A stretch of DNA of 64,000 nt, from assembly GCA_020253445.1 (NCBI GenBank), contig JADCBP010000001.1, forward strand, positions 1 to 64,000. Reading direction: 5' to 3'. Position 1 is the stretch's first letter, and every line of letters begins with the position of its first letter. Below are positions 1-64,000 of this stretch, piece after piece. The position numbers were made by a program, and so were the translations under genes. The notes beneath the pieces were generated by a model. It ran no database searches, was not told the origin of the DNA, and saw nothing but the letters and a program-made list of their open reading frames with translations. The DNA is from Methylobacterium sp. Its GTDB lineage: Bacteria; Pseudomonadota; Alphaproteobacteria; Rhizobiales; Beijerinckiaceae.

Positions 1-1
1 C

Positions 2-841
2 TCGGAAGAGCAGCGCATGAAGTATCTGCCGAAGCTCGCGACCGGCGAGTTCATCGGCTGCTTCGGCCTCACCGAGCCCGATGCCGGCTCCGATCCTGCC
101 GGCATGAAGACCCGCGCCGAGAAGACCGCAAACGGCTATCGCCTCAATGGCGCGAAGACCTGGATTTCCAACAGCCCCATCGCCGATGTGTTCGTGGTCT
201 GGGCGAAATCCGACGCGCATGGCGGCAAGATCCGCGGTTTCGTGCTTGAAAAGGGGATGAAGGGGCTTTCCGCGCCGAAGATCGGCGGCAAGCTCTCCTT
301 GCGCGCCTCCATCACCGGCGAAATCGTGCTGGCGGATGTAGAGGTCGGCGAAGACGCCTTGCTGCCGAATATCGAGGGGCTGGCCGGCCCGTTCGGCTGC
401 CTCAACCGGGCGCGCTACGGCATTTCATGGGGCGCGATGGGCGCGGCGGAGGATTGCTTCCACCGCGCACGGCAATACGGGTTGGATCGCAAGCAGTTCA
501 ACCGGCCGCTGGCGCAGACCCAGCTGTTTCAGAAGAAGCTCGCCGACATGCAGACCGAGATCACGCTCGGGCTTCAGGGCTCGTTGCGTGTGGGGCGGCT
601 GATGGATGAGGGGCGTTTCGCACCCGAGATGATCTCGATCGTCAAGCGCAACAATTGCGGCAAGGCGCTCGATATAGCGCGTCAGGCGCGCGACATGCAT
701 GGCGGCAACGGCATCCAGATCGAGTATCATGTAATGCGCCACGCGCAGAACTTGGAGACCGTGAACACCTATGAGGGCACGCATGACGTGCATGCGCTCA
801 TCCTCGGGCGCGCGATCACCGGGTTGCAGGCGTTTTTCTGA
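2..841 (+). CDS. gcdH: Glutaryl-CoA dehydrogenase, 3' part (start beyond window)
   Basis: This is an acyl-CoA dehydrogenase that would oxidatively decarboxylate glutaryl-CoA to crotonyl-CoA in lysine/tryptophan breakdown, using FAD and passing electrons to ETF. The frame is open to the left edge (codons SEEQR precede the first Met at 17), so the N-terminal domain is missing only because of the window boundary. Visible landmarks are [15 protein letters not shown] in the middle beta domain, the ARYGISWGA stretch typical of the glutaryl subgroup, and the C-terminal [20 protein letters not shown], whose Glu is the family's catalytic base. The gene ends in TGA at 839-841, facing the remnant of a thioesterase gene. 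The subgroup assignment rests on recalled motifs; a generic acyl-CoA dehydrogenase is the alternative. Confidence 0.88.
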
Positions 842-844
842 GCG

Positions 845-1158
845 TCAGGCGCGGTCGCCTTGTGGAAGAAATCGCTGCAATGGAGCAGCTATCCAGTCCG
901 GCGGCTGGATGGCAGTTCTCTGGCCTCTGATGATGAAGACGCAGGTGACTGTGCCGGAAAAGACCTGCTCTTCGAGCTGGGAGCCGCGTAATTCAAAGGT
1001 GACCGATGTTTCTCCCTTGCGCAATACGCGCACTTCGGTTTCGACGTCAGAACGCGGCGTGACTGGCGCGTGAAAATCGATCTGAACATTGACGAACGGC
1101 GTTCCGATGCCGTGATCCATGTTCAAATGATACCATCCCTGCCCGGACAAGACGACCT
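845..1158 (-). pseudogene. Acyl-CoA thioesterase, N-terminus removed by IS481
   Basis: The minus strand encodes about 100 residues of a hotdog-fold thioesterase of the 4-hydroxybenzoyl-CoA thioesterase/YbgC type: NKVVLSGQGWYHLNMDHGIG, then NVQIDFHAPVTP and a C-terminal strand ending near AAPLQRFLPQG. The catalytic N-terminal segment with the usual Y/F-x-D-xx-G-xx-xx-xY pattern is absent. Homology stops at 1158, exactly where the left inverted repeat of the IS481 element begins. No matching N-terminal part is found right of the element at 2219, so a deletion or rearrangement went with the insertion. The open frame continues into the IS, but those residues are IS sequence. It is probably non-functional. 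Confidence 0.75.
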
Positions 1159-1268
1159 TGTTTGATCCCGGGCTTTGATGGTGCAATCTTTTCCGTTGAA
1201 TGGAGGGAAGCGCTATGGGCCAGGTTCTACATGGGAGCGCCACCACGACAGAGGCGGTCCTTCGAGCG

Positions 1269-1292
1269 ATCCCGCAGGGATTGCGCGAAGCG
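1269..1292 (+). repeat. 24-bp palindromic insert, copy 1, in transposase
   Basis: This 24-bp segment matches the one at 1980-2003 at 22 of 24 positions. It begins with ATCCCGCAGGGAT, an inverted repeat with 5-bp arms and a 3-bp loop. It interrupts the position where IS481 proteins normally read ATTTEAV-RRAIQHSQES, and it is followed by a TGA stop in frame. Compared with the consensus as I recall it, the net gain here is 21 bp. Confidence 0.6.
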
Positions 1293-1979
1293 TGACATAG
1301 TCAAGAGAGCCTGAGAGCGCTGGCGAAGCGCTATGGCGTGAACCAGAAGACGGTCGCCAAGTGGAAGAAACGGACGGCCGTGGCCGATCTTCCGACGGGA
1401 CCGAAGGAACCGAAGTCAACGGTTCTGACGGTCGAGGATGAGGCCGTCATTGTCGCCTTCCGGCGGCACACGCTCCTGCCGCTCGACGACTGCCTTTACG
1501 CGCTACAGGCGACGATCCCGCATCTGTCGCGCTCATCCTTGCACCGCTGTCTGCAACGGCATGGCATCGGTCGCCTGCCGGACATCGAAGGCGACAAGGA
1601 ACCCAAGAAGAAGTTCAAGAGCTACCCGATCGGCTTCTTCCACATCGACATCGCTGAGGTTCAAACATCGGAAGGCAAGCTTTATCTGTATGTTGCGATC
1701 GATCGAACCTCGAAGATCGCCTTCGTCCAGCTCGTCACAAGCGCCAACCGCGTGACGGCTTCAGCCTTCCTGGTCGCCCTGATCGCTGCTGTTCCCTACA
1801 AGATACATACGATCCTGACCGACAACGGCATCCAGTTCCGTTATCCGCCGCGCTGCGCTGAGGGCCCCACCGCGACTTACATGACCCACATGTTCGCGAT
1901 GCGCTGCGAGGAAAATGGCATCGAGCATCGCTTCACCAAGCTCAACCATCCCTGGACGAATGGGCAGGTCGAGCGGATG

Positions 1980-2003
1980 ATCCCGCAGGGATTGCGCAAC
2001 GCG
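1980..2003 (+). repeat. 24-bp palindromic insert, copy 2, in transposase
   Basis: This is the second copy of the 24-bp segment, in the same orientation, placed just after the GQVERM codons near the catalytic Glu. Relative to the remembered IS481 reading (VERMNRTIKEATVKRYHY) the net gain is 22 bp, so the frame shifts. The same ATCCC/GGGAT mini-hairpin starts this copy. Confidence 0.6.
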
Positions 2004-2218
2004 CGGAACAATCAAGGATGCCACCGTCAAGCGATACCACTACGAAGACCACGCCCAGCTCGAACGACACCTCGCCGACTTCATCGCCGCATACAACTTC
2101 GGGCGACGACTGAAGACCCTGAAGGGCCTCACACCCTACGAGTTCATCTGCAAATGCTGGACTTCAGAGCCGCACAGGTTCACGCTCAATCCGATCCACC
2201 ACATGCCGGGACTGAACA

Positions 2219-2326
2219 ACTAGAGCGCAAACCGATCTGATTGAATCAGATCTTCCGTTCTCATTTCTTGTTATTGCACGCATGTTCTTCGACCAACCGG
2301 TATCCAATGGATCGGAAAATGCTCTA
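2219..2326 (+). repeat. Dispersed intergenic palindromic repeat, copy A
   Basis: A roughly 105-bp element runs from CTAGAGCGCAAACCGATC to GATCGGAAAATGCTCTA. Internal landmarks shared with copies at 14.7, 34.4 and 42.4 kb are CCGATCTGATTGAATCAGAT, CATTTCTTGTTATT and CTTCGACCAACCGGTATCC. Its left end abuts the IS481 right end. It has no coding capacity. It lies downstream of rpsD (minus strand), beyond that gene's own terminator. Confidence 0.75.
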
Positions 2327-2373
2327 AACATCTAAAGCAGTTCATGTTTTGCTCTGTATGACACGTTTGCAAC

Positions 2374-2406
2374 AAAAAAGGCGCCAACAGATGGTATGTT
2401 GACGCC
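2374..2406 (-). terminator. Rho-independent terminator of rpsD
   Basis: On the minus strand, about 50 bp after the rpsD stop, GGCGTCAACA pairs with TGTTGGCGCC (9 of 10 positions) across a 7-nt loop. The hairpin is followed immediately by TTTTTT. This is a textbook intrinsic terminator for the minus-strand transcript. Confidence 0.85.
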
Positions 2407-2454
2407 TTCATTGCTGAAAAAACCACTATATCTTGTGTTTTTTTCAACTGTTTT

Positions 2455-3072
2455 TTAGCGCGAATAGAATTCGATCACGAGGTTCGGTTCCATCTGCACC
2501 GCGTAGGGCACATCCGTGAGGCCGGGCACGCGGGAGAGCTTCGCCGTGAACTTGGAGTGATCGGCCTCGACATAATCCGGCACGTCGCGCTCGGCGAGGC
2601 CGACCGCTTCCTGCACGAGGATCATGTTCTTGGCGGCGTCGCGCAGTTCGATCACGTCGCCCGGCTTCACCGAGTAGGATGCAATGTTCACGCGGTGACC
2701 ATTGACCTTCACATGGCCATGGCTGACGAACTGGCGGGCGGCGAAGACGGTCGGCACGAATTTCGCGCGATAGATCACCGCGTCGAGGCGGCGCTCGAGC
2801 AGGCCGATGAGGTTCTCGCCGGCGTCACCGCGCATGCGGATCGCTTCGGCGTAGTAGCGGCGGAACTGCTTCTCGGAGATCGAGCCGTAATAGCCCTTCA
2901 GCTTCTGCTTGGCGCGGAGCTGGGTGCCGAAATCCGACATCTTGCCCTTGCGGCGCTGACCATGCTGGCCCGGGCCGTATTCGCGCTTGTTCACCGGGGA
3001 TTTCGGACGGCCCCAGATGTTCTCGCCCATGCGGCGATCGATCTTGTATTTCGCTTCGTGACGCTTCGACAT
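2455..3072 (-). CDS. rpsD: 30S ribosomal protein S4
   Basis: S4 is the primary 16S rRNA-binding protein that nucleates assembly of the small-subunit body. The product is 205 residues, the normal family length. It starts [20 protein letters not shown] and carries the S4 RNA-binding domain ([36 protein letters not shown]) in the middle, with the C-terminal LVIEFYSR. The frame is open further upstream, but MSKRHE is the conserved N-terminus, and AAGGAACGACG lies just before this ATG as a ribosome binding site. It is a stand-alone gene, with its own terminator at 2374-2406, outside a ribosomal protein operon, as is usual in alphaproteobacteria. Identification is secure. Confidence 0.97.
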
Positions 3073-3335
3073 CGTCGTTCCTTTTTGGCGGATCAGCCCG
3101 AAAACGACGGCGACCCGAACGGCAATGCCATTCAGGGGTTCCTCCATCGCGTTCCAGCCAGACCCGAACGGGTGAGGCCCCGAAGGGCCGAGCTTGGAAC
3201 GCCCCTCCTCTCGCCTTCCCCTCCGGAGAGATTTCAGCGCGACAGACACACGAAACCGGTGCCACGGGTGCGTATCCCGTCACGGAGCAGGCTCGCGCGA
3301 GGGAGAGGGGGCTATCGCCGCTGGATGGGATAAAG

Positions 3336-4145
3336 TCAAGCCGGAAGCGCGAGAATCCGCTCCGCCAGGGCCTGCAGGGCGGCATCCGCGCCGGGTTTCG
3401 TGGAATGGGCCTGAAACTGCCCCTCCCCCGCCGCCTCAGACGCCAGCACCTGCACCACACGCCGCGCGATGGCCGGCGCGGGGTCGATCCATTCCACCGG
3501 CCAGGGCTCGAGCGCCTTCAAGCGATCCAGCAGGAGCGGATAATGCGTGCAGGCGAGCACAATGTGATCCGTGCGTCGCTGGTCCTTCTCCACGAAACAG
3601 GGGGCGATTTCAGCGAAGATCGCCTCGTCCGGAACAGTTTCCCCGCGAAGCGCGCGCTCGGCGAGGCCGGCAAGCGCCCTGGAGCCCACGAGCGTCACCG
3701 CCACGCCACGCGCGAAATCCCGGATGAGATCGTTGGTGTAATCACGTCTCACGGTTCCGGGCGTCGCGAGCACCGAGATGAGCCCGCTTTTCGTGGCCGC
3801 CGCCGCCGGCTTGATCGCCGGAACCGTGCCGACGATCGGCATGGAGAACCGCGCGCGCAAGGCCGGCAATACCAGCGTGGAAGCCGTGTTGCAGGCGATG
3901 ACCACGCAATCCGCCGGAAAATCCGCAAGCGCCGCGCCGATGACTTCGGGCACGCGGAATATCAGATCTTCGGGCGACAACGCCCCGTAGGGAAAGCGCG
4001 CATCATCCGCGAGGTAGAGGTAATCCGCTCCGGGCAGCGCAGCGCGGATCGCGCGGAACACGGTGAGGCCGCCAAGCCCGGAATCAAACACGATAATGCG
4101 AGGTTTCCTGCCCATTTCTGCTGCGGCTTCGCCCATTTGCCCCAA
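3336..4145 (-). CDS. murI: Glutamate racemase
   Basis: MurI interconverts L- and D-glutamate in the cytoplasm to supply D-Glu for peptidoglycan. The 269-residue product has the N-terminal VFDSGLGGLTV motif, FPYG, and both catalytic cysteine motifs: ACNTAS at about residue 85 and ACTHYPLL near residue 200, so the cofactor-independent two-base mechanism looks intact. The first Met at 4145 gives MGQMGEAAAEMGRKPRIIVFDSG. MGRKPRI, ten residues in (4115), may be the true start, since it places the first strand at the usual position. The gene is followed downstream by about 260 bp with no gene and then rpsD on the same strand. It probably belongs to a transcript with the upstream amine oxidase and methyltransferase genes only loosely, as the gap is 48 bp. 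Confidence 0.93.
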   Translation of the reverse strand: MGQMGEAAAEMGRKPRIIVFDSGLGGLTVFRAIRAALPGADYLYLADDARFPYGALSPEDLIFRVPEVIGAALADFPADCVVIACNTASTLVLPALRARFSMPIVGTVPAIKPAAAATKSGLISVLATPGTVRRDYTNDLIRDFARGVAVTLVGSRALAGLAERALRGETVPDEAIFAEIAPCFVEKDQRRTDHIVLACTHYPLLLDRLKALEPWPVEWIDPAPAIARRVVQVLASEAAGEGQFQAHSTKPGADAALQALAERILALPA

Positions 4146-4193
4146 CCTTCCGGCGAAGAGCTAGCCGAGATTCGCGCGGCAACAGCAAGTTGC

Positions 4194-5576
4194 TCAGATC
4201 ATCTTGCGGATGATCTCGATCGCGTGGGCGCCAGCAAGCGCTGCACCGCCGGCGGTCATGGAGCCGGAACCAGCCGAAGCCTCGCCCGCGAAATACAGGC
4301 GGTTCGCCACGGGCCGGGCCAGCGCCTCGCGCTGGTCGGCCTGCCCCGGCTTTGCGATCGAATAGCCCCCGAGCACGAGAGGGTCGGCACTCCAGCCTGC
4401 GAGGCGGCCGCCCCGAAACGCCTTGCGCGCATCCGCGCCGAGGATCGCGACGAACCGGCCCAGCATGTGTTCCACCGCCGCCGCCTCGCCCTGGGCGGCC
4501 AAGCCGCGTGCATAATCGCCGCCGAAATGCGCGACGACGAGGTCATTTCCCCAGGGCCAGAATTCGAAATTCACAAGATCGCCGCGGCTGCCGCTGTCGA
4601 AGAACTGCGTCCAGGGGGATTGGCCGAACCTGGTGCCCTCGAATTTCAACGCAAGCTTCGTGAGCGCCCCCATGCCGAGGCCATCGAGTGCGCTGCGCGT
4701 TTCGGCCGGCAATTCGGGCGTGAAGCGAATGGAGCCGGATTTCAGGACGTTCACGGAGACGGTGATGATCACCGCCCGCGCCGTCACGGTGCCCCGCGGG
4801 GTTTCGAGACGCATAGCGGGCCCGGAATGATCGACCGCCGTCACCGGGGTCGAAAGCGCGATATCGAGACCCTGGGCATAGCGTTCGAGCAGGCGCCCAT
4901 AGCCGCGCGGCAGAACGAGATCATCACCCGCATGAAGCCGCTGGTAGTCGCGGATGGAAACGCGATCGGCATCCTCGCCGAGGCTCAGCAGGGTCATGCC
5001 GCTGGCGGCCTCCGGCTGGTCCGGGCTCACGCGGCGCGCGGCCTCGCCGAAGGACATGTCCGCGCTCGCAGGCTCGCCATCCAGCACGCCGGAGAGGCGC
5101 CAGAAGCCACCGCGCCGGCGGCTGCGTTCCTCGCTGGAAAGGCGGCGGCCATTGGAGAACACATCGAAACCGCCCCAGAGTCCGCTATCGCTGATCGCCT
5201 CGATGCCCAGATTTTTCGCGATTTCCGTCCATGGGTTGCTCTCGGACCAATGGATGTAGAAGGCACCGGCCTCGAAATCCGAGCCAAGACTCGAATCGGT
5301 GAAGACGCGCCCGCCCACGCGGGGGCTCGCCTCGAAGATCCGCGCCGTCAGCCCGCGCGAGCGCGCCCGGTGCGCGGCATGAAGACCCGCGGCGCCCGCC
5401 CCGATGATCGCGACGTCCAGCACCGCGGCAGCTTGCGCGCGTGCCGCCGCATTCGCCACAAAGGGCGATGCCAGCGAAGCAGCGAGAAGGTTGCGACGGG
5501 AAATCACGGGATCAGCCTCGACAGGAGAAGTTACGCCGGATTGCCTTCCGCGGATGCGGCATTCGTGGCTCTTCAC
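4194..5576 (-). CDS. Flavin-dependent amine oxidase, Tat-exported
   Basis: This FAD enzyme of the monoamine oxidase/polyamine oxidase superfamily would oxidise an amine with O2. The substrate cannot be read from sequence. A twin-arginine signal (SRRNLLAASLASPFVANAAARA, residues about 25-46) is followed by the dinucleotide motif IIGAGAAGLHAAHRARSRG and the EASPRVGGRVFT loop. The C-terminus has LYFAGEASAGSGSMTAGGAALAG, the second FAD-binding motif. The length of 460 is normal. The GTG start at 5576 overlaps the upstream methyltransferase stop as GTGA, suggesting translational coupling. An internal GTG at 5507, just before the SRR motif, is an alternative start. Periplasmic location is inferred from the Tat motif. 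Confidence 0.85.
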   Translation of the reverse strand: MKSHECRIRGRQSGVTSPVEADPVISRRNLLAASLASPFVANAAARAQAAAVLDVAIIGAGAAGLHAAHRARSRGLTARIFEASPRVGGRVFTDSSLGSDFEAGAFYIHWSESNPWTEIAKNLGIEAISDSGLWGGFDVFSNGRRLSSEERSRRRGGFWRLSGVLDGEPASADMSFGEAARRVSPDQPEAASGMTLLSLGEDADRVSIRDYQRLHAGDDLVLPRGYGRLLERYAQGLDIALSTPVTAVDHSGPAMRLETPRGTVTARAVIITVSVNVLKSGSIRFTPELPAETRSALDGLGMGALTKLALKFEGTRFGQSPWTQFFDSGSRGDLVNFEFWPWGNDLVVAHFGGDYARGLAAQGEAAAVEHMLGRFVAILGADARKAFRGGRLAGWSADPLVLGGYSIAKPGQADQREALARPVANRLYFAGEASAGSGSMTAGGAALAGAHAIEIIRKMI

Positions 5577-6430
5577 GCATCCGTGACAGCCGGCGCATCG
5601 CCCTCGGCCAAGGAGTTCTTCGAGCCCGGCTGCTCCGAGCCCGGTTTCTTCGATCCCGGTTTCTTGCCGCCCTTTGCGAGCAGGTCGATCATGCCCCAGA
5701 GCGTACGGATATCCTGCTCGGTGGGCGCCATGCGATGGATGATGTTCCTGAGGTTTCGCATCATCACCGGCTTCTTGCCCTCGGGGTGGAAGAAGCGCAC
5801 GCGGTCGAGTTCCTGTTCAAGGAAGCCGAAGAACTGCCCCACCATGCCCTGCGGGGCTGGCGGGCTCGGTTCAGGCATGGTGAATGGCAGCGCATCGCCC
5901 TGGGAAGCGCGCATCCATTCATAGCCCGTGAGCAGCACGGCCTGCGCGAGGTTCAGCGAGGCATATTCCGGGTTGACGGGGAAGGTGATGATGGAGGAAG
6001 CCGCCATCACCTCGTCGCTCTCGAGGCCCGTGCGTTCGGGCCCGAACATCAGCCCCACCTTCTGGCCCGAGGCGATGCGGCGCGCGGCATCGGGCAGCGC
6101 AATCGCCGGCGCTTCCACGGGCTTTGCCTGCTCCCGGAAGCGCGCGGTGGTGGCATAGACGTGGTGGAGATCGAAAAGTGCCGCATCAAGCGTGTCGTAA
6201 TGTTTCGCGGCGGTGAGGATATGCGTCGCGCCGGCGGCAGCGGAGAACGCGCCCTTCTTCAGCGCGGATTTCTGTGGCCAGCCATCGCGCGGGGCGACGA
6301 GCCGCATCTCGGAGAGGCCGAAATTCGCCATGGCGCGCGCGCACATGCCGATATTCTCGGCGAGCTGCGGCCGGACGAGGATCACAACCGGCGCCGGTCG
6401 CCGGGTATTCTGCTGCGCTGCCTCGTTCAT
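5573..6430 (-). CDS. SPOUT (TrmJ-like) RNA methyltransferase
   Basis: The protein is predicted to 2'-O-methylate tRNA or rRNA using SAM. It shows the three SpoU/TrmJ blocks: VVILVRPQLAENIGMCARAM near the N-terminus (motif 1 with conserved N and R), GLMFGPERTGLESDEV (motif 2), and IITFPVNPEYASLNLAQAVLL (motif 3, the knot with SLNLAQAV). The C-terminus (about residue 190 on) is an extension rich in Lys, Gly, Ser and Pro (KKPGSKKPGSEQPGSKN). ATG at 6430 (MNEAAQQNTRRPAPVV) is preferred over the upstream ATG at 6523 because homology starts right after it and GGGGCGG precedes it. TrmJ (tRNA position 32) is the closest named relative I can recall, but the target is not certain. Confidence 0.85.
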   Translation of the reverse strand: MNEAAQQNTRRPAPVVILVRPQLAENIGMCARAMANFGLSEMRLVAPRDGWPQKSALKKGAFSAAAGATHILTAAKHYDTLDAALFDLHHVYATTARFREQAKPVEAPAIALPDAARRIASGQKVGLMFGPERTGLESDEVMAASSIITFPVNPEYASLNLAQAVLLTGYEWMRASQGDALPFTMPEPSPPAPQGMVGQFFGFLEQELDRVRFFHPEGKKPVMMRNLRNIIHRMAPTEQDIRTLWGMIDLLAKGGKKPGSKKPGSEQPGSKNSLAEGDAPAVTDA

Positions 6431-6637
6431 GACTGCCGCCCCTGCCTGTGCTTTTCGCCAGATGAGGCGCGCGCGGCGCGCGGTCAACCCGTTCCGTGCA
6501 TTCCCTTCCCCCGAAAGCCTCATGCCGGATCGGCTTCCGCTCGCGCGGGCGCGATGCTATAGCCCGCGCCGGTCCGTTCGCGCATGCAGGGCGCCGGCGG
6601 GGGAAACAAACTTCAGACGTTGGATCGCGGGGATAAG

Positions 6638-7852
6638 ATGAAAAAGATCAAGGTCAGGAATCCGGTTGTGGAGATGGACGGCGACGAGATGACCCGGATC
6701 ATCTGGCAGGCCATCAAGGACAAGCTGATCCATCCCTATCTCGACATTGATCTGCATTATTACGATCTCGGCATCGAATACCGCGACCAGACCAATGACA
6801 AGGTGACGATCGAGGCCGCAGAGGCCACGAATAAATACGGTGTCGCGGTGAAATGCGCGACCATCACGCCCGACGAAGCGCGCGTGAAGGAATTCAACCT
6901 GAAGGAAATGTGGAAGAGCCCCAACGGCACCATCCGCAACATCCTCGGCGGCGTGATCTTCCGCGAACCGATCATCTGCAAGAACGTGCCCCGCCTCGTG
7001 CCGGGCTGGACCCAGCCGATCGTCATCGGCCGCCATGCCTTCGGCGACCAGTATCGCGCGACCGATTTCAAGTTCCCCGGCAAGGGCAAGCTCACGATGA
7101 AATTCGAGGGCGAGGACGGCAACGTGATCGAGCGCGAAGTGTTCAAGGCGCCGGGCGCCGGTGTGGCGCAGGCCATGTACAATCTCGATGATTCGATCCG
7201 TGATTTCGCCCGCGCCTCGCTGAATTACGGCCTGAACCGCAAGTATCCGGTCTATCTCTCGACCAAGAACACCATTCTCAAGGTCTATGACGGCCGCTTC
7301 AAGGATATCTTCCAGGAAGTCTACGAGGCCGAATTCGCGGAGGCCTACAAGGAACTCGGCATCACCTACGAGCATCGCCTCATCGATGACATGGTGGCCT
7401 CGGCGCTCAAGTGGTCCGGTGGCTATGTCTGGGCCTGCAAGAACTATGACGGCGACGTGCAGTCGGATACGGTCGCGCAGGGTTTCGGCTCGCTGGGCCT
7501 GATGACCTCCGTGCTGATGACGCCCGACGGCAAGATCGTGGAGGCGGAAGCCGCGCACGGCACGGTGACGCGCCATTATCGCGAGCACCAGAAGGGCAAG
7601 CAGACCTCGACGAACTCCATCGCCTCGATCTTCGCCTGGACGCGCGGCCTCGCGCATCGCGCGAAGCTTGACGACAACCAGGAACTCGCGAAGTTCTCGA
7701 CCACGCTCGAGAAGGTCTGCGTGGACACGGTGGAAGCAGGCTCCATGACGAAGGACCTGGCACTGCTCGTGGGCGCCGACCAGAAATGGCTCTCGACCAC
7801 GGGATTCCTCGACAAGATCGACGAAAACCTTCGCAAGGCGATGGCTTCCTGA
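6638..7852 (+). CDS. icd: NADP-dependent isocitrate dehydrogenase
   Basis: Icd converts isocitrate to 2-oxoglutarate and CO2 with NADP in the TCA cycle. The 404-residue product starts [23 protein letters not shown], the eukaryotic-like homodimeric IDH type common in alphaproteobacteria. It has the substrate loop SPNGTIRN near residue 97, the metal-binding [30 protein letters not shown] region, and the cofactor loop [26 protein letters not shown] at 6638 is chosen because GGGGATAAG precedes it and the conserved N-terminus begins here. The gene is monocistronic, divergent from the RNA methyltransferase, and ends at a strong terminator (7877-7897). Nothing appears altered. Confidence 0.97.
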
Positions 7853-7876
7853 GGCCAGCCTGCCTTCAACGGATGA

Positions 7877-7897
7877 GGGGCCTCATGGGCCCCTTTT
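7877..7897 (+). terminator. Intrinsic terminator after icd
   Basis: About 25 bp after the icd stop, GGGGCC and GGCCCC pair around a short TCAT-type loop. The hairpin is followed by TTTTCTCGTTTTC, making a plausible rho-independent terminator in plus orientation. Confidence 0.8.
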
Positions 7898-7971
7898 CTC
7901 GTTTTCAGGCCGAATCTGGTTTCTCTCGTGTCGCCGCCCCCGACCCAATCCGGCACCGGCAGAGACGGATC

Positions 7972-8409
7972 ATGAATCGCAGCGCCTTTCGCTTCTTCCA
8001 CCCCTATCGCGTGCGCTATTCCGAGATCGACGGGCAGGGCGTCGTTTACAACGCGCATTACCTCACCTTCTTCGATGTCTCGATCCACGAATTTTTCCGT
8101 GCGCTGGACCATGAGCGCTATTCGGATGCGAAACGCACGGGCTGCGATTTCCACGTGGTCAAGGCCAGCGTGGAATTCCGCCAGCCGCTGCATTTCGATG
8201 ATCTCTTCGCGGTGGGCGTGAAGGTCGCGCGCATCGGGCGATCCAGCATCACCTTCGCCCTCGGCGTATTCCGCGAGGGTGAGGACAACGCTTGCGCGAC
8301 CGGCGAAGTCATCTGGGCCTATGTCGATCAGGCCACGCGCAGAAGCGTGCCGGTGACGCCAGAGACCTGCGCGATCATTCTCGCCGCGGAGCCGAAGCTT
8401 CAGGACTGA
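7972..8409 (+). CDS. YbgC/FadM-type acyl-CoA thioesterase
   Basis: This is a 145-residue single hotdog-fold protein that would hydrolyse an acyl-CoA thioester. Its N-terminal block RVRYSEIDGQGVVYNAHYLTFFD carries the family's catalytic Asp (SEIDGQGVVYNAHY) that is missing in the remnant at 845-1158. KASVEFRQPLHFDD and a C-terminal ATGEVIWAYVDQATRRSVPV complete the fold. ATG at 7972 fits the usual N-terminus (MNRSAFRFFHPYRVRYSE). An upstream open frame overlapping icd is not needed. The stop is directly followed by the convergent K+ channel gene, with no spacer for a terminator. Substrate specificity is unknown. Confidence 0.88.
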   Translation: MNRSAFRFFHPYRVRYSEIDGQGVVYNAHYLTFFDVSIHEFFRALDHERYSDAKRTGCDFHVVKASVEFRQPLHFDDLFAVGVKVARIGRSSITFALGVFREGEDNACATGEVIWAYVDQATRRSVPVTPETCAIILAAEPKLQD

Positions 8410-9627
8410 TCAGGGCGGTTTCTTCTCATGGAGTTCCGCGCGGGCGATGTCGCCGCCGGGTTCCACGGGATTGAGCATGCGCTGGCTGCGGATCGCCTTG
8501 TTGATCGAACGGGCGATCTCTGCATCCTGCTCCATCAGCATCCTGAAATCATCGCGGTCGAGCGCGAGCAGATGCGTCGCCTCGAGGGCTCGCACCGTGC
8601 CGGTGCGATGCGCCTCGCTGAACAAGGCGGCCTCGCCGAAGAACTGGCCGGTTTCCATCCTGAGGCGGTGCCCCGGCATCTCGATCTCCACCGCGCCGCT
8701 CGCGATGAAGAACATCGCGACCGACGGCTCGTCACGCCGCACCAAAACCTCGCCCCCCTCCAGAACCCGCGAGCGCAGGAAGCGCATGATGGTTGCGATC
8801 TCTCCGGCATTCAGCGTCGCGAAAAGCGGGACGCGCGCGACCATGTTCCAGGTCACCACGAAATCGCGGCGATGGATCACCTCGGCGAAGGAGGTCGCGA
8901 TGATGCCCACGGGCAGCGAGAGCATCACGAGGCCCAGCACGGCCGTGAAGCCCGCGAGGACCTTTCCACCGTTCGTCACGGGGTGCACATCGCCATAGCC
9001 CACCGTGGTGAGCGTGATGATCGACCAGTACATCGCGTCGGGAATGGAGCCGAACTTGTGCGGCTGGGCCGTGCCCTCGACCACATGCATGAGCGCGGCG
9101 GTCACGATCATCAGCCCACCGAGAATGACCAGACAGGCGAGCAATGCACGCCTTTCGGCCCGGATAGCCTCAAGCAGGGAACGCATGCCCGGCGAATAGC
9201 GGCCCAGCTTGAAGAAGCGGATCAACCGGAAAATCAGCAGGACCTGGAAATCCGCGGGTCCCACCAGCGCGAGGTAGAAGGGTAGGACTGCAAGAAGATC
9301 GACCAGCAAAACGGGCTGAACCGCATAGTTCAGCCGCGCGCGCCAGGCTGGCAGCGGCCGAAGCAGCGGATGCTCCACGGCGGCCCAGAGCCGCGCGACA
9401 TATTCCACGGTGAAAACCAGAGCCGCGACAAACTCGATGCCCTGAAAGAGAGGGCCGAAGCGCGCGGCCATGCTCGGCACGGATTCCAGGATGACCGCCA
9501 TCACGCTCACGAGGATGAGCGCGACAATTCCTCGGTGAACAATGCGGCTCGCTCCATCTTGCGGTGAACCGCCGTCCAGCGCCTCATGGCAGCGCTTTCG
9601 GAACGCCCGGGCGCCGCTCCCGGCCAT
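8410..9627 (-). CDS. Cyclic nucleotide-gated potassium channel (MloK1-like)
   Basis: This inner-membrane six-helix K+ channel has a cytoplasmic cyclic-nucleotide-binding domain. Hydrophobic segments run from residue ~35 to ~240. The pore loop has the selectivity filter TTVGYGD at about residue 209, followed by the inner helix LGLVMLSLPVGIIATSF. The C-terminal third is a cNMP domain with LEGGEVLVRRDEPS and the phosphate-binding cassette GQFFGEAALFSEAHRTGTVRA, whose Glu and Arg are the ligand contacts. The voltage-sensor-like segment IFRLIRFFKLGRYSPGMR has only a few Arg/Lys, so voltage gating may be weak, as in MloK1. The gene starts 3 bp after the alaS stop and is likely cotranscribed with it. 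It probably opens in response to cAMP, by inference from the family. Confidence 0.88.
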   Translation of the reverse strand: MAGSGARAFRKRCHEALDGGSPQDGASRIVHRGIVALILVSVMAVILESVPSMAARFGPLFQGIEFVAALVFTVEYVARLWAAVEHPLLRPLPAWRARLNYAVQPVLLVDLLAVLPFYLALVGPADFQVLLIFRLIRFFKLGRYSPGMRSLLEAIRAERRALLACLVILGGLMIVTAALMHVVEGTAQPHKFGSIPDAMYWSIITLTTVGYGDVHPVTNGGKVLAGFTAVLGLVMLSLPVGIIATSFAEVIHRRDFVVTWNMVARVPLFATLNAGEIATIMRFLRSRVLEGGEVLVRRDEPSVAMFFIASGAVEIEMPGHRLRMETGQFFGEAALFSEAHRTGTVRALEATHLLALDRDDFRMLMEQDAEIARSINKAIRSQRMLNPVEPGGDIARAELHEKKPP

Positions 9628-9630
9628 GCC

Positions 9631-12288
9631 TCACCCCAGTTCGGCGACACGAGCACGAATGGCCGCGAGCGCCGCGGCCATTCGCGAGCCGTCCGGCCCG
9701 CCCGCCTGCGCCATATCCGGCCGGCCGCCACCACCCTTGCCGCCCAGCACCTCCGAGCCGATCTTCACAAGCTCCACCGCATTGAGCCGGCCCGCGAGAT
9801 CGGCTGTGACACCTACCACAAGACCAGCGCGACCATCCTCGCCAACCACGCCCAGTGCCACGACACCCGAACCGAGACGCGCCTTTTCCTGATCCGCGAG
9901 GCCCTTCAGGTCCTTCGCTTCGACGCCCGGCAGGTTACGGCCGACAAAAGCAGTGGAGCCCGCCTTCTCGATCGCCTCGGGAGCCGCCGAGCCGCCACCC
10001 ATCGCGAGCTTGCGACGGGCCTCGGCGAGTTCACGATCGAGCTTGCGGCGCTCCTCCGCCAGAACCGAAGCGCGTTCCGCCACCTCATCGACATTGGCGC
10101 GCAGGACCTGCGCCACTCCCTTCAGCCTGCGGCTCTGCTCGTTGAGGAAGCGGCGCGCGGCATGGCCGGTCATCGCCTCGATGCGGCGCACGCCAGCCGA
10201 AACCGCGCCCTCGCCCACGATCACAATAAGCCCGATGTCACCCGTGCGATTGGCATGGGTACCGCCGCACAATTCTACCGAATAGGGCGCGCTGTACCCA
10301 TCGGGGCGGTCGATCGTGCCCATCGAGACCACACGGACCTCATCGCCATATTTCTCGCCGAAAAGCGCGCGCGCGCCGGAGGCAATGGCATCATCCACCG
10401 CCATCAGCCGTGTGACGACCGGCTCATTCCGCAGCACGATAGCATTGGCCACGTCTTCCACCCGCTCCAATTCCTCGCCCGCAATCGGCTTGGGATGGGA
10501 GATGTCGAAGCGGAGACGCTCCGGTTCGACCAGCGAGCCTTTCTGCGCGACATGTTCACCCAGAACCTGCCGCAAGGCCTCATGCAGAAGATGCGTCGCC
10601 GAATGATTGGCCCTGATGGCGGCACGCCGCGCCTTCTCCACCCGCAGGAAGGCCGCGCGGCCCACAGCAACCTCGCCCTCCTCCAACTTCCCCAGATGCA
10701 CAAAGACATCGCCGGCTCGCTTCACCGTATCGGTGACGCGCAGGCGGAACCCATCACCATGGATCACGCCCTGATCGCCAACCTGGCCACCGCTTTCAGC
10801 ATAAAACGGCGTCTGGTTGAGCGTGATCGCGACTTCGCCGCGCGCTTGATCCACCATCTTGCCCTCGGCAACGATGGCCGTCACCACCCCCTCGGCCTCC
10901 TCTGTGCCATAACCAAGGAATTCTGTCGCACCCACCTTGTCGCGCACCTGGAACCAGATGGTTTCGTTCGCGGCCTCGCCGGACCCCGCCCAGTGCGCAC
11001 GTGCCTCCGCCTTCTGCCGTTCCATGGCGGTCTGGAAAGATTCGAGATCGACCGTGATGCGGCGTGAACGAAGGGCATCCTGGGTGAGGTCGAGCGGAAA
11101 GCCATAGGTATCATAAAGGCGGAAAGCGGTCTCGCCGGAAAAAACCTGGCCATCCCCCAACTTGGCGACCTCGCCTTCGAGGAGGGCAAGGCCACGCTCG
11201 AGCGTGTTGCGGAAGCGCGTTTCCTCCAGCCGAAGCGTTTCGGAGATGAGCGCCTCGGCCCGAACAAGTTCTGGATAGGCCTGCCCCATCTCCCGGATGA
11301 GCACCGGGACGATGCGATGCATCAGTGGCTCGCGCGTACCAAGCATATGGGCATGGCGCATGCCGCGACGCATGATGCGGCGAAGAACATAGCCGCGCCC
11401 CTCATTCGAAGGCAGCACGCCATCGGCCACAAGAAAGGCCGAAGCACGCAGGTGATCCGCAATCACACGATGGGACGCGGATTGCGGCCCATCCGGATCC
11501 ACACCCGTCAACTGCGCGACCGCGAGGATGAGGTTGCGCATCAGGTCTATGCGATAGTTGTCGTGCGTCCCCTGCAAAACGGCCGAGATGCGCTCGAGAC
11601 CCATGCCGGTATCGATCGAAGGCTTCGGCAAGGCGACGCGGCTGCCGTCTGGAAGTGACTCATACTGCATGAATACGAGGTTCCAGATCTCAATGAAGCG
11701 GTCGCCGTCGGCATCCGCCGAGCCCGGTGGCCCTCCGAAGACATGCGGGCCATGATCATAGAAAATCTCCGAACACGGTCCGCAAGGCCCTGTATCGCCC
11801 ATGGCCCAGAAGTTGTCGGATGTCTCAATGCGAATGATCCGCTCATCCGGCAAGCCGGCGATCTTTTTCCAGAGTCCAAAAGCCTCATCATCGGTATGAT
11901 AAACGGTAACGCTCAGCTTGTCTCTTGGAAGGCCATAATCTCGCGTGACGAGTGTCCACGCGTAATGAATGGCATCTTCCTTGAAGTAATTGCCGAATGA
12001 GAAATTCCCCAGCATTTCAAAGAACGTGTGATGACGAGCAGTATAACCTACATTGTCGAGATCATTGTGCTTGCCACCGGCGCGCACGCACTTCTGAGCG
12101 GTCGCGGCGCGGGTGTAGCTGCGGGTCTCCAGACCAGTGAAAAGGTTCTTGAACTGAACCATTCCGGCCGTGGTGAACATGAGGGTAGGATCGTTTCGCG
12201 GCACCAGCGGCGAGGATGGAACTATACAATGCCCATTCGCGCTGAAGAACTCGAGAAACGTCGAACGAACCTCACCAACACTTGCCAT
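9631..12288 (-). CDS. alaS: Alanyl-tRNA synthetase
   Basis: AlaS charges tRNA-Ala. The 885-residue product has the class II catalytic domain at the N-terminus ([51 protein letters not shown]). The editing domain carries zinc motifs HSATHLLH near residue 563 and [13 protein letters not shown] near 673, and the C-terminal C-Ala/DHHA1-like domain has [18 protein letters not shown] at 12288 ([15 protein letters not shown]) is the conserved start; the open frame extends 43 codons upstream without conserved sequence. It lies downstream of recA with a 137-bp gap. The alaS-recA adjacency is characteristic of the alphaproteobacteria in this lineage. Confidence 0.97.
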
Positions 12289-12425
12289 GACCAAACCCTG
12301 CAACCATTCCCGCGATCCAAGCCCCTGCGCTTCCCCCAACCGGGAAACGCCCTCGCCTGGAACGCTTCTAGACAGCAGCCCCCTCGCTGTCCACGCCCGA
12401 GCGCAAGAGCATCGCAAGATTGCGA

Positions 12426-13496
12426 TCAGGCCTCATCGTCACCTTCTTCCGGAGCCCCCTCGAAAATGGCCGACGCGATCAGGCCAGCATTCTGGCGAAG
12501 GGCCTGCTCGATCCTGTCCGACAAGGCAGGATTCTGCTTCAGGAAGGCCTTTGCATTCTCACGCCCCTGCCCGAGCCGCTGGCTGTCATAGGAGAACCAC
12601 GCACCGGACTTCTCCACGATCCCGGCCTTGACGCCGAGATCGATGAGTTCACCCATTTTCGAGACGCCTTCGCCATACATGATGTCGAACTCGACCTGCT
12701 TGAAGGGCGGCGCGACCTTGTTCTTCACCACCTTCACGCGCGTGGTGTTCCCCACGATATCCTCGCGCTCCTTGATGGAGCCGACGCGACGAATATCCAA
12801 ACGAACAGAGGCGTAGAATTTCAGCGCATTGCCGCCGGTCGTGGTTTCCGGACTGCCATACATCACGCCGATCTTCATGCGGATCTGGTTGATGAAGATA
12901 ACCATCGTGTTCGAGCGCGAGATCGACGCGGTGAGCTTGCGGAGCGCCTGGCTCATCAGCCGCGCCTGTTGCCCCGGCTGAACCTCACCCATCTCACCCT
13001 CGATCTCCGATTTCGGCGTGAGCGCCGCAACCGAGTCGACCACGAGGACATCGACCGCACCGGAGCGAACCAGCGTGTCCGCGATCTCCAGCGCCTGCTC
13101 ACCAGTGTCCGGCTGCGAAATCAGAAGATTGTCGAGATTGACACCCAGTTTTCGGGCATAAATCGGATCCAGCGCATGCTCGGCATCGATGAATGCGGAG
13201 ACACCACCGATCTTCTGGGCCTCCGCCACCGTGTGAAGCGCGAGTGTGGTCTTGCCCGACGATTCCGGGCCGAAGATCTCGATCACACGGCCACGCGGCA
13301 AGCCCCCGACGCCCAGGGCGATGTCGAGGCCCAGTGAACCCGTGGGAATTGTCTCGATCTCGAGCGCCTTCTGCTGCCCGAGCCGCATGATGGAGCCCTT
13401 GCCGAAAGCGCGCTCGATCTGCGAAAGTGCGGCATCCAGAGCCTTGGTCTTGTCCATGGAGGAACCTTCCACGAGTCGAAGCACAGATTGAGACAC
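12426..13496 (-). CDS. recA: Recombinase RecA
   Basis: RecA is the ATP-dependent strand-exchange protein and co-protease for LexA. The 356-residue protein starts at a GTG (13496), reading (V)[27 protein letters not shown]. The start is decided by a near-perfect Shine-Dalgarno AAGGAGG 6 nt upstream. Walker [10 protein letters not shown] is near residue 75, the Walker B strand [12 protein letters not shown] follows, and the DNA-binding loop region with [28 protein letters not shown] is intact. The C-terminus is acidic (APEEGDDEA), typical of RecA autoregulation. A LexA box lies 72 bp upstream. The internal ATG at 13457 is a weaker start candidate. Confidence 0.97.
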
Positions 13497-13567
13497 GATA
13501 CCCTCCTTAGGAGATTGGCGGAGCACCTTCAACAACCCATTTATTCTATTTTTGTTCTCGTTGTAAA

Positions 13568-13582
13568 GTTCTTTTTTTGTTC
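13568..13582 (-). promoter_or_regulatory. SOS (LexA) box of recA
   Basis: On the minus strand this reads GAAC-N7-GAAC (spacer all A), the direct-repeat operator recognised by alphaproteobacterial LexA. On the plus strand it is GTTC-N7-GTTC. It lies 72-86 bp upstream of the recA GTG and within the shared recA/FkbM intergenic region. The match to the published alphaproteobacterial pattern is exact; function is inferred. Confidence 0.8.
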
Positions 13583-13645
13583 TGGTCGGAGCTTGCCAAC
13601 TCTCTGCCCCTCGCTTAATCTTTGCACCCGGAGAAGGGTGGCAGC

Positions 13646-14632
13646 ATGAAGATTTCCTACGCCCAGAGGCTTGAGGACTTCCATCTGGAATGCCTGTTCG
13701 CGGAGCAGGACCGAGGCTTCTACATCGATGTCGGCGGTGGGCATCCCGTTGCGGATAATGTGAGTTTTCATTTCTATTTGCGCGGCTGGCGGGGGCTGGT
13801 CGTGGAACCTCAGCGCGCTCTCGCCAGGGCCTATGCAGCGGTGCGCCCGCGGGACCTGGTGGTCGATCACCCGGTCGGTGATCGAGATGGTGAGGTTTTG
13901 TTCCATCGCGTGGACCGGCTGCACGGTTTTTCGACAATCGTTGAGGAGAATGCGCGGGGCGCACGCGAATTCGGTGTCGATTATCGCAGCGAGAAGCAGC
14001 CCATCCGGCGGCTCTCGGGGATCATCGAGGAACGCAAGATCGGCACGGTGGATTTCCTGAAAATCGACGTCGAGGGAGCCGAAGGGATGGTCCTGGCCGG
14101 TCTCGATCTGCAGCGGCATCGCCCGCGGGTCATGTGCATCGAGGCGGTCCAGCCGGGCAGCATGGCGGATTCTGCCGGCTCATGGGAGCCTGGCTTGCTG
14201 GCCGCGGGCTACGGGCTTGCCTTCCGGGATGATCTCAACCGGTTCTACGTTGCGGAGGAAGAGGTGCATCTCGCTGCGCGATTCCCGAAGGAGCCGGCAC
14301 CGTGGGATATCGTCAAGCACCTCTATGAATTCGGGAAGGCCGGGGAGAGCGACGAGCACCCTGACCGCGAATTGACCCGACGGCTTGTGGCTGGCCTTTT
14401 GGCGAGCCTGCCGGACTTGCCGCCGGCCTTTCTGCGCAGCCTTCTGGAGAAATCGGCCGGCGCAGGTGGCATGGAGCGGGGGCCGGAGCTTCGGAACTTG
14501 TTGCGGGGAAAGGCTGATTTCCCCCGGAAGGGCATTCAGGCCGTGCCGGAAGATCCACTTCCGTTGGATGATGCCGCCCGGGCGGCCCTCGGGCGGATCG
14601 CAGCCGCCTATGATGGCGGGATGATCTTTTGA
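13646..14632 (+). CDS. FkbM-family methyltransferase
   Basis: This 328-residue SAM-dependent methyltransferase of the FkbM type usually O-methylates glycans or secondary metabolites. The SAM site is visible as [16 protein letters not shown] near residue 32, WRGLVVEPQ (acidic residue for the ribose), and [19 protein letters not shown] near residue 140. The last ~130 residues (after [15 protein letters not shown]) form a helical extension not typical of the minimal domain. ATG at 13646 is preceded by GGAGAAGGGTGG. A TTG eight codons upstream is possible. The gene is divergent from recA and followed by two palindromic repeats. The substrate is unknown; flagellin or polysaccharide glycans would be guesses. 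Confidence 0.8.
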
Positions 14633-14647
14633 GGCTCGTCTAACGGG

Positions 14648-14853
14648 CTAGAGCATTCGCCCGCCAAGTGGATACCGGTTGGCGGAAAAAGCGGACGCGA
14701 AAACAAGAAGAGTGAGCGCCAGATCTGATTCTATCAGATCGGTTTGCGCTCTAGAGCGGACTCCGATCTTATTGGATCAGACATTCCGTTCTGATTTCTT
14801 GTTATTTCACGCATTTTCTTCGACCAACCGGTATCCGATGGATCGGAAAATGC
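14648..14853. repeat. Dispersed palindromic repeat, copies B1 and B2 head to head
   Basis: Two related elements abut here. B1 (14648-14755) starts CTAGAGCATTCGCCCGCC and ends AGATCGGTTTGCGCTCTAG. B2 (14754-14853) starts AGAGCGGACTCCGATC and ends GGATCGGAAAATGCC. B2 is inverted relative to B1: the GATACCGGTTGG motif of B1 reappears as CCAACCGGTATCC in B2. The rest of the 311-bp gap between the FkbM methyltransferase and cckA (14633-14943) holds nothing else I recognise. Confidence 0.75.
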
Positions 14854-14943
14854 CCCAGGATCTTGCGCCTGGGTCGCGTTCAAGGGGGTCGGTCTCGTTC
14901 AGGAAGCTCATGGCCGCGAGGGGAAGTGACGCTGCCGGCGGCG

Positions 14944-17541
14944 TCAACTCATCACGCGTTTGACGGCCTCGATCAGCTGCTTGAGGCTGAAGGGCTTGGG
15001 CAGGAAATCGAATTGCTGGCCCTCCGGCAGGTTCTTGCGGAAGGCTTCTTCGGCATAACCGGATACGAAGATCACGCGGATCTCCGGCTTGCGCGCGCGC
15101 AACTCGCGCAGCAGGGAGGGGCCGTCCATCTCGGGCATCACCACGTCGGAAACCACCAGATCGATATCCTCCATCGCATGCGTTTCGAGTTGATGCAGCG
15201 CATCCACGCCGGATTGGGCCTCGATCACGGTATAGCCACGAGAGCGCAAGGCCCGCGCGCCGAAATTGCGCACGGCATCCTCATCTTCCACCAGCAAAAT
15301 GGTGCCAGTGCCGGTGAGGTCCGCGATGGGCACCTTCTCGACAACCGCCGCAGCCAGAGCAGGGGCCTGCCCCTCGCCAGCCATCTCGGGGGCGCCGTCC
15401 TCGCCGGCAGCAGCCATATCCGCGCCGGCGGGCAGCAGGTCGCCCGCGCGGGGCACGTGCCGGGGCAGGAAGATGCGGAAGGTCGTGCCCTTGCCCAATT
15501 CGCTCAGGCAGTCGATCGAGCCATTGGATTGCGTGACGAAACCATAGACCGAGGAGAGGCCCAGGCCCGTGCCGCGCCCCACTTCCTTCGTGGTGAAGAA
15601 TGGCTCGAAGATCTTGCGCCGCACCTCCGGTGACATGCCGGAGCCGGAATCGGTGACGTCGACGAGCACGTAATCGCCTCGCTTCAACCCCTCGACATTG
15701 TAACTGTCGGTCTCCGCAGCAGGCACATTGGAGGTGCGGATGGTGAGGCGACCGCCCTCCGGCATGGCATCGCGCGCATTCACCGCAAGGTTGATGATCA
15801 TGTTGTCGAAGGAAGCCGGGTCCGCGAAGGTCGGCCAGAGATCGCGACCGTGGCGGATATCCAGTTCCACATTCGGCCCGATCGAGCGCTTCAGCATCGC
15901 ATTGAGATCACCGAGCCGGTCGCCAAGATCGATGGTCTCGGGCAGCAGGGTCTGCTGGCGCGAAAAGGCCAGCAATTGTCGCACGAGGCTCTTCGCGCGG
16001 TTGGCGGAATTCTTGATCTGCATCACGTCCTGATGGCGCGGATCAGTCGCGCGGAAGTTTCCGGCCAGCAGGTCCGCGAAGCCGACAATCGCCTGCAGAT
16101 GGTTGTTGAAATCATGCGCCACGCCACCGGCGAGCTGGCCGACAGCGTTCATCTTCATGGATTGGAAAAGCTGTTCCTGAAGCTTTTTTTCATCCGTTGT
16201 TTCAAGAGCATAGGCGATCACGGCCTCCTCGCTGCGCTCGCTCGCGCCAGAGGGCACGAAGAAGAAGCGCGCCGAGCGACCCACCTCGCCTGCCAGCGAC
16301 ACATCCACCGGCTCGCTTTCGCCGGTGCCGTGACGGGCCATGGTGAATGCCGCCTCGATGCGGGGGCGATCGGCCGGCGCGATCAGGCTCAGCAGATCGC
16401 GCGGGCCGGCGGTCTGCTGGTTCGGCAGGAAACCCGCGAATCGCGCATTGGTGCTCTCGATGCCGCCAGACCGGCTGAGCGTGGCGATGGCGAAGGGCGA
16501 GGTGTTGAAGAGCCGCGCGAAACGCACTTCGGCATCGCGCAGGCCCTCGGCGCCGCTTGCCTCCCCCGAGCGGTTGAGCACCAGCGTGCGTGACACGCCG
16601 GCCGTGCCATCAGCCGCGAAAGCCACGCGGTGGAGCAGCCGCACCGGCAGGCGCTGTCCCCCCTTCCGCTTGAGGTCGAGGTCGATCGTCTCGGTGCGCA
16701 CCGCACCCGGCTGCCCCTGCACATGCGCGAGCAAAGCCTCGCCGCCGGAAGCCACGATGTCGCGGATCTCGAGATCACGATCGGCGATTTCCGCGAGGTC
16801 GTAATCGAGCCAGTCGGCGAGCGTGGCGTTGAGGTAGAGAACACGCCCCTCGGGGCGCGCGGAGAAGAAGCCGGCCGGCGCGCTGTCGAGATAGGAGATC
16901 GCCTGCTGGAGTTCCTGAAACTCGTTCTCATGCTTCTCGCGGTCGCGGGTGATGTCGGTCAAGCGCCAATGCACAGCCGTGTCGCCCTCCGCTCGCGAAA
17001 GCGGCCGGACGCGGACGCGATACCAGCCATAGCTGGCACCACCCGTAAGGGCCGGCACGAGACGGATGATCTCGGTCGCGCCACGCCCTTCGCGCGCAGC
17101 CTGCGCAAGGCGATAAACAGCCTCGCTGACATCCGAGCCCCCGGAGAAAAGGCGCTCCACGGGGCGGATGCTTGCCGCGCGGCCCGGCACGCCGCCGCAG
17201 AAGGTCTGGTAGGCGCCATTGGCATAGAGAACCTTGCCCTCGCGATCGAGCACGAGCTGGCCATCCTCCGCACCATCAACGATGGCCTTGGTGATATCGT
17301 TGCGGGCGGCGCGCCCGGCAAATTGCAGGATGCCCACCGCATAGAGGAAGGCAGCCAGAACGCCGAGGGCCGCAAACCCGGCGAGGAAAAGCGTCAGCAC
17401 GGTCGCATGATGGCGCATGTCCAGCACCGCGAGCGACAGCACCGAACCCACCACGACCAGGGTGACCAGCAAAAGCAGCACGGGGCTGCCATGCCGCTGG
17501 CTGCGGTCGATCGGCGGGCCGGCGGGGCTCTCCTTCAGCAT
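14944..17541 (-). CDS. cckA: Hybrid sensor kinase CckA (CtrA phosphorelay)
   Basis: CckA is the bifunctional membrane kinase/phosphatase that feeds phosphate through ChpT to the cell-cycle and motility regulator CtrA. The 865-residue protein has two N-terminal TM helices ([20 protein letters not shown] and a second after DMRHH), then two or three PAS-like domains. The dimerisation helix has the phospho-acceptor His in [14 protein letters not shown] (about residue 473). The HATPase motifs are [16 protein letters not shown] and [16 protein letters not shown]-terminal receiver holds the acceptor Asp in [12 protein letters not shown] (about residue 797). ATG at 17541 is preferred for its AGAGGAGG; a longer frame starts at 17589. 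It sits directly downstream of flhB. Confidence 0.92.
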
Positions 17542-17602
17542 GCCTCGAAAACCTCCTCTGCCCGGCGGATTCGCGGGGGCACTTCTCATCCAGCCTTCTG
17601 GC

Positions 17603-18670
17603 TCAGAAACGGTCCCGTCTCAAGCGCATCACGTAACCGATCACTTCCGCAACCGCCTTGTAGTGTTCCTCGGGGATTTCCTCATCGATTTCCACTTTCG
17701 CATGCAGGGCACGGGCGAGTGGCGGGTTCTCCACGATGGCGATGTCGCTGGCGGTCGCGATCTCGCGAATCTTCAGCGCCATAAGGTCGAGACCCTTTGC
17801 CACCAGAACCGGCGCGTTCATCCCGGCCTCGTATTTCAGCGCCACTGCATAATGGGTCGGGTTGGTGATGATCACCGAGGATTGCGGCACCGCCGCCATC
17901 ATGCGCTGGCGCAGCCTTTCCGAGCGGATCTTGCGGAGTTTCGCCTTGATCTCGGGCGAGCCTTCCGTCTCCTTGAATTCCTGCTTCAATTCCTCGCGCG
18001 TCATCCTGAGGCGCTGCCGCCATGTGAAGCGCTGATAGAGGATATCCGCCGCCGCGACGAAGGCGAAGACCGCAAGCACGCCGCCAAGAAGTTTCAGCGA
18101 CAGTGACCAGATGACATCCATCATCAGGGCGGGGTCGAGCTGCACGAGCGTGCCCAGTCGCTTTCGTTCGGGCCAGAGCACAAAGAAGAGCAAAGCGCCG
18201 ACAATCGCGAATTTCAGGAGGCTCTTGACGAACTGCACAAGCGCTTCCTTGCCGAAGATGCGCTTGAACCCTGCAATGGGCGAGATGCGGTTCAGCTTCG
18301 GCACCATTGGCTCGGTGGTCCAGAGGGGCTTGTGCATGATGAGGCCCGAAGCCACACCCGCGGCGAGCGCGAAGATGAAGGGCAGCGCAAGCACGCCCGC
18401 CATGGTGCGCGAGCCATGCGCGAAGATGCTCATCAGGCCACTCTGATCCATCGAGACCTGATGCGCATTCTCCAGATAGCCGCGCATTCCAGCGACAAAA
18501 TTCGTGAGCCCGATCACGCCCGTGATGAAAAGCGCCAGCGTGCCACCGGCCAGCACGAGGAAGGTCGCGGCCTCCATGCTTTTCGGAACCTCGCCGCGCT
18601 CGATCGATTGCTCCATCCTGCGGTCGGTCGGTTCTTCTGTCTTGTCTTCCTGATCGGTATCGCCCGCCAT
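17603..18670 (-). CDS. flhB: Flagellar export gate switch protein FlhB
   Basis: FlhB is an inner-membrane subunit of the flagellar type III export apparatus and controls the rod/hook-to-filament substrate switch. The 355-residue protein begins DQEDKTEEPTDRRMEQSIERGEVPKS, the conserved N-terminus. It has four hydrophobic helices, and the autocleavage motif NPTHYAVAL is at about residue 271, intact. The C-terminal cytoplasmic domain (AKGLDLMALKIREIA, PPLARALH) is complete. It follows fliR by 6 bp on the same strand and precedes cckA by about 60 bp. Length and motifs are ordinary. Confidence 0.96.
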   Translation of the reverse strand: MAGDTDQEDKTEEPTDRRMEQSIERGEVPKSMEAATFLVLAGGTLALFITGVIGLTNFVAGMRGYLENAHQVSMDQSGLMSIFAHGSRTMAGVLALPFIFALAAGVASGLIMHKPLWTTEPMVPKLNRISPIAGFKRIFGKEALVQFVKSLLKFAIVGALLFFVLWPERKRLGTLVQLDPALMMDVIWSLSLKLLGGVLAVFAFVAAADILYQRFTWRQRLRMTREELKQEFKETEGSPEIKAKLRKIRSERLRQRMMAAVPQSSVIITNPTHYAVALKYEAGMNAPVLVAKGLDLMALKIREIATASDIAIVENPPLARALHAKVEIDEEIPEEHYKAVAEVIGYVMRLRRDRF

Positions 18671-18676
18671 CGGCGC

Positions 18677-19450
18677 CTACCTCAGACCGGGGAAGAATTC
18701 GCGGTAGACCCGCACCACATGGGCAAGGAACCCGTCCATCATCAGGCCTAGCACCACGATGAAGATCACCGCACCGAGCAGGATCATCGCGGGCATCGCG
18801 AGGAAGAAGACCTGCAATTGCGGCATCATGCGCGAGAGGATGCCGAGCCCGACGTTGAAGACGAGGCCGAAAACAAGGAAGGGCGCGGAAATCTGCACCG
18901 CCGTGATGAAGGCTGAATTCGCGACCGTCAGCGCGAGCTCAGCCGCATCCGCGCTGGCCGGCATCATGCCGGGCTGCAGGGTCTGGTAGCTGTCGATGAT
19001 CCCGTAGATCGCGATATGATGCAGGTCCGAGGCGAAGATGAGCGAGATTCCGAGCAGCGCCAGGAAGGTGCCAATGACAGCTGCCTGGCCAAGATCGCCG
19101 CCCGTGGGGTCGATCGACATCGTGAAGGAGAGCCCGATCTGCTGGGAGATCAGCACACCCGCCGTCTGCAGGGTGGACATCAGGAACCGCGCCGAAAGGC
19201 CAAAGGTGATGCCGATCAGGATCTCCGTCACGAGCAGGCGCGTGGCGAGGTCGAGATTCATCCCCATGCCCGCAAAACTCGGCCGGACGACCGGAACCGT
19301 GAGCAGGGTGACGAAGAGCGCGAAGGAAAGCCGGACCCTTTGCGGCGCCACCTGCTCGCCAAGGGCCGGCAAAAGCATCATCATCGTGCCCACACGGGCG
19401 AACACGAGCATGAAGACCAGGGCGAATTCGGGCAGGATGGTGATCGTCAT
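18677..19450 (-). CDS. fliR: Flagellar export gate protein FliR
   Basis: FliR is a polytopic subunit of the FliPQR export channel. The 257-residue product is almost entirely hydrophobic helices, with RVGTMMMLLPALGEQ near the N-terminus and the family block ISQQIGLSFTMSIDPTGGDL in the middle. ATG at 19450 (MTITILPEFALVFMLVFAR) is chosen because the export-gate homology begins there. The open frame runs 36 codons further upstream into the fliQ gap without conserved sequence. It is followed by flhB after 6 bp. Confidence 0.94.
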   Translation of the reverse strand: MTITILPEFALVFMLVFARVGTMMMLLPALGEQVAPQRVRLSFALFVTLLTVPVVRPSFAGMGMNLDLATRLLVTEILIGITFGLSARFLMSTLQTAGVLISQQIGLSFTMSIDPTGGDLGQAAVIGTFLALLGISLIFASDLHHIAIYGIIDSYQTLQPGMMPASADAAELALTVANSAFITAVQISAPFLVFGLVFNVGLGILSRMMPQLQVFFLAMPAMILLGAVIFIVVLGLMMDGFLAHVVRVYREFFPGLR

Positions 19451-19499
19451 CCTGCTTACACTTCGATGATTCGGCTGCTTTTGCCGAAGGAATTCGTCT

Positions 19500-19769
19500 C
19501 TAGAGGCCACCCGAGATGATGCGCGTGGCGATCCTGGCCATGAAGGCAGCCATCGCATCCCCCATGAAGGGCAGCAGGAAGAGAAGCGAACCGAAGATCG
19601 CGGCGACCTTCGGAACGTAGACGAGGGTCTGTTCCTGGATCTGCGTGAGCGCCTGGAAAAGCGATATGACGAAGCCGACGAGGAGACCGACCACCATCAC
19701 CGGCATCCCCACCTTGAAAAAGGTGATGAGCCCGTCGCGCCCGACTTCGATCAGCTCCGCCCCGTTCAT
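19500..19769 (-). CDS. fliQ: Flagellar export gate protein FliQ
   Basis: This is an 89-residue two-helix subunit of the FliPQR channel. The first helix is VGMPVMVVGLLVGFVISLFQALTQIQEQTL, which includes the conserved Q-x-x-T-Q-I-x-E-x-T-L block, and the second is IFGSLLFLLPFMGDAM. The ATG start overlaps the fliE stop by one base at 19769, so the two genes are probably translationally coupled. Length is typical (about 90). Confidence 0.94.
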   Translation of the reverse strand: MNGAELIEVGRDGLITFFKVGMPVMVVGLLVGFVISLFQALTQIQEQTLVYVPKVAAIFGSLLFLLPFMGDAMAAFMARIATRIISGGL

Positions 19770-20092
19770 CAGATCGGCATCCGCATGATTTCCTCGTAGG
19801 CCGCGACCACACGGTCGCGCACCGCCACGAGGCTTTCCAGCGCCGCCTCGCTCTCGGCCACCGCCGTCACGACCTCGACGAGATCGGTGGGCGTACCGCC
19901 GGCCGCGCGCATGGCGAGAGCATCGGACTTCTTGCCGGCTTCCTGGACACGACCCACGGTCGCCTCGAGGATGTCCGCGAACGAGCCTCCCGCCGCCTCA
20001 TTCTTGCCAAGCAGGGCAGTCGGGTTGGAATTCATCTTCTGTTGCAGGGCATAAGCGCTTGCTGCAATGCCCGGATTCATCATCGTTTTCAT
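19769..20092 (-). CDS. fliE: Flagellar hook-basal body protein FliE
   Basis: FliE joins the MS ring to the rod. The 107-residue product has the small-helical FliE layout: a poorly conserved N-terminus, then SFADILEATVGRVQEAGKKSDALA, then DLVEVVTAVAESEAALESLVAVRDRVVAAYEEIMRMPI, which matches the conserved C-terminal E-I-M-x-M-x-I ending. It lies between flgC (29-bp gap) and fliQ (1-bp overlap). Confidence 0.93.
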   Translation of the reverse strand: MKTMMNPGIAASAYALQQKMNSNPTALLGKNEAAGGSFADILEATVGRVQEAGKKSDALAMRAAGGTPTDLVEVVTAVAESEAALESLVAVRDRVVAAYEEIMRMPI

Positions 20093-20121
20093 CGTGTTCT
20101 CCGATCGCGAGTAATTGAAAC

Positions 20122-20532
20122 TCAGGCACGCAGGATTTCGAGCGTGCGCGCCAGCATTCTGCGGGTTGTGCTGATGACGTTGAGGTTGGCTTCATAGCTG
20201 CGTTGGGCTTCCCGAAGGTCGAGCGTCTCCATCATGGTGTCGACATTGGGCTTCTGGACAAAACCACGGGCATCCGCCAGCGGATTGCCCGGCTCGAAAC
20301 GGGTCTTGAACTCGGACCGGTCGCGCTTGATCTTGCCGAGCTGGACCGTGCTGACGCCGAGTTCGTTGTCGAGCTTCTGCTGGAAGGTCACCACCTTGCG
20401 GCGATAGGGCTGCTCGCCGGGGCGCGTCGGCGTCGTATCGGCATTCGCGACGTTCTCGGCAATGACGCGCATGCGGCCGGACTGGGCCCGCAAGCCCGAA
20501 GCGGCGATGGCGAGGGATTTCAGGAAGTCCAT
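20122..20532 (-). CDS. flgC: Flagellar proximal rod protein FlgC
   Basis: FlgC is a rod subunit exported by the flagellar type III system. The 136-residue product has the N-terminal rod motif LAIAASGLRAQSGRMRVIAENVANADTTPT and the C-terminal DLREAQRSYEANLNVISTTRRMLARTLEIL. Both ends form the conserved coiled rod domain, with a short variable middle. It is spaced 16 bp from flgB upstream and 29 bp from fliE downstream. Confidence 0.95.
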   Translation of the reverse strand: MDFLKSLAIAASGLRAQSGRMRVIAENVANADTTPTRPGEQPYRRKVVTFQQKLDNELGVSTVQLGKIKRDRSEFKTRFEPGNPLADARGFVQKPNVDTMMETLDLREAQRSYEANLNVISTTRRMLARTLEILRA

Positions 20533-20548
20533 GGTTCACCCTCCTCCA

Positions 20549-20977
20549 TCAGGACCGGCGACCGATGGCGGTCTTCAGCGTGGCGAGGCCGCGCTGGTAG
20601 AGGTTCGCCGCGGTCTGGAAATCGATCTGGTTCTGCGACACCTTGAGCATCTCGTCCTCAAGGGTCACGGCGTTGGCGGAGGGACGGGTCTCGTAGCTCG
20701 CGCCACGATCGACTGTGCCGGCGCCATTTGCCGCCGGGTTGATATGCATCGCGCTGGTGGTCATCAGGCCTGCAGCCTGATTGTAGTGCGCCACGGCCAT
20801 GCGACGGGTGGCATCGGCGCCGCGCGAGGCGGGATCGATGCCGATCTGGGCGATATCCTTGGGCTTGTAGCCGGGCGTGTCGGCATTGGCGACGTTCTCG
20901 GCCAGCACCTTCTGGCGCGACTGCAGGAAGCGCATGCGCTGCTTCAGGGCCGCGAAGGTCGAAAGATCATGAATCAT
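20549..20977 (-). CDS. flgB: Flagellar proximal rod protein FlgB
   Basis: FlgB is the first gene of the minus-strand flagellar operon flgB-flgC-fliE-fliQ-fliR-flhB. The 142-residue form begins MIHDLSTFAALKQRMRFLQSRQKVLAENVANADTPGYKP, the expected rod-protein N-terminus, and ends with FQTAANLYQRGLATLKTAIGRRS. ATG at 20977 is supported by GAGG five bases upstream. ATG at 21001 (MADFAEVF) and a much longer frame from 21121 are less likely. A CtrA-like box lies 59-77 bp upstream. Confidence 0.93.
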   Translation of the reverse strand: MIHDLSTFAALKQRMRFLQSRQKVLAENVANADTPGYKPKDIAQIGIDPASRGADATRRMAVAHYNQAAGLMTTSAMHINPAANGAGTVDRGASYETRPSANAVTLEDEMLKVSQNQIDFQTAANLYQRGLATLKTAIGRRS

Positions 20978-21035
20978 GAAGACCTCGGCAAAATCCGCCA
21001 TTCGGGCGGACGACAAGGAAATTCTTGCCGCATTC

Positions 21036-21054
21036 ATGGTTAAGATCAGGTAAA
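21036..21054 (-). promoter_or_regulatory. Putative CtrA box upstream of flgB
   Basis: On the minus strand the sequence reads TTTA-N7-TTAACCAT. It matches the CtrA consensus TTAA-N7-TTAA with one mismatch and contains the full half-site TTAACCAT. It lies 59 bp upstream of the preferred flgB start, at the front of the operon that leads toward cckA. In Caulobacter, early flagellar operons are CtrA-activated; direct function here is inferred. Confidence 0.5.
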
Positions 21055-21217
21055 TGCCGGGAACGAATTGCACCATTTCCGGGCAGTCGGGCTTTGCAGG
21101 CGAGGGGGCGGTTTCACACAATGGATCGAGACTTCGCCATTGACGCCATCCTCAAAGGATGATGCTGCTTTTTCGGTATGTCTGGTGCGTTCTCGTGTCG
21201 CTTCCGGTGGTTGAACC

Positions 21218-22366
21218 ATGCAATCTCTTCTCGACAAGCTGAACTCCGGCGACAGCGCCGTCTCCGCGATGCTCTGGATCGGGCTTGGGCTGATACTTCT
21301 GATCGTCGTGATCGCGATTGCGCTTTGGCTGATTCGCGCCTTGAGGCCCGCCCTGAACCTTTCGAGCAACACGACGCGGGGCGGCCGGGTGCAACGGCTG
21401 GCCGTGACGGATGCCTTCCCGCTCGACCGCGAGGGGCGAAAGCTCGTCATCATCCGGCGCGACAATGTCGAGCATCTGCTGCTGATCGGTGGCACCAACG
21501 ATGTCGTGATCGAGCAGGGAATCGTGCGCGGCGAACGCAGCCTGCGCGGCCGGGCCGAGGGCGAGCCGCTGTTGGAGCCGGCCGAGCCTGCAAAACCCAT
21601 CATCGCCCTTCAACCCAACCCGGTTGCACCGCCGGCCGCTCCCCCGCAGGCTCCGCAACGTCCGGTGGCCCCGCCGGCGCCGATCGCGCCTCCTGCGCCG
21701 CGCCCCATGGCCCAACCGGTGATGCCAGCGGCTGGGGCGACCTCGCCAGCAGCGGCCGCTGCCGTGGCCCGGTTCGAGGTTGATTTCGAGCGGGATGTGA
21801 AAACGATGGAATATCCGGCAACGCCCGCGCAGGCTCCCGCGCCAGCCAGGCCCGTGGCTCCGGCACTGCCTCTGCAGCAGCCCGCGCAGGTTCCACAGCC
21901 TTTTGCCGTGCCGCCCGCGCAGCCTGTGGTTCAGGCCCCGCCGCAATCTTCGCTGCTGCAGTCTTCGCCGCTGCAGTCTTCGCCGATGCAGTCTTCGCCG
22001 CTGCAGTCTACGCCGCTGCAGTCTACGCCACAGCCGCGCGCGGAAGCCCCCCGTGCCGAGACTTCCCGCCCGGAACCGATGAGCGAGATGGCGCGGCGCC
22101 TTTCGGAAGTGCTGCAGAGGCCGATCGTGCCGCCTGGTCCTCGCGCTTCCGTTGCGCCGCCCATTCCGCCTGCGCCCATTCCGCCTGCGAACATGCCGGT
22201 TCCGAACATGCCTGTTCCGAACATGCCGGTTCCGAACATGGAGCCGGAAGCCGCGCCCGCTCCGCCTCCGCCACCCGCCAGACTGCCGACCGAGTCCGAG
22301 ATGGACATGCTCGAGGAGGAAATGGCGAAGCTGCTCGGCCGGCCTGCGGCACCGCCCCGGCCCTGA
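21218..22366 (+). CDS. FliO-like membrane protein with long Pro-rich tail
   Basis: The N-terminal ~110 residues resemble the flagellar export-assembly protein FliO: a single TM helix (AMLWIGLGLILLIVVIAIALWLIRAL, residues about 17-42) followed by the small beta domain GGRVQRLAVTDAFPLDREGRKLVIIRRDNVEHLLLIGG. Residues ~130-350 are low-complexity Pro/Ala/Gln sequence with two tandem arrays (LQSSP-type, five units; PNMPV-type, three units). A short C-terminal helix follows (LPTESEMDMLEEEMAKLLGR). At 382 residues it is far longer than typical FliO (about 100-200). It is divergent from flgB and 105 bp upstream of fliP, the partner FliO helps to assemble. The N-terminal assignment is good; the tail's role is unknown. 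Confidence 0.75.
   Translation: MQSLLDKLNSGDSAVSAMLWIGLGLILLIVVIAIALWLIRALRPALNLSSNTTRGGRVQRLAVTDAFPLDREGRKLVIIRRDNVEHLLLIGGTNDVVIEQGIVRGERSLRGRAEGEPLLEPAEPAKPIIALQPNPVAPPAAPPQAPQRPVAPPAPIAPPAPRPMAQPVMPAAGATSPAAAAAVARFEVDFERDVKTMEYPATPAQAPAPARPVAPALPLQQPAQVPQPFAVPPAQPVVQAPPQSSLLQSSPLQSSPMQSSPLQSTPLQSTPQPRAEAPRAETSRPEPMSEMARRLSEVLQRPIVPPGPRASVAPPIPPAPIPPANMPVPNMPVPNMPVPNMEPEAAPAPPPPPARLPTESEMDMLEEEMAKLLGRPAAPPRP
21956..22030 (+). repeat. Five 15-bp tandem repeats in fliO-like gene
   Basis: Five direct 15-bp units (21956, 21971, 21986, 22001, 22016), based on CTGCAGTCTTCGCCG, encode LQSSP, LQSSP, MQSSP, LQSTP, LQSTP. The units differ at only a few positions. Because 15 is a multiple of three, copy-number slippage would keep the frame. 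Confidence 0.9.
22193..22237 (+). repeat. Three 15-bp tandem repeats in fliO-like gene
   Basis: Three units of ATGCCGGTTCCGAAC (the middle one with T for G at one site) encode MPVPN repeated, extending to a partial fourth Met. This is a second, unrelated 15-bp array in the same low-complexity tail. Confidence 0.85.
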
Positions 22367-22471
22367 TCGATCGGCGCGGCGTGCGGAAAGTGGTGCGCAA
22401 CCTGCCCTGTTTCATCTTCCCGCAGGGTAAGCCACTGGCGCAAGGCGGGGGAATCATGATCCCTGTCATGC

Positions 22472-23284
22472 ATGTCGATCCTGGATCCGCAGAATTCTGG
22501 CGCCACGCCGCCCTGCCCGCGTTCCGCGCGACCGGATTTCATCCGGCGTCGCCCCTGGCTGTCGGCCGTCCTGCTCGGCATCTTCGGGGGGGCTCTGGCG
22601 ACCGGCGCCCATGCGCAGGATATCTCGATCAATTTCGGGCAGGGCATTGGCCTGACCGAGCGCGCGCTTCAACTTGTGGCGCTGCTGACGATCCTGAGCC
22701 TTGCGCCGTCGATCCTGGTGATGGTGACGTCCTTCACCCGCATCGTGGTCGTCCTGTCGCTGCTGCGCTCGGCCATCGGCACCCAGACCGCGCCGCCCAA
22801 CACGGTGATGACCGGCCTCGCCCTGTTCCTCACGGCCTTCATCATGGCACCCACCTTCCAGCAGGCCTATCAGCAGGGCATCCAGCCCTTTCTCGCGGGC
22901 GAGATTCGCGAGGCCGAGGCCTTCGAGCGCACGGCCGCACCATTCCGCGCCTTCATGCTGAAGCATGTGCGCACGACCGATCTCGAACTCTTCATGGATC
23001 TGTCACGGCAGCCGCGGCCAGCCACCCCCGAGGCGACACCGCTTCAGGTGCTGGTGCCGGCCTTCATGATCTCGGAACTGCGGCGTGCCTTCGAGATCGG
23101 CTTTCTGCTGTTCATCCCGTTCCTCATCATCGATCTGGTCGTGTCATCCATCCTGATCTCGATGGGCATGATGATGGTGCCGCCCGTGACGGTAGCCTTG
23201 CCATTCAAGCTGATCTTCTTCGTGCTGGTGGATGGCTGGCGGCTGGTGGCGGGGTCGCTCGTGCAGAGCTTCGGACCAATTTAG
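22472..23284 (+). CDS. fliP: Flagellar export gate protein FliP
   Basis: FliP is the main channel subunit of the flagellar type III export gate. The 270-residue product has a cleavable-looking signal segment (WLSAVLLGIFGGALATGAHA, residues about 29-48), as FliP proteins do. The conserved LTILSLAPSILVMVTSFTRI, LRSAIGTQTAPPNTVMTGLALFLT and PAFMISELRRAFEIGFLLFIPFLIIDLVV blocks follow. It is downstream of the FliO-like gene on the same strand. A perfect palindrome that may act as its terminator overlaps the stop codon region. Confidence 0.95.
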   Translation: MSILDPQNSGATPPCPRSARPDFIRRRPWLSAVLLGIFGGALATGAHAQDISINFGQGIGLTERALQLVALLTILSLAPSILVMVTSFTRIVVVLSLLRSAIGTQTAPPNTVMTGLALFLTAFIMAPTFQQAYQQGIQPFLAGEIREAEAFERTAAPFRAFMLKHVRTTDLELFMDLSRQPRPATPEATPLQVLVPAFMISELRRAFEIGFLLFIPFLIIDLVVSSILISMGMMMVPPVTVALPFKLIFFVLVDGWRLVAGSLVQSFGPI

Positions 23285-23326
23285 AGCATTTTCCGACCAA
23301 GTATCCTATGGATCGGAAAATGCTCT
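23283..23326 (+). repeat. Dispersed palindromic repeat, short copy C (possible terminator)
   Basis: AGAGCATTTTCCGA and TCGGAAAATGCTCT form perfect 14-bp inverted arms around a 16-bp centre. The copy starts within the fliP stop codon and ends 17 bp before the stop of the opposing TPR gene. It is an internally shortened form of the ~105-bp repeats elsewhere in the window, and it could terminate transcription in both directions, although no U-tract follows. Confidence 0.7.
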
Positions 23327-23343
23327 AGCGCCGCCCCGCCGCC

Positions 23344-26300
23344 TCAGCCCGGACCGGTTGCCTGGGGAAGCGAGGATTGCCGCTGGTCGCTCGCGCCGCG
23401 CACCGGCCGCGCCTCGCTCCCCGTCTCCGGATAGCGTTTGCGGTAGGAGGCGAGGAATTCCGTGAGGGTATCGGCATTCACAACCTGGCGGGCCGCCTCG
23501 CGGAAGCCCTGCGGGTTTGAGTAATTCTCCAGCGCGATCATATTGAAGGCTCCGGCATCGGAGGTCTTCGCCATTTTCGGCAGGTATTTGGACCGCAGCC
23601 GATCCAGTGACATCGCCTCTTCTGCGAGCACATAGGCGAGGCCCGCGCGCAGCACATCAAGGCGCTGCTGCTCGGTGAGCGCTTCCTCGTGCTGCCAGGC
23701 ATCGCCGAGCATGCGCTCATAGGATTCACCGGCCTCGCGCCAGGCCTTGCCCTTCCAGTGGATGTCGGCGCGCAGGCGCTCCACGTCGTTTCCTGTCTCG
23801 TTGGCGAGCAGTTCGATGGCGAGCCCGGTGCGGAACACCTCACCCAGCGCGCGCGCTTCCAGCAGCGTGCGGGCGCGTTTCAGTTCGGGCGGCAGGCTCG
23901 ACAGGCGCGTTTCGCCGAGCACCGTCAGCGCCTTCACCGGCTGGCGGTTCTGGAGATGCATGACCGCGAGGCGGGTTGCCACGATGGAGCGCGCCACGCC
24001 TTCGAGCCGATGCTTCACCTGATGCTCCAGGATTTCCGCCGCCTCATTCACGAGGTCGAGGTCGAACAGGCGATCCGCGAGGCGACGCGCGATCTCGTCG
24101 CCGCGGCGACCGGCCGGAACGAGGGTACGGAACTCCTGATAGATGGCCAGCGCCTCCACCTTGGAGATCTTCTGCTGCTCGGCATCCAGGAACAGGCTCT
24201 CGAACCGGCGGCCCATCGCCTCTTCGAGACGCCGGGCAATCGGATGGTTCGGCATGAGGCCGGTCGCTCGCTGGGAGGTGAGGAAGGCTTCGCGCCAGCG
24301 CCCTTCGGCGGCATAGATCTCGCCGAGCCGGGCGAGAGACTTCACTTCGGTCTCGCTGTGGCGCCAGATGGCGGTCAGCGTCTCGAATTCGGCCTTCGCC
24401 TCCTCGGGCGTGATCTTTTGAGCGGCGAGACCCGCTGTCGCCCGGCCATAGCGCGCCTCCGCCTCGATGCGGCGATCCATCGACCGGGCAGCCTGACTGT
24501 AGGCCGTGAAGGCATCAACGGCACGCCCCTCGAACTCCGCGAGGCGGCCAGCGAGCAACTGCAGCAGGCCGTTGTCCCGGAACGCCGAATCGACGCGATC
24601 GAAGGCGTTGAGCTGTTCGCGGGCAAAGACCGGATCACCCGCCTCGATGGCGGATTCAACAACGTAGCGGCGCAGATCGCCCTGAAGGCGATCGGGATAG
24701 CGGTCGAGCGCCTCGATCCCGGCCTTGAAGCCGCTGACCGCCTGCGGATAGCGCATGGATTTCGCATCCACGAGTGCCTGCAGCAGGCGCTGCTCCGGCT
24801 CCTGCGCAAGCTGCGGCTCGTTGAGCAGGCGCGTCGCCTCCGCCAGCCGTCCCATCATGGTCGCGGCAAAGGCGCGGGCAAACATCACGTTCTTCTGTGC
24901 GCCGGCCTCGGGATCATCGGCTGCGAGCACATTCAGCACGCCCTCGGCTTCCGGATAGGCCTTGTGCGCGAGATAGGCCTGAGCAAGGCGAAGGCGCGCC
25001 TGAGGGCGGGTCACACGCGGCGCCTCGGCTGCGGCGCGCAGCAGGCCGCGTTCCAGCAGGCGCAGCGGCTCGCGGGCGAGCTTGTCATATTGGTCAGAGT
25101 CAATCAGCAGCGCCTTGCGATCCATCGCGGCCGCCGGCTCATGGGGAGGCAGCGACGAGAGATTGAGACGGATCTCGTGGCTCAGCAGCACGCCATTGTC
25201 GCCGCGGGTGAGCGTAACCGCCTCGTCCAGCGGCAGGGCGGCGAAGCCCGCGAGCGTGCGTTCGATCACCACTTCGGCGAAGCTCTGCGCCTTGGGGCTC
25301 GCGAAAGCGCCTTCGGCCAGCGGCACGATGGCGAGCTTGCCGCCGGTCTGCGGGTCTTCGATGGTGATGAGGCGCCCCTGGCCCTTGAACACGGCTTCGA
25401 GCGCATCGCGGCCCTGCCGATCGAAAACGCGCTGCAGGCGAATCGGCGCACCGGCCACTGCCTCCGGCGTCACCTCGCTCTTTCCGCGCTGCACAACGAT
25501 GTCGCCGCCATCGCGCATCAGCCAGAATTGTCCGTCGATCTTGGGGGTCAGGCGCAGGACGGTCGCCTGCGGCAGACGCGACATCTGCACGCCTTCAACA
25601 TGCCTCTTCATCTCCGGCGGCACGGTGGGCATGCCGGGGGTCTGCGGTGTTTCCACCACCACGAGCAGCGTCGGCCCGCGCTGGAGAATGGCGAAAGGCG
25701 CCTTGCCAAGGCCACCAAGGCGAAGGGCGAATCCTTCGGGATCACGCCCCTGCTCGATCCGGAAATCGATGGCATCGCCCGTGCTGGCGGATAGCAGCGT
25801 CTCCGGCGGCACGGGCTCGGGGCTTTTCGCCATGCGCGGCAAGGTGGCGGCGGATGGTGCCGGCCCGACCTGGGAAGCGGCCTGGGAAGCGGCCTGGGAA
25901 GCAGCCTGGGATGCAGGCTCGGATGCGGGCTGGGCCGGCGCCGCCGGCGCAGGGGCCGAGGCTGCCGGGGCCGGCGCCGCCGCTTCGTTGAGGCCCTCGG
26001 CAAGCGCGCGGCCATCGATGCGCGAGAAATCCAGCGTGAAGCTGTCATCCTCGCGGAAGCCGCGCACCTTCATGCCTTCGGAAACGCGCATGCTGACCGT
26101 GAGGCTCGATCCATCCCGGATGACGCGCACGCCTTCCGCGGTGCCGGCAAGGCGCGAGCGGGCGAGCGTTTCGGGCAGTTCGAAATCGCCCTCGAACACG
26201 AGGGTCACCTCGCCATCGCGCTCGTCATAGGCGATCGGCGCGGAGCGGGGCATGGTGAAGATGGCGCGGCGGAAGCGGGGCGCATGGGCGACGCGCAGAT

Positions 26301-26799
26301 CCACCGCACGCTCGACCTTCTTCTCGACCTCGACGCGGCGGGCGCGTTCTTCCGCCACGCGGGCGCGACGGACCAGCTCGTCGATGACATCCTGCGGCAG
26401 CGGCGGCGGCAGGCCTTGCCAGCGCGGAACCATCAAATCCAGGAAGATGCGCTCGCCGGCCGATTTGAGATCATGCCGGTAACGGCCATTGAGACCGATG
26501 CGGATCGAGCGGCCATCCGGATCGAGGCGGGCGACGCCGACATAATTCGGCACTTCCAGCGGCAGCTTGTCGGGATTGAGCGCAATGCTCTGATCGAATT
26601 CGATGATCAGCACCGAATTCGCGGCGCGCACCTTTGCGCCCACCGGCGCGTCGAAGGTGAAGACCAGCCGGCCGAAGCCCGACTGCTCGGAGCCGGCCAC
26701 CTGCCCGCTGGCCGCAAGAGCGGACCCATGAACCAGAAACGGGAGCAGCACGAGGCCAGCCATCCTGGCGAGGAATTTCGAGAAACGCGAACGCAACAC
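23344..26799 (-). CDS. Large exported TPR protein of unknown role in flagellar block
   Basis: I do not recognise a named family for this ~1,150-residue protein. An N-terminal signal peptide is visible (SRFSKFLARMAGLVLLPFLVHGSALAAS). Next comes ~250 residues of beta-rich sequence (FGRLVFTFDAPVGAKVRAANSVLIIEFDQSIAL, a pattern like AMIN-type domains). A low-complexity Ala/Pro/Ser linker with an AASQ repeat (residues about 305-335) follows, then a second beta region. From about residue 600 the protein is helical with TPR-like repeats (RLRLAQAYLAHKAYPEAEGVLNVLA, SLARLGEIYAAEGRWREAFLTSQRA). GTG at 26799 gives the best signal peptide; the frame is open to ATG 26874. It is the last gene of the minus-strand fliL-fliM-(coiled-coil)-MotE-like series. 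A periplasmic, motor-associated scaffold role is a guess. Confidence 0.7.
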   Translation of the reverse strand: MLRSRFSKFLARMAGLVLLPFLVHGSALAASGQVAGSEQSGFGRLVFTFDAPVGAKVRAANSVLIIEFDQSIALNPDKLPLEVPNYVGVARLDPDGRSIRIGLNGRYRHDLKSAGERIFLDLMVPRWQGLPPPLPQDVIDELVRRARVAEERARRVEVEKKVERAVDLRVAHAPRFRRAIFTMPRSAPIAYDERDGEVTLVFEGDFELPETLARSRLAGTAEGVRVIRDGSSLTVSMRVSEGMKVRGFREDDSFTLDFSRIDGRALAEGLNEAAAPAPAASAPAPAAPAQPASEPASQAASQAASQAASQVGPAPSAATLPRMAKSPEPVPPETLLSASTGDAIDFRIEQGRDPEGFALRLGGLGKAPFAILQRGPTLLVVVETPQTPGMPTVPPEMKRHVEGVQMSRLPQATVLRLTPKIDGQFWLMRDGGDIVVQRGKSEVTPEAVAGAPIRLQRVFDRQGRDALEAVFKGQGRLITIEDPQTGGKLAIVPLAEGAFASPKAQSFAEVVIERTLAGFAALPLDEAVTLTRGDNGVLLSHEIRLNLSSLPPHEPAAAMDRKALLIDSDQYDKLAREPLRLLERGLLRAAAEAPRVTRPQARLRLAQAYLAHKAYPEAEGVLNVLAADDPEAGAQKNVMFARAFAATMMGRLAEATRLLNEPQLAQEPEQRLLQALVDAKSMRYPQAVSGFKAGIEALDRYPDRLQGDLRRYVVESAIEAGDPVFAREQLNAFDRVDSAFRDNGLLQLLAGRLAEFEGRAVDAFTAYSQAARSMDRRIEAEARYGRATAGLAAQKITPEEAKAEFETLTAIWRHSETEVKSLARLGEIYAAEGRWREAFLTSQRATGLMPNHPIARRLEEAMGRRFESLFLDAEQQKISKVEALAIYQEFRTLVPAGRRGDEIARRLADRLFDLDLVNEAAEILEHQVKHRLEGVARSIVATRLAVMHLQNRQPVKALTVLGETRLSSLPPELKRARTLLEARALGEVFRTGLAIELLANETGNDVERLRADIHWKGKAWREAGESYERMLGDAWQHEEALTEQQRLDVLRAGLAYVLAEEAMSLDRLRSKYLPKMAKTSDAGAFNMIALENYSNPQGFREAARQVVNADTLTEFLASYRKRYPETGSEARPVRGASDQRQSSLPQATGPG

Positions 26800-26921
26800 A
26801 GCACAAGTCCCGATACAGGAGCCGAACGGGGAAGGCACGTCGTTGGCGGGGCCGCAACAGGCGATCCCCTCCAACCTTCTTTCAAGATAAGGCCACCATG
26901 CCTAAAGATCGCTTAATCCAC

Positions 26922-27752
26922 TCACCGCGTTGGCGGTGAAAGCCGAGGCAATTCGCCATCGGCCGCCGGCGCGGCAACCTCGCTCACATTCTGGGCCTGC
27001 CGAGCCAGCGCGACGGTGAGGCGCTCGGCGGCGGCGGGCTCCATGGCAGCGAGGATTTCAGCCACCTTGCGGGGGTTCATCTGCTGCACGAGGTCCATCA
27101 GAACCTTAATATCCAGCCGGTCGAAGACGCGGGCGGCTTCCTTCGGCTTCATGGTCTCGTACATGGTGACGAGCGGCTTGAAGCGCTGCTTCGGATCGTT
27201 CCTGGCGGCCTGGCCGGCATCGAACTGGTTCTCGAGCGTGCGAAGCTGCCCGATCTTCTCGTCGAGCTTGCGCTCGGTGGTGCGCAGCAGGCTGTCGCGC
27301 ATCTCGATCTCGCGGTTCTTCGCCTCGATCTCGGTGCGGCGAGCCTGAAGCCGTTCGAGAATCTCGCGCTCGGCCGGGCTCGCGGCCTGGCCGCGCTCCG
27401 GTATCTGCGCCGGCGGCGGGTGCACGCGGGTGCCTTCCGGATCCGGCTTGATCTTCGGCGCGCCGGAGGCCGTAGGTGCCTGAGCCTGGGCGCCGGCGGC
27501 CTTGGAATCGGCTGGCCTGCCCTCGGCGTCCCTGGTTTCAGCATTGCCGGTGGAGCCGGTGATGATCTGGTTGTCAGCCTGAGCGCCGAGACGGGCCCTC
27601 TCGATGGAACGGGCGAAGCGGTCGCCCGCCGCCAGACCGAAATCCGCGATCTGGGGCAGCGGCCGGTTGTCAAGCGCGACCGAGAGCACCCGGATCGTGA
27701 GCAGTGAAACCAGCCCGAAAATGAGGACGGGAATCAGCCGGATGCGGGTCAT
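26922..27752 (-). CDS. MotE-like flagellar motor chaperone (MgtE-N type domain)
   Basis: The 276-residue protein has an N-terminal TM/signal-anchor segment (IRLIPVLIFGLVSLLTIRVLSVAL). A Pro/Ala-rich spacer follows, then a long coiled coil (EREILERLQARRTEIEAKNREIEMRDSLLRTTERKLDEKIGQLRTLENQF). The C-terminal domain reads RFKPLVTMYETMKPKEAARVFDRLDIKVLMDLVQQMNPRKVAEILAAM, which resembles the MgtE N-terminal/FliG-like fold of rhizobial MotE, a periplasmic chaperone for MotC. Its start overlaps the upstream coiled-coil gene by 4 bp (ATGA-type), so the two are coupled. It lies between that gene and the TPR gene. Function in torque generation is inferred from MotE. Confidence 0.75.
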   Translation of the reverse strand: MTRIRLIPVLIFGLVSLLTIRVLSVALDNRPLPQIADFGLAAGDRFARSIERARLGAQADNQIITGSTGNAETRDAEGRPADSKAAGAQAQAPTASGAPKIKPDPEGTRVHPPPAQIPERGQAASPAEREILERLQARRTEIEAKNREIEMRDSLLRTTERKLDEKIGQLRTLENQFDAGQAARNDPKQRFKPLVTMYETMKPKEAARVFDRLDIKVLMDLVQQMNPRKVAEILAAMEPAAAERLTVALARQAQNVSEVAAPAADGELPRLSPPTR

Positions 27753-28246
27753 GCCACGTTTTCCTGCTTGGCCTTCTCGGCGTTGCGGTTGGCAAGCGCC
27801 TGGGCCGCCGCGAGAGTCTGGGCGATTCGCGAAGCCGAGCGAATGGCCGGCTGGGTATCCATCACATGCTGGGAGAAGGCCGCGGCCGGGTCGCGCGCGC
27901 CCTCCACCACCGGGCTGTCGAGGGCAGTGGAGACGATGCGGCTGATGCGGTTCAGCACATCATCGCCGGAGCGGATCTGGTCCTCGAGATCGGACGCGTA
28001 GCGCTCGGCCACGCGGAGGCGCTCGCCGAGGGTGCGATCGCAATCGCCAAGGGTATGCTTGAGCGCGTCGATCGCGCGCTCGGCACGGTCTGTGGCCATC
28101 GAGAGATCGTTGATGGTCTTGCGAATCACCGTTTCGTCGGCGCGCATGGCACGCAGGCGGCGATCGAGCAGGACGCAGTAGCCGATGGTGACGACGAGCA
28201 GGCCGCCAACAATGAGTTCAATCATCAAACCGAGTTGTCCGGACAT
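27749..28246 (-). CDS. Small membrane coiled-coil protein (DUF6468-like) in flagellar operon
   Basis: The 165-residue protein has one N-terminal TM helix (LGLMIELIVGGLLVVTIGYCVLLDRRLRAM) and then a mostly helical cytoplasmic part rich in charged heptads (TINDLSMATDRAERAIDALKHTLGDCDRTLGERLRVAERYASDLEDQIRSGDDVLNRISRIV). It resembles small proteins found beside fliM/motE in Hyphomicrobiales, which I recall being grouped as DUF6468; this label is from memory. It sits 4 bp downstream of fliM and overlaps the MotE-like gene. ATG at 28225 (MIELIVGG) is an alternative start. The role is unknown. Confidence 0.65.
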   Translation of the reverse strand: MSGQLGLMIELIVGGLLVVTIGYCVLLDRRLRAMRADETVIRKTINDLSMATDRAERAIDALKHTLGDCDRTLGERLRVAERYASDLEDQIRSGDDVLNRISRIVSTALDSPVVEGARDPAAAFSQHVMDTQPAIRSASRIAQTLAAAQALANRNAEKAKQENVA

Positions 28247-28250
28247 GGAT

Positions 28251-29396
28251 TCACCTGTCGCGCCTGACTGAGACGCCTTGTTCGAAGGCTGCGAGTGTCG
28301 TTCTTGACCGTCTAAGAGGTTTCGCGATCTGGATCGCCATATGGTCGCCGATGCGGCCGATCTTTCCCTGCGTGACCATGAGGTCGCCGCAGCGGATCGT
28401 CACCATCGGGTCGCCGCGCACGTCGAAGAGCAGCGTGTCACCGACCTGCAATTCGAGCACCTTGCTGACAGGCAGGCTGGTTTCATGCAGCACGGCATCG
28501 AGATCGAGTGTCGCCTGCCAGATCTCGGAGGCGAGATGGCCTTCCCAGATGTGGTCGCGGCCGAGCTTCTCGCCCATGTAGGACTGGAGCAGCAACTCGC
28601 GGATCGGCTCGATCGTGGCATAGGGCAGCAGGATTTCCACCCGCCCGCCGCGACCCTCGAGGTCGATCGCGAGCGCGATGAGGATCGCCGCATTGGCAGG
28701 ACGCGTGATGGAAGCGAAGCGCGGGTTGGTTTCGATGCGCTCCGGGATAAACTTCACCGGCGAGAGCGGCTGGAAGGCCTGCTCGGCCTCCTGCAGAACG
28801 ATATCCAGCAGGCGGCGAACGAGGTTCACCTCGACAGTGGTGTAGGGCCGGCCCTCGATGCGGAAATTGGAGACGCCGCGGCGGCCGCCGAGCAGCACAT
28901 CCATCACGAGATAGATGAGATCGCCGTCGATCGTGATGAGCCCGTAATTCTCCCACGGCTCCGCCTTGAAAACCGCGAGGATGGTCGGCAGCGGCAACGA
29001 GGAGACGTAATCGCCGAATCGCACGCTCGTCACATCATCGAGGCTGACTTCCACATTATCCGAGAAGAAGGAGCGCAAGGTGGTCGTGAGCGTGCGAACC
29101 AGACGGTCGAACACGATCTCGAGCATCGGCAGACGCTCGTAGGAGACAACCGTCGAATCGACGATGGCGCGCACGCCATTCTGCTTCGACTGGTCGGCAT
29201 CCTCGGGGTCAAAACCGAAGATCGTGTCCACCTCTTCCTGGTCGAGGAAAAGGCCGGTGCCAAGATCGAGTTCGAGGCCCGCTTCCTTGGACTTACCCGA
29301 ATTCGCCGCATCGGCACCCTCGAGGCCGGTATCACCCAGCGCGCGAGCCCATTCGTCGGCGAGATCATCCTGAGAAGTATCCGGCGTATCAGCCAC
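28251..29396 (-). CDS. fliM: Flagellar motor switch protein FliM
   Basis: FliM is the C-ring protein that binds CheY-P and controls rotation direction. From GTG 29396 the protein has 381 residues. The N-terminal ~60 residues are acidic and variable. The CheC-like middle domain includes LPMLEIVFDRLVRTLTTTLRSFFSDNVEVSLD and FGDYVSSLPLPTILAVF, and the C-terminal SpoA domain contains LPVSKVLELQVGDTLLFD. GTG at 29396 is chosen over ATG 29414 because AAGGAG lies six bases before it. The gene follows fliL by 31 bp and precedes the coiled-coil gene by 4 bp. A canonical EIDALL-type CheY-binding peptide at the extreme N-terminus is not obvious; QEEVDTIFGF near residue 53 may serve instead. Confidence 0.92.
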   Translation of the reverse strand: MADTPDTSQDDLADEWARALGDTGLEGADAANSGKSKEAGLELDLGTGLFLDQEEVDTIFGFDPEDADQSKQNGVRAIVDSTVVSYERLPMLEIVFDRLVRTLTTTLRSFFSDNVEVSLDDVTSVRFGDYVSSLPLPTILAVFKAEPWENYGLITIDGDLIYLVMDVLLGGRRGVSNFRIEGRPYTTVEVNLVRRLLDIVLQEAEQAFQPLSPVKFIPERIETNPRFASITRPANAAILIALAIDLEGRGGRVEILLPYATIEPIRELLLQSYMGEKLGRDHIWEGHLASEIWQATLDLDAVLHETSLPVSKVLELQVGDTLLFDVRGDPMVTIRCGDLMVTQGKIGRIGDHMAIQIAKPLRRSRTTLAAFEQGVSVRRDR

Positions 29397-29427
29397 TGTC
29401 GTCTCCTTGACCATTCAGGTCAAAAAC

Positions 29428-29952
29428 TCACTGAACCAGCACGTCCTTGAAGAGGATGGCCTCGATGCGCGCGGGATAGATCGATGCGTTCACGCGGCGC
29501 ACGAGTTCTTCCTTCAGCCGGTAAAGCCCTGCCGAACCCTCGAGATCCGTGGGTCGCAGTTCGCGCAGGAAAATCTGGAAATTGTCGAGCACGCGCGGCA
29601 TCAGCGGCTGGATCTCGGCGATGATCTTCTGATCCTCGACCTCGAGAGCGAGCTTCAGGCGCAGATAGGCCGGGCGCTCCTGCCCGGGCGCACCCGCGAG
29701 GTTCACGGTGATTTCCGGCAGATCGAAGAAGAATGCCTTCTTCTTCAGCTGCACAGCCTTGTCGACCTCCGCAGCCTTGGAACGCTGCCAGAAGTAATAG
29801 CCGCCGCCCGCACCCGCCGCGAGGAGGGCCGAAACAATGGAAATCACAATGAGTTTCTTGCGCCCTCCGGAGCCGGCAGCCTTGCCGTCTGCGAGGATTT
29901 CATCAGGCTTTGCGGTGTTCGCAACCATCGGATCACCCTGGAACCGGGACAT
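29428..29952 (-). CDS. fliL: Flagellar basal body-associated protein FliL
   Basis: FliL is a single-pass membrane protein that surrounds or stabilises the stator. The 174-residue product has a TM helix (LIVISIVSALLAAGAGGGYYFW, residues about 33-55). Its periplasmic FliL domain includes FFFDLPEITVNLAG, LRLKLALEVEDQKIIAEIQPLMPRVLDNFQIFLRELRPTDLEG and the C-terminal IEAILFKDVLVQ. Two starts are possible: ATG 29952 and ATG 29928 (MVANTAKPDE, preceded by GGGTGAT). It is the first gene of the fliL-fliM-coiled-coil-MotE-TPR series. A TTAACCAA half-site lies about 110 bp upstream. Confidence 0.92.
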   Translation of the reverse strand: MSRFQGDPMVANTAKPDEILADGKAAGSGGRKKLIVISIVSALLAAGAGGGYYFWQRSKAAEVDKAVQLKKKAFFFDLPEITVNLAGAPGQERPAYLRLKLALEVEDQKIIAEIQPLMPRVLDNFQIFLRELRPTDLEGSAGLYRLKEELVRRVNASIYPARIEAILFKDVLVQ

Positions 29953-30199
29953 CCCGGACTTGTCCTTGCTCCCCGCGCCTCGCGGGCCCTTCCGGCTTCT
30001 TCCGGAATCGCCCGGCGCCTCGCGGAGCGCCTTGACCCCGACCTTGGGGGAGCTTGGTTAACGAAGGATTTCTTTATCGCCCGAACCGGCAAATTTTGCC
30101 TGATCATTTCTGCCGAGAGGCAATCCATGACGAATGCGCGTCAAGGGGAGAATAAGATCATGCCGCTGAATTTATTCGGATTTTATCAGAGCGGCATTC

Positions 30200-30215
30200 T
30201 GGCACGATCCTTGGT
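30200..30215 (+). promoter_or_regulatory. Putative sigma-54 promoter of flgF operon
   Basis: TGGCACGATCCTTGGT matches the -24/-12 consensus TGGCACG-N4-TTGCW except that the -12 dinucleotide is GG instead of GC. It is 74 bp upstream of the flgF ATG. The rest of the 336-bp gap between the fliL and flgF starts (29953-30288) shows only an AT-richer stretch around 30060-30190 with a GTTAAC palindrome near 30057 and no gene. Confidence 0.45.
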
Positions 30216-30288
30216 TCGATGATGCCAGTGTCAAGGATCTGCGCTGGGGAGCGAGAGATCGGCGACAGGCAAACCGAGGAGATGGGGC

Positions 30289-31029
30289 ATGGAAAACGTG
30301 CTTCTGATCGCGCTTTCGCGCCAAACGGCGCTGCGGCGTGAAATGGACGTCATCGCGAATAATGTCGCGAACGCCAATACGAATGGGTTCAAGCGTCGAA
30401 TCTCGCAGTCGCGTGAGTTCCAGATGCCGGTTGCCAGCACGGATACGTTCCGCCGCGGCGAAGACCGGCGCGTTTCCTTCGTGATCGACCGGGGCACGCC
30501 CCTGGATCTTTCCGGCGGCACGCTCGAGCCCACCAATAATCCGTTGGATGTCGCCATCTCGGGCGAGGGCTTCTTCGTGGTGCAGACCCCGCAGGGCGAG
30601 CGCTACACCCGCAACGGCGCGCTGATGCTCAATGCCAATGGCGAGCTTGTCAATTCCGACGGCTTTCCGCTGCTGGGCGAACAGGGCAACTTCCAGTTCT
30701 CGCAGAATGACTCGCAGATCGCCATCGCCGGCGACGGCACGGTGACGACCAGCGACGGCTCGCGCGGCCGCCTGCGCGTCGTGCGCTTTGCCAACCCGCA
30801 GGCACTCGAGAATGTCGGCGCGAACCTCTTCTCGACGCCCCAGCCGGCCGAACCGGTAACGCAGGCCCGCGTGCAAGCGGGATTTGTCGAACGCTCCAAC
30901 GTCAAGCCGGTGCTCGAGATCAGCCGGATGATCGAGGTCAACCGTGCCTATCAAAGTGTCGCGAGCCTGATGTCGCGCACCGACGAAACCCGTCGGACCG
31001 CGATCCAGCGGCTCGGCGAGGCCATCTGA
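30289..31029 (+). CDS. flgF: Flagellar proximal rod protein FlgF
   Basis: FlgF is a rod protein exported by the flagellar apparatus. The 246-residue product opens MENVLLIALSRQTALRREMDVIANNVANANTNGFKRR, the rod/hook N-terminal signature. It has the central DVAISGEGFFVVQTPQGERYTRNGAL block and closes with the helical EISRMIEVNRAYQSVASLMSRTDETRRTAIQRLG. It is first of the plus-strand group flgF-flgG-flgA-flgH, and a 24-bp gap separates it from flgG. Confidence 0.95.
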   Translation: MENVLLIALSRQTALRREMDVIANNVANANTNGFKRRISQSREFQMPVASTDTFRRGEDRRVSFVIDRGTPLDLSGGTLEPTNNPLDVAISGEGFFVVQTPQGERYTRNGALMLNANGELVNSDGFPLLGEQGNFQFSQNDSQIAIAGDGTVTTSDGSRGRLRVVRFANPQALENVGANLFSTPQPAEPVTQARVQAGFVERSNVKPVLEISRMIEVNRAYQSVASLMSRTDETRRTAIQRLGEAI

Positions 31030-31053
31030 ACCGGAACCTGAAAGGCCAGTCCC

Positions 31054-31845
31054 ATGCGTGCTCTCTACACCGCCGCCACCGGCATGATGGCGCAGGAAAA
31101 GAACGTCGAAGTCATTTCGAACAACGTCGCGAACATGCGCACGACGGGGTTCAAGCGGCAGACCATCCATTTCCAGGACCTGCTCTATGAACATCAGCGC
31201 CGCGCCGGCGCGCCCACCTCGGACCAGAATACGCAAAACCCCGCCGGCCTTTTCGTGGGCTCCGGTGTGAAGACCGTCGCCACGCCCCGCATCATGAGCC
31301 AGGGCAACGTGACCAACACGGAGCGCACCTATGACATGGCGATCCGCGGCGAAGGCTTCTTCCGCATCCAGCTGCCCGATGGCCGCACCGCCTATACCCG
31401 TGACGGCGGCTTCGAGACCGACAGCCAGGGCCGGCTGACCACCAAGGACGGCTATCTGGTCGATCCCGGCATCACCGTGCCGCAGGATGCGACGAGCGTC
31501 TCGGTCAACCAGCTGGGCCAGGTATCGGCGACGCTTCCGGCCCAGATCCAGCCGCAGGTGCTGGGCCAGATCACCATGAGCCGCTTCATCAACAAGGTCG
31601 GCCTCGAATCCATCGGTGACAACCTGTTCCTCGAGACGCCCGGCTCCGGCCCGGCCATTGATGGCACGCCGGGCGCCGAAGGCTTCGGCAACCTGCAGCA
31701 GGGCTACCTGGAAGAATCGAACGTCAACGCGGTAACCGAGATCGCCGCGATGATTCAGGCCCAGCGTGCCTATGAGCTGAATTCGAAGGTCATCACCGGA
31801 GCGGACCAGATGCTCCAGGCGACCTCCAACCTGTTCCGCGGCTGA
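31054..31845 (+). CDS. flgG: Flagellar distal rod protein FlgG
   Basis: FlgG forms the distal rod. The 263-residue product starts MRALYTAATGMMAQEKNVEVISNNVANMRTTGFKR. It has the family's AIRGEGFFRIQLPDGRTAYTRDGGF block, LGQITMSRFINKVGLESIGDNLFLET and the C-terminal LEESNVNAVTEIAAMIQAQRAYELNSKVI. Length matches FlgG (about 262). It is preceded by flgF (24 bp) and followed by flgA (13 bp), so an operon is likely. Confidence 0.96.
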   Translation: MRALYTAATGMMAQEKNVEVISNNVANMRTTGFKRQTIHFQDLLYEHQRRAGAPTSDQNTQNPAGLFVGSGVKTVATPRIMSQGNVTNTERTYDMAIRGEGFFRIQLPDGRTAYTRDGGFETDSQGRLTTKDGYLVDPGITVPQDATSVSVNQLGQVSATLPAQIQPQVLGQITMSRFINKVGLESIGDNLFLETPGSGPAIDGTPGAEGFGNLQQGYLEESNVNAVTEIAAMIQAQRAYELNSKVITGADQMLQATSNLFRG

Positions 31846-31858
31846 GGAGTAAGCCATC

Positions 31859-32848
31859 ATGACACCGCGTCTGATTCCCCTCACCCTTGCCACCGGCCTG
31901 CTCGCGGCCCTGCTCGCGGGCGGCTCCGCCTTCGCGCAGGAGGCGATGCGCCTGAAATCCGAGATCACCGTGACCGGCGAGACGATCCGGCTCGACCAGC
32001 TCGTCGAAGGCATCGGCGAGAAGGGGGCCGTGGCGATGTTCCGCGCGCCCCAGCCGGGCCATCGCGGCACGATCCGCGCCGATCGCATCCTCGATGCCGC
32101 CCGCGAACTGGGCATCCGGGGCATCGAGACCGGGGATGTCGTCGCGGTCGCCATCACCCGTCCCGGCCGCACCATCAGCCGGGATGACATGCAGCAGGCC
32201 ATCGGCCGCCTCGCCGCCGAGCGCGGCGCGCTCGGAAATCTCGAAATCATCCTTGACGATCACCATCCGGCGCGTCTTGTCGATGCGTCGCGCGGCGAAG
32301 CCATCAAGGTCGCGCAGTTCAACCGCGATGTGCGCACCGGCCGCTTCGAGGCCCGGTTGACGCTTGCCGGCGGGCTCGACAGCCTGGAGGGCTGGACGGT
32401 CACCGGCGGCATCGTGGAAATGCGCGAGGTGGCGGTTCCGGTCGGCGATCTCGACCGCGGGGACGCCATCCAGGCGAAGGACCTCGTGATGGTGAAACGC
32501 CCGGCCGCGCAGGTGGGCGCGGATGTGGTGCGCCCCCTCGCCGATCTCATCGGCATGGTGCCGCGGCGCGCATTGAAGGCCGGCGAGATGATCCGCTCGG
32601 CCGATCTCGCAAAGCCGATCCTCGTGGAGAAATCGAGCCTTGTCTCGGTCACCTACGCCACGAAAGGCCTGACGCTGACCATGCGCGGCCGCGCCCAGGG
32701 CTCCGGCTCGATGGGGGATGTGGTGAAGGTGCAGAACCTGCAATCCAAGAAGATCGTGGAGGGTGTCATCACCGGTCCCGCCCAGATCACCATCGCCGGC
32801 CCTGTCGCGCCGCAGGCGAGCCTCTCCGAAAGCGCGCTCAGCCGCTAA
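31859..32848 (+). CDS. flgA: Flagellar P-ring assembly chaperone FlgA
   Basis: FlgA is a periplasmic chaperone for assembly of the FlgI P ring. The 329-residue product has a signal peptide (LIPLTLATGLLAALLAGGSAFAQE). The middle region has the SAF-type segment EVAVPVGDLDRGDAIQAKDLVMVKRPAAQVGADVV. The C-terminal ChapFlgA domain contains PRRALKAGEMIRSADL, LVSVTYATKGLTLTMRGRAQGSGSMGDVVKVQN and KKIVEGVITGPAQI. It is followed by flgH after 31 bp. It is longer than enteric FlgA (about 220), as is usual in alphaproteobacteria. Confidence 0.92.
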   Translation: MTPRLIPLTLATGLLAALLAGGSAFAQEAMRLKSEITVTGETIRLDQLVEGIGEKGAVAMFRAPQPGHRGTIRADRILDAARELGIRGIETGDVVAVAITRPGRTISRDDMQQAIGRLAAERGALGNLEIILDDHHPARLVDASRGEAIKVAQFNRDVRTGRFEARLTLAGGLDSLEGWTVTGGIVEMREVAVPVGDLDRGDAIQAKDLVMVKRPAAQVGADVVRPLADLIGMVPRRALKAGEMIRSADLAKPILVEKSSLVSVTYATKGLTLTMRGRAQGSGSMGDVVKVQNLQSKKIVEGVITGPAQITIAGPVAPQASLSESALSR

Positions 32849-32879
32849 CTGTCATTTCCGTCTCGAAAGGACGCGCCCC

Positions 32880-33632
32880 ATGTCCCGCAATCTCGCCTCC
32901 CGTATCGGCCTGATGGCCCTGCCGCTCATGGCCCTGCCGGCCTGCGGCTCGCTCGATCGCCTTGCCAATATCGGCAAGGCCCCGGCTCTCTCGGCGATCG
33001 AGAATCCCGTGACGCAGCCCGGCTACAAGCCGGTCTCCATGCCGATGCCCGCTCCGAAGCCGATCTCCTATCAGGCGAATTCCCTGTGGCGTCCGGGCTC
33101 TCGCGCCTTCTTCAAGGATCAGCGTGCCCAGGTGGTCGGCGACCTTCTCACCGTGCGTGTCCGGATCACCGATCGCGCCAACATCGACAACAGCACGCAG
33201 CGCAGCCGGCAGAACGGCGAAAACTTTGGCGCCAAGGGTTTCTTCGGCTACGAAAATGCGCTCGACCGCTACCTGCCGGACGGCGCCAACCCCGCCGGGC
33301 TGGTCGATCTCTCCTCCGAGAACAGCTCGAAGGGCGCGGGTTCCGTGAAACGCTCGGAACAGGTCGTGACCGATGTCGCCGCCGTGGTCACGCAGGTGCT
33401 GCCAAACGGCAACCTCGTGATCGAGGGCAAGCAGGAAGTGCGCGTGAACTTCGAGGTGCGCGAACTGATCGTGGCCGGCGTGGTGCGTCCCGAGGATATC
33501 GAGGCCGGCAACCAGATCGATTCCACGAAAATCGCCCAGGCCCGCATCGCCTATGGCGGCCGCGGCCAGATCACCGATGTGCAGCAGCCTCGCTACGGCC
33601 AGCAGGTTCTGGACGTGCTCCTGCCCTTCTGA
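32880..33632 (+). CDS. flgH: Flagellar L-ring lipoprotein FlgH
   Basis: FlgH forms the outer-membrane L ring around the rod. The 250-residue product starts at ATG 32880 with AAAGGA upstream. It has a lipoprotein signal ending in the lipobox LPAC (Cys about residue 22). The family blocks are NSLWRPGSRAFFKDQRAQVVGDLLTVRV, QVVTDVAAVVTQVLPNGNLVIEGKQEVRVNFEVRELIVAGVVRPEDI and QIDSTKIAQARIAYGGRGQI. It is the last gene of the flgFGAH group and is followed by an intrinsic terminator about 150 bp later. Confidence 0.95.
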   Translation: MSRNLASRIGLMALPLMALPACGSLDRLANIGKAPALSAIENPVTQPGYKPVSMPMPAPKPISYQANSLWRPGSRAFFKDQRAQVVGDLLTVRVRITDRANIDNSTQRSRQNGENFGAKGFFGYENALDRYLPDGANPAGLVDLSSENSSKGAGSVKRSEQVVTDVAAVVTQVLPNGNLVIEGKQEVRVNFEVRELIVAGVVRPEDIEAGNQIDSTKIAQARIAYGGRGQITDVQQPRYGQQVLDVLLPF

Positions 33633-33779
33633 TCCCTTTCAGCGCCATGGCGCGGCGTGCCCTTACGCATCCGCCGCGCCAAAACCCCACCGATCGGCTC
33701 GCTTCCAACCCAAGCCGGCGGCCAGGGCGAACTGCGCCCCTCGCTCCCCCCTTGATGCGGGCGACGCTCTGCGAAAGGA

Positions 33780-33815
33780 CCCCCCGGGCCTCCTCGGCCG
33801 GGGGGTTCTTGTTTG
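33780..33815 (+). terminator. Intrinsic terminator downstream of flgH
   Basis: A GC-only stem (ACCCCCGGGCC with GGCCGGGGGGT, one bulge) has a TCCTC loop and is followed by TCTTGTTTGTTTG. It is oriented for the plus-strand flgF-flgH transcript, about 150 bp after the flgH stop. Confidence 0.7.
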
Positions 33816-33848
33816 TTTGCCGTGCCCGGATCCAGGCCAATCGCCCCA

Positions 33849-33904
33849 AGACACCCCTTCGGAGACACCCTTTCGGAGACACCCTTTCGGAGACACCCTT
33901 TCGG
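33849..33904 (+). repeat. Four 14-bp tandem repeats
   Basis: Four head-to-tail units of AGACACCCTTTCGG start at 33849, 33863, 33877 and 33891; the first has one C-for-T change. They lie just after the flgH terminator in non-coding DNA. The surrounding 33633-34235 interval holds no gene that I can support. Confidence 0.9.
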
Positions 33905-34235
33905 CGGATGACGGAAGTGGGAACGACAACGGCAATGCCAGCAGGATTTCGGCGATCCCGAGGGGCGAGCCGGGATCAGCCGCATCCTCGCCCGGTGGAC
34001 GGAACAGCCCGGCATACACCCATGGCGTGAAGCCGTTCAGGAGGAAGGCAGCGCATTGTTTCCGCGCGGCGCTGCGCGTCAGGGACGCTCGATTTATCCC
34101 GGGGAAGCGCCGTTGCGATGTCGGCACATGAATGTCGCCTCAAGAGCTGTTCGACCTGACAGGAGCGCCCGTGCTTCCGGGCTGGATCATCCTGATTGCC
34201 GGGCCGCAGCGCTTCGCGGTTCTGAACGCGACCCG

Positions 34236-34406
34236 GAGCGTGACGTCGCCATCGATGATCGTCGGTATGCGCCCGTTGGGATTGAGCGCGAGATATCCCG
34301 GATCATTCAAGCCGCCGAATTGGCCTCCAAGATCCCGCCTTTTGAAGGCGATTCCGAGTTCCGAACAACACCACAGCACCTTTTGGACGCTCGCGGAAAG
34401 CGCGCG
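34236..34406 (-). pseudogene. Glutathione S-transferase N-terminal remnant
   Basis: About 57 residues on the minus strand match a GST thioredoxin-like domain: SASVQKVLWCCSELGIAFKRRDL, GGLNDPGYLALNPNGRIPTI and IDGDVTL. The block includes the cis-Pro loop (NPNGRIPT). The first few residues, including the start codon and the L-x-W strand, are replaced by a palindromic repeat ending at 34409. After IDGDVTL the frame shifts and the E-S-N-A-I glutathione-binding turn and helical domain are missing. It is a decayed fragment. The intact GST at 53968-54594 is of a different subgroup and is not its parent. Confidence 0.7.
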
Positions 34407-34408
34407 AC

Positions 34409-34512
34409 CTAGAGCATTTTCCGATCCATTGGATACCGGTTGGTCGAAGAAAATGCGTGAAATCACAAGAAATGAGAACGGAAGGTCTCGTTCAATCAGA
34501 TTGGAGTCCGCT
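34409..34512 (+). repeat. Dispersed palindromic repeat, copy D
   Basis: About 103 bp from CTAGAGCATTTTCCGATCC to TCAGATTGGAGTCCGCTT. Copies A and B2 carry the reverse complement of the same modules, including GGATACCGGTTGGTCGAAG. Its left end replaces the 5' end of the GST remnant, so insertion of this repeat, or a deletion at its edge, is linked to loss of that gene. Confidence 0.75.
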
Positions 34513-34584
34513 TCAGGATCTCGATCTCGCCTCGACTTGCAGGCCGGTGACCTCCGGGCATTCGCCATCTCCCTTGGGTGTTGT

Positions 34585-34845
34585 TCAACTTCGGTCGTTC
34601 GGGCCGACTGAAAAAATCTCGGCGGGCGGTGCGGCGAACTCCGCGACGCCCCCGGGCAACAGCGCCTGCGCCACTGCGAGATCATAGAGCGATTTGCGCA
34701 ACAACCGGATTCGGCCGCTCTCGACGCGGATCGCAATTGATCCGGCCCATTGATTCGGCCCATGGGGCTGAGAGGCGGGCTCCAGGCTTCGCGAAGCTTC
34801 TCCAAGGCCGCCCTCAGGCGCCCTCTCCCATTCAATCGCTGTCAT
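34585..34845 (-). CDS. Small hypothetical protein
   Basis: This is an 86-residue open frame, MTAIEWERAPEGGLGEASRS..., ending PPAEIFSVGPNDRS. I do not recognise it. Its main support is a good Shine-Dalgarno, GGAGG, six bases before the ATG at 34845. It also lies just downstream of the sensor kinase gene on the same strand (about 90 bp). The composition is unremarkable with no TM segment. A frame that continues further upstream starts at 34881. It may be a real small gene or the tail of decayed DNA, since the neighbouring 34.1-34.5 kb is gene debris. Confidence 0.3.
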   Translation of the reverse strand: MTAIEWERAPEGGLGEASRSLEPASQPHGPNQWAGSIAIRVESGRIRLLRKSLYDLAVAQALLPGGVAEFAAPPAEIFSVGPNDRS

Positions 34846-34935
34846 GGACTTCCTCCGCGTGATCGAGGCCATCGAGGTCATCGACAGCCTTTACTGCCTT
34901 GAACGCAGCGGAGAAGATCGCATTCCTTTCGCCCT

Positions 34936-36300
34936 TCAGGACGCTCGCCCCCCGCGATGAGGCGAAAAGGCGAGCGAGAAAACCGTCCCTCCACCCTCGC
35001 GATCGGCAATGCCGAGCGTCGTGCCATGGGCCTCGGCGATGCGCTGGACAATCGCGAGCCCAAGACCGGTTCCACCGAGATCGGAGGGTCTGGCGCGCCA
35101 GAAGCGCTTCATCACCAGCGGTTTCTGCTCATCAGGAACGCCTGGTCCCCGGTCGAGCACGGCCACCTGCCCCGGTCCGGACACCCGCACGAGCACCTCG
35201 GTGTTCTCCGGCGAGAAGCGCAGCGCGTTCTCGACCAGGTTGCGCAGGGCATGCGCGATCGCATCGGCATCGCCGCGCACGATCGTGCCGGGCCGGGCCT
35301 CGAAGGCCAGGATGCGCCCGTCGCGGATGGCCAGAGGCGCCATGGCGGCAACGACACCCTCGGCCACGATTGAAAGATCGCATTGGCGGGCGGGGTCCAC
35401 GACCAGCGTATCGGCCTCAGCGGCGGAAAGAAGCTGGTTCACGAGGCGGCGCAGGGCCGCGATATCGGAGTGCACGGCGTCGAGTTCCCCGCCTTTCGGC
35501 AATTTCTCGATGCGCGCGGAGAGCACCGCAAGCGGCGTGCGCAGGGCATGCGCCGCCTCGGCCGTGAAGGCGCGCTCGGCTTCCAGCGCCTCGCCCAGCC
35601 TTCGCAGGGGATCATTGATGGCCTCGACCAGGATCAGCACCTCGGTCGGCAGCCCGCGCGTCGGCAGGGCCGCGATCCCGTGGCCGGGACCCGCCTTTCG
35701 CGCGGCATCCGCGGCATGAACCAGCGATCGCAGGGAGTGGCGCACGGTGACCGCGTTCACGATCATCAGGCAGATCGCGAAAGGCAGCAGGGATACGATG
35801 ACATGCACGAAAAGCTCGTCGAAATAGACGAAGAGCAGCAGGTTCGAGGGGTCGCCTGCCGCCGCAAAGGCAATCCGGACCGCCTCGCCCCCGACACGCA
35901 CGCGGCGCGACCCGACCAGCACGGAACGGCCATTCACCTCAACATCGCTCCACCAGGCATCCGGGCCATTGGGCACGCTCCAGCGCTCGGCCGGCACCAG
36001 CATGGCATTGGCTTCGCCCAGCACGTGGCCGGCCCCATCCTCGATGCGGAAGGCATAGGCATCGGGGTAGCGCATGAAGGTCTGCATCAGCCGGCTTGAT
36101 GGCTCGAAAGCCAAACTCCCATCCGGCCCGGCCCTCAGCGTCTCGGCGAGGCGGTCGATCTGGTGGCTCACCTTTTCACGCCGCAAGCCCTCGGGGTCGG
36201 AGCTGTAATAGGCCGTGACGAAGACGATGTTCATGAGGGTCAGCAACCCACCGACCAGCAAAAGCCGGCGGATGAGCGTGGTGACCAGCGACCGGCTCAT
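34936..36300 (-). CDS. Two-component sensor histidine kinase
   Basis: This is a 454-residue membrane kinase paired with the response regulator just upstream. An N-terminal TM helix (LIRRLLLVGGLLTLMNIVFVTAYY) leads to a ~120-residue periplasmic sensor. A second TM (IVSLLPFAICLMIVNAV) and a HAMP-like linker follow. The phospho-acceptor His is in FTAEAAHALRTPLAVLSARIE. The ATPase domain has N-box NLVENALRF, G1 LDRGPGVP and G2 GGTGLGLAIVQRIAEAHGG-type motifs. It overlaps the regulator gene by 4 bp (ATGA), so the pair is coupled. The class resembles PhoQ/QseC-type kinases; the signal is unknown. Confidence 0.9.
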   Translation of the reverse strand: MSRSLVTTLIRRLLLVGGLLTLMNIVFVTAYYSSDPEGLRREKVSHQIDRLAETLRAGPDGSLAFEPSSRLMQTFMRYPDAYAFRIEDGAGHVLGEANAMLVPAERWSVPNGPDAWWSDVEVNGRSVLVGSRRVRVGGEAVRIAFAAAGDPSNLLLFVYFDELFVHVIVSLLPFAICLMIVNAVTVRHSLRSLVHAADAARKAGPGHGIAALPTRGLPTEVLILVEAINDPLRRLGEALEAERAFTAEAAHALRTPLAVLSARIEKLPKGGELDAVHSDIAALRRLVNQLLSAAEADTLVVDPARQCDLSIVAEGVVAAMAPLAIRDGRILAFEARPGTIVRGDADAIAHALRNLVENALRFSPENTEVLVRVSGPGQVAVLDRGPGVPDEQKPLVMKRFWRARPSDLGGTGLGLAIVQRIAEAHGTTLGIADREGGGTVFSLAFSPHRGGRAS

Positions 36301-36977
36301 GCCCGATCCGCCTCGGTGAGGAGATAGCCGATGCCCCGGATCGTGTGGATCTCCACATTCGCGCCCGCTTCCGCGAGCTGGCGCCGGAGGCGCGAAACGG
36401 ATGCCTCCAGTGCGTTGGGGCCGGGCGTCTCGTCCAGCGTGTAGATCGCATCCTCGATCACCCGGCGCGGCACGGATTGCCCGAGCTTTCGCAACAGCAC
36501 TTCCAGAACGTCGATCTCACGGCGCGCGAGGCTCACCGGCCGCCCGGCGGCGGTGACCTGGCGCGAGGTGGTTTCGAAGGCGAGATTGCCGAGCTGGAGC
36601 TTTCGCCCCAGCAGCCCGCCGGGCCGCCTCAGCAGCGCCCTGCAACGCGCGGCGATCTCGGCCGGGGCAACCGGCTTCACGATGTAATCATCCGCGCCGC
36701 GATCGAGCCCGTCGATCCGGTCATTCAGGCAGTCGCGGGCGGTGACGACCAGCACGGGAATGGCGCTGCCTTCCTTCCGCAGGCCATGAAGCAGATCGAG
36801 CCCGTCGCCATCGGGCAGGCCGAGATCGAGCACGATCACATCCGGCGGCGCGACGGCGAGAATGATTCGGGCAGCTTCGAGATCGGGGGCGTGGTCCACC
36901 GTGAAACCTTCGGCCTCCAGAACTTCGCGGGTGAGCTGGGCCAGCGGCGGCACATCCTCGATCAGCAGCAGTTTCAT
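36297..36977 (-). CDS. OmpR/PhoB-family response regulator
   Basis: This 226-residue DNA-binding regulator is the first gene of the two-component pair. The receiver domain has acidic LLIEDVPPL, the phosphorylation Asp in VIVLDLGLPDGDG (about residue 51), Thr in VVTARD and Lys in YIVKPV. The C-terminal winged helix contains LARREIDVLEVLLRKLGQSVPR, EASVSRLRRQL and HTIRGIGYLL. All catalytic residues are intact. Target genes cannot be read from the window. The adjacent methyltransferase gene is divergent. Confidence 0.92.
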   Translation of the reverse strand: MKLLLIEDVPPLAQLTREVLEAEGFTVDHAPDLEAARIILAVAPPDVIVLDLGLPDGDGLDLLHGLRKEGSAIPVLVVTARDCLNDRIDGLDRGADDYIVKPVAPAEIAARCRALLRRPGGLLGRKLQLGNLAFETTSRQVTAAGRPVSLARREIDVLEVLLRKLGQSVPRRVIEDAIYTLDETPGPNALEASVSRLRRQLAEAGANVEIHTIRGIGYLLTEADRA

Positions 36978-37040
36978 CCATCAGGTTCCCGTCAGGCTCG
37001 GCCCTTATTGCTCGACGCCCGAGACCGGGAGGTCAAGTCG

Positions 37041-38000
37041 ATGCTGAAACTTCTCGCCACCATCCGCAACCAGATCCCGCTCACGCGCTATGCCTACAGG
37101 GGCGAGGAAGCGCCGTGCAACCTCTGCGGTTCGCATCATCGCCTGATCATCGGCCAGACGGACCGGCGGCTGAAGACGCTGAAAACCGTGGCCTGCGAGC
37201 AATGCGGCCTGATCCGCACCGATCCGATGCCGACAGATGCCGAGCTCGACGCCTATTATGCCGGTGAATACCGGCTTGATTACCAGTTCGCCTTCTCGAA
37301 GAAGCCGCCGCGCTTTCACATCACCCGCAGCCAGCGCGACGCCGAGGCGCGACTCGCGCTGCTGGAGCCGGCGCTTTCAGGCCCGAAGCGGGTGCTCGAT
37401 TTCGGCTCCGGCTCTGGAGAGTTCCTCGTGGCTGCGGCAAAGGCCGGCCATGCGGTCGAGGGCATCGAGCCGGGCGAGAGCTTCGCAGCCTTCGCGCGCG
37501 AAACCTATGGCGTGAAGGTCGAGAGCTGCGTGTGGCAGCAGGCCGAATTTGCTCCCGGAAGCTTCGATGTCATCACCTCGAACCACGTGCTCGAACATCT
37601 GCGTGAGCCGGTGAGCGCATTGAAGCGCATGGCCGAATGGCTGGCGGAGGATGGCGTGCTGTTCGTTTCCGTGCCGAATGCGCTGGGTAAAAGGCAGCAC
37701 AGCTTCCAGCATTTCCATTTCGCGCATGTCTATAATTTCACGCCGCAGGCGCTGGTCTGGGCCGGTCTGGTCGCGGGGCTGGAGCCCGATCCGCGCTTCA
37801 TGAATGCCGGCACAACCATTGTTTTCCGCAAGCGGAAAGAGGGCGCGGCGGTCCCCGCCTGGGGCGAAGAGGAGGGGCACCAGGTCGCCTCGCATTTCGA
37901 GCCATCCTCGCCGCTGCGGTTCCTGCTCTCCGGGCGCTGGATCCTCGATGCCCTGCGACGCCTCCGGAAAGTGGCAGGGGACAGCTTCGTGCGCGCCTGA
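37041..38000 (+). CDS. Class I SAM-dependent methyltransferase with zinc-ribbon N-terminus
   Basis: The 319-residue product starts at ATG 37041 with GGGAGG upstream; a much longer open frame before it is antisense to the response regulator. Residues about 24-60 carry two CxxC pairs (CNLCGSHH and CEQCGLIRTDPMP), a putative zinc site as in C-methyltransferase-type sugar enzymes. The SAM domain follows: VLDFGSGSGEFLVAAAKAGHAVEGIEPGE, then FDVITSNHVLEHLREPVSALKRM. It may act on a sugar or lipid in surface glycan synthesis, by analogy with similar enzymes; the substrate is unknown. It is divergent from the two-component genes. Confidence 0.82.
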   Translation: MLKLLATIRNQIPLTRYAYRGEEAPCNLCGSHHRLIIGQTDRRLKTLKTVACEQCGLIRTDPMPTDAELDAYYAGEYRLDYQFAFSKKPPRFHITRSQRDAEARLALLEPALSGPKRVLDFGSGSGEFLVAAAKAGHAVEGIEPGESFAAFARETYGVKVESCVWQQAEFAPGSFDVITSNHVLEHLREPVSALKRMAEWLAEDGVLFVSVPNALGKRQHSFQHFHFAHVYNFTPQALVWAGLVAGLEPDPRFMNAGTTIVFRKRKEGAAVPAWGEEEGHQVASHFEPSSPLRFLLSGRWILDALRRLRKVAGDSFVRA

Positions 38001-38227
38001 AGGGTCGCGACGGCAATCCTGCGCCCGCCGCGACATGGTTTGCAGCGGGGCAGGAAACGTGCTATCAACCCAAAATCGAGTTTTGGCCGAATGAATTTGC
38101 CCCTGCGGAACCGCGTTTCGCCCTGGCCGACGACCTCTTCCTTCTCATCGATCGAAGCCGTGCCCGCCGGTGCTGATCCAGCTCCGAAAGCGCGGTTGTT
38201 TTTCTCGTTTTTACAAAGGTAGCTCCC

Positions 38228-38440
38228 ATGCATAACGGAACCGTGAAGTGGTTCAATTCCCAAAAGGGCTTCGGCTTCATTCAGCCGAACAATGGCGGGA
38301 CGGATGTTTTCGTTCACATCAGCGCCGTCGAGCGCGCGGGCCTCAACGGCCTGAACGAAGGCCAGAAGGTGGTCTTTGACATCGTGGCCGATCGCCGGAC
38401 CGGCAAGTCGGCGGCTGATCGCCTGCAACTCGCGGATTGA
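38228..38440 (+). CDS. Cold shock domain protein
   Basis: This is a 70-residue CspA-type nucleic-acid chaperone. The two RNA-binding motifs are present: KGFGFIQP (RNP1) and DVFVHIS (RNP2), within [17 protein letters not shown]. It is the usual minimal single-domain form. A 227-bp upstream gap may hold a long 5' leader, as is common for csp mRNAs. It is followed by rpsU after 93 bp. Confidence 0.93.
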
Positions 38441-38450
38441 TGATCCGCGC

Positions 38451-38470
38451 CGGCCCCGCTTTCGGGGCCG
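38451..38470 (+). terminator. Stem-loop between csp and rpsU
   Basis: CGGCCCCG pairs with CGGGGCCG (8 bp, loop CTTT) starting 10 bp after the csp stop. No T-tract follows, so it may be a weak or Rho-assisted terminator, or an mRNA 3' stabiliser that sets the ratio of csp to rpsU. Confidence 0.4.
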
Positions 38471-38533
38471 ATTGGCGGCGCGGGCCGGAACCGGCCTCGC
38501 GCCTTCCTCTTTCTCTTTTCCGGAGGGTGACCC

Positions 38534-38815
38534 TTGCAGGTCCTGGTTCGTGACAACAACGTCGAGCAGGCGCTTCGCGTGCTCAAGAAGAAGATGCAGC
38601 GCGAAGGCGTTTTTCGCGAAATGAAGCAGCGCAAGGCCTATGAAAAGCCTTCCGAGAAAAAGAACCGCGAGAAGGGCGAAGCCATTCGCCGCGCCCGCAA
38701 GGCCCAGCGCAAGCAGATGCAGCGCGACGGCCTTCTGCCCGCCCCCAAGGCGAAGCCCCGTCCCACCGGTGGCCGTGGCCGCCCGGCGGTTGCCGCCGCG
38801 CCGGCCGGGCGCTGA
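38534..38815 (+). CDS. rpsU: 30S ribosomal protein S21
   Basis: S21 is a small basic subunit protein needed for initiation. The 93-residue product begins at a TTG (38534), with GGAGGGTG upstream: (M)[42 protein letters not shown]. The C-terminus is an Ala/Pro/Arg-rich extension ([23 protein letters not shown]) longer than the enteric protein (71 residues), as is typical of alphaproteobacteria. The csp-rpsU-rhlE neighbourhood suggests cold-related coregulation. Confidence 0.93.
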
Positions 38816-39101
38816 ATACGAAATCCGGATCGGGCCGCTGGCCCGCTCCCTCCGCCCGTTTTCGCTTGACATTGCAGTGCAACAAGCGCAGGGCTTTTTT
38901 CAGAACGTCAGCGCGATCTTCGCGCTTGAGCGAAGCAGCGTGACAGCGCCCGCCTCTTTGGGGTGAACCGGCGCCGGGCTTCCCCCTTCAATCGTTCCCT
39001 TCCGGGCTCCCCCTCACGCGGGTCGCTTTTTTCAGCCTGTTCGCGATGATCGCGTCCGGGCCATTGCGGCTTGCAAGCCGCTGACCCTGAAAGTTAATTC
39101 C

Positions 39102-40487
39102 TTGGCTACCTTCAAAGATTTCGCCCTTCTCGCGCCGTTGAACCGTGCGCTCGAGGCCGAGGGCTACACCACCCCGACCCCCATCCAGCTGCAGGCGATT
39201 CCGCATGCGCTGGCGGGCAGGGATCTCCTTGGCATCGCGCAGACCGGCACGGGCAAGACCTGTGCCTTCGCGCTGCCCATCCTCCAGCGGCTCGGCAAGA
39301 GCGGCACGACGCGCAAGCCGAAGAGCTGCCGCGCGCTGATCCTCTCGCCGACGCGTGAACTCGCGAGCCAGATCGCGGCGAGCTTCCGCGCTTACGGCCA
39401 GTTCATGCATCTCTCGATTGATGTCGTGTTCGGCGGCGTGCCGATCGGCAAGCAGACGAAGCGCCTCGCCACCGGCGCGGATATCCTGGTGGCCACGCCC
39501 GGTCGCCTGCTCGATCTCGTGAACCAGAAGGCCCTGCGCCTTTCGGATATCGAGATTCTCGTGCTCGACGAGGCCGACCAGATGCTCGACCTCGGCTTCA
39601 TCGTGCCGCTGCGCCGCATCCAGGCGATGCTGCCGAAGCCGCGCCAGAGCCTCTTCTTCTCGGCCACCATGCCCGAGACGATCTCGGGCCTTGCCAACAG
39701 CTTCCTCACCGATCCGGTGAAGGTGGCGGTGACCCCGGTCGCCACCACGGCCGAGCGCGTGACGCAGGGCGTGATGCATATCGCTCAGGGCGCAAAGCCA
39801 GCGCTGCTTTCGCGCCTCATCGCCGATGGCGAGCAGGGCCGCACGCTGGTCTTCACCCGCACCAAGCATGGCGCGGATCGTGTCGTGAAGCATCTCGCGC
39901 GGGACGGCATCGAGAGTGCCGCGATCCATGGCAACAAGAGCCAGGCCCAGCGCGAAAGGGCGCTCGGTGAATTCCGCACCGGCAAGTGCCGCGTGCTGGT
40001 GGCGACCGATATCGCCGCGCGCGGCATCGATGTCGAAGGCGTGACGCATGTCATCAATTTCGACCTGCCGCATGTGCCGGAATCCTATGTGCATCGCATC
40101 GGCCGCACGGCACGCGCCGGCGCGGCGGGCATCGCGATCGCGTTCTGCGCGGGCGATGAGCGTCCGCTGCTGCGCGACATCGAGAAGCTGACACGCCAGC
40201 CCGTGCCGGTTCTCGCGCTGCCGGAAGGTTTCGCGCCGGAGCCTGCATCGATCCGTGACGCCCATGGCGCAGCCAAGATGCCGAACAGGACCCGCCAGAA
40301 CCAGCCGCGCCCGACGCAGAACCGGGGCAACCCGGCGCGGAGCCATGCGAGCCGGAACGAGCCGACCAACGCCGAGATGCGCCCCGGCGAACCGGGTCGC
40401 GGCCAAAGCCGCCGGCATCGGTCACGCCCGGGTGTTTCCGCGCCTGGCAAGGCGATGGGCGGGCAGGCCGCGCATTCGGGCCACTGA
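39102..40487 (+). CDS. rhlE: DEAD-box RNA helicase RhlE-like
   Basis: This ATP-dependent RNA helicase is likely involved in ribosome assembly or RNA decay in the cold. It starts at TTG 39102 (MATFKDFALLAPLNRALEAEGYTTPTPIQLQAI, the Q motif). The ordered motifs are AQTGTGKT (I), PTRELA (Ia), VATPGR (Ib), LDEADQML (II), SATMP (III), LVFTRTKHGAD (IV), ATDIAARGIDVEGV (V) and HRIGRTARAG (VI). The C-terminal ~80 residues are Arg/Asn/Pro-rich and disordered, typical of RhlE. No ATG fits the conserved N-terminus, so the rare start seems genuine. Confidence 0.93.
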   Translation: MATFKDFALLAPLNRALEAEGYTTPTPIQLQAIPHALAGRDLLGIAQTGTGKTCAFALPILQRLGKSGTTRKPKSCRALILSPTRELASQIAASFRAYGQFMHLSIDVVFGGVPIGKQTKRLATGADILVATPGRLLDLVNQKALRLSDIEILVLDEADQMLDLGFIVPLRRIQAMLPKPRQSLFFSATMPETISGLANSFLTDPVKVAVTPVATTAERVTQGVMHIAQGAKPALLSRLIADGEQGRTLVFTRTKHGADRVVKHLARDGIESAAIHGNKSQAQRERALGEFRTGKCRVLVATDIAARGIDVEGVTHVINFDLPHVPESYVHRIGRTARAGAAGIAIAFCAGDERPLLRDIEKLTRQPVPVLALPEGFAPEPASIRDAHGAAKMPNRTRQNQPRPTQNRGNPARSHASRNEPTNAEMRPGEPGRGQSRRHRSRPGVSAPGKAMGGQAAHSGH

Positions 40488-40541
40488 ACCGCGAAAGACG
40501 AGGTCTGGGGCCGCTCGCGGTCTTGGACCTCTCCCTCTCCT

Positions 40542-41306
40542 TCACCCCCGTTCGCCGAAATAGCGGGCGGGCGTGGTGCCGAAGTGCTGACGGAACAGCG
40601 CGATGAAGCTCGAGGGGTTTTCGAACCCAACTTCGAAGGCCGCATCCCCGATGCGCGCGCCAGCTGCGATGGCCTCCAGCGCGAACATCAAGCGCAACTG
40701 CTGCACCCATTCCCTGATCGCGAGCCCGGTTTCGGCCTTCCAACAGCGTTCAAGCGTGCGCAGGCTTGCGCCTGCTTCGGCTGCCAATTCCATGAGAGAA
40801 CGACGTTCGGCTGGCTTCGCGTAGAAGATCGCCGCGAGCTTGCGCGCCCGAGAATCCTGCAGTTCCGGCAGATGCACCGGCTCCTGCTCCAGCATCACGA
40901 GTTCATCGCAGAGCACCCGGGCGAGCCGCCCGCTGCGGCTCTCGATTGAATGATCCCACGGCGCCTCGACCGCCGCGAGGATAAGTTCACGCAGCAGCGC
41001 CGGCACCGCGATGACCTGCGGAGCGGCCGGGGTGGTGATCCAATCGGTCTCGGCATCGAGATAAAGCGTGCGCAGCTCGGCCCGGCGCCGCAGCTTCAGC
41101 ACATGGCGAAGGCCACCGGGCAACAGCAGCGCCCGGCTCGGCGGCAGGACCCATGAGCCGGCCTCGGTGAGCACGGTGAGGCTTCCCTCCGTCGCATACA
41201 TCAGCTGGATGCGCCGATGCGCGTGCCAGTCCGTAAGGCCGGGCTGATAGCTTTCCGACAGACCCACGAGAGGGGCTTCGGCCAGATCGGGATCGCGCAG
41301 GAGCAT
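40542..41306 (-). CDS. AraC-family transcriptional regulator
   Basis: The 254-residue regulator has an N-terminal cupin-like sensing domain (DWHAHRRIQLMYATEGSLTVLTEAGSWVLPPSRALLLPGGLRH) and a C-terminal pair of HTH motifs. The visible landmarks are SLMELAAEAGASLRTLERCWKAETG and IGDAAFEVGFENPSSFIALFRQHFGTTPARY. It is divergent from the MBL-fold gene at 41419, with 112 bp between starts, and is the obvious candidate to control it. The gap contains an AT-rich stretch near 41310-41350 where the promoters probably lie. Confidence 0.9.
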   Translation of the reverse strand: MLLRDPDLAEAPLVGLSESYQPGLTDWHAHRRIQLMYATEGSLTVLTEAGSWVLPPSRALLLPGGLRHVLKLRRRAELRTLYLDAETDWITTPAAPQVIAVPALLRELILAAVEAPWDHSIESRSGRLARVLCDELVMLEQEPVHLPELQDSRARKLAAIFYAKPAERRSLMELAAEAGASLRTLERCWKAETGLAIREWVQQLRLMFALEAIAAGARIGDAAFEVGFENPSSFIALFRQHFGTTPARYFGERG

Positions 41307-41418
41307 GATGTCGTTTTTCAGTTATAAAATGACAGAACATCGATAACACGTCACGTCAAGCCTGGGGCAAAAGGGCGTCAACGCCGGATGGGCCGGCGAC
41401 AGACAGGAAGACACGATC

Positions 41419-42354
41419 ATGTCCAAAGGAGCTTTCGCCATGGCCACCGCCCTCACTCTCGCCACCCTGCCCGCCGCCGCGGGCCAGCTCGGCGTGTTTC
41501 AATCCGATGCCAACGGCTTCGATACCCGCACCTACTGGTATGACGATGGCCGTGAGATCACGGTGTTCGATAGCCAGTTCGTGCCGCAGTTGACCGACGC
41601 GATGGTTGCGGCGATCCGCAAATCCTCCGACCGGCCCATCACCCGCGTGGTGGTGACGCATCCGAACCCGGACAAGTTCAACGGCCTCTCGGTGCTGCAC
41701 AAGCTCGGCGCGACCTCCATCGCATCGAAGGCGACCGCCGATGCGATGCCCGGCGTGGATGCCTACAAGCGCTATTTCTGGGTGAAGATCGCCAAGGCCT
41801 TCACCGACGAGACCTACCCGGCTTTCGAAGCGGTGAAGCAGACCTTCTCCGGCAAGAGCACGATCACGCTCGCTTCGGGCGAGACGATCACGCTCTTTGA
41901 ACTGAAGAACCCCGGTGTTTCGGCCACGCAGACCGTGGCGCGCATCGATGCGACGGGCGACCTCATCGTGGGCGATCTCGTGCATCATGGGGCACATGCC
42001 TGGCTCGAGGGCGGCATTGTCGAGAGCAAGCCGCGCCCGGATCTCAAGGGCTGGATCGCGGCGCTCGACGAACTCAAGACGCTCGGCGGCAAGGTTGTCC
42101 GCGGCGGGCGCGGCGAGGATGCGCCAGTGGAGGCCGCCGCCGAGAGCCAGCAGGCCTATCTCCGCGCCATCGATGCGCTGGTGACGGAGTATATCGCCGG
42201 GCTTGGCGCGGCGAAGGCCGAACTCGCCGATCCGACCAAGGCGGGCAAGCACTATACCGCCATCCAGGAACTCGCGACGGCGCGCTTTCCCGATCGCAAG
42301 CTCGGCTACCTCATCGGCTACGGCGTCTACGGTCTCGTGAACAGCAAGCTCTAG
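41419..42354 (+). CDS. Metallo-beta-lactamase-fold protein with degenerate metal motif
   Basis: The 311-residue protein has a signal-like N-terminus (MSKGAFAMATALTLATLPAAAG), so it may be exported. The MBL fold is recognisable from ITVFDSQFVPQL, RVVVTHPNPDKFNGLSVLHKLGAT and LIVGDLVHHGAHAWLEGG. The canonical H-x-H-x-D-H ligands appear as H-P-N-P-D-K, so two of the three histidines are replaced. The later DLVHHGAH ligands persist. A zinc hydrolase mechanism is therefore doubtful. It is divergent from the AraC regulator. A downstream palindromic repeat (42353-42396) may end the transcript. Confidence 0.8.
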   Translation: MSKGAFAMATALTLATLPAAAGQLGVFQSDANGFDTRTYWYDDGREITVFDSQFVPQLTDAMVAAIRKSSDRPITRVVVTHPNPDKFNGLSVLHKLGATSIASKATADAMPGVDAYKRYFWVKIAKAFTDETYPAFEAVKQTFSGKSTITLASGETITLFELKNPGVSATQTVARIDATGDLIVGDLVHHGAHAWLEGGIVESKPRPDLKGWIAALDELKTLGGKVVRGGRGEDAPVEAAAESQQAYLRAIDALVTEYIAGLGAAKAELADPTKAGKHYTAIQELATARFPDRKLGYLIGYGVYGLVNSKL

Positions 42355-42396
42355 AGCGGACTCCGATCTGATTGAATCAGATCGGTTTGCGCTCCA
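42353..42396 (+). repeat. Dispersed palindromic repeat, short copy E
   Basis: AGAGCGGACTCCGATCTGAT joins to its near-mirror AATCAGATCGGTTTGCGCTC, a shortened version of the repeats at 2.2 and 14.7 kb. It starts at the stop codon of the MBL-fold gene and can fold into a long hairpin, so it could act as a terminator. Confidence 0.7.
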
Positions 42397-42523
42397 AGAT
42401 ACAGGATATCGGATCGCAAAGGCGGGCCTCGGCCCGCCTTTGCCGTTGCGCCCCCCATGTCACGGCATCGTGCCACACGGAACGCTGGTCGATCATCGCA
42501 AGCCGGAATGCCGCCTCTGATCC

Positions 42524-43522
42524 TCAGGCGCGGCCAAAAGCGGCGGAGCCCGTCCAGGGAATCCCGGCGAGCATGCGCTCGAGCACCGCCATTCGCACAT
42601 AGCTCGAGAGCTTCACCTGCTCGAAATATCGCGCGTTCGGCAGGGCATCACAGGAGGCATCGAGTTCGCCCTGCCGTGGCAGCGGGTTCAGGATGATGGT
42701 GTCCGAGCGCGACTTGAGGATCTTGTCGGCGGTCAGCACGAAAGGGTCCTTTTCGACATAGCTCGGCAAATCCCCGCTCTCGAGCGTGGATTTCACCTTG
42801 CTGGTGAGGTCCTGGGTCTGGATGTTCAGAACATCATGGTCGAGGCATTCCTCGATATCGTGCACGATCGAGACCTTGGTGCCGAGAGCGGCAAGACCAT
42901 CCAGCGCGAGTTGGGTCTTTTCGGAGAAATGCGTTTCCGGATCGACGCAGTAGGTCACTCGCTTCGGAGGCATGTGCTTCAGCAGCAGCAGGAGCGAATA
43001 GGCATAGCGCGCCCGCGAATCGCAACTGATGGCAAGGCTGAGCTTATCCATCGAACCCTTCATTTCCAGCATGCAGAACAGGTCGATCAGGGCCTGGGTC
43101 GGGTGCTCGTCCGAACCATTGCCGCCATTGATCACCGGCACGGGGGCGAGCCGGGCGACCTCATGGCATTTCAGTTCCTCGCTGTGGCGGATGACCAGCA
43201 GGTCGGCCAGCTGGGCGATCGTGCGGATATGGTCGGGAAAGTTGTCGCCATTGCTGGAGCCCACGCGGTTGCGTTCGGGATCGTAGGCGTCGATGGAGCG
43301 GTGGCCGAGGCGCAAGGCCGCAACCTCGAAGCCCAGTTTGGTGCGCGTCGAACGCTGGAAGAAAAGGTTCGCCACGATCTTCCGACTGTTGGAGGCGGCA
43401 CCGCCGCCCTGTCCATCGGTCTGCGCCAAGCGGCGGCTGCGGGCCATGATGTCGATGAGGTCGGGCGCGCTGAGATCTGCTGCCGACAAAAGATCTTTTC
43501 CGAACGGATGATTGGGTGCCAT
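42524..43522 (-). CDS. Aspartate carbamoyltransferase-family protein
   Basis: The protein belongs to the aspartate/ornithine carbamoyltransferase family. The carbamoyl-phosphate motif is present as FFQRSTRTKLGFEVA (S-T-R-T, with Lys in place of the usual final Arg), with HPTQALIDLFCM later and ILNPLPRQGELD near the C-terminus; this last reads like the PLPR motif of ATCase. From ATG 43522 (MAPNHPFGKDLLSAADL) the length is 332. The open frame extends to 43612 without conserved sequence. No pyrC or pyrI neighbour is present, so it may be a paralogue rather than the housekeeping PyrB. It lies downstream of the GGDEF-EAL gene on the same strand. Confidence 0.75.
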   Translation of the reverse strand: MAPNHPFGKDLLSAADLSAPDLIDIMARSRRLAQTDGQGGGAASNSRKIVANLFFQRSTRTKLGFEVAALRLGHRSIDAYDPERNRVGSSNGDNFPDHIRTIAQLADLLVIRHSEELKCHEVARLAPVPVINGGNGSDEHPTQALIDLFCMLEMKGSMDKLSLAISCDSRARYAYSLLLLLKHMPPKRVTYCVDPETHFSEKTQLALDGLAALGTKVSIVHDIEECLDHDVLNIQTQDLTSKVKSTLESGDLPSYVEKDPFVLTADKILKSRSDTIILNPLPRQGELDASCDALPNARYFEQVKLSSYVRMAVLERMLAGIPWTGSAAFGRA

Positions 43523-43565
43523 GCTGAGCTCAGAGCCTGATTTACACTCTGACCTTAACACTTCC

Positions 43566-45560
43566 TTAACCAGCCGACGTCCGTTTCCGTCTGGCTTGGT
43601 TAATGTTCGCAAGCATCCCGTTCGGCTTCATCTTGTGAACGAGCAAGGGCAGCAGTGAAATGACATCCATGGGTCGGGCAAAAACATAGCCCTGCACGCC
43701 ATCGATTCCATAGGCGCCGAGGGCGGCCAGTTGCTCCTCGGTCTCGATCCCCTCGACAATCACTTCCAGATCGAGATCGCGGGCGATGCCGGTGATGCCA
43801 CGCATCATCGAGCCGCTGCGCTGGGAGGTATCGATGGAGGTGGCGAAGGAGCGGTCGATCTTGACCTTGTCGAGCGGCAAGATCTCCAGATAGCTCAGCG
43901 ACGAATAGCCGGTGCCGAAATCATCCAGCGCCGTGCGCACGCCGATGGCGCGCAGGCGCTCCAGCGTTTCGATGACAAGACCGGAATCGTCGATCAGGAT
44001 CGATTCCGTGATCTCCAGAGTCAGGCGGTGCGGCGCGATGCCGGAACTCTGCAGGCAGGAGCGGGCAATCGAGACGAGATCGAGATCACGACGGAACTGC
44101 TTCGCCGAGAGATTAACGCTTACGCCCACATCGACGGGCCAGCTCGCGGCGGCATGGCAGGCGGTCTGCATCGCCCACGTGCCCATCAACGTGATGAGAC
44201 CGGAAGCCTCGGCGATCGGGATGAACACGCCGGGAGAAATGAAGCCGCGCTCCGGATGCTTCCAGCGCATCAGCGCTTCCACCAGCGTCACGCGGCGGGT
44301 CCTGGGGTTCATGATCGGCTGGTAGGCCAGCGACAATTCGCCATTCTCGATCGCGCGGCGAAGATCCTGCTCGAGCAGGATGCGCTCGTCATATTTCGCG
44401 CCGAGTTCGGCCGAATAGACGCAGACTTGGTTCTTGCCGGATTCCTTCGCCTGATAGAGCGCGAGGTCGGCATGCTTCAGCGCCATTTCCGGCGCCAAAC
44501 CCGCGCCCGTGGCGATGCCGATGCTGGCGCCGGCGCGCAGGCGCACATTGCGGACAAGGAAAGGCAATGTGAGGTCGTTCACGACGTCGGTCGCCAGCGC
44601 CATTGCCATGACAGCATCCATGCGCGGCGTGATGATCAGGAATTCGTCACCGCCGATGCGGGCCACCACGTCATCATCCGTGAAATGGCGCGTGATGCGC
44701 TGCGCGGCTTCCCGCAGCAATTCGTCGCCCATCGTGTGACCGAACATGTCGTTCACATGCTTGAAATTGTCGAGGTCGATCGAGATCAGCAGGAAGGGCT
44801 TGTCGGCCGAATGCCACTTTTCCATCTGCTCCATCAGCGCATAGCGGTTCGCAAGACCGGTCAAGGCGTCGCGCTTCGCGAGCATTTCCAGCTTGCGCAT
44901 GGTCTGCAGGCGGGACACATAGACCTCATGGATGCTCCGGACGCTCGAGAGCGTTGCAAGCAGCGTGAAGCCAACGGCGATGCCGATCAGCAGATAGGCA
45001 AGCTCGCCGCTGAAGATCAGCCCGAAGATGAAGGTGATCGACACCAGCGCCATCTGGATCTGGGTAATGTAGGGGCGCGAGGTGTTGCGGCCGGAAACGC
45101 CGCCCAGATATCCCATGGTCTGCGCCACACCGAGAATCGAGGCCGCCTGATAGGGATGGGCAAAAACGGAATAGGCCCCGAACAGGCCTACCGTGGCGGC
45201 CGTGCTCCAGGCACCCAGCAGCGCCATCCGCTCAAACTGGCGTTGCACCGCCCGATCCTTTAGCCCGCGCGCCTTCTGGTCATAAAGGCGATGGCTGAAC
45301 CAGCGGAAGCCGTTGATCACAAACAGCAGGCAGGCCAGTCCGAGAATGATCGGGTCACCACTCAAGAAATAAGCGCTGAGGATGATGCCGTTGATGATCA
45401 TCATGCCAAGGATGACGGCCGAGGGTGTACCATACAACGCCTCGATCATGCTTGCATAAAAGGAATCGTCATTCTCGGGTGAGGGATTCAGCTGAACCGC
45501 GAACTTCTCGGGCGCATCTGGCATTGCGTTCGATCCTTGCTCGCCTTCCGCTGCGGACAT
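43566..45560 (-). CDS. Membrane GGDEF-EAL c-di-GMP protein
   Basis: The 664-residue protein combines ~6 N-terminal hydrophobic segments (residues ~40-220, MASE-like) with a diguanylate cyclase domain and an EAL phosphodiesterase domain. The cyclase motif RIGGDEFLI (about residue 303) is intact. There is no RxxD inhibitory site five residues before it (TDDD instead), so product inhibition may be absent. The EAL domain has LVEALMRW (about residue 427), NLSAKQFRR, LEITES and DDFGTGYSSLSYL, and VEGIETEEQ, so it looks catalytically complete. It may set c-di-GMP for the motile-sessile choice. It is a single gene with ~850 bp of non-coding sequence upstream. Confidence 0.9.
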   Translation of the reverse strand: MSAAEGEQGSNAMPDAPEKFAVQLNPSPENDDSFYASMIEALYGTPSAVILGMMIINGIILSAYFLSGDPIILGLACLLFVINGFRWFSHRLYDQKARGLKDRAVQRQFERMALLGAWSTAATVGLFGAYSVFAHPYQAASILGVAQTMGYLGGVSGRNTSRPYITQIQMALVSITFIFGLIFSGELAYLLIGIAVGFTLLATLSSVRSIHEVYVSRLQTMRKLEMLAKRDALTGLANRYALMEQMEKWHSADKPFLLISIDLDNFKHVNDMFGHTMGDELLREAAQRITRHFTDDDVVARIGGDEFLIITPRMDAVMAMALATDVVNDLTLPFLVRNVRLRAGASIGIATGAGLAPEMALKHADLALYQAKESGKNQVCVYSAELGAKYDERILLEQDLRRAIENGELSLAYQPIMNPRTRRVTLVEALMRWKHPERGFISPGVFIPIAEASGLITLMGTWAMQTACHAAASWPVDVGVSVNLSAKQFRRDLDLVSIARSCLQSSGIAPHRLTLEITESILIDDSGLVIETLERLRAIGVRTALDDFGTGYSSLSYLEILPLDKVKIDRSFATSIDTSQRSGSMMRGITGIARDLDLEVIVEGIETEEQLAALGAYGIDGVQGYVFARPMDVISLLPLLVHKMKPNGMLANINQARRKRTSAG

Positions 45561-46349
45561 TACGGCCCTCGTTTCTTAACAATTCGTTCCAAGGGGCGGG
45601 GACACATGGTATTCTTCAAAAATAACAGAGCTTTCCCGCTGATTGTCGATGCTGCTTGGGCTGCATCTCGATCAAACACATATCAATCTCTGGTTGTATT
45701 TTTATGAAATTATTCCAGAGTTTCGCGACAGGTGTCGCCAGCCGGCGAAAAATGTAACGGCGGCACCCTTAACCGCTCGGTCGCCTTTTCCCGGGAGATG
45801 TGCATTTGTGCAAAGGCAGGATTAGACCGGATGGCGCATGAGCCATGCAACCGCGCCAGCCAGGCTTCCGGAATTGCCCGTCCACGCGACCGGATGAGGG
45901 CTCCAGACCAGGGAGGAGGAAGCCGGCAGTTCCTTCCGCATGGTTTTCCTTGCGCAGGCTATGGCGGGTCCGGGCACTCCGCCCGGTGAGGCCGGTGACA
46001 TTGATATCATTGAAATCCGCCATCACAGGGACGCCCATTGCGACAGTCGCGGCGAGCAGCGGCGCCGTCTGGATGGTGAGCGAGCGAAAAAGGGGTGAAC
46101 TTCGCGAGGCCCGCCGACCATGAAATTTCCATGAGTTTGGAAAGCCCGGCTTAAGGCTTCATTAAGGGTGTCGGTCTTCTAGTTTTCCGGCCGCCCCATC
46201 CACGGCGCGCGCGACCGATCAACTTCGCGTGATGTGATGCCGAGGTCCAAAACCGGCCTCATTTCGCGCGCACTGAAAAAAAGGGCTTGAGAATTTCGGG
46301 TGACTTTTCGCTCGACGAAGTGTTTCCCGTCGAAGAAAGAGCCGCCACG
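45561..46349. other. Long gap with no supported gene
   Basis: About 790 bp lie between the divergent GGDEF-EAL and OpgC genes. The stretch 45561-45770 is AT-richer (CTTAACAATTC, then TATCAATCTCTGG...) and probably carries the GGDEF-EAL promoter. Several short open frames (for example minus strand 46038-45769, containing MADFNDINVTGLTG) show no recognisable domain and no good ribosome binding site. The 46130-46200 part is again AT-rich, ahead of the OpgC leader. Confidence 0.5.
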
Positions 46350-46376
46350 CCGGACGAAACCTTGCGTTTCGTCCGG
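46350..46376 (+). promoter_or_regulatory. Perfect leader hairpin upstream of opgC-like gene
   Basis: CCGGACGAAAC and GTTTCGTCCGG form an 11-bp perfect inverted repeat with a CTTGC loop, ending 33 bp before the ATG at 46410. There is no U-run, so it is not a terminator. It could be an operator or a structured 5' leader. Confidence 0.5.
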
Positions 46377-46409
46377 TTCGTCCCTTCCGGAAGGAGAAGA
46401 GCCAAGGCC

Positions 46410-47663
46410 ATGAGCGCCGCGCCGACCCCGAAGCTTGAACGCGACAGGCGGATCGATCTGTTCCGCGGTCTCGCGCTGGTGATGATCTTCATCAATCACA
46501 TGCCCGCGACGCCGTGGAGCCTGTTGACCTCGCGCGCCTGGGGCTTCTCGGATGCGGCGGAAGTGTTCGTGCTGCTGGCAGGCCTCGCGGCTGCCCTCGC
46601 CTATCATCGCTATTTCGCGAATGGCACGACGGGCATCGGCCTCGCCACCGTCTTCTCGCGCATGTGGAAGCTCTATCGCACGCACCTGTTCCTCTTCCTG
46701 ATGGTCGGCACGATCTGCGTGATCGGCGCGGAGCGATTCAACGAGCCGAGCCATCTCGAGGCTTTGGGCTTCGACACCTTCCTGCAGAATCCGGGGGCGT
46801 TCCTGGCTCATGTGGTGACCCTGCGCTTCCTGCCGGGCTATCTCGATATCCTGCCGCTCTATGTGCTGCTCCTTGCGCTGGTGCCGGCGCTCTTCCTGCT
46901 GCACCGCCTGCACTGGATTGCCCCGCTCGCGCTCGGCCTGGCGCTGTGGGGTGCGGTTCAGGGCATCGGCTTCAACATCCCGAACAGCCGCACCGCGCGC
47001 GAGTGGACCTTCAACCCCTTCGCCTGGCAGCTGCTCTTCACGATCGGCTTCGTCATCGGGCTCAGGATGCGGTCCGGCCTTGGCCTTGGCCTGCTGGGCC
47101 GCCCCCTTGTCGCACGCGGCATCACCATCGCCGCCGCGCTGTTCACGGTCGCGGCCTTCCTGATCAGCGCCCCGTGGCGCGAGATTCCCGGCTACGAGAA
47201 CGTCTGGCTCGTCGATCCGCTGCGCATTGGCGCGATCTCGAAAACGGATCTCTCCATCATCCGGCTCATCGATGTGCTGGCGAAGTTCTGGCTTGTGATG
47301 GTTCTCATCCAGCCGGATGCGCGCTGGCTCTCCTCTGTCCCGGCCCGGATGACCGCGCTGATGGGCAAGCACTCGCTGGAAGTCTTCGCTCTCGGCACCA
47401 TCGGCAGCATCGCCGGCGGCATCGTGATCGTCGTGAATGGCTACCATCCGGCGATCATCGCCGCAGCCGTGCTGACAGGCACCGCGCTGATGATCGGCAT
47501 GGGCGCCTTCATGGAATGGCGCGGCGGCGCGACGGCGTCCTCGCGCAAGCCCAGGGTCGAGGCGGCACCTGGCTCCGCCCCTGCCCTGCCGCCCACGCCC
47601 GAGCGGCGCGCCGAACCGGTTTCCTCGCGCTCCACGCTGCTTGCGCTTGATCCGCGCGTGTGA
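46410..47663 (+). CDS. OpgC-family membrane acyltransferase
   Basis: The ~417-residue polytopic inner-membrane protein resembles OpgC, which succinylates periplasmic glucans. It opens RDRRIDLFRGLALVMIFINHMPATPW, the hallmark of this acyltransferase-3-related family (R-D-LFRG...INH). About ten hydrophobic helices follow, with HRYF..., FLPGYLDILPLYVLLLA and NPFAWQLLFTIGFVIG in order. The C-terminus has an Ala/Pro-rich cytoplasmic tail. ATG 46410 is preferred; AAGGAG lies ~14 bp upstream and AAGGCC immediately before. The stop overlaps the next gene by 4 bp (GTGA). Donor and acceptor are inferred from the family. Confidence 0.85.
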   Translation: MSAAPTPKLERDRRIDLFRGLALVMIFINHMPATPWSLLTSRAWGFSDAAEVFVLLAGLAAALAYHRYFANGTTGIGLATVFSRMWKLYRTHLFLFLMVGTICVIGAERFNEPSHLEALGFDTFLQNPGAFLAHVVTLRFLPGYLDILPLYVLLLALVPALFLLHRLHWIAPLALGLALWGAVQGIGFNIPNSRTAREWTFNPFAWQLLFTIGFVIGLRMRSGLGLGLLGRPLVARGITIAAALFTVAAFLISAPWREIPGYENVWLVDPLRIGAISKTDLSIIRLIDVLAKFWLVMVLIQPDARWLSSVPARMTALMGKHSLEVFALGTIGSIAGGIVIVVNGYHPAIIAAAVLTGTALMIGMGAFMEWRGGATASSRKPRVEAAPGSAPALPPTPERRAEPVSSRSTLLALDPRV

Positions 47664-48748
47664 AACCTTCCAGGGCCAAGATGGTGAGATTCAAACGCCT
47701 GAGCCCTTCGAAATCGCTGCTGTCCGTGCTCCTGGCCGGCAGCATGAGCCTTTTCGGTCTTGCAACCGCGCTTTCCCAGTCGCTGCCGCCCCCGGCGACC
47801 CCCACAGCCTTGCCGAGCGTGTCGAAGAAGGTCGAACTCCTTCCGGTGACCGAAATCGAACTGATGGCCAACAGCCAGCCGAGCGCGCTCGCGCTCGACG
47901 CGCGCGATGGCTCCCTCTGGTTTGCCGCGCCTCCGCTCGGCGCGCTGGGGCGCATCGATGCCGAAACGCAGAAGGTCACCTATCTCTATCTCGGCAAACG
48001 CGCGAAACCCTTCGGTCTCGCCTTCTCGCCGGATGGCGCGCTTTACGCCACCGACAAGACCCTCAACGTCCTCCACCGCATCGATGGCACGACGGGCGAA
48101 CTTACCCGCATTGCGATGCCGTCAGACCTGCCGACCATGGATCTGTCCGGCCTGCGCTCCGATGGCCTGGGCCGGATCTGGTTTGCGGGCTCGGCCGGCT
48201 GGCTCGGCAGGTTCGATCCGCAGAACGGCGCGGTCGAGGTCTCCTCGCACGATGACCTGCAAGGCATGGGGCTGAATGCGCCGGGCGAAGGCGGTTCCAT
48301 CTGGTTCAGCGCGTGGAAGGCCGGCCGGATGATCCGCCTTGACCCGCAACGTGGCCGCTTCGACTCTACCGCCCTGCCGGAGAGTTTCCGGGGGGCGCGG
48401 GGGCTCGCAACGGGGCCAAAGGGCGAGCTCTGGGTGTCCTCCGCCAAGACCAATGCCATTGCCCGCTCGGCGGGTCGCGGCGCATGGCACATCATCGCGC
48501 TGCCCTGGCCCGAGAGCCAGCCGCAAGCGCTGCTCGCGCGGCCCGACGGCACGTTGATCATCGCCGATGGCGGACGTCGCATGCTGTTGCGCTATCGCCC
48601 GGACACGAATGTTTTCGAGGAGATGGCCCTGCTGGGCGAAGGCGGCATCATCCGCGCGATGATCGAGACGCGCAGCGGCATCGCCTTTGCCGATTCCGGA
48701 GGCGACGACATTCGGCTCGTGCCCGACCGGCGGCCGGCCGAGAATTGA
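47660..48748 (+). CDS. Exported beta-propeller (streptogramin lyase-like) protein
   Basis: The 362-residue protein has an N-terminal signal-anchor or signal peptide (SLLSVLLAGSMSLFGLATALSQ). It then has repeated propeller blades of the Vgb/SMP-30 type: LALDARDGSLWFAAPPLGALGRID, FGLAFSPDGALYATDKTLNVLHRID, LRSDGLGRIWFAGSAGWLGRFD and GLATGPKGELWVSSAKTNAIAR. The GTG start overlaps the opgC-like stop by 4 bases, so the two are translationally coupled. Related propellers in this context may bind or cleave glycans, but no catalytic residues can be assigned. It is convergent with the SGNH hydrolase gene. Confidence 0.8.
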   Translation: MKPSRAKMVRFKRLSPSKSLLSVLLAGSMSLFGLATALSQSLPPPATPTALPSVSKKVELLPVTEIELMANSQPSALALDARDGSLWFAAPPLGALGRIDAETQKVTYLYLGKRAKPFGLAFSPDGALYATDKTLNVLHRIDGTTGELTRIAMPSDLPTMDLSGLRSDGLGRIWFAGSAGWLGRFDPQNGAVEVSSHDDLQGMGLNAPGEGGSIWFSAWKAGRMIRLDPQRGRFDSTALPESFRGARGLATGPKGELWVSSAKTNAIARSAGRGAWHIIALPWPESQPQALLARPDGTLIIADGGRRMLLRYRPDTNVFEEMALLGEGGIIRAMIETRSGIAFADSGGDDIRLVPDRRPAEN

Positions 48749-48793
48749 TCGAGAACTGATTCCGGGAACGGACCCCTCGATCTGTTCGCGGAT

Positions 48794-49612
48794 CTATTCA
48801 CGCGGGCGGGAAGCGGCGAGCCGCATGAGGCTCGACTTGGCAATCTGCTGCGCGAGCAGGGTGCCGGTGCAGAGATGGCCGAAAGCGGTCATGTGCAGGC
48901 CATCGCTCATCACCAGGTCGTCCATCCCTGCGGCTTGCGTGGAAACGAGGTTTTTCATGATCTCGTAGCGGTGGAAGTGCAGCACGCCCTCGGCACGCGC
49001 GGCCTCGGCAATCGCGGCCTGCATCACCGGCGTATCCTTGTCGCGATCGACCATCGGCGCGACCTGGAGATCCATCAGAACCACAGGTATGCGGCGATCC
49101 CTGAGGCGCTGCAGCGCCACGCGCATATCGGCAATGGCGCTCTCGACCCCGTCCATGGAGAGGACATCATTCACGCCCAACTGCCAGATCACGAGATCCG
49201 GCTTCTCGGCGATGACATCGCGATCCAGCCGCGCGAGCATGTGGGCGATGGTCTCGCCACCCTTGCCGCGATTGAGGATCTCGACGGGGTTCAGCACCTC
49301 GCGGGCGAGCACGCGCTCCAGCACGGCGGGGTAGATGTCCTTCTTGGAGAGATTGGGCGTGCCCTCGGTGGAGGAAGAGCCCAAAGCGACAATGCGGATG
49401 GGCTCACCCGCCTCAAGCCGCGATTCCAGATTGGGCAGCGGCTTTTCCGTGCCGGCGACATGACGGGCCTTGTTGCAGCGCGGTTCACCAGCCAGAGCCG
49501 AAGCCGAAAGCACCAGCGTGAGGCCAAGCCCCGCCAGGGTCGCCATACCCGTTTTCCGCACCTTCCCGAGTTCCCGGTTCGCATGAGCGGTGACAGCAGG
49601 CTTTCCTTGCAT
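48794..49612 (-). CDS. Exported SGNH/GDSL hydrolase
   Basis: The 272-residue esterase/lipase-like protein has a signal peptide (MATLAGLGLTLVLSASALAGEPR after a basic N-region). The SGNH blocks are visible: IVALGSSSTEG (Ser nucleophile, block I), NRGKGGETIAHML (Gly, block II), WQLGVNDVLS (Asn, block III) and MSDGLHMTAFGH (Asp-His, block V). ATG 49612 is chosen because GAGGAG lies six bases upstream; longer frames begin at 49753. It may deacylate a cell-envelope glycan or lipid. It is transcribed toward the OpgC/propeller pair, sharing the local envelope theme. Confidence 0.88.
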   Translation of the reverse strand: MQGKPAVTAHANRELGKVRKTGMATLAGLGLTLVLSASALAGEPRCNKARHVAGTEKPLPNLESRLEAGEPIRIVALGSSSTEGTPNLSKKDIYPAVLERVLAREVLNPVEILNRGKGGETIAHMLARLDRDVIAEKPDLVIWQLGVNDVLSMDGVESAIADMRVALQRLRDRRIPVVLMDLQVAPMVDRDKDTPVMQAAIAEAARAEGVLHFHRYEIMKNLVSTQAAGMDDLVMSDGLHMTAFGHLCTGTLLAQQIAKSSLMRLAASRPRE

Positions 49613-49689
49613 GCATGGCTCCTCGTCGTTCCACGCAGAACGAGATACGGCAACCCGCTCAACCATGCCAGCATAAATGTTAATCGGCG

Positions 49690-50538
49690 TTAACGCCCAT
49701 GTGCGCTGGCCCTGCTGATCTCGGTAAGGAGGCCAAAAGCATCCTCCAGCCAACTGGGGTCGAAATCATGCCCGCCCGCATGCAGGCAGAAATCAAGATA
49801 GGCCCCACGCTCGCAGCCCGTCGCGCGACGACAGCTGAGCGCACCAAGCGTGGTGGAGACATCCTCCTCGGCCGGGCGGCAGGCACCGAGTTTTCGCGCG
49901 AGATCGATGGCATGGCGAATGCGCCCCTGGTGGAACTTGCCGCCGCGCACGGGCCGCCCCTCCAGCGGGAAGGTGACATCGCCGAGGCCGTGGATGTGGC
50001 GGATCGCCCGCAAACCCGCCGGGCAGCTTTCCGGCTCCGGCCGCCAGAAAGCGCCGGAGACTGGAAGGTGAAAGCGGAACAGGCCGGGACGCGCGCAGGC
50101 GATCGCCCAGACCATCGAGGCTCCCTGACTGAAGCCGGAAGCCCAGAGCCGGTTCTCATCCAGCGGCAAACGCTGGCGCAAATCCGCGAGCAGGCTCTCT
50201 GCGAAAGCGACATCGTCGCGCAGTTGCGAGGGGGAGCCGGGATGCGACCAGGTCTGCCCCTCCCCTTGCGGCACGACGAGCGCGAAACCGAGCCGACCCG
50301 CGATCTCCCGCAGGTCCTCGCGCGCGATCACATCGGCGGCGATTTCGCGAAACCCGTGGAAATGCACGAGCACGGGCAGTGGATCGCGCCCGTTCCAGCC
50401 CAGCGGGGTTTCCGCGAAATAGAAGCCGTTGGAGAGGCTGCAGCGCCCGCCCTCACCATCGCAAAGCGGCGAGGCTCCGGCCGATCCAGCAGCCAGAAAC
50501 AGCGCCAACAACAGAAGGAAAGCCCGAAGCCCCCGCAT
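49690..50538 (-). CDS. Exported alpha/beta-hydrolase, PHB depolymerase (LpqC)-like
   Basis: The ~282-residue esterase has a signal peptide (MRGLRAFLLLLALFLAAGSAGASPL) and the poly(3-hydroxybutyrate) depolymerase-like fold. LPVLVHFHGFRE forms the oxyanion segment, LWASGFSQGASMVWAIACARPGLF contains the nucleophile elbow G-F-S-Q-G, and HAGGHDFDPSW near the C-terminus carries the likely catalytic His. ATG 50538 starts the signal peptide; ATG 50559 is slightly upstream. It lies 77 bp upstream of the SGNH gene on the same strand and may be cotranscribed with it. The natural substrate is uncertain; feruloyl-esterase-like activity is an alternative. Confidence 0.82.
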   Translation of the reverse strand: MRGLRAFLLLLALFLAAGSAGASPLCDGEGGRCSLSNGFYFAETPLGWNGRDPLPVLVHFHGFREIAADVIAREDLREIAGRLGFALVVPQGEGQTWSHPGSPSQLRDDVAFAESLLADLRQRLPLDENRLWASGFSQGASMVWAIACARPGLFRFHLPVSGAFWRPEPESCPAGLRAIRHIHGLGDVTFPLEGRPVRGGKFHQGRIRHAIDLARKLGACRPAEEDVSTTLGALSCRRATGCERGAYLDFCLHAGGHDFDPSWLEDAFGLLTEISRASAHGR

Positions 50539-50612
50539 GCGAGGTGAAGATTGGCACATCTCCGCCTCGCCTGTCGATCACGCTTCGGCGAGCGATGCCG
50601 ATACCCCCGCCG

Positions 50613-51278
50613 TCAGATGGCCGTCGCTGCCGGTGCGCGCGAAGCATCCTTCGGTGCCACATAACGCGCAGGCACGGATAGCGCGAAGGTCGCTATCTGC
50701 CGAAGGGATTCCACCGGCTTGCCATCGCGGGCACCGATCGACATGCCTTGAACAACGCTCACGAGAAAATCCGTGAGCGCCGCGACGGGCGTATCCGGAA
50801 TGAATTCACCCGACCGGACGCCCGCCTCGAGTTCTGCCCGAATCACCTCCGCAAAGGCTTTCCGCCGGATGACCAGCATGTTCACGGCTTCTGCATTTTC
50901 ATTGGAGCAGGAATGCGCGGCCGCGCAGAGAAAGCAGCCGAGCGGCCCGCCCGGTGCGACGAAATTCGTGGCGAAAAGTCCGAACATCGCCTCCAGCCGG
51001 CCGAGAGACGAGCGGATACCCGGCAGCACCTTGTCCCTCTGCTTGGCGAAATCCGCGAGGTAGAGATCGGCGGCTTCGCCGAGCAGCCCAAGCTTGGAGC
51101 CGAAGGCCGAATAGAGGCTCGATCTGCGAATTCCCATCGCGTCCTCGAGCTGCGAGAGCGACATCGCTTCAAAGCCATGCTGCCAGATGAGGCGCTGCGC
51201 CGAACGGACGGCCATCTCTCGGTCGAAGGCGCGCGGGCGACCACGCGGGCGGGCTGTCATTCGCGGGCGGGCTGTCAT
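50613..51278 (-). CDS. TetR/AcrR-family regulator
   Basis: The 221-residue repressor-type protein has an N-terminal HTH (AQRLIWQHGFEAMSLSQLEDAMGIRRSSLYSAFGSKLGLL) and a C-terminal ligand domain (GCFLCAAAHSC..., LTDFLVSVVQGMSIGARDGK). The N-terminus reads MTARPRMTARPRGRPRAFDRE: an 18-bp tandem duplication repeats the start codon and next five codons, so translation can begin at 51278 or 51260. It is divergent from the Tat-exported MBL gene with matching operator-like sequences between them, so local control of both is likely. Confidence 0.88.
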   Translation of the reverse strand: MTARPRMTARPRGRPRAFDREMAVRSAQRLIWQHGFEAMSLSQLEDAMGIRRSSLYSAFGSKLGLLGEAADLYLADFAKQRDKVLPGIRSSLGRLEAMFGLFATNFVAPGGPLGCFLCAAAHSCSNENAEAVNMLVIRRKAFAEVIRAELEAGVRSGEFIPDTPVAALTDFLVSVVQGMSIGARDGKPVESLRQIATFALSVPARYVAPKDASRAPAATAI

Positions 51279-51279
51279 T

Positions 51280-51352
51280 TTTGTACCGATCCGATCATAA
51301 TTCTTGACAGGGCGTTCGGCTGCCTGATATTTGTTCCGATCAGAACATAATC
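51280..51352. promoter_or_regulatory. Divergent TetR operator pair and promoter
   Basis: Two related 24-bp segments, TTTGTACCGATCCGATCATA (from 51280) and TTTGTTCCGATCAGAACATA (from 51330), flank a sigma-70-like promoter. Its -35 is TTGACA (51304-51309) and its -10-like ATATTT starts at 51327. The second segment contains the palindrome TGTTC-N6-GAACA. It overlaps the -10, so a TetR dimer there would block transcription of the MBL gene. Confidence 0.6.
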
Positions 51353-51416
51353 ATTCCGGCGGCTTTTGTCACCTTTTGAATGTGTTCGATGTCGCACTCC
51401 TGAAAGGATCAGCCCC

Positions 51417-52376
51417 ATGATCTCGCGCCGCTCCCTGCTTGCCTCCTCCCTTGCCGCCGCCTCGCTGGGCGCGACCGGCCTCCCCGCTCTTGCCAAAGCG
51501 CCGCTCTCCGGTCGGCAGGTGCCTGGCGTCTTTCGCCAGAAGATCGGGTCGATCGAGATCACCGCGCTGAGCGACGGGTTCGGACCGATCGGCATCGAGG
51601 CCTTCACGAATCTCGATCCGGCGGAAGCCCAACGAATGCTCGCGGCGGCCGGCGAGAAGGCGATGGCGCCCACGGCCATCAACGCCTTCGTGGTGAATAC
51701 CGGCGCAAAGACCTATCTCGTTGATACCGGCATGGGTTCGAACAAGGCTTTCGGGCCCTCGCTGGGCCGCATGCGCGCCAATCTCGCCGCTGCCGGCATC
51801 GAGCCGGGCCAGATTGATGCGGTGATCCTCACCCATGCCCATCCCGACCATGCCGAAGGGCTGATCACCTCGGAAGGCAAGGCGCGCTTCCGCAATGCCG
51901 AGGTGATCCTCCACGAGGCGGAAGCCAATTTCTGGCTCGACGAAGGCATCTTTTCCCGCGCACCGGAGGCCGCGAAACCGTTCTTCCTCTCCGCCCGCAA
52001 CGCGCTGAAGCCCTATGCCAACCGCACCCGCAAGGTGAAGGACGGAGAGGTGGCGCCTGGCCTGACGCTGCAGCTCGCCGCCGGACACACGCCGGGCCAC
52101 GCCGTGATCCGCGTCTCCTCCGGCAAGGATCAGCTGCTGATCGCGGGCGATACGCTGCATAACGCCCTGTTCCACACGCTGCGGCCGGAGACGACCTTCG
52201 CCTTCGATTCGGATGGGAAGCAGGCGGCGGAGACGCGCAAGAAGATCTTCGACATGGTCGCGACCGACGGCATCCCGATTGCCGCGACCCATGTGCCCTT
52301 CCCCGGCTTCGGGCGCATCGTCCGTGATGGTCAGGCCTATCGCTACGTGCCGGCGCAGTGGGGCGACCTTGCCTGA
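51417..52376 (+). CDS. Tat-exported metallo-beta-lactamase-fold hydrolase
   Basis: The 319-residue protein starts with a twin-arginine signal (MISRRSLLASSLAAASLGATGLPALAKA). Its complete zinc motif is LTHAHPDHAEG, followed by VILHEAEANFWLD, AGHTPGHAVIRVSSG and ADTLHN-type segments, so the dinuclear site looks functional, unlike the MBL protein at 41419. ATG 51417 has AAAGGA upstream. It is divergent from the TetR gene and likely its regulatory target. It may belong to the quorum-quenching-lactonase-like or arylsulfatase-like MBL group; the exact substrate is unknown. Confidence 0.87.
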   Translation: MISRRSLLASSLAAASLGATGLPALAKAPLSGRQVPGVFRQKIGSIEITALSDGFGPIGIEAFTNLDPAEAQRMLAAAGEKAMAPTAINAFVVNTGAKTYLVDTGMGSNKAFGPSLGRMRANLAAAGIEPGQIDAVILTHAHPDHAEGLITSEGKARFRNAEVILHEAEANFWLDEGIFSRAPEAAKPFFLSARNALKPYANRTRKVKDGEVAPGLTLQLAAGHTPGHAVIRVSSGKDQLLIAGDTLHNALFHTLRPETTFAFDSDGKQAAETRKKIFDMVATDGIPIAATHVPFPGFGRIVRDGQAYRYVPAQWGDLA

Positions 52377-52392
52377 TCGCTTCGGGGCAAAC

Positions 52393-52424
52393 GAAAAAGG
52401 GCCCGCCTTCGATGAGGCGGGCCC
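52393..52424 (-). terminator. Intrinsic terminator between convergent MBL and mmsA genes
   Basis: GGGCCCGCCT and AGGCGGGCCC form a perfect 10-bp stem with loop TCGATG. On the minus strand the hairpin is followed by TTTTT. It therefore ends the mmsA-side transcript; on the plus strand only GAAAG follows, so termination of the MBL gene would be weaker. Confidence 0.85.
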
Positions 52425-52448
52425 GAAAGTTCAGCGCATCCCTGCGGC

Positions 52449-53945
52449 TCAGCGCATCGTGGGGATCACGAAATCCGCACCCTGCTTGATGCCCGAAGGC
52501 CAGCGCGAGGTGATGGTTTTCGTCTTCGTGTAGAAGCGGAAGGCATCCGGCCCGTGCTGGTTGAGATCGCCGAAGCCCGAGCGCTTCCAGCCGCCGAAGG
52601 TGTAATAGGCCAGCGGCACGGGGATCGGCACGTTGACGCCCACCATGCCGACATTGACGCGCGAAGCGAAATCGCGGGCCGCATCGCCGTCCCGCGTGAA
52701 GATGGCGACACCGTTGCCGTATTCATGGTCATTCGCGAGCTTCAGCCCGGCCTCGTAATCCTGGGCGCGCACGACAGAGAGGACGGGGCCGAAGATTTCC
52801 TCCTTGTAGATACGCATCTCCGGCGTCACGTGGTCGAACAGGCAGCCGCCCATGTAGAAGCCGTTCTCGTAGCCCTGCATCCTGAAGCCACGGCCATCGA
52901 CCACGAGCTTCGCGCCTTCCTTGACGCCGAGATCGACATAGCCCTTCACGCGATCGAGATGCTGGCGCGTCACCAGCGGGCCGAAATCCGCCGAGCCATC
53001 GGTGGAGGGGCCGACCTTGAGGTTCTCGACGCGGGGGATGAGCCGCTTCACGAGTTCATCCGCCGTCTTCTGGCCCACGGGAACGGCCACCGAGATCGCC
53101 ATGCAGCGCTCACCCGCCGCGCCGTAGCCCGCGCCGATCAGCGCATCGACCGCCTGATCCATGTCCGCATCCGGCATGATGATCATGTGGTTCTTGGCGC
53201 CGCCGAAGGCCTGCACGCGCTTTCCGGCCGCGCAGCCGCGCCCGTAGATGTATTCGCCGATCGGGGTGGAGCCCACGAAGCCGATCGCCTTGATGTCCGG
53301 GTCCTCGATGATCGCGTCGACGCTCTCCTTGTCGCCATTGACGACATTGCAGATGCCCGGCGGCAGGCCCGCCTCGATGAGGATTTCCGCGAGGCGCATC
53401 GGCACGCCGGGATCACGCTCGGAAGGCTTCAGGATGAAGGCGTTGCCGCAGACGATGGCCGGGCCGAGCTTCCACATCGGAATCATCGCGGGGAAGTTGA
53501 ACGGGGTGATGCCCGCGACCACGCCCAGCGGCTGGCGCATCGAATAGATGTCGATGCCGGGGCCGGCGCCATCGGTGAATTCCCCTTTCAGCATATGCGG
53601 CGCGCCGAGGCAGACCTCGATCACTTCCACGCCACGCTGGATGTCGCCCTTCGCGTCGGGGATCGTCTTGCCGTGCTCGCGCGCGAGGATGTCGGCGAGC
53701 TCATCGTTGTACTTCGCGACAAGCTCGATGAAGCGCATCATCACCCGCATGCGGCGCTGCGGATTGGTGGCGGCCCATGCCGGCTGCGCGGCCAGCGCGT
53801 TTTCCACTGCGGCGCGCAGTTCCTCCTTCGAGGCGAGCGCGACCTTGGCCCGCACCGAGCCGTCCATCGGCTGGTAGACATCCGCGAAGCGGCCCGATTT
53901 TCCGGGCACATGCTTGCCCCCGATGAAATGTCCGTAGGTGATCAT
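52449..53945 (-). CDS. mmsA: CoA-acylating methylmalonate-semialdehyde dehydrogenase
   Basis: MmsA oxidises (methyl)malonate semialdehyde to propionyl- or acetyl-CoA in valine, myo-inositol or beta-alanine breakdown. The 498-residue product has the aldehyde dehydrogenase motifs ITPFNFPAMIPMW, CGNAFILKPSERDPG, GFVGSTPIGEYIY and the active-site Cys in GAAGERCMAISVAV. The C-terminus is RFYTKTKTITSRWPSG, typical of MmsA. It is at the downstream end of a run with a GST and a nitronate monooxygenase, 22 bp from the GST gene. No frame damage is visible. Confidence 0.94.
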   Translation of the reverse strand: MITYGHFIGGKHVPGKSGRFADVYQPMDGSVRAKVALASKEELRAAVENALAAQPAWAATNPQRRMRVMMRFIELVAKYNDELADILAREHGKTIPDAKGDIQRGVEVIEVCLGAPHMLKGEFTDGAGPGIDIYSMRQPLGVVAGITPFNFPAMIPMWKLGPAIVCGNAFILKPSERDPGVPMRLAEILIEAGLPPGICNVVNGDKESVDAIIEDPDIKAIGFVGSTPIGEYIYGRGCAAGKRVQAFGGAKNHMIIMPDADMDQAVDALIGAGYGAAGERCMAISVAVPVGQKTADELVKRLIPRVENLKVGPSTDGSADFGPLVTRQHLDRVKGYVDLGVKEGAKLVVDGRGFRMQGYENGFYMGGCLFDHVTPEMRIYKEEIFGPVLSVVRAQDYEAGLKLANDHEYGNGVAIFTRDGDAARDFASRVNVGMVGVNVPIPVPLAYYTFGGWKRSGFGDLNQHGPDAFRFYTKTKTITSRWPSGIKQGADFVIPTMR

Positions 53946-53967
53946 GGTTTCCTCCTGTTTGATCGGG

Positions 53968-54594
53968 TTAGGCCGGGGCCTGCTCGGCCAGTGCCCGGCG
54001 CACGGCCGGGCGCGCCTGCATGGCCTGCCGGTGCGCGGCGATTTTCGGGAATTCGTTCACATCGATCTCGAAGCGATCGAGCCAGCCGGTGAGCGTGAAG
54101 AGATAGGGATCGCCGATGGTGTAATCCGCGCCCATCACCCAGGGGCCGTCGAAATACCCTGCCTCGATCAGACGGCAGCAATCGCGCGTGTTCTGCGGCA
54201 CCTTGGCGCGCATATCGGCGAAGGAACTCTCCTGATCTGCCCAGCGCGCGGCCCGGCGGAAATGCGCGGTCGCGACATGCATCGTGGAAGAGAGATAGGC
54301 CATCAAGGCCTGCAGTTCGGCAAAAGCGAAGGCATCATCCACGGGCGCGAGACGTGCGGCGGGAAAGTTCTGCGCGATGAAGGTGAGGATCGCCGGCGTC
54401 TCCGTGAGAATGCCGCGCTCCGTGACGAGCGCCGGTACGCGGCCCTTGGGGTTGATGGCGAGATAGGCTTCGCCGCGCTGCTCGTTCTTCGCGAAATCAA
54501 GCGCGATGGCCTGATAATCCGCATCCGCCTCCGCAAGAGCGATATGGCTCGCCAGCGCGATGGTGCCGGGGGCATAGTAAAGTTTCATGCTCAT
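53968..54594 (-). CDS. Glutathione S-transferase
   Basis: The 208-residue protein has the N-terminal thioredoxin-like half (KLYYAPGTIALASHIALAEADADYQAIALDF, INPKGRVPALVTERGILTETPAILTFIA) and the helical C-terminal half (WVMGADYTIGDPYLFTLTGWLDRF). NPKGRVPAL gives the cis-Pro loop, TETPAIL the gamma-glutamyl site. The start overlaps the nitronate monooxygenase stop by 4 bp, so they are coupled. It resembles beta-class bacterial GSTs. It may detoxify electrophiles made with its partner enzymes. Confidence 0.9.
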   Translation of the reverse strand: MSMKLYYAPGTIALASHIALAEADADYQAIALDFAKNEQRGEAYLAINPKGRVPALVTERGILTETPAILTFIAQNFPAARLAPVDDAFAFAELQALMAYLSSTMHVATAHFRRAARWADQESSFADMRAKVPQNTRDCCRLIEAGYFDGPWVMGADYTIGDPYLFTLTGWLDRFEIDVNEFPKIAAHRQAMQARPAVRRALAEQAPA

Positions 54595-55664
54595 GCTGAT
54601 CCTTCTCCCGCATAATGACGCGTGGTCTCGCGCAAGGCGGCCTGCGCATCGGCCCAGAGCTGGCGGGTGATTTCCGCTGCCGCACCGGGCCGCGCGAGCT
54701 TGACACTCTGCCCCGCCCAGAGGGAGAGCGCCTGCGCATCGCCCGCCTTCGCGGCGGCCGCGCGCATCTCCTGCGTCAGCGCATTCTGGATCGGATAAGC
54801 TGGAATTTCATCGGAAAACTCCTGCATCTCGCGCATGAAATCATTCTCGATGCCGCGCGCATAGCGCCCGGAGAAGACGCGCGTGAGGTGCGTCGCATCA
54901 TCCGCGACCTCAGCGATCGCGCGACGCCAGGGGGCGCTGGTCGCGGCTTCCTCGGCGAGAAGATAGGCCGTGCCGATCTGCACCGCCGCAGCCCCCATGG
55001 CGAGCGCCGCGGCGATCGCCCTGCCGTCGGTGATCCCGCCAGCGGCGATGACCGGCGCGGCGATCGCCTCTCGGATGGTCGAGAGAAGTGCCAGGGTGCC
55101 GATCTGGCTTTCGCCGACATGCTTCAGGAAGGTTCCGCGATGGCCACCGGCCTCGAAGCCCTGCGCGCAGACAGCATCCGCCCCCACCGCTTCCCAAGCC
55201 TTCGCCTCGGCGACCGTTGTCGCGGTGCCGACCACGAAAGTCCCGCGCGATTTCAGCGCCGAGACCTGCTCGTGGGTGAGGATGCCGAAGGTAAAGGAGG
55301 CCGCGGGAGGCGCTGCTTCCAGAAGAGCCGCGAATTGCAGCTCGAACGGTTCCGCCCATTGGTTCGGGATGATCTGCGCGGGCAGGCCATAGCGCTCACG
55401 CCATGGTGCGAGGCGTGCCATGGCGTCGCGCACCTCCGCCGCATCGGCCTTAACCGGCGGAAGGACGAAGAGATTGATCGCGAAGGGCTTGTCGGTCTCG
55501 CTTCTAAGCTTCACGACCGCTGCCCGAAGCGCGGCGGGCGTCATCGAAGCGGCCGCGAGAGAACCCATGCCGCCAACCTTCGAAACCGCGAGCGTGAGCG
55601 CCTCACCCGCAGCACCAAGCATCGGCGACTGGATGATGGGCATGGCAAGCGATTGCAGAAACAC
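54591..55664 (-). CDS. Nitronate monooxygenase (2-nitropropane dioxygenase-like)
   Basis: The 357-residue FMN-dependent TIM-barrel protein has MPIIQSPMLGAAGEALTLAVSKVGGMGSL at the N-terminus, the FMN site GADAVCAQGFEAGGHRG with the conserved His, then PVIAAGGITDGRAIAAALAMGAAAVQIGTAYL. GTG 55664 is chosen because AGGAGG lies seven bases upstream; an ATG 22 codons earlier (55730) lacks this. It is the first gene of the NMO-GST-mmsA run. It is divergent from the LysR gene with 155 bp between starts. The natural substrate may be propionate-3-nitronate. Confidence 0.9.
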   Translation of the reverse strand: MFLQSLAMPIIQSPMLGAAGEALTLAVSKVGGMGSLAAASMTPAALRAAVVKLRSETDKPFAINLFVLPPVKADAAEVRDAMARLAPWRERYGLPAQIIPNQWAEPFELQFAALLEAAPPAASFTFGILTHEQVSALKSRGTFVVGTATTVAEAKAWEAVGADAVCAQGFEAGGHRGTFLKHVGESQIGTLALLSTIREAIAAPVIAAGGITDGRAIAAALAMGAAAVQIGTAYLLAEEAATSAPWRRAIAEVADDATHLTRVFSGRYARGIENDFMREMQEFSDEIPAYPIQNALTQEMRAAAAKAGDAQALSLWAGQSVKLARPGAAAEITRQLWADAQAALRETTRHYAGEGSA

Positions 55665-55797
55665 CGGCTTTCCTCCTGCAACTTTTTGCCCGCAGCTTTT
55701 GCCCGCAGAAATCTCAAGCTTGCCGAACAAAACCTACGACTTGCATCGACGCATAACAAGGCGCAGAAAGGCGCAAGCGTTCCGCATTTCTGGGCTC

Positions 55798-55831
55798 ATC
55801 GCATGGATTGGGACATCGCATGGATTGGGAC
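55798..55831 (+). repeat. 17-bp tandem duplication over LysR start codon
   Basis: ATCGCATGGATTGGGAC occurs twice in direct succession (55798-55814 and 55815-55831), each copy containing an ATG. The 17-bp offset puts the first ATG (55803) out of frame with the LysR gene. It opens a ~41-codon frame ending at 55928. Confidence 0.9.
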
Positions 55832-56725
55832 AATGCGCGCATCTTCCTCGCGGTGGCGCGATCGGGCCAGTTTCTCGCAGCGGCGCGGCAACTGGGCCTC
55901 GACCATGCGACGGTCGCGCGTCGTGTGAGCGCGCTGGAAAAGGCGCTCGGCTCCGCCCTGTTCGAGCGCCGCACCACCGGCTGCGTGCCCACGCCGGCCG
56001 GGGAGCGGTTTCTTGCCTCTGCCGAGCGGATCGAGGCCGAAATGCTCTCGGCGCAGGCCGATCTCGCGGCAACCGGGCTCGATGTCTCGGGCACGGTGCG
56101 GATCGGCGCGCCCGATGGTTTCGGCACATTGTTTCTCTCGCCGCGGCTCGGCAAGCTCGCGAGCCAGCATCCCGGCCTCATCATCCAGCTTGTGCCGGTG
56201 CCGCGTGCCTTTTCGCTCTCGAAGCGCGAGGCGGATATCGCGATCACCATCGACAGGCCGGAAGCGGGCCGCCTCGCCATCCGCAAGCTCACGGATTACA
56301 CGCTCCACCTCTATGCCGCGCGGAGCTACCTCTCGAAACACGGGGAACCGGAGAGCCGCGAGGCGCTGAAGGCGCATCAGCTCGTGACCTATGTGCAGGA
56401 CCAGCTCTTCTCGCCCGCGCTGAACTTCATGCCCGACCTTTTCGGGCCGGATTACCGCCGCCTCGAATGCGTGAGCGCGGTGGGGCAGGATGCGGCAGTG
56501 CAGGCCGGTGCAGGCATCGGAATCCTGCATGATTATCATGCCGCGAGGAATGCCGGGCTGAAGATGGTTATGCCGGATCTCGTCTTTCGCCGCACCTACT
56601 GGCTCGCTACGCATCTCGACACGCAGGCGAGCTTGCGAATCCGGACGGTCGCGGATTTCATTGTCGCGGAGGTGCAGGCCCATCGCGCCTTGTTCGAACC
56701 CGAGGCTGCCGCACGCCAGGCATGA
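55820..56725 (+). CDS. LysR-family transcriptional regulator
   Basis: The 301-residue regulator starts MDWDNARIFLAVARSGQFLAAARQLGLDHATVARRVSALEKALGSALFERRTTG, an intact LysR HTH. An effector domain follows (VSGTVRIGAPDGFGTLFLSPRLGKLASQHPGLIIQLV...). ATG 55820 is in the second copy of a 17-bp duplication; the upstream copy's ATG is out of frame. It is divergent from the nitronate monooxygenase operon, its most probable target. A T-N11-A motif is not obvious. Confidence 0.9.
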   Translation: MDWDNARIFLAVARSGQFLAAARQLGLDHATVARRVSALEKALGSALFERRTTGCVPTPAGERFLASAERIEAEMLSAQADLAATGLDVSGTVRIGAPDGFGTLFLSPRLGKLASQHPGLIIQLVPVPRAFSLSKREADIAITIDRPEAGRLAIRKLTDYTLHLYAARSYLSKHGEPESREALKAHQLVTYVQDQLFSPALNFMPDLFGPDYRRLECVSAVGQDAAVQAGAGIGILHDYHAARNAGLKMVMPDLVFRRTYWLATHLDTQASLRIRTVADFIVAEVQAHRALFEPEAAARQA

Positions 56726-56779
56726 AAACCACACCGGTGAGGGAGCGGGCTTTTGCCTTTCGGCGGGAAAATCAGGTGA

Positions 56780-57268
56780 TCAATCGTCGCGATAAATCCT
56801 CTCGCGGCGCTCATGGCGCTCCTGCGCCTCGATGGACAGGGTCGCGATGGGGCGGGCATCAAGGCGCGCCAGGGTGATGGGCTCGCCGGTTTCCTCGCAA
56901 TAGCCGTAGGAACCATCCTCGATGCGGGCCAGCGCCGCGTCGATCTTGGCGATGAGCTTGCGCTGGCGATCCCGCGCGCGCAGTTCGATGGCGCGGTCGC
57001 CTTCCGAGGAGGCGCGATCCACAAGGTCGGGATGCGCATCGGTATCGGATTGCATGGCGGTGAGGGTCAATTCCGCGTCGCGGATGATCTCGTCCTTCCA
57101 GGCGATCAGCTTGCGGCGAAAATACTCGCGCTGCCGGTCATTCATGAAGGGCTCGTCCTCCGAAGGACGATAACCGGATTCGAGATTGATGATCTTGCCC
57201 GGCGGGAGCTTCGCGCCGGCAGCCTTTTCGGCCTCCGCCATGGTCGTTTCTTCCGCCCTGCGCGCCAT
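56780..57268 (-). CDS. dksA: RNA polymerase-binding DksA
   Basis: DksA enters the RNA polymerase secondary channel and, with ppGpp, tunes rRNA and other promoters. The 162-residue product has the coiled-coil tip region (NDRQREYFRRKLIAWKDEIIRDAELTLTAMQSDTDAHPDLVDRASSEGDRAIELRARDRQRKL) and the C-terminal GSYGYCEETGEPITLARLDARPIATLSIEAQERHERRERIYRDD. Only one of the four zinc-ligand cysteines remains, as in other alphaproteobacterial DksA proteins. An ATG at 57241 (MAEAEKAAG) is an alternative start. It lies between the LysR and fliX genes. Confidence 0.93.
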   Translation of the reverse strand: MARRAEETTMAEAEKAAGAKLPPGKIINLESGYRPSEDEPFMNDRQREYFRRKLIAWKDEIIRDAELTLTAMQSDTDAHPDLVDRASSEGDRAIELRARDRQRKLIAKIDAALARIEDGSYGYCEETGEPITLARLDARPIATLSIEAQERHERRERIYRDD

Positions 57269-57434
57269 CTCGACTCACTCCCCTGATGCTACGCAACGAT
57301 CTCGCCCGCACATAACGCGAGAGCCGCAACGAAACAATGACGCTGCGGGGCGATATCACAGAATCATGCGGAAAGGGCCCGGAAGTGCGTCCAATCTGCG
57401 ACAGCACGCCGCAAGGCGTTGCGAAATGGGGCGA

Positions 57435-57857
57435 TCAGCCGCGTTGGGCCTTGCGCAATTTGGCGAGTTCGACAGCAGCGCGCAGGTCGATGCTTTCGAG
57501 AATCCCGTCGAGTCGCGGGTCTCCGCTGAAGCCCTCGTCGCGCATCGCGACCGCGAGGCGATTCAGAAGGTCGGGGGTCGGCGAGCCGGAGAGGAGGGCG
57601 ATCTTCAGTTCGTCGAGCAGGTCGAGCAGGCTATGTCCGCGGCGCAAGCCCCGGCGACGGCGCTCCCTGGTCGTGTCCTCGGACTGAATGGCAATCAGCG
57701 CCTCGAGACCGCCGAGGACCGAAGCTGGCGCGGCACCTTCGGCCTTCGCCGTGGCCGTGCCGGAATCGAGGGTGAACCGCGCACCCGCAGACCCGCCCAC
57801 ACGGGCGGAACGGCTGGAAGCGACCGCGTTCACATTCCTCTGATCGACGATCCGCAT
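57435..57857 (-). CDS. fliX: Flagellar assembly regulator FliX
   Basis: FliX partners the sigma-54 activator FlbD and links basal-body assembly to class III/IV gene expression in Caulobacter-type systems. The 140-residue product starts MRIVDQRNVNAVASSRSARVGG. Its C-terminal part is the conserved LLDLLDELKIALLSGSPTPDLLNRLAVAMRDEGFSGDPRLDGILESIDLRAAVELAKL. ATG 57857 is the conserved start; the open frame extends far upstream. It is divergent from flgI. FlbD itself is not in the window. Confidence 0.9.
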   Translation of the reverse strand: MRIVDQRNVNAVASSRSARVGGSAGARFTLDSGTATAKAEGAAPASVLGGLEALIAIQSEDTTRERRRRGLRRGHSLLDLLDELKIALLSGSPTPDLLNRLAVAMRDEGFSGDPRLDGILESIDLRAAVELAKLRKAQRG

Positions 57858-58065
57858 CGGCTTTCCAAACCTTTTCCGGAAGCCCGGTTTCCCCCCAGGC
57901 CTTCGCCGGTTCCCGAAATGTGCGGCAAAGGTGGTTAAGCGAGGGTAACCAAGGCAGGAAAATTCTGCCGCATGGGGCGAAATGTGCCGGGCAATACATG
58001 GAAAACCGCAGAAAGCTCGAGAGACTTTCGTGAATTTTTCAAGAGACTTAGCCTCTATTTCGCTT

Positions 58066-58081
58066 TGGCATGCCAATCGCA
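58066..58081 (+). promoter_or_regulatory. Putative sigma-54 promoter of flgI operon
   Basis: TGGCATGCCAATCGCA fits the -24/-12 pattern TGGCACG-N4-TTGCW with exact GG-N10-GC spacing and two or three mismatches. It lies 110 bp upstream of the flgI ATG. The 334-bp fliX-flgI gap also contains GGTTAAGCGAGGGTAACC near 57933-57950, a palindrome resembling a loose CtrA site, and otherwise no gene. Confidence 0.5.
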
Positions 58082-58191
58082 GGCGAAAGCGCCAGAACGT
58101 CTCCTGTCTCGCGTGCGTTCACCCGTTTTTCAAAATGTGTAGCGGCTCGACCCGAAGCAAAGCGGGTCTGTCGCGGCCAGGAGCAAGAGGC

Positions 58192-59346
58192 ATGCGGATG
58201 AACACTGGATTGATCGAGCGGCTGGGAGGCCTGCGCGACATCGTTCTGGCGGCGAGCCTCGCGGCTGTCGGCATCGTGTTGGCGGCCACGCCGGATGCGA
58301 AGGCGCTGTCGCGCATCAAGGACCTCGCGAATGTCGAGGGCGTGCGCGAGAACCAGCTAGTGGGCTACGGTCTCGTCACCGGCCTCAACGGCACGGGCGA
58401 TACACTGAACAACTGCCCGATGACCCGCCAGTCCATGCAGGCCATGATGGAGCGCCTCGGCGTGAATACGCGCGGCGCGAACATCCGCACCGCGAATATC
58501 GCGGCCGTGATGGTCACAGCCAACCTTCCCGCCTTCTCCACGCAGGGCACGCGGCTCGACGTGACCGTCTCCGCCCTCTGCGACGCCAAATCGCTGCAGG
58601 GCGCGACACTTCTGGCCACCCCGCTCCTGGGCGCCGATGGCGAGGTCTATGCCGTGGCGCAGGGCTCGCTGGCCATTTCCGGCTTCGCGGCCGAGGGCGA
58701 GGCGGCACGCATCACGCGCGGAGTTCCAACGGTGGGCCGCATCGCGAATGGCGCGCTGATCGAGCGCGAGGTAGATTTCCAGCTCAACAAGCTGAACAAC
58801 CTGCGCCTGTCGCTGCGTAACCCGGATCTCACCACGGCCCGGCGCATTGCCGCGGCCATCAATGATTTCCTCGGGGCAGACACGGCCGAGCCAACCGACC
58901 CCTCGACCGTGGTCGTGCAGGTTCCGCGCGCGTTTCCGGGCAACATGGTGCGCCTGCTGACAGAAGTGGAGCAGCTGCGCATCGAGCCTGACCAGCGCGC
59001 CCGTGTGATGATCGACGAACGCTCCGGCATCATCGTGATGGGCAAGGATGTGCGCGTCAGCCAGGTGGCCGTGGCGCAGGGCAATCTGACCGTGACCATC
59101 ACCGAGCAGCCGGAAGTTTCCCAGCCCGAGCCATTCGCCCGCGGGCAGACCGTGGTGGTGCCGCGCACCGGCATCCGGGTCGATACGGATGACAAGAGAA
59201 AGCTCGCGATCGTGCGGGATTCTGTCTCGCTCCGCGAATTGGTGGATGGCCTCAATGCCCTCGGCGTGGGTCCGCGCGACCTGATCTCGATCCTGCAGGC
59301 CATCAAGGCGGCGGGCGCCCTCCAGGCCGATATCGAGGTGATGTGA
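58192..59346 (+). CDS. flgI: Flagellar P-ring protein FlgI
   Basis: FlgI forms the periplasmic P ring. The 384-residue product has a signal peptide (LRDIVLAASLAAVGIVLAATPDAKA). The conserved blocks are SRIKDLANVEGVRENQLVGYGLVTGLNGTGDTLNN, SMQAMMERLGVNTRG, NIAAVMVTANLPAFSTQGTRLDVTVSALCDAKSLQGATLL and ARVMIDERSGIIVMGKDVRVSQVAVAQGNLTV. It starts at ATG 58192 with AGGAGC upstream (a second ATG follows at 58198). It overlaps the FlgJ-type gene by one base. Confidence 0.95.
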   Translation: MRMNTGLIERLGGLRDIVLAASLAAVGIVLAATPDAKALSRIKDLANVEGVRENQLVGYGLVTGLNGTGDTLNNCPMTRQSMQAMMERLGVNTRGANIRTANIAAVMVTANLPAFSTQGTRLDVTVSALCDAKSLQGATLLATPLLGADGEVYAVAQGSLAISGFAAEGEAARITRGVPTVGRIANGALIEREVDFQLNKLNNLRLSLRNPDLTTARRIAAAINDFLGADTAEPTDPSTVVVQVPRAFPGNMVRLLTEVEQLRIEPDQRARVMIDERSGIIVMGKDVRVSQVAVAQGNLTVTITEQPEVSQPEPFARGQTVVVPRTGIRVDTDDKRKLAIVRDSVSLRELVDGLNALGVGPRDLISILQAIKAAGALQADIEVM

Positions 59347-59693
59347 TGAACCCGATCGGCAGCAACCCGGATTACGCCGTCCAGATCCAGCAGGCGAAGG
59401 CCGCCGGCCTTCTCCCCAAGGGCATGCCCGTGAACCGCAAGGCGTGGGAAACCGCGCAGGGGCTCGAGGCGAACTTCTTCCAGACCATGCTCGGCTCGAT
59501 GTTCGAGGGCGTGGATGGCGAAGGCCCCATGGGGGCAGGCCCCGGCCAGGATGCCTGGCGCGGAATGCTGATCGAGAAATACGGCCAGAACATCGCCGCG
59601 AAAGGCGGCGTCGGCCTGGCACCGCAGATCTATCGTGAAATGTTGCGTCACCAGGAGTTGTCTGCCCATGCGTCCCAAAGTTCCGGCCTCTGA
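59346..59693 (+). CDS. FlgJ-type rod-binding protein (N-terminal domain only)
   Basis: The 115-residue protein matches the rod-capping domain of FlgJ: KAWETAQGLEANFFQTMLGSMFEGVDGEGPMGAGPGQDAWRGMLIEKYGQNIAAKGGVGLAPQIYREMLR. The C-terminal muramidase domain of enteric FlgJ is absent, as is normal in alphaproteobacteria, where a separate enzyme (SltF type) opens the peptidoglycan. It starts at ATG 59346, overlapping the flgI stop by one base. The next gene starts inside its 3' end (59668). Confidence 0.88.
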   Translation: MNPIGSNPDYAVQIQQAKAAGLLPKGMPVNRKAWETAQGLEANFFQTMLGSMFEGVDGEGPMGAGPGQDAWRGMLIEKYGQNIAAKGGVGLAPQIYREMLRHQELSAHASQSSGL

Positions 59694-60153
59694 ACGTCCC
59701 GACCTGCGCCCGAAGGTGACGCGGCCGGATGAGGCGGAGGCACTCGTTTCCTCCGCGCTGGCGGCTCTCGATGTCCTCGAGCCGCTGATCGAGAAGGAAA
59801 CCGAACTCTTCCGGAAAGGGCGCGTGCGCGAGGCGCTCTCCCTCGCCATGACCAAGAACGAGGCGGCACAGGATTACACGCGCTGCCTCGAGACACTGAA
59901 ATCCAACGCGATCGCCATCGGGCGCTTCCAGCCCTCGAACCTGGAGCGCCTGAAGGATCGGCACGAGGCCTTCGCGCGGCTCATGAGCCTCAACATGGCC
60001 GTTGTGGCGACGGCACGCACGGTTTCCGAGGGCCTCATGCGCGATCTCGCCGATACGCTCGGCCAGAATTCGAGCCCGAAAACCTATCTGCGTGGCGGCG
60101 GCATGCACCGCAAGGCGGGGACAGCGCCGCTCGCGCTCTCGAAGGCGGTTTGA
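59668..60153 (+). CDS. FlgN-like flagellar export chaperone
   Basis: The ~161-residue all-helical protein has long amphipathic helices (EAEALVSSALAALDVLEPLIEKETELFRKGRVREALSLAMTKNEAAQDYTRCLETLKSN...RFQPSNLERLKDRHEAFARLMSLNMAVVATARTVSEGLMRDLADTL) and an export-chaperone-like composition. It occupies the usual position after the FlgJ-type gene. FlgN binds the hook-filament junction proteins FlgK and FlgL in the cytoplasm. ATG 59668 has AGGAG upstream and overlaps the previous stop by 26 bp. The family assignment is by layout and position rather than strong identity. Confidence 0.7.
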   Translation: MRPKVPASERPDLRPKVTRPDEAEALVSSALAALDVLEPLIEKETELFRKGRVREALSLAMTKNEAAQDYTRCLETLKSNAIAIGRFQPSNLERLKDRHEAFARLMSLNMAVVATARTVSEGLMRDLADTLGQNSSPKTYLRGGGMHRKAGTAPLALSKAV

Positions 60154-60327
60154 ACGGGCGTTGAGCTGCCTTGACACACTTTCTCATGGCGCTTGACCCT
60201 GATTTGACGTGATTGGATTCAGCCGCACGTAACCAAATCTCTGAACGAAACATAAATCCGCATCCGTTAGCCTGATCGTCGTGGTCGAGTATTCCGCTCG
60301 ACCGGACATGAAGCGAGGATGGCTTCC

Positions 60328-60666
60328 ATGGAATCGCGTTTGACCCCGTCGGTCGGCGCTGCGGCAATTGGCCCGGTACGCGTCGAAACGGTGCCCGTTC
60401 GGACCGCCGTTCGAACCGATCTTGCGCCGCCGAAGGCGGTTTCGGCCCAGGCTGGCGCCGAACAGGTGCGGCAGTCCCGCGACCGGCGCGAGGGCGGAAC
60501 TTCAGGCGGCAGGGATACGAGTTCGTCCTTCGAAGTCGATCGCGAGACGGGCGAACTCATCTACAAGGTGGTCGACCAGGCTACCCAGAGCGTTCTGTCG
60601 CAGTATCCTTACGAGGGCCTGCTGAAGTTGAGGGCCTATATCAAGTCAGCGGAAGCGCGGGAGTGA
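60328..60666 (+). CDS. FlaG-like small flagellar protein
   Basis: The ~112-residue protein has a disordered N-terminus (residues 1-60, Pro/Arg/Ala-rich). Its short C-terminal domain, SFEVDRETGELIYKVVDQATQSVLSQYPYEGLLKLRAY, resembles the FlaG/YvyC domain, which has the pattern V-D-x-x-T-G-E-L-I-x-x-V-V-D...Q-x-P-x-E. FlaG affects filament length in other bacteria. It is located directly upstream of the flagellin genes. ATG 60328 is favoured over ATG 60319 by the GAGG spacing. The match is short. Confidence 0.6.
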   Translation: MESRLTPSVGAAAIGPVRVETVPVRTAVRTDLAPPKAVSAQAGAEQVRQSRDRREGGTSGGRDTSSSFEVDRETGELIYKVVDQATQSVLSQYPYEGLLKLRAYIKSAEARE

Positions 60667-60897
60667 GACCTCCCCCGCCGGGGCCAGGACTTTCCTGCCC
60701 CGGCTTTTCTGTTCGCTTCCGTCAAACATGGTTCACGAGTTCTTTTTTGTTAAGGTTATCAAATTTAACCAAGCCTTAGCCGCTTGGCGTGCATCTTCCT
60801 TCCAGAAAAACCACCGCGCCTGGCCGCTTTCTCCCGACTGACGGGCTAAAGCGAAAGAGAACTCCAGCCAGCCGGTGTTTCACAGAAGGTGACGCCG

Positions 60898-62466
60898 ATG
60901 ATCCCGACCAACTCCTCGATGACTTCGAGTATTTCGATCCTCAAGCGTACGAACGAACTGTTCGATCTCACGCAGAAGCGGGTCGCCTCGGGCAAGCAGG
61001 TCTTCTCCTCCACCGACGATGCCGCCCGCTATCGCCTCAGCGAGAACCTCCTGAGCCGCAACGGCCAGCTCAAGAGCATCAACGACAACGTCTCGCTCGG
61101 CCTCGCCACACTGGAGACGACCGACAACACGCTGAAGCAGATCAGGGGCCTCGTCCAATCGGCCCTCACCCTCGTCTCGAAGGCGCAGAACGAAGGCTCG
61201 AATGGCGTCCGCGCCACCACTTCCACCGCAGCGCTGGACCCGAACTCGGTTGTGACCGGCGTCACCGTCGGCTCGATCTTCTCGATCACCTCGGACAAGG
61301 GCAGCACCTTCACCTATACCTTCAACTCCACCAGCGTGACCTGGGGCGAGGTGGCCAATGCGCTCAACGCCTCGAATATCGGCGTGATGGCCGATTTCGT
61401 GCCGGGGGCAGTCGCCGGAACCTCGAACCTGCGCTTCCGGTCGATCAACGACAAGGATTTCACCTTCAACGCCACAACCGACCAGAACGTGATGGACGAT
61501 CTGGCGGGCCTCACCTCCCCCACCGGGCAGGTCTTCAACCCCAACAACCTGTTCGCGAACGGCCTTCTGCCCCCGGCGGCAGGTGAAACGGGCTTCATGG
61601 TCGGCTATGGTGGGCATGTCACGGGCACGATCGTTGGCGGCGTCACGCCCACCACCGTCATTCCGGCCGGCTCGAGCATCGTGTTCGAGGATGGCAACGG
61701 CCAATACCGCACCATCAACTACGGCGTTCCGACCACGGTGGCCCAATTCATCACCGATGTGACCGCCATGGGTGCCGGCATCAAGGCTGAGCTTGTGAAC
61801 CAGTCGGGTGGCGTGGGTGGTCCGCTGCAACTGCGCATTCGCAACATGAATTTCGGCAACATGAACATCGTGGGTGCCTCGGGCGCCTTCGCCACCGCTG
61901 GCGTGTTGGGCTTCCCCGGCATTATCACTGGTTTCGCCGCCACGCTCACGCAGAACAACGCGCTGCGCCTCGCCTATGGCCAGCAATATGACGCGATCAT
62001 CGAGAACATCGATTCGCTGGCGCAGAACAATCCTGTACCGCTTGGGCGCAACCTCCTGCAGGGCGAAAACGTCTCGGTGATGCTCGACGAGTTCTCAGGC
62101 AACCCGATCAGGCTCGCAGGCGTCATGCTGACGGCCAGCGGCTACCTGACGATGTCGCAGCCCGGCGCCAGCTGGGCCAATGACACCTTCCTGCAGAATT
62201 CGGCGACGCAGGCCCGGCAGGCCGAGACCATCCTGCTGCAAACTCAGGCGCAGTTCGCGACCTTCAACAACTACATGCGCGATCGCTTCGACCTGAACAA
62301 GACCTATATGAGCGAAGCGAAGACCCAGGGCGACGAGATCGTGGCCGCCGACCCATCCGAGGAAAGCGCAAGCCTTCTCGCCTTGCAGACCCGACAGCAA
62401 TTCGCGGTGCAGGCGGTCTCCATCGGCAATCAGGTGCAGCAATCGCTGCTCAAGCTGCTCGGGTGA
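60898..62466 (+). CDS. Flagellin-family protein, first copy
   Basis: The 522-residue protein has flagellin terminal domains: MIPTNSSMTSSISILKRTNELFDLTQKRVASGKQVFSSTDDAARYRLSENLLSRNGQLKSINDNVSLGLATLETTD at the N-terminus, and TLRLA-like, ILLQTQAQFATFNNYMRDRFDLNKTYMSEAKTQGDEIVAADPSEESASLLALQTRQQFAVQAVSIGNQVQQSLLKLLG at the C-terminus. The central ~250 residues are variable and Thr/Gly-rich. ATG 60898 follows AAGGTG; GTG 60889 is possible. It could be a filament flagellin or a FlgL-type junction protein, since the two are hard to tell apart. A terminator follows at 62496. The upstream gap (60667-60897) holds a GTTAAG..TTAACC AT-rich stretch. Confidence 0.85.
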   Translation: MIPTNSSMTSSISILKRTNELFDLTQKRVASGKQVFSSTDDAARYRLSENLLSRNGQLKSINDNVSLGLATLETTDNTLKQIRGLVQSALTLVSKAQNEGSNGVRATTSTAALDPNSVVTGVTVGSIFSITSDKGSTFTYTFNSTSVTWGEVANALNASNIGVMADFVPGAVAGTSNLRFRSINDKDFTFNATTDQNVMDDLAGLTSPTGQVFNPNNLFANGLLPPAAGETGFMVGYGGHVTGTIVGGVTPTTVIPAGSSIVFEDGNGQYRTINYGVPTTVAQFITDVTAMGAGIKAELVNQSGGVGGPLQLRIRNMNFGNMNIVGASGAFATAGVLGFPGIITGFAATLTQNNALRLAYGQQYDAIIENIDSLAQNNPVPLGRNLLQGENVSVMLDEFSGNPIRLAGVMLTASGYLTMSQPGASWANDTFLQNSATQARQAETILLQTQAQFATFNNYMRDRFDLNKTYMSEAKTQGDEIVAADPSEESASLLALQTRQQFAVQAVSIGNQVQQSLLKLLG

Positions 62467-62495
62467 TATCCAGTCCGATCCGAGCGAGAAGAGAC

Positions 62496-62517
62496 AGGGG
62501 CCCCAGGGCCCCTTTTT
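62496..62517 (+). terminator. Intrinsic terminator of the first flagellin gene
   Basis: AGGGGCC and GGCCCCT pair (7 bp, CCAG-type loop) 30 bp after the stop, followed by TTTTT. It is plus orientation. Confidence 0.85.
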
Positions 62518-62605
62518 CCTGCCCTGGATTTTAAGGCGGCGTTAGCATTAACAAGCAATCAATCATTTACCGTAAACCCACGCGGCCGCGTCTCCGGCCT
62601 TCCGT

Positions 62606-62620
62606 TTAACACTGATTTAG
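62606..62620 (+). promoter_or_regulatory. Putative CtrA-like site before second flagellin gene
   Basis: TTAA-N7-TTAG differs from the CtrA consensus TTAA-N7-TTAA at one position. It lies about 100 bp upstream of the ATG at 62721, in an AT-richer patch (62530-62640). Chance is a real possibility. Confidence 0.3.
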
Positions 62621-62720
62621 AAACGCCTACCCCACCTTCTGCACGTCGAGGGCCAGCGGGTCTGTGCCTTCGTCGATCCTGGCCAGGACGGCCATTCCAC
62701 TTGCAACAGAAGGTGCAACC

Positions 62721-64000
62721 ATGTCTGTCGTTTTCAACGCCGCCACTGCGGCCAACGTCAACATTCTCCAGACCACCAACAAGCTCTTCCAGACTTCCCA
62801 GAAGCGTGTCGCAACCGGCAAGTCGATCTTCAGCGCGGCGGATGACGCCACGAAATACACGATGTCGCAGACGATGCTGAGCCGCGCGAAAAACCTCAAC
62901 CGCGTCAACAACAACATCTCGACGGCCCTCAAGACCCTCGAATCTACCGATAAAACCTTGATTCAGGTCGAAAAGCTGATCCAACAGATGATCGACATGT
63001 CTAACCAGGCGCTCAACGCGGGTTCGAAGACCACTGTTCAGACGAACTCGACCGCCAATATCAGTGAAACCACCGCCGTAAACGGCGCCTCGGCTGGCAT
63101 GCGCCTGTCGATCACCTCCGATAACGGCAAGAACTTTACCTACACCTTCACCGGCGCGACCGGCGCCACCAACTGGGGCCAGGTCGCGCAGGCGCTGAAC
63201 AACGCCAATATCGGCGTGACGGCTCGCTTCGAGCAGGGCACCCCGCGCCTCATCTTCGAAGCGACCGATGGCAATACCGGCTTCACGATCGACGGCGCGA
63301 CCTCGCAGCAGGTGATCGACGACCTGACCGGTCTCACCTCCGGTTACGATGGTGCCTACGCCGCATCGAGGTTCATCAACTCCACCAACGTTCCCACGGG
63401 CTTCGGCGGCAGCACCCCTTATGGCCTGCGCTTCGGCACGGGTGGCGCGGTCAGCACCGCCTCCACCTTCTCGGCCTCGTCCGTGGCGGCCGGCACCTCG
63501 CTGACCTTCCTCGGCGCGGATGGCGTGGCCCGCACCTGGTCCACGACAAGTGTAAAGAACCTCGATCAGGTTTTGGCGGAAATCAACGCGATGAATGCCG
63601 GCGTGAAAGCCGAGTTCGTGCAATCGGCCGCCGGCCAGTTCCGCATCGGCCTGCGCAACCTTGAGGGCAATGCCATCACCGTGCTCAACGGCACCGGCGC
63701 CTTCGATTCGGCCTCCGGCTTGGCTCGCTTCAACGCGGCAACCGGCTCGCCGGTCGTGCAGGGCAACCCGATTCTCGGCTCGACGAACAACGCGCGTCGC
63801 CTCGAACTCGGCCAGCAATATGAAGCCTACAAGACGGAAATCACGCAACTCATCGACAACAACGTGGTTCAGGCGGGTCGCAACCTCCTCCGGGGCGAGG
63901 GGATGAGCGTGATCCTGAACGAGTTCGCCGCCAACCCGATCTCCATCAGCGGCGTGAACACGACGGTGACCGGCAACCTCGGCCTGATCGCCCTCGGCTC
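62721..64000 (+). CDS. Flagellin, second copy (3' end beyond window)
   Basis: At least 426 residues lie in the window. The N-terminus is MSVVFNAATAANVNILQTTNKLFQTSQKRVATGKSIFSAADDATKYTMSQTMLSRAKNLNRVNNNISTALKTLESTDKTL, a flagellin D0/D1 domain parallel to but distinct from the first copy. A variable centre follows (GASAGMRLSITSDNGKNFTYTFTGATGATNWGQVAQALNNANIGVTA), with clear relatedness to the matching part of the first copy. The gene is still open at the right edge; the C-terminal D1/D0 domain is not visible. ATG 62721 has AAGGTG upstream. It is probably an additional filament flagellin. Confidence 0.88.
   Translation, partial: MSVVFNAATAANVNILQTTNKLFQTSQKRVATGKSIFSAADDATKYTMSQTMLSRAKNLNRVNNNISTALKTLESTDKTLIQVEKLIQQMIDMSNQALNAGSKTTVQTNSTANISETTAVNGASAGMRLSITSDNGKNFTYTFTGATGATNWGQVAQALNNANIGVTARFEQGTPRLIFEATDGNTGFTIDGATSQQVIDDLTGLTSGYDGAYAASRFINSTNVPTGFGGSTPYGLRFGTGGAVSTASTFSASSVAAGTSLTFLGADGVARTWSTTSVKNLDQVLAEINAMNAGVKAEFVQSAAGQFRIGLRNLEGNAITVLNGTGAFDSASGLARFNAATGSPVVQGNPILGSTNNARRLELGQQYEAYKTEITQLIDNNVVQAGRNLLRGEGMSVILNEFAANPISISGVNTTVTGNLGLIALG

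Follow-up and report, generated by a model that had tools for sequence, protein, structure and literature searches.

Three minus-strand genes in the window, which is the whole 64,000-nucleotide stretch of Methylobacterium sp. DNA analysed here, very probably constitute the alphaproteobacterial pflI–motE–motK set, with a role in the E-ring and spokes of the flagellar motor. The three products fall into recognizable families, the genes keep their order across related genomes, and MotK co-occurs with one class of FliM. Orthology to Caulobacter CC_2058 and to Cereibacter MotK is proposed from gene order, domain plan and the literature. The initial annotation had presented the genes as an undescribed module. 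Relatives have been described in other bacteria, and thus the trio is of a known kind: the set and its paralysed-flagellum phenotype are already published from Cereibacter and Caulobacter (PMC10954123, PMC7885107) and, together with the work on the E-ring, rule out a wholly new module.

A minus-strand flagellar run ends in pflI, motE and motK

The run reads fliL–fliM–pflI–motE–motK and comprises the following genes.

29428..29952, minus strand: fliL, first gene of the run (Pfam FliL, 70 bits)
28251..29414, minus strand: fliM, upstream neighbour of the trio (Pfam FliM, 202 bits; TIGR01397, 278 bits)
27749..28246, minus strand: pflI-like gene, 165 amino acids (open reading frame list and Pfam)
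26922..27752, minus strand: motE/flgY-type gene, 276 amino acids (open reading frame list and Pfam)
23344..26799, minus strand: motK-type gene, 1151 amino acids from a GTG start (profile and conserved start context)

All three reading frames of the trio were found where the initial annotation had placed them, in tight order, and the first two share 4 bp (27749–27752). They do not, however, mark the end of the flagellar region as had been claimed. The run converges on plus-strand fliO/fliP, past which open reading frames and domain matches in the window reveal FlgC-type, FliE and FlhB genes. Genes that, from their position, we take to be flgB and fliR lie there too. The motA–motB pair of this genome is on another contig.

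The arrangement resembles several described systems. In the Fla2 system of Cereibacter sphaeroides, fliL, pflI, motE and motK likewise form one run encoding a MotE family member and an exported AMIN-like and TPR protein, but motA2 lies between motE and motK (PMC10954123), whereas here fliM is part of the run. Caulobacter crescentus carries adjoining MotE/FlgY-type and AMIN–TPR genes (CC_2059–CC_2058, the latter fssB), the former product having a membrane helix, as well as PflI, a small protein in the same gene position; DUF6468, the family of the 165-residue protein, has matches in Caulobacter vibrioides. The FlgY–PflA pair of Campylobacter jejuni is built on a similar plan: FlgY, the E-ring protein, has an MgtE_N/ARM-like domain and a long helix, for which MotE here offers a candidate charged stretch, and its partner has AMIN and TPR parts (PMC11870540). 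Sinorhizobium meliloti also has motE next to the gene for a TPR-rich partner, MotC. Unlike in that species, inspection by eye of the immediate neighbours of motA–motB here reveals no motC-like gene. The initial suggestion is right in substance: next to MotE, where rhizobia have MotC, there is a large TPR protein, and a stator scaffold is its most likely role.

MotK accompanies one class of FliM

We surveyed 150 genomes of the order, including that of the window. FliM scores separate into a high class (179 or more in 86 genomes) and a low class (98 or less); G048, whose FliM is split into two parts scoring 111 and 100 bits, was manually placed in the high class. Strong MotK matches turned up in 87 of the 150 genomes, exactly those with high-class FliM, and are absent from the 16 genomes with only low-class FliM and the 47 without FliM over the cut-off. 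This search disregards three weak TPR matches (G059, G090 and G118) and the weak secondary hits of genomes that have MotK. Fisher values for the co-occurrence take no account of relatedness and are not relied on. The initial annotation had named homologues widespread away from flagellar genes and in non-motile species as evidence against its idea, and none of the 150 genomes without FliM over the cut-off gave a strong MotK match. DUF6468 over its cut-off marks the same 87 genomes and one more, G146, where the gene stands apart from fliM.

Gene order is similarly consistent. The survey covered 88 DUF6468 loci from the order, 87 of them fetched and one from the window. Downstream, motE is present in 85, all three exceptions lying at a contig end, and motK in 82, where the same is true of five of the six exceptions. 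This recurrence argues that the reading frames are not chance. In a wider sample of 192 genomes from the class, with MotK counted at E below 1e-10 and DUF6468 over its cut-off, 93 genomes have both, 12 MotK alone, 3 DUF6468 alone and 84 neither; six genomes with MotK matches at E above 1e-10 were left out of the MotK count.

PflI is linked more closely with fliM than with MotK

The protein that follows FliM in the run has two features.

about 28163–28228, minus strand: N-terminal membrane helix of the PflI-like protein (from the sequence)
27923–28147, minus strand: DUF6468 (Pfam PF20072, 84.9 bits against a cut-off of 26.9)

This is the only DUF6468 match in the whole genome. The gene lies after fliL/fliM and before motE, the position that pflI has in PMC10954123, and its product is a membrane protein. 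By gene position it looks like PflI. In the window protein no Lys or Arg residues precede the helix and four follow it, and such counts, which took in 67 of 88 PflI proteins, predict a cytoplasm-facing PflI.

At 8 of 11 loci with low-scoring FliM, the gene after fliM is a diverged PflI-like one, and in two of these eight DUF6468 is the best Pfam match, below the cut-off (22.2 and 21.4 bits). Since low-class fliM loci also carry a PflI-like gene, PflI is not tied to MotK. These loci, together with G146, rule out PflI as a member of a lineage-bound trio. In G146 a methyltransferase-like open reading frame lies upstream of the DUF6468 gene, and neither FliM nor MotK was found in that genome. The idea that all three genes form one periplasmic module is doubtful, given a PflI predicted to be cytoplasmic and a PflI-like gene present in a flagellar lineage where MotK was not found. 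PflI was counted by Pfam DUF6468 hits because an iterated PflI profile drifted onto shadow frames of fliM; a plasmid search with PflI gave no result.

MotE is a candidate E-ring protein

The second protein of the trio has the following parts.

about 27672–27740, minus strand: membrane helix of MotE (from the sequence)
after the membrane helix, minus strand: Pro/Ala-rich linker (from the sequence)
27207–27377, minus strand: charged, helical-looking stretch (alignment, by eye)
27006–27164, minus strand: C-terminal MgtE_N/ARM-like domain (MgtE_N, 27.0 bits against a cut-off of 25.9)

MgtE_N is matched in 32 of 36 aligned MotE members, the window protein included (E up to 0.01). The model of FlbB, a collar protein of spirochaetes, is matched weakly (26.9 bits, where its cut-off is 110), and a profile search of the PDB returned only chance-like matches. 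A simple Lys/Arg count over 56 of 85 MotE proteins indicates an N-terminal helix with the rest of the protein periplasmic: more of these residues precede the helix in 43, equal numbers flank it in 10 and fewer precede it in 3 (two before and one after in the window protein). A disulphide has been reported for Cereibacter MotE. The window MotE contains no cysteine, so a disulphide of that type cannot form; from the helix onward, 41 of the 56 counted proteins have none.

It is improbable that MotE serves mainly as a periplasmic chaperone of its TPR partner, forming no lasting E-ring and leaving the TPR protein alone to serve the stator. The first work on MotE (Eggenhofer 2004, as cited) did interpret it as a chaperone of MotC. 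However, in Cereibacter the stability of MotE depends on MotK and not vice versa (PMC10954123), and MotE is reported at the flagellum without MotK or stators (PMC13023049), though its recruitment seems lower when MotA2 and MotB2 are missing (PMC10954123). In our survey MotE is also encoded in five of nine loci with the other class of FliM, a setting that yielded no relative of MotK.

MotK carries three predicted tandem beta domains and a TPR arm

The open frame of motK spans 23344–26874 (1176 amino acids). A GTG at 26799, whose context is conserved in three relatives (L003–L005), is the likely start and fits better than the TTG at 26874, which was rejected. The resulting 1151 residues agree with the exported protein of roughly 1,150 amino acids first described. 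Its parts, and the element before it, are as follows.

26902..26916, minus strand: CtrA-type box TTAAGCGATCTTTAG, which departs from TTAA-N7-TTAA at one base and precedes the GTG by about 100 bases
26713..26799, minus strand: signal-peptide-like N-terminus (by eye, alignment with L003–L005)
26395..26712, minus strand: AMIN-like beta domain 1 (domain HMM, 3.8e-24)
26017..26313, minus strand: AMIN-like beta domain 2 (domain HMM, 3.1e-21; its profile matches domain 1 at 96.9% probability)
25465..25773, minus strand: AMIN-like beta domain 3 (domain HMM, 1e-15; its profile matches domain 2 at 97.6% probability)
24205..25035, minus strand: TPR region (Pfam TPR below cut-off; member profile matches TPR structures)

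The window MotK is itself among the sequences behind the domain HMM. An AMIN-like beta region had been anticipated and is present, but as three tandem domains rather than one, an arrangement found in all 78 full-length MotK proteins of the order. The similarity to AMIN itself is weak. A pooled beta profile scores 25.5 against AMIN (probability 36%), a value reached by none of 150 shuffles. Domains 2 and 3 beat shuffled columns, whereas domain 1 alone does no better than they do (5 of 60 reach its score). The Pfam AMIN-like family PF24837 is matched in 6 of 41 MotK members (best E 0.0042), the window protein not among them, and of the Pfam AMIN (PF11741) matches obtained across 41 genomes none falls at motK. 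Residues 440–556 match neither AMIN (27 of 60 shuffles reach the score) nor the three beta domains, and a comparison of the beta part with PDB profiles gave no result. The TPR arm is clearer: a 41-member profile matches solved TPR proteins with a best E of 9.3e-19.

The consensus of the CtrA site is TTAA-N7-TTAA. The motE–motK gap holds a CtrA-type box in 54 of 80 loci, compared with about 7% of shuffles (two of the 82 loci, with gaps over 1 kb, were excluded), and motK probably has its own CtrA-dependent promoter there. The triple AMIN-like domain, the box and the facing of PflI are new details, the domain and the box relative to literature listings that were not aimed at them by name.

The size of the protein raises the alternative that it is a separate scaffold, MotK-like in plan only, in which TPR and beta parts were joined independently. 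The Cereibacter MotK is shorter, at 652 residues with a single AMIN-like domain against 1151 and three here, and BLAST found no similarity between it and the Caulobacter protein (both PMC10954123). Yet relatives at E below 1e-10 occur in 105 of the 192 class genomes, many spanning most of the profile and several partial. In Sphingobium and Erythrobacter loci a relative, matched in its TPR part only, stands beside a MotE relative, and in an Azospirillum locus a relative with one beta domain adjoins motA–motB. We therefore regard independent joining as unlikely. AMIN domains also occur in AmiC and PilQ (PMC10954123), which would suit a protein that remodels the wall, assembles a ring or does other envelope work close to the flagellum instead of serving the stator. 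This alternative is very improbable, as Pfam reveals no catalytic domain in MotK and a Caulobacter mutant lacking fssB (CC_2058) builds filaments that do not turn, leaving the cells paralysed (PMC7885107).

A proposed motor architecture

The pflI–motE–motK reading draws on published E-ring and spoke models (PMC11870540, PMC13023049), the latter of which groups MotE with the E-ring protein FlgY, and MotC and MotK with the spoke protein PflA. In Cereibacter, MotE–MotK–MotB2 binding and polar localization have been reported, and strains deleted for motK or motE have flagella that fail to rotate (PMC10954123). By analogy, exported MotK would dock through its TPR arm on MotE, while its three AMIN-like beta domains would hold the cell wall. 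The resulting spokes would recruit or open MotA/MotB stators, and without MotK the flagellum would be assembled yet still. PflI, whose gene adjoins fliM, would be anchored in the inner membrane and extend its coiled coil into the cytoplasm; it probably accompanies the basal body on the membrane side and is not part of the periplasmic spokes.

A more speculative extension, to which we give a minor share of belief, is that the motor has a constant inner part, with PflI as an anchor on the C-ring side and MotE as the E-ring in both FliM lineages, and an exchanged spoke partner, which in one lineage is the CtrA-switched, three-AMIN MotK. If this is true, PflI would be more than a positioning factor.

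An E-ring and spoke gene set known from a few described species thus accompanies one flagellar lineage through the whole order. The three wall-binding-like domains of MotK (one is described elsewhere) and the CtrA-type box may bear on where stators are placed and on when the motor is switched on.

A pflI–motE–motK run beside fliM

The three minus-strand open reading frames that the initial annotation singled out in the flagellar region (23344–28246) are present where it placed them. The 165-aa gene shares 4 bases (27749–27752) with the 276-aa gene. The third open frame spans 1176 codons when counted from a TTG at 26874, but a GTG at 26799 is the more likely motK start because it is conserved, together with its context, in three named relatives (L003–L005); this start gives an 1151-aa product with a signal-peptide-like N-terminus. 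The run is flanked as follows:

Upstream, same (minus) strand: fliM and fliL
Downstream, opposite strand: a FliO-like gene, whose FliO match falls short of the model's cut-off, and fliP; the minus-strand run converges on them

More flagellar genes lie past the fliP and FliO-like genes, and the same window also encodes a GGDEF–EAL protein (43566–45560). The motA–motB pair of this genome is on a contig other than that of the three genes, and no motC-like neighbour of the pair was seen by eye. A second MotA/ExbB match, on contig C1, is presumably TolQ.

The 165-aa protein belongs to DUF6468 (84.9 bits; cut-off 26.9). MgtE_N lies at the C-terminus of the 276-aa protein (27.0 bits; cut-off 25.9) and is found in 32 of 36 aligned MotE proteins, this one being part of the alignment. 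The 276-aa protein also weakly matches the spirochaete collar protein FlbB (NCBIfam, 26.9 bits; cut-off 110). By itself the large protein matches only TPR families, all below cut-off. When 41 MotK proteins, among them the window's, are combined in a profile, it hits TPR proteins of solved structure (best E 9.3e-19), with no AMIN structure among the 48 sequences listed at E ≤ 1.

Counterparts are already in print. Cereibacter sphaeroides carries the run fliL2-pflI-motE-motA2-motK; its periplasmic proteins MotE and MotK interact with one another as well as with MotB2, localize at the flagellated pole and are both required for rotation (PMC10954123). Caulobacter CC_2058 (fssB) is among the proposed distant relatives of MotK (PMC10954123), and its deletion leaves filaments that do not turn, as in ΔmotB (PMC7885107). 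MotE has been grouped with the E-ring protein FlgY, and MotC, MotK and CC_2058 with the spoke protein PflA (PMC11870540, PMC13023049). The three genes thus belong to a kind already described: they are real and correctly located, and the proposed stator-stabilizing or scaffold role was well guessed when set against this work, but the module is not the undescribed one that had been suggested (PMC10954123, PMC7885107, PMC11870540, PMC13023049).

Gene order and co-occurrence with one FliM class

Families, gene order and co-occurrence are read from sequence. The gene-neighbourhood survey proposed in the initial annotation covered 88 loci (87 DUF6468 hits outside the window, each with its surrounding DNA, plus the window), in which motE comes next in 85 and motK follows in 82. 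A contig end truncates all three loci that lack motE and five of the six that lack motK; in the sixth (L093, genome G071), a different gene, which we take to be CobW-like, follows motE, and motK is on another contig. Elsewhere, motK lies 4.5 kb farther along (L052, genome G106) or is split (genome G053). Measured to the longest open frame, the motE–motK gap has a median of 111 bases.

The proposed profile search, applied to 150 Rhizobiales genomes (requested completeness at least 90%), places the strong MotK matches in one flagellar lineage. FliM exceeds its cut-off in 103 genomes and falls into two classes, one of 86 genomes at 179 bits or more and one of matches at 98 bits or less; G048, whose FliM is split in two pieces (111 and 100 bits), was assigned to the high class by hand. 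Strong MotK matches, some in pieces, occur in 87 genomes, and genome-by-genome comparison shows these to be exactly the 87 high-class genomes; none was found in the 16 genomes with only low-class FliM or in the 47 without FliM over cut-off. DUF6468 exceeds its cut-off in 88 genomes, namely these 87 and G146.

Neither FliM nor MotK was found in G146. Its DUF6468 gene (L122, 192–638, minus strand) has a methyltransferase-like open reading frame rather than fliM upstream, and the contig stops downstream. Of 11 inspected loci of the low FliM class, 8 (L126, L127, L129, L132–L134, L171 and L172) have, directly after fliM, a small gene that overlaps the fliM end; the product of this small gene has an N-terminal helix, as in a membrane protein, followed by positive residues. 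Two of the eight proteins were scanned, and the best Pfam match of each is DUF6468, below cut-off (22.2 and 21.4 bits). The small protein thus looks like a diverged PflI that accompanies fliM in both lineages. MotK alone sets the FliM lineages apart, the PflI-like gene being common to both. A MotE relative is found in 5 of 9 low-class loci, and a MotK relative in none of the 9. A strict trio is weakened by the G146 gene and by the low-class PflI-like gene.

Across 192 alphaproteobacterial genomes, a MotK match (E < 1e-10, several partial) occurs in 105 and DUF6468 exceeds its cut-off in 96 (both, 93; MotK only, 12; DUF6468 only, 3; neither, 84). On plasmids of Sphingobium and Erythrobacter, named loci hold relatives of MotE and MotK together, and at an Azospirillum locus a MotK relative adjoins motA and motB. 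Downstream of an Azospirillum flagellar and motAB locus is a row of RebB R-body genes (L008, 17044–19254).

Three related domains in MotK

In its N-terminal half, MotK has three stretches that match each other as profiles (probabilities 94–98%), and none of 100 shuffles attains the score for any pair. With a pooled-domain model, all 78 full-length MotK proteins of the order show three copies, no more and no fewer. As 41 of these proteins went into the model, this count is partly by construction, and the three-domain plan is better supported by the mutual profile matches. The Azospirillum relative has a single copy by this model, which detects none in the relatives from Sphingobium and Erythrobacter; 78 shuffled proteins yielded one chance match.

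Resemblance of these predicted beta domains to AMIN is present but weak. The pooled domain scores 25.5 against AMIN (probability 36%), where the maximum of 150 shuffles is 18.0; singly, domains 2 and 3 exceed all 60 shuffles and domain 1 does not. Pfam gives AMIN-like matches in 6 of 41 MotK proteins and no AMIN match at the motK gene in 41 genomes. Cereibacter MotK, by contrast, is described with one AMIN-like domain at its N-terminus and as TPR-like in the remainder (PMC10954123).

A CtrA-type box before motK

In 80 loci, the 150 bases directly following motE were scanned for TTAA-N7-TTAA with at most one mismatch. The box occurs in 54 loci (13 exact), which share descent and so are not independent events, versus roughly 7% of shuffles. 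Equal-length stretches contain it in 1 of 80 loci within motK and 3 of 80 within motE, and no other spacing between 3 and 12 is found in more than 18 loci. A −10-like TA---T pattern lies 12 bases past the second half-site (39, 35 and 35 of 54). Box and pattern together resemble the consensus and layout of a CtrA-dependent promoter. The window holds eight such sites with at most one mismatch (chance mean 1.2):

26902–26916: CtrA-type box before motK, one mismatch
21040–21054, 43555–43569, 46151–46165, 60765–60779, 62531–62620: further CtrA-box-like sites

Next to flhB, 14944–17589 encodes a hybrid histidine kinase, presumably CckA-like, as its domains (PAS, HisKA, HATPase, receiver) follow the CckA plan.

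A proposed arrangement at the motor

Lysine and arginine residues were counted on each side of the membrane helix. Of 67 PflI proteins, 55 have more of them after the helix than before (equal in 5; window, 0 before versus 4 after), and of 56 MotE proteins, 43 have more before it (equal in 10; window, 2 before versus 1 after). The C-terminal part is thus predicted to be cytoplasmic in PflI and periplasmic in MotE, so PflI is probably not a periplasmic partner of MotE and MotK.

On the best reading, drawn by analogy with the cited work on the ring, contacts and stator role, MotE dimers held in the inner membrane would build the E-ring, the TPR arm of MotK would dock on MotE and its AMIN-like domains on the wall, and this docking may recruit or open MotA/MotB, with PflI on the cytoplasmic side close to FliM. 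Three features deserve a closer look: MotK with its three domains, the CtrA-type box ahead of motK, and the presence of a PflI-like gene after fliM of both classes.
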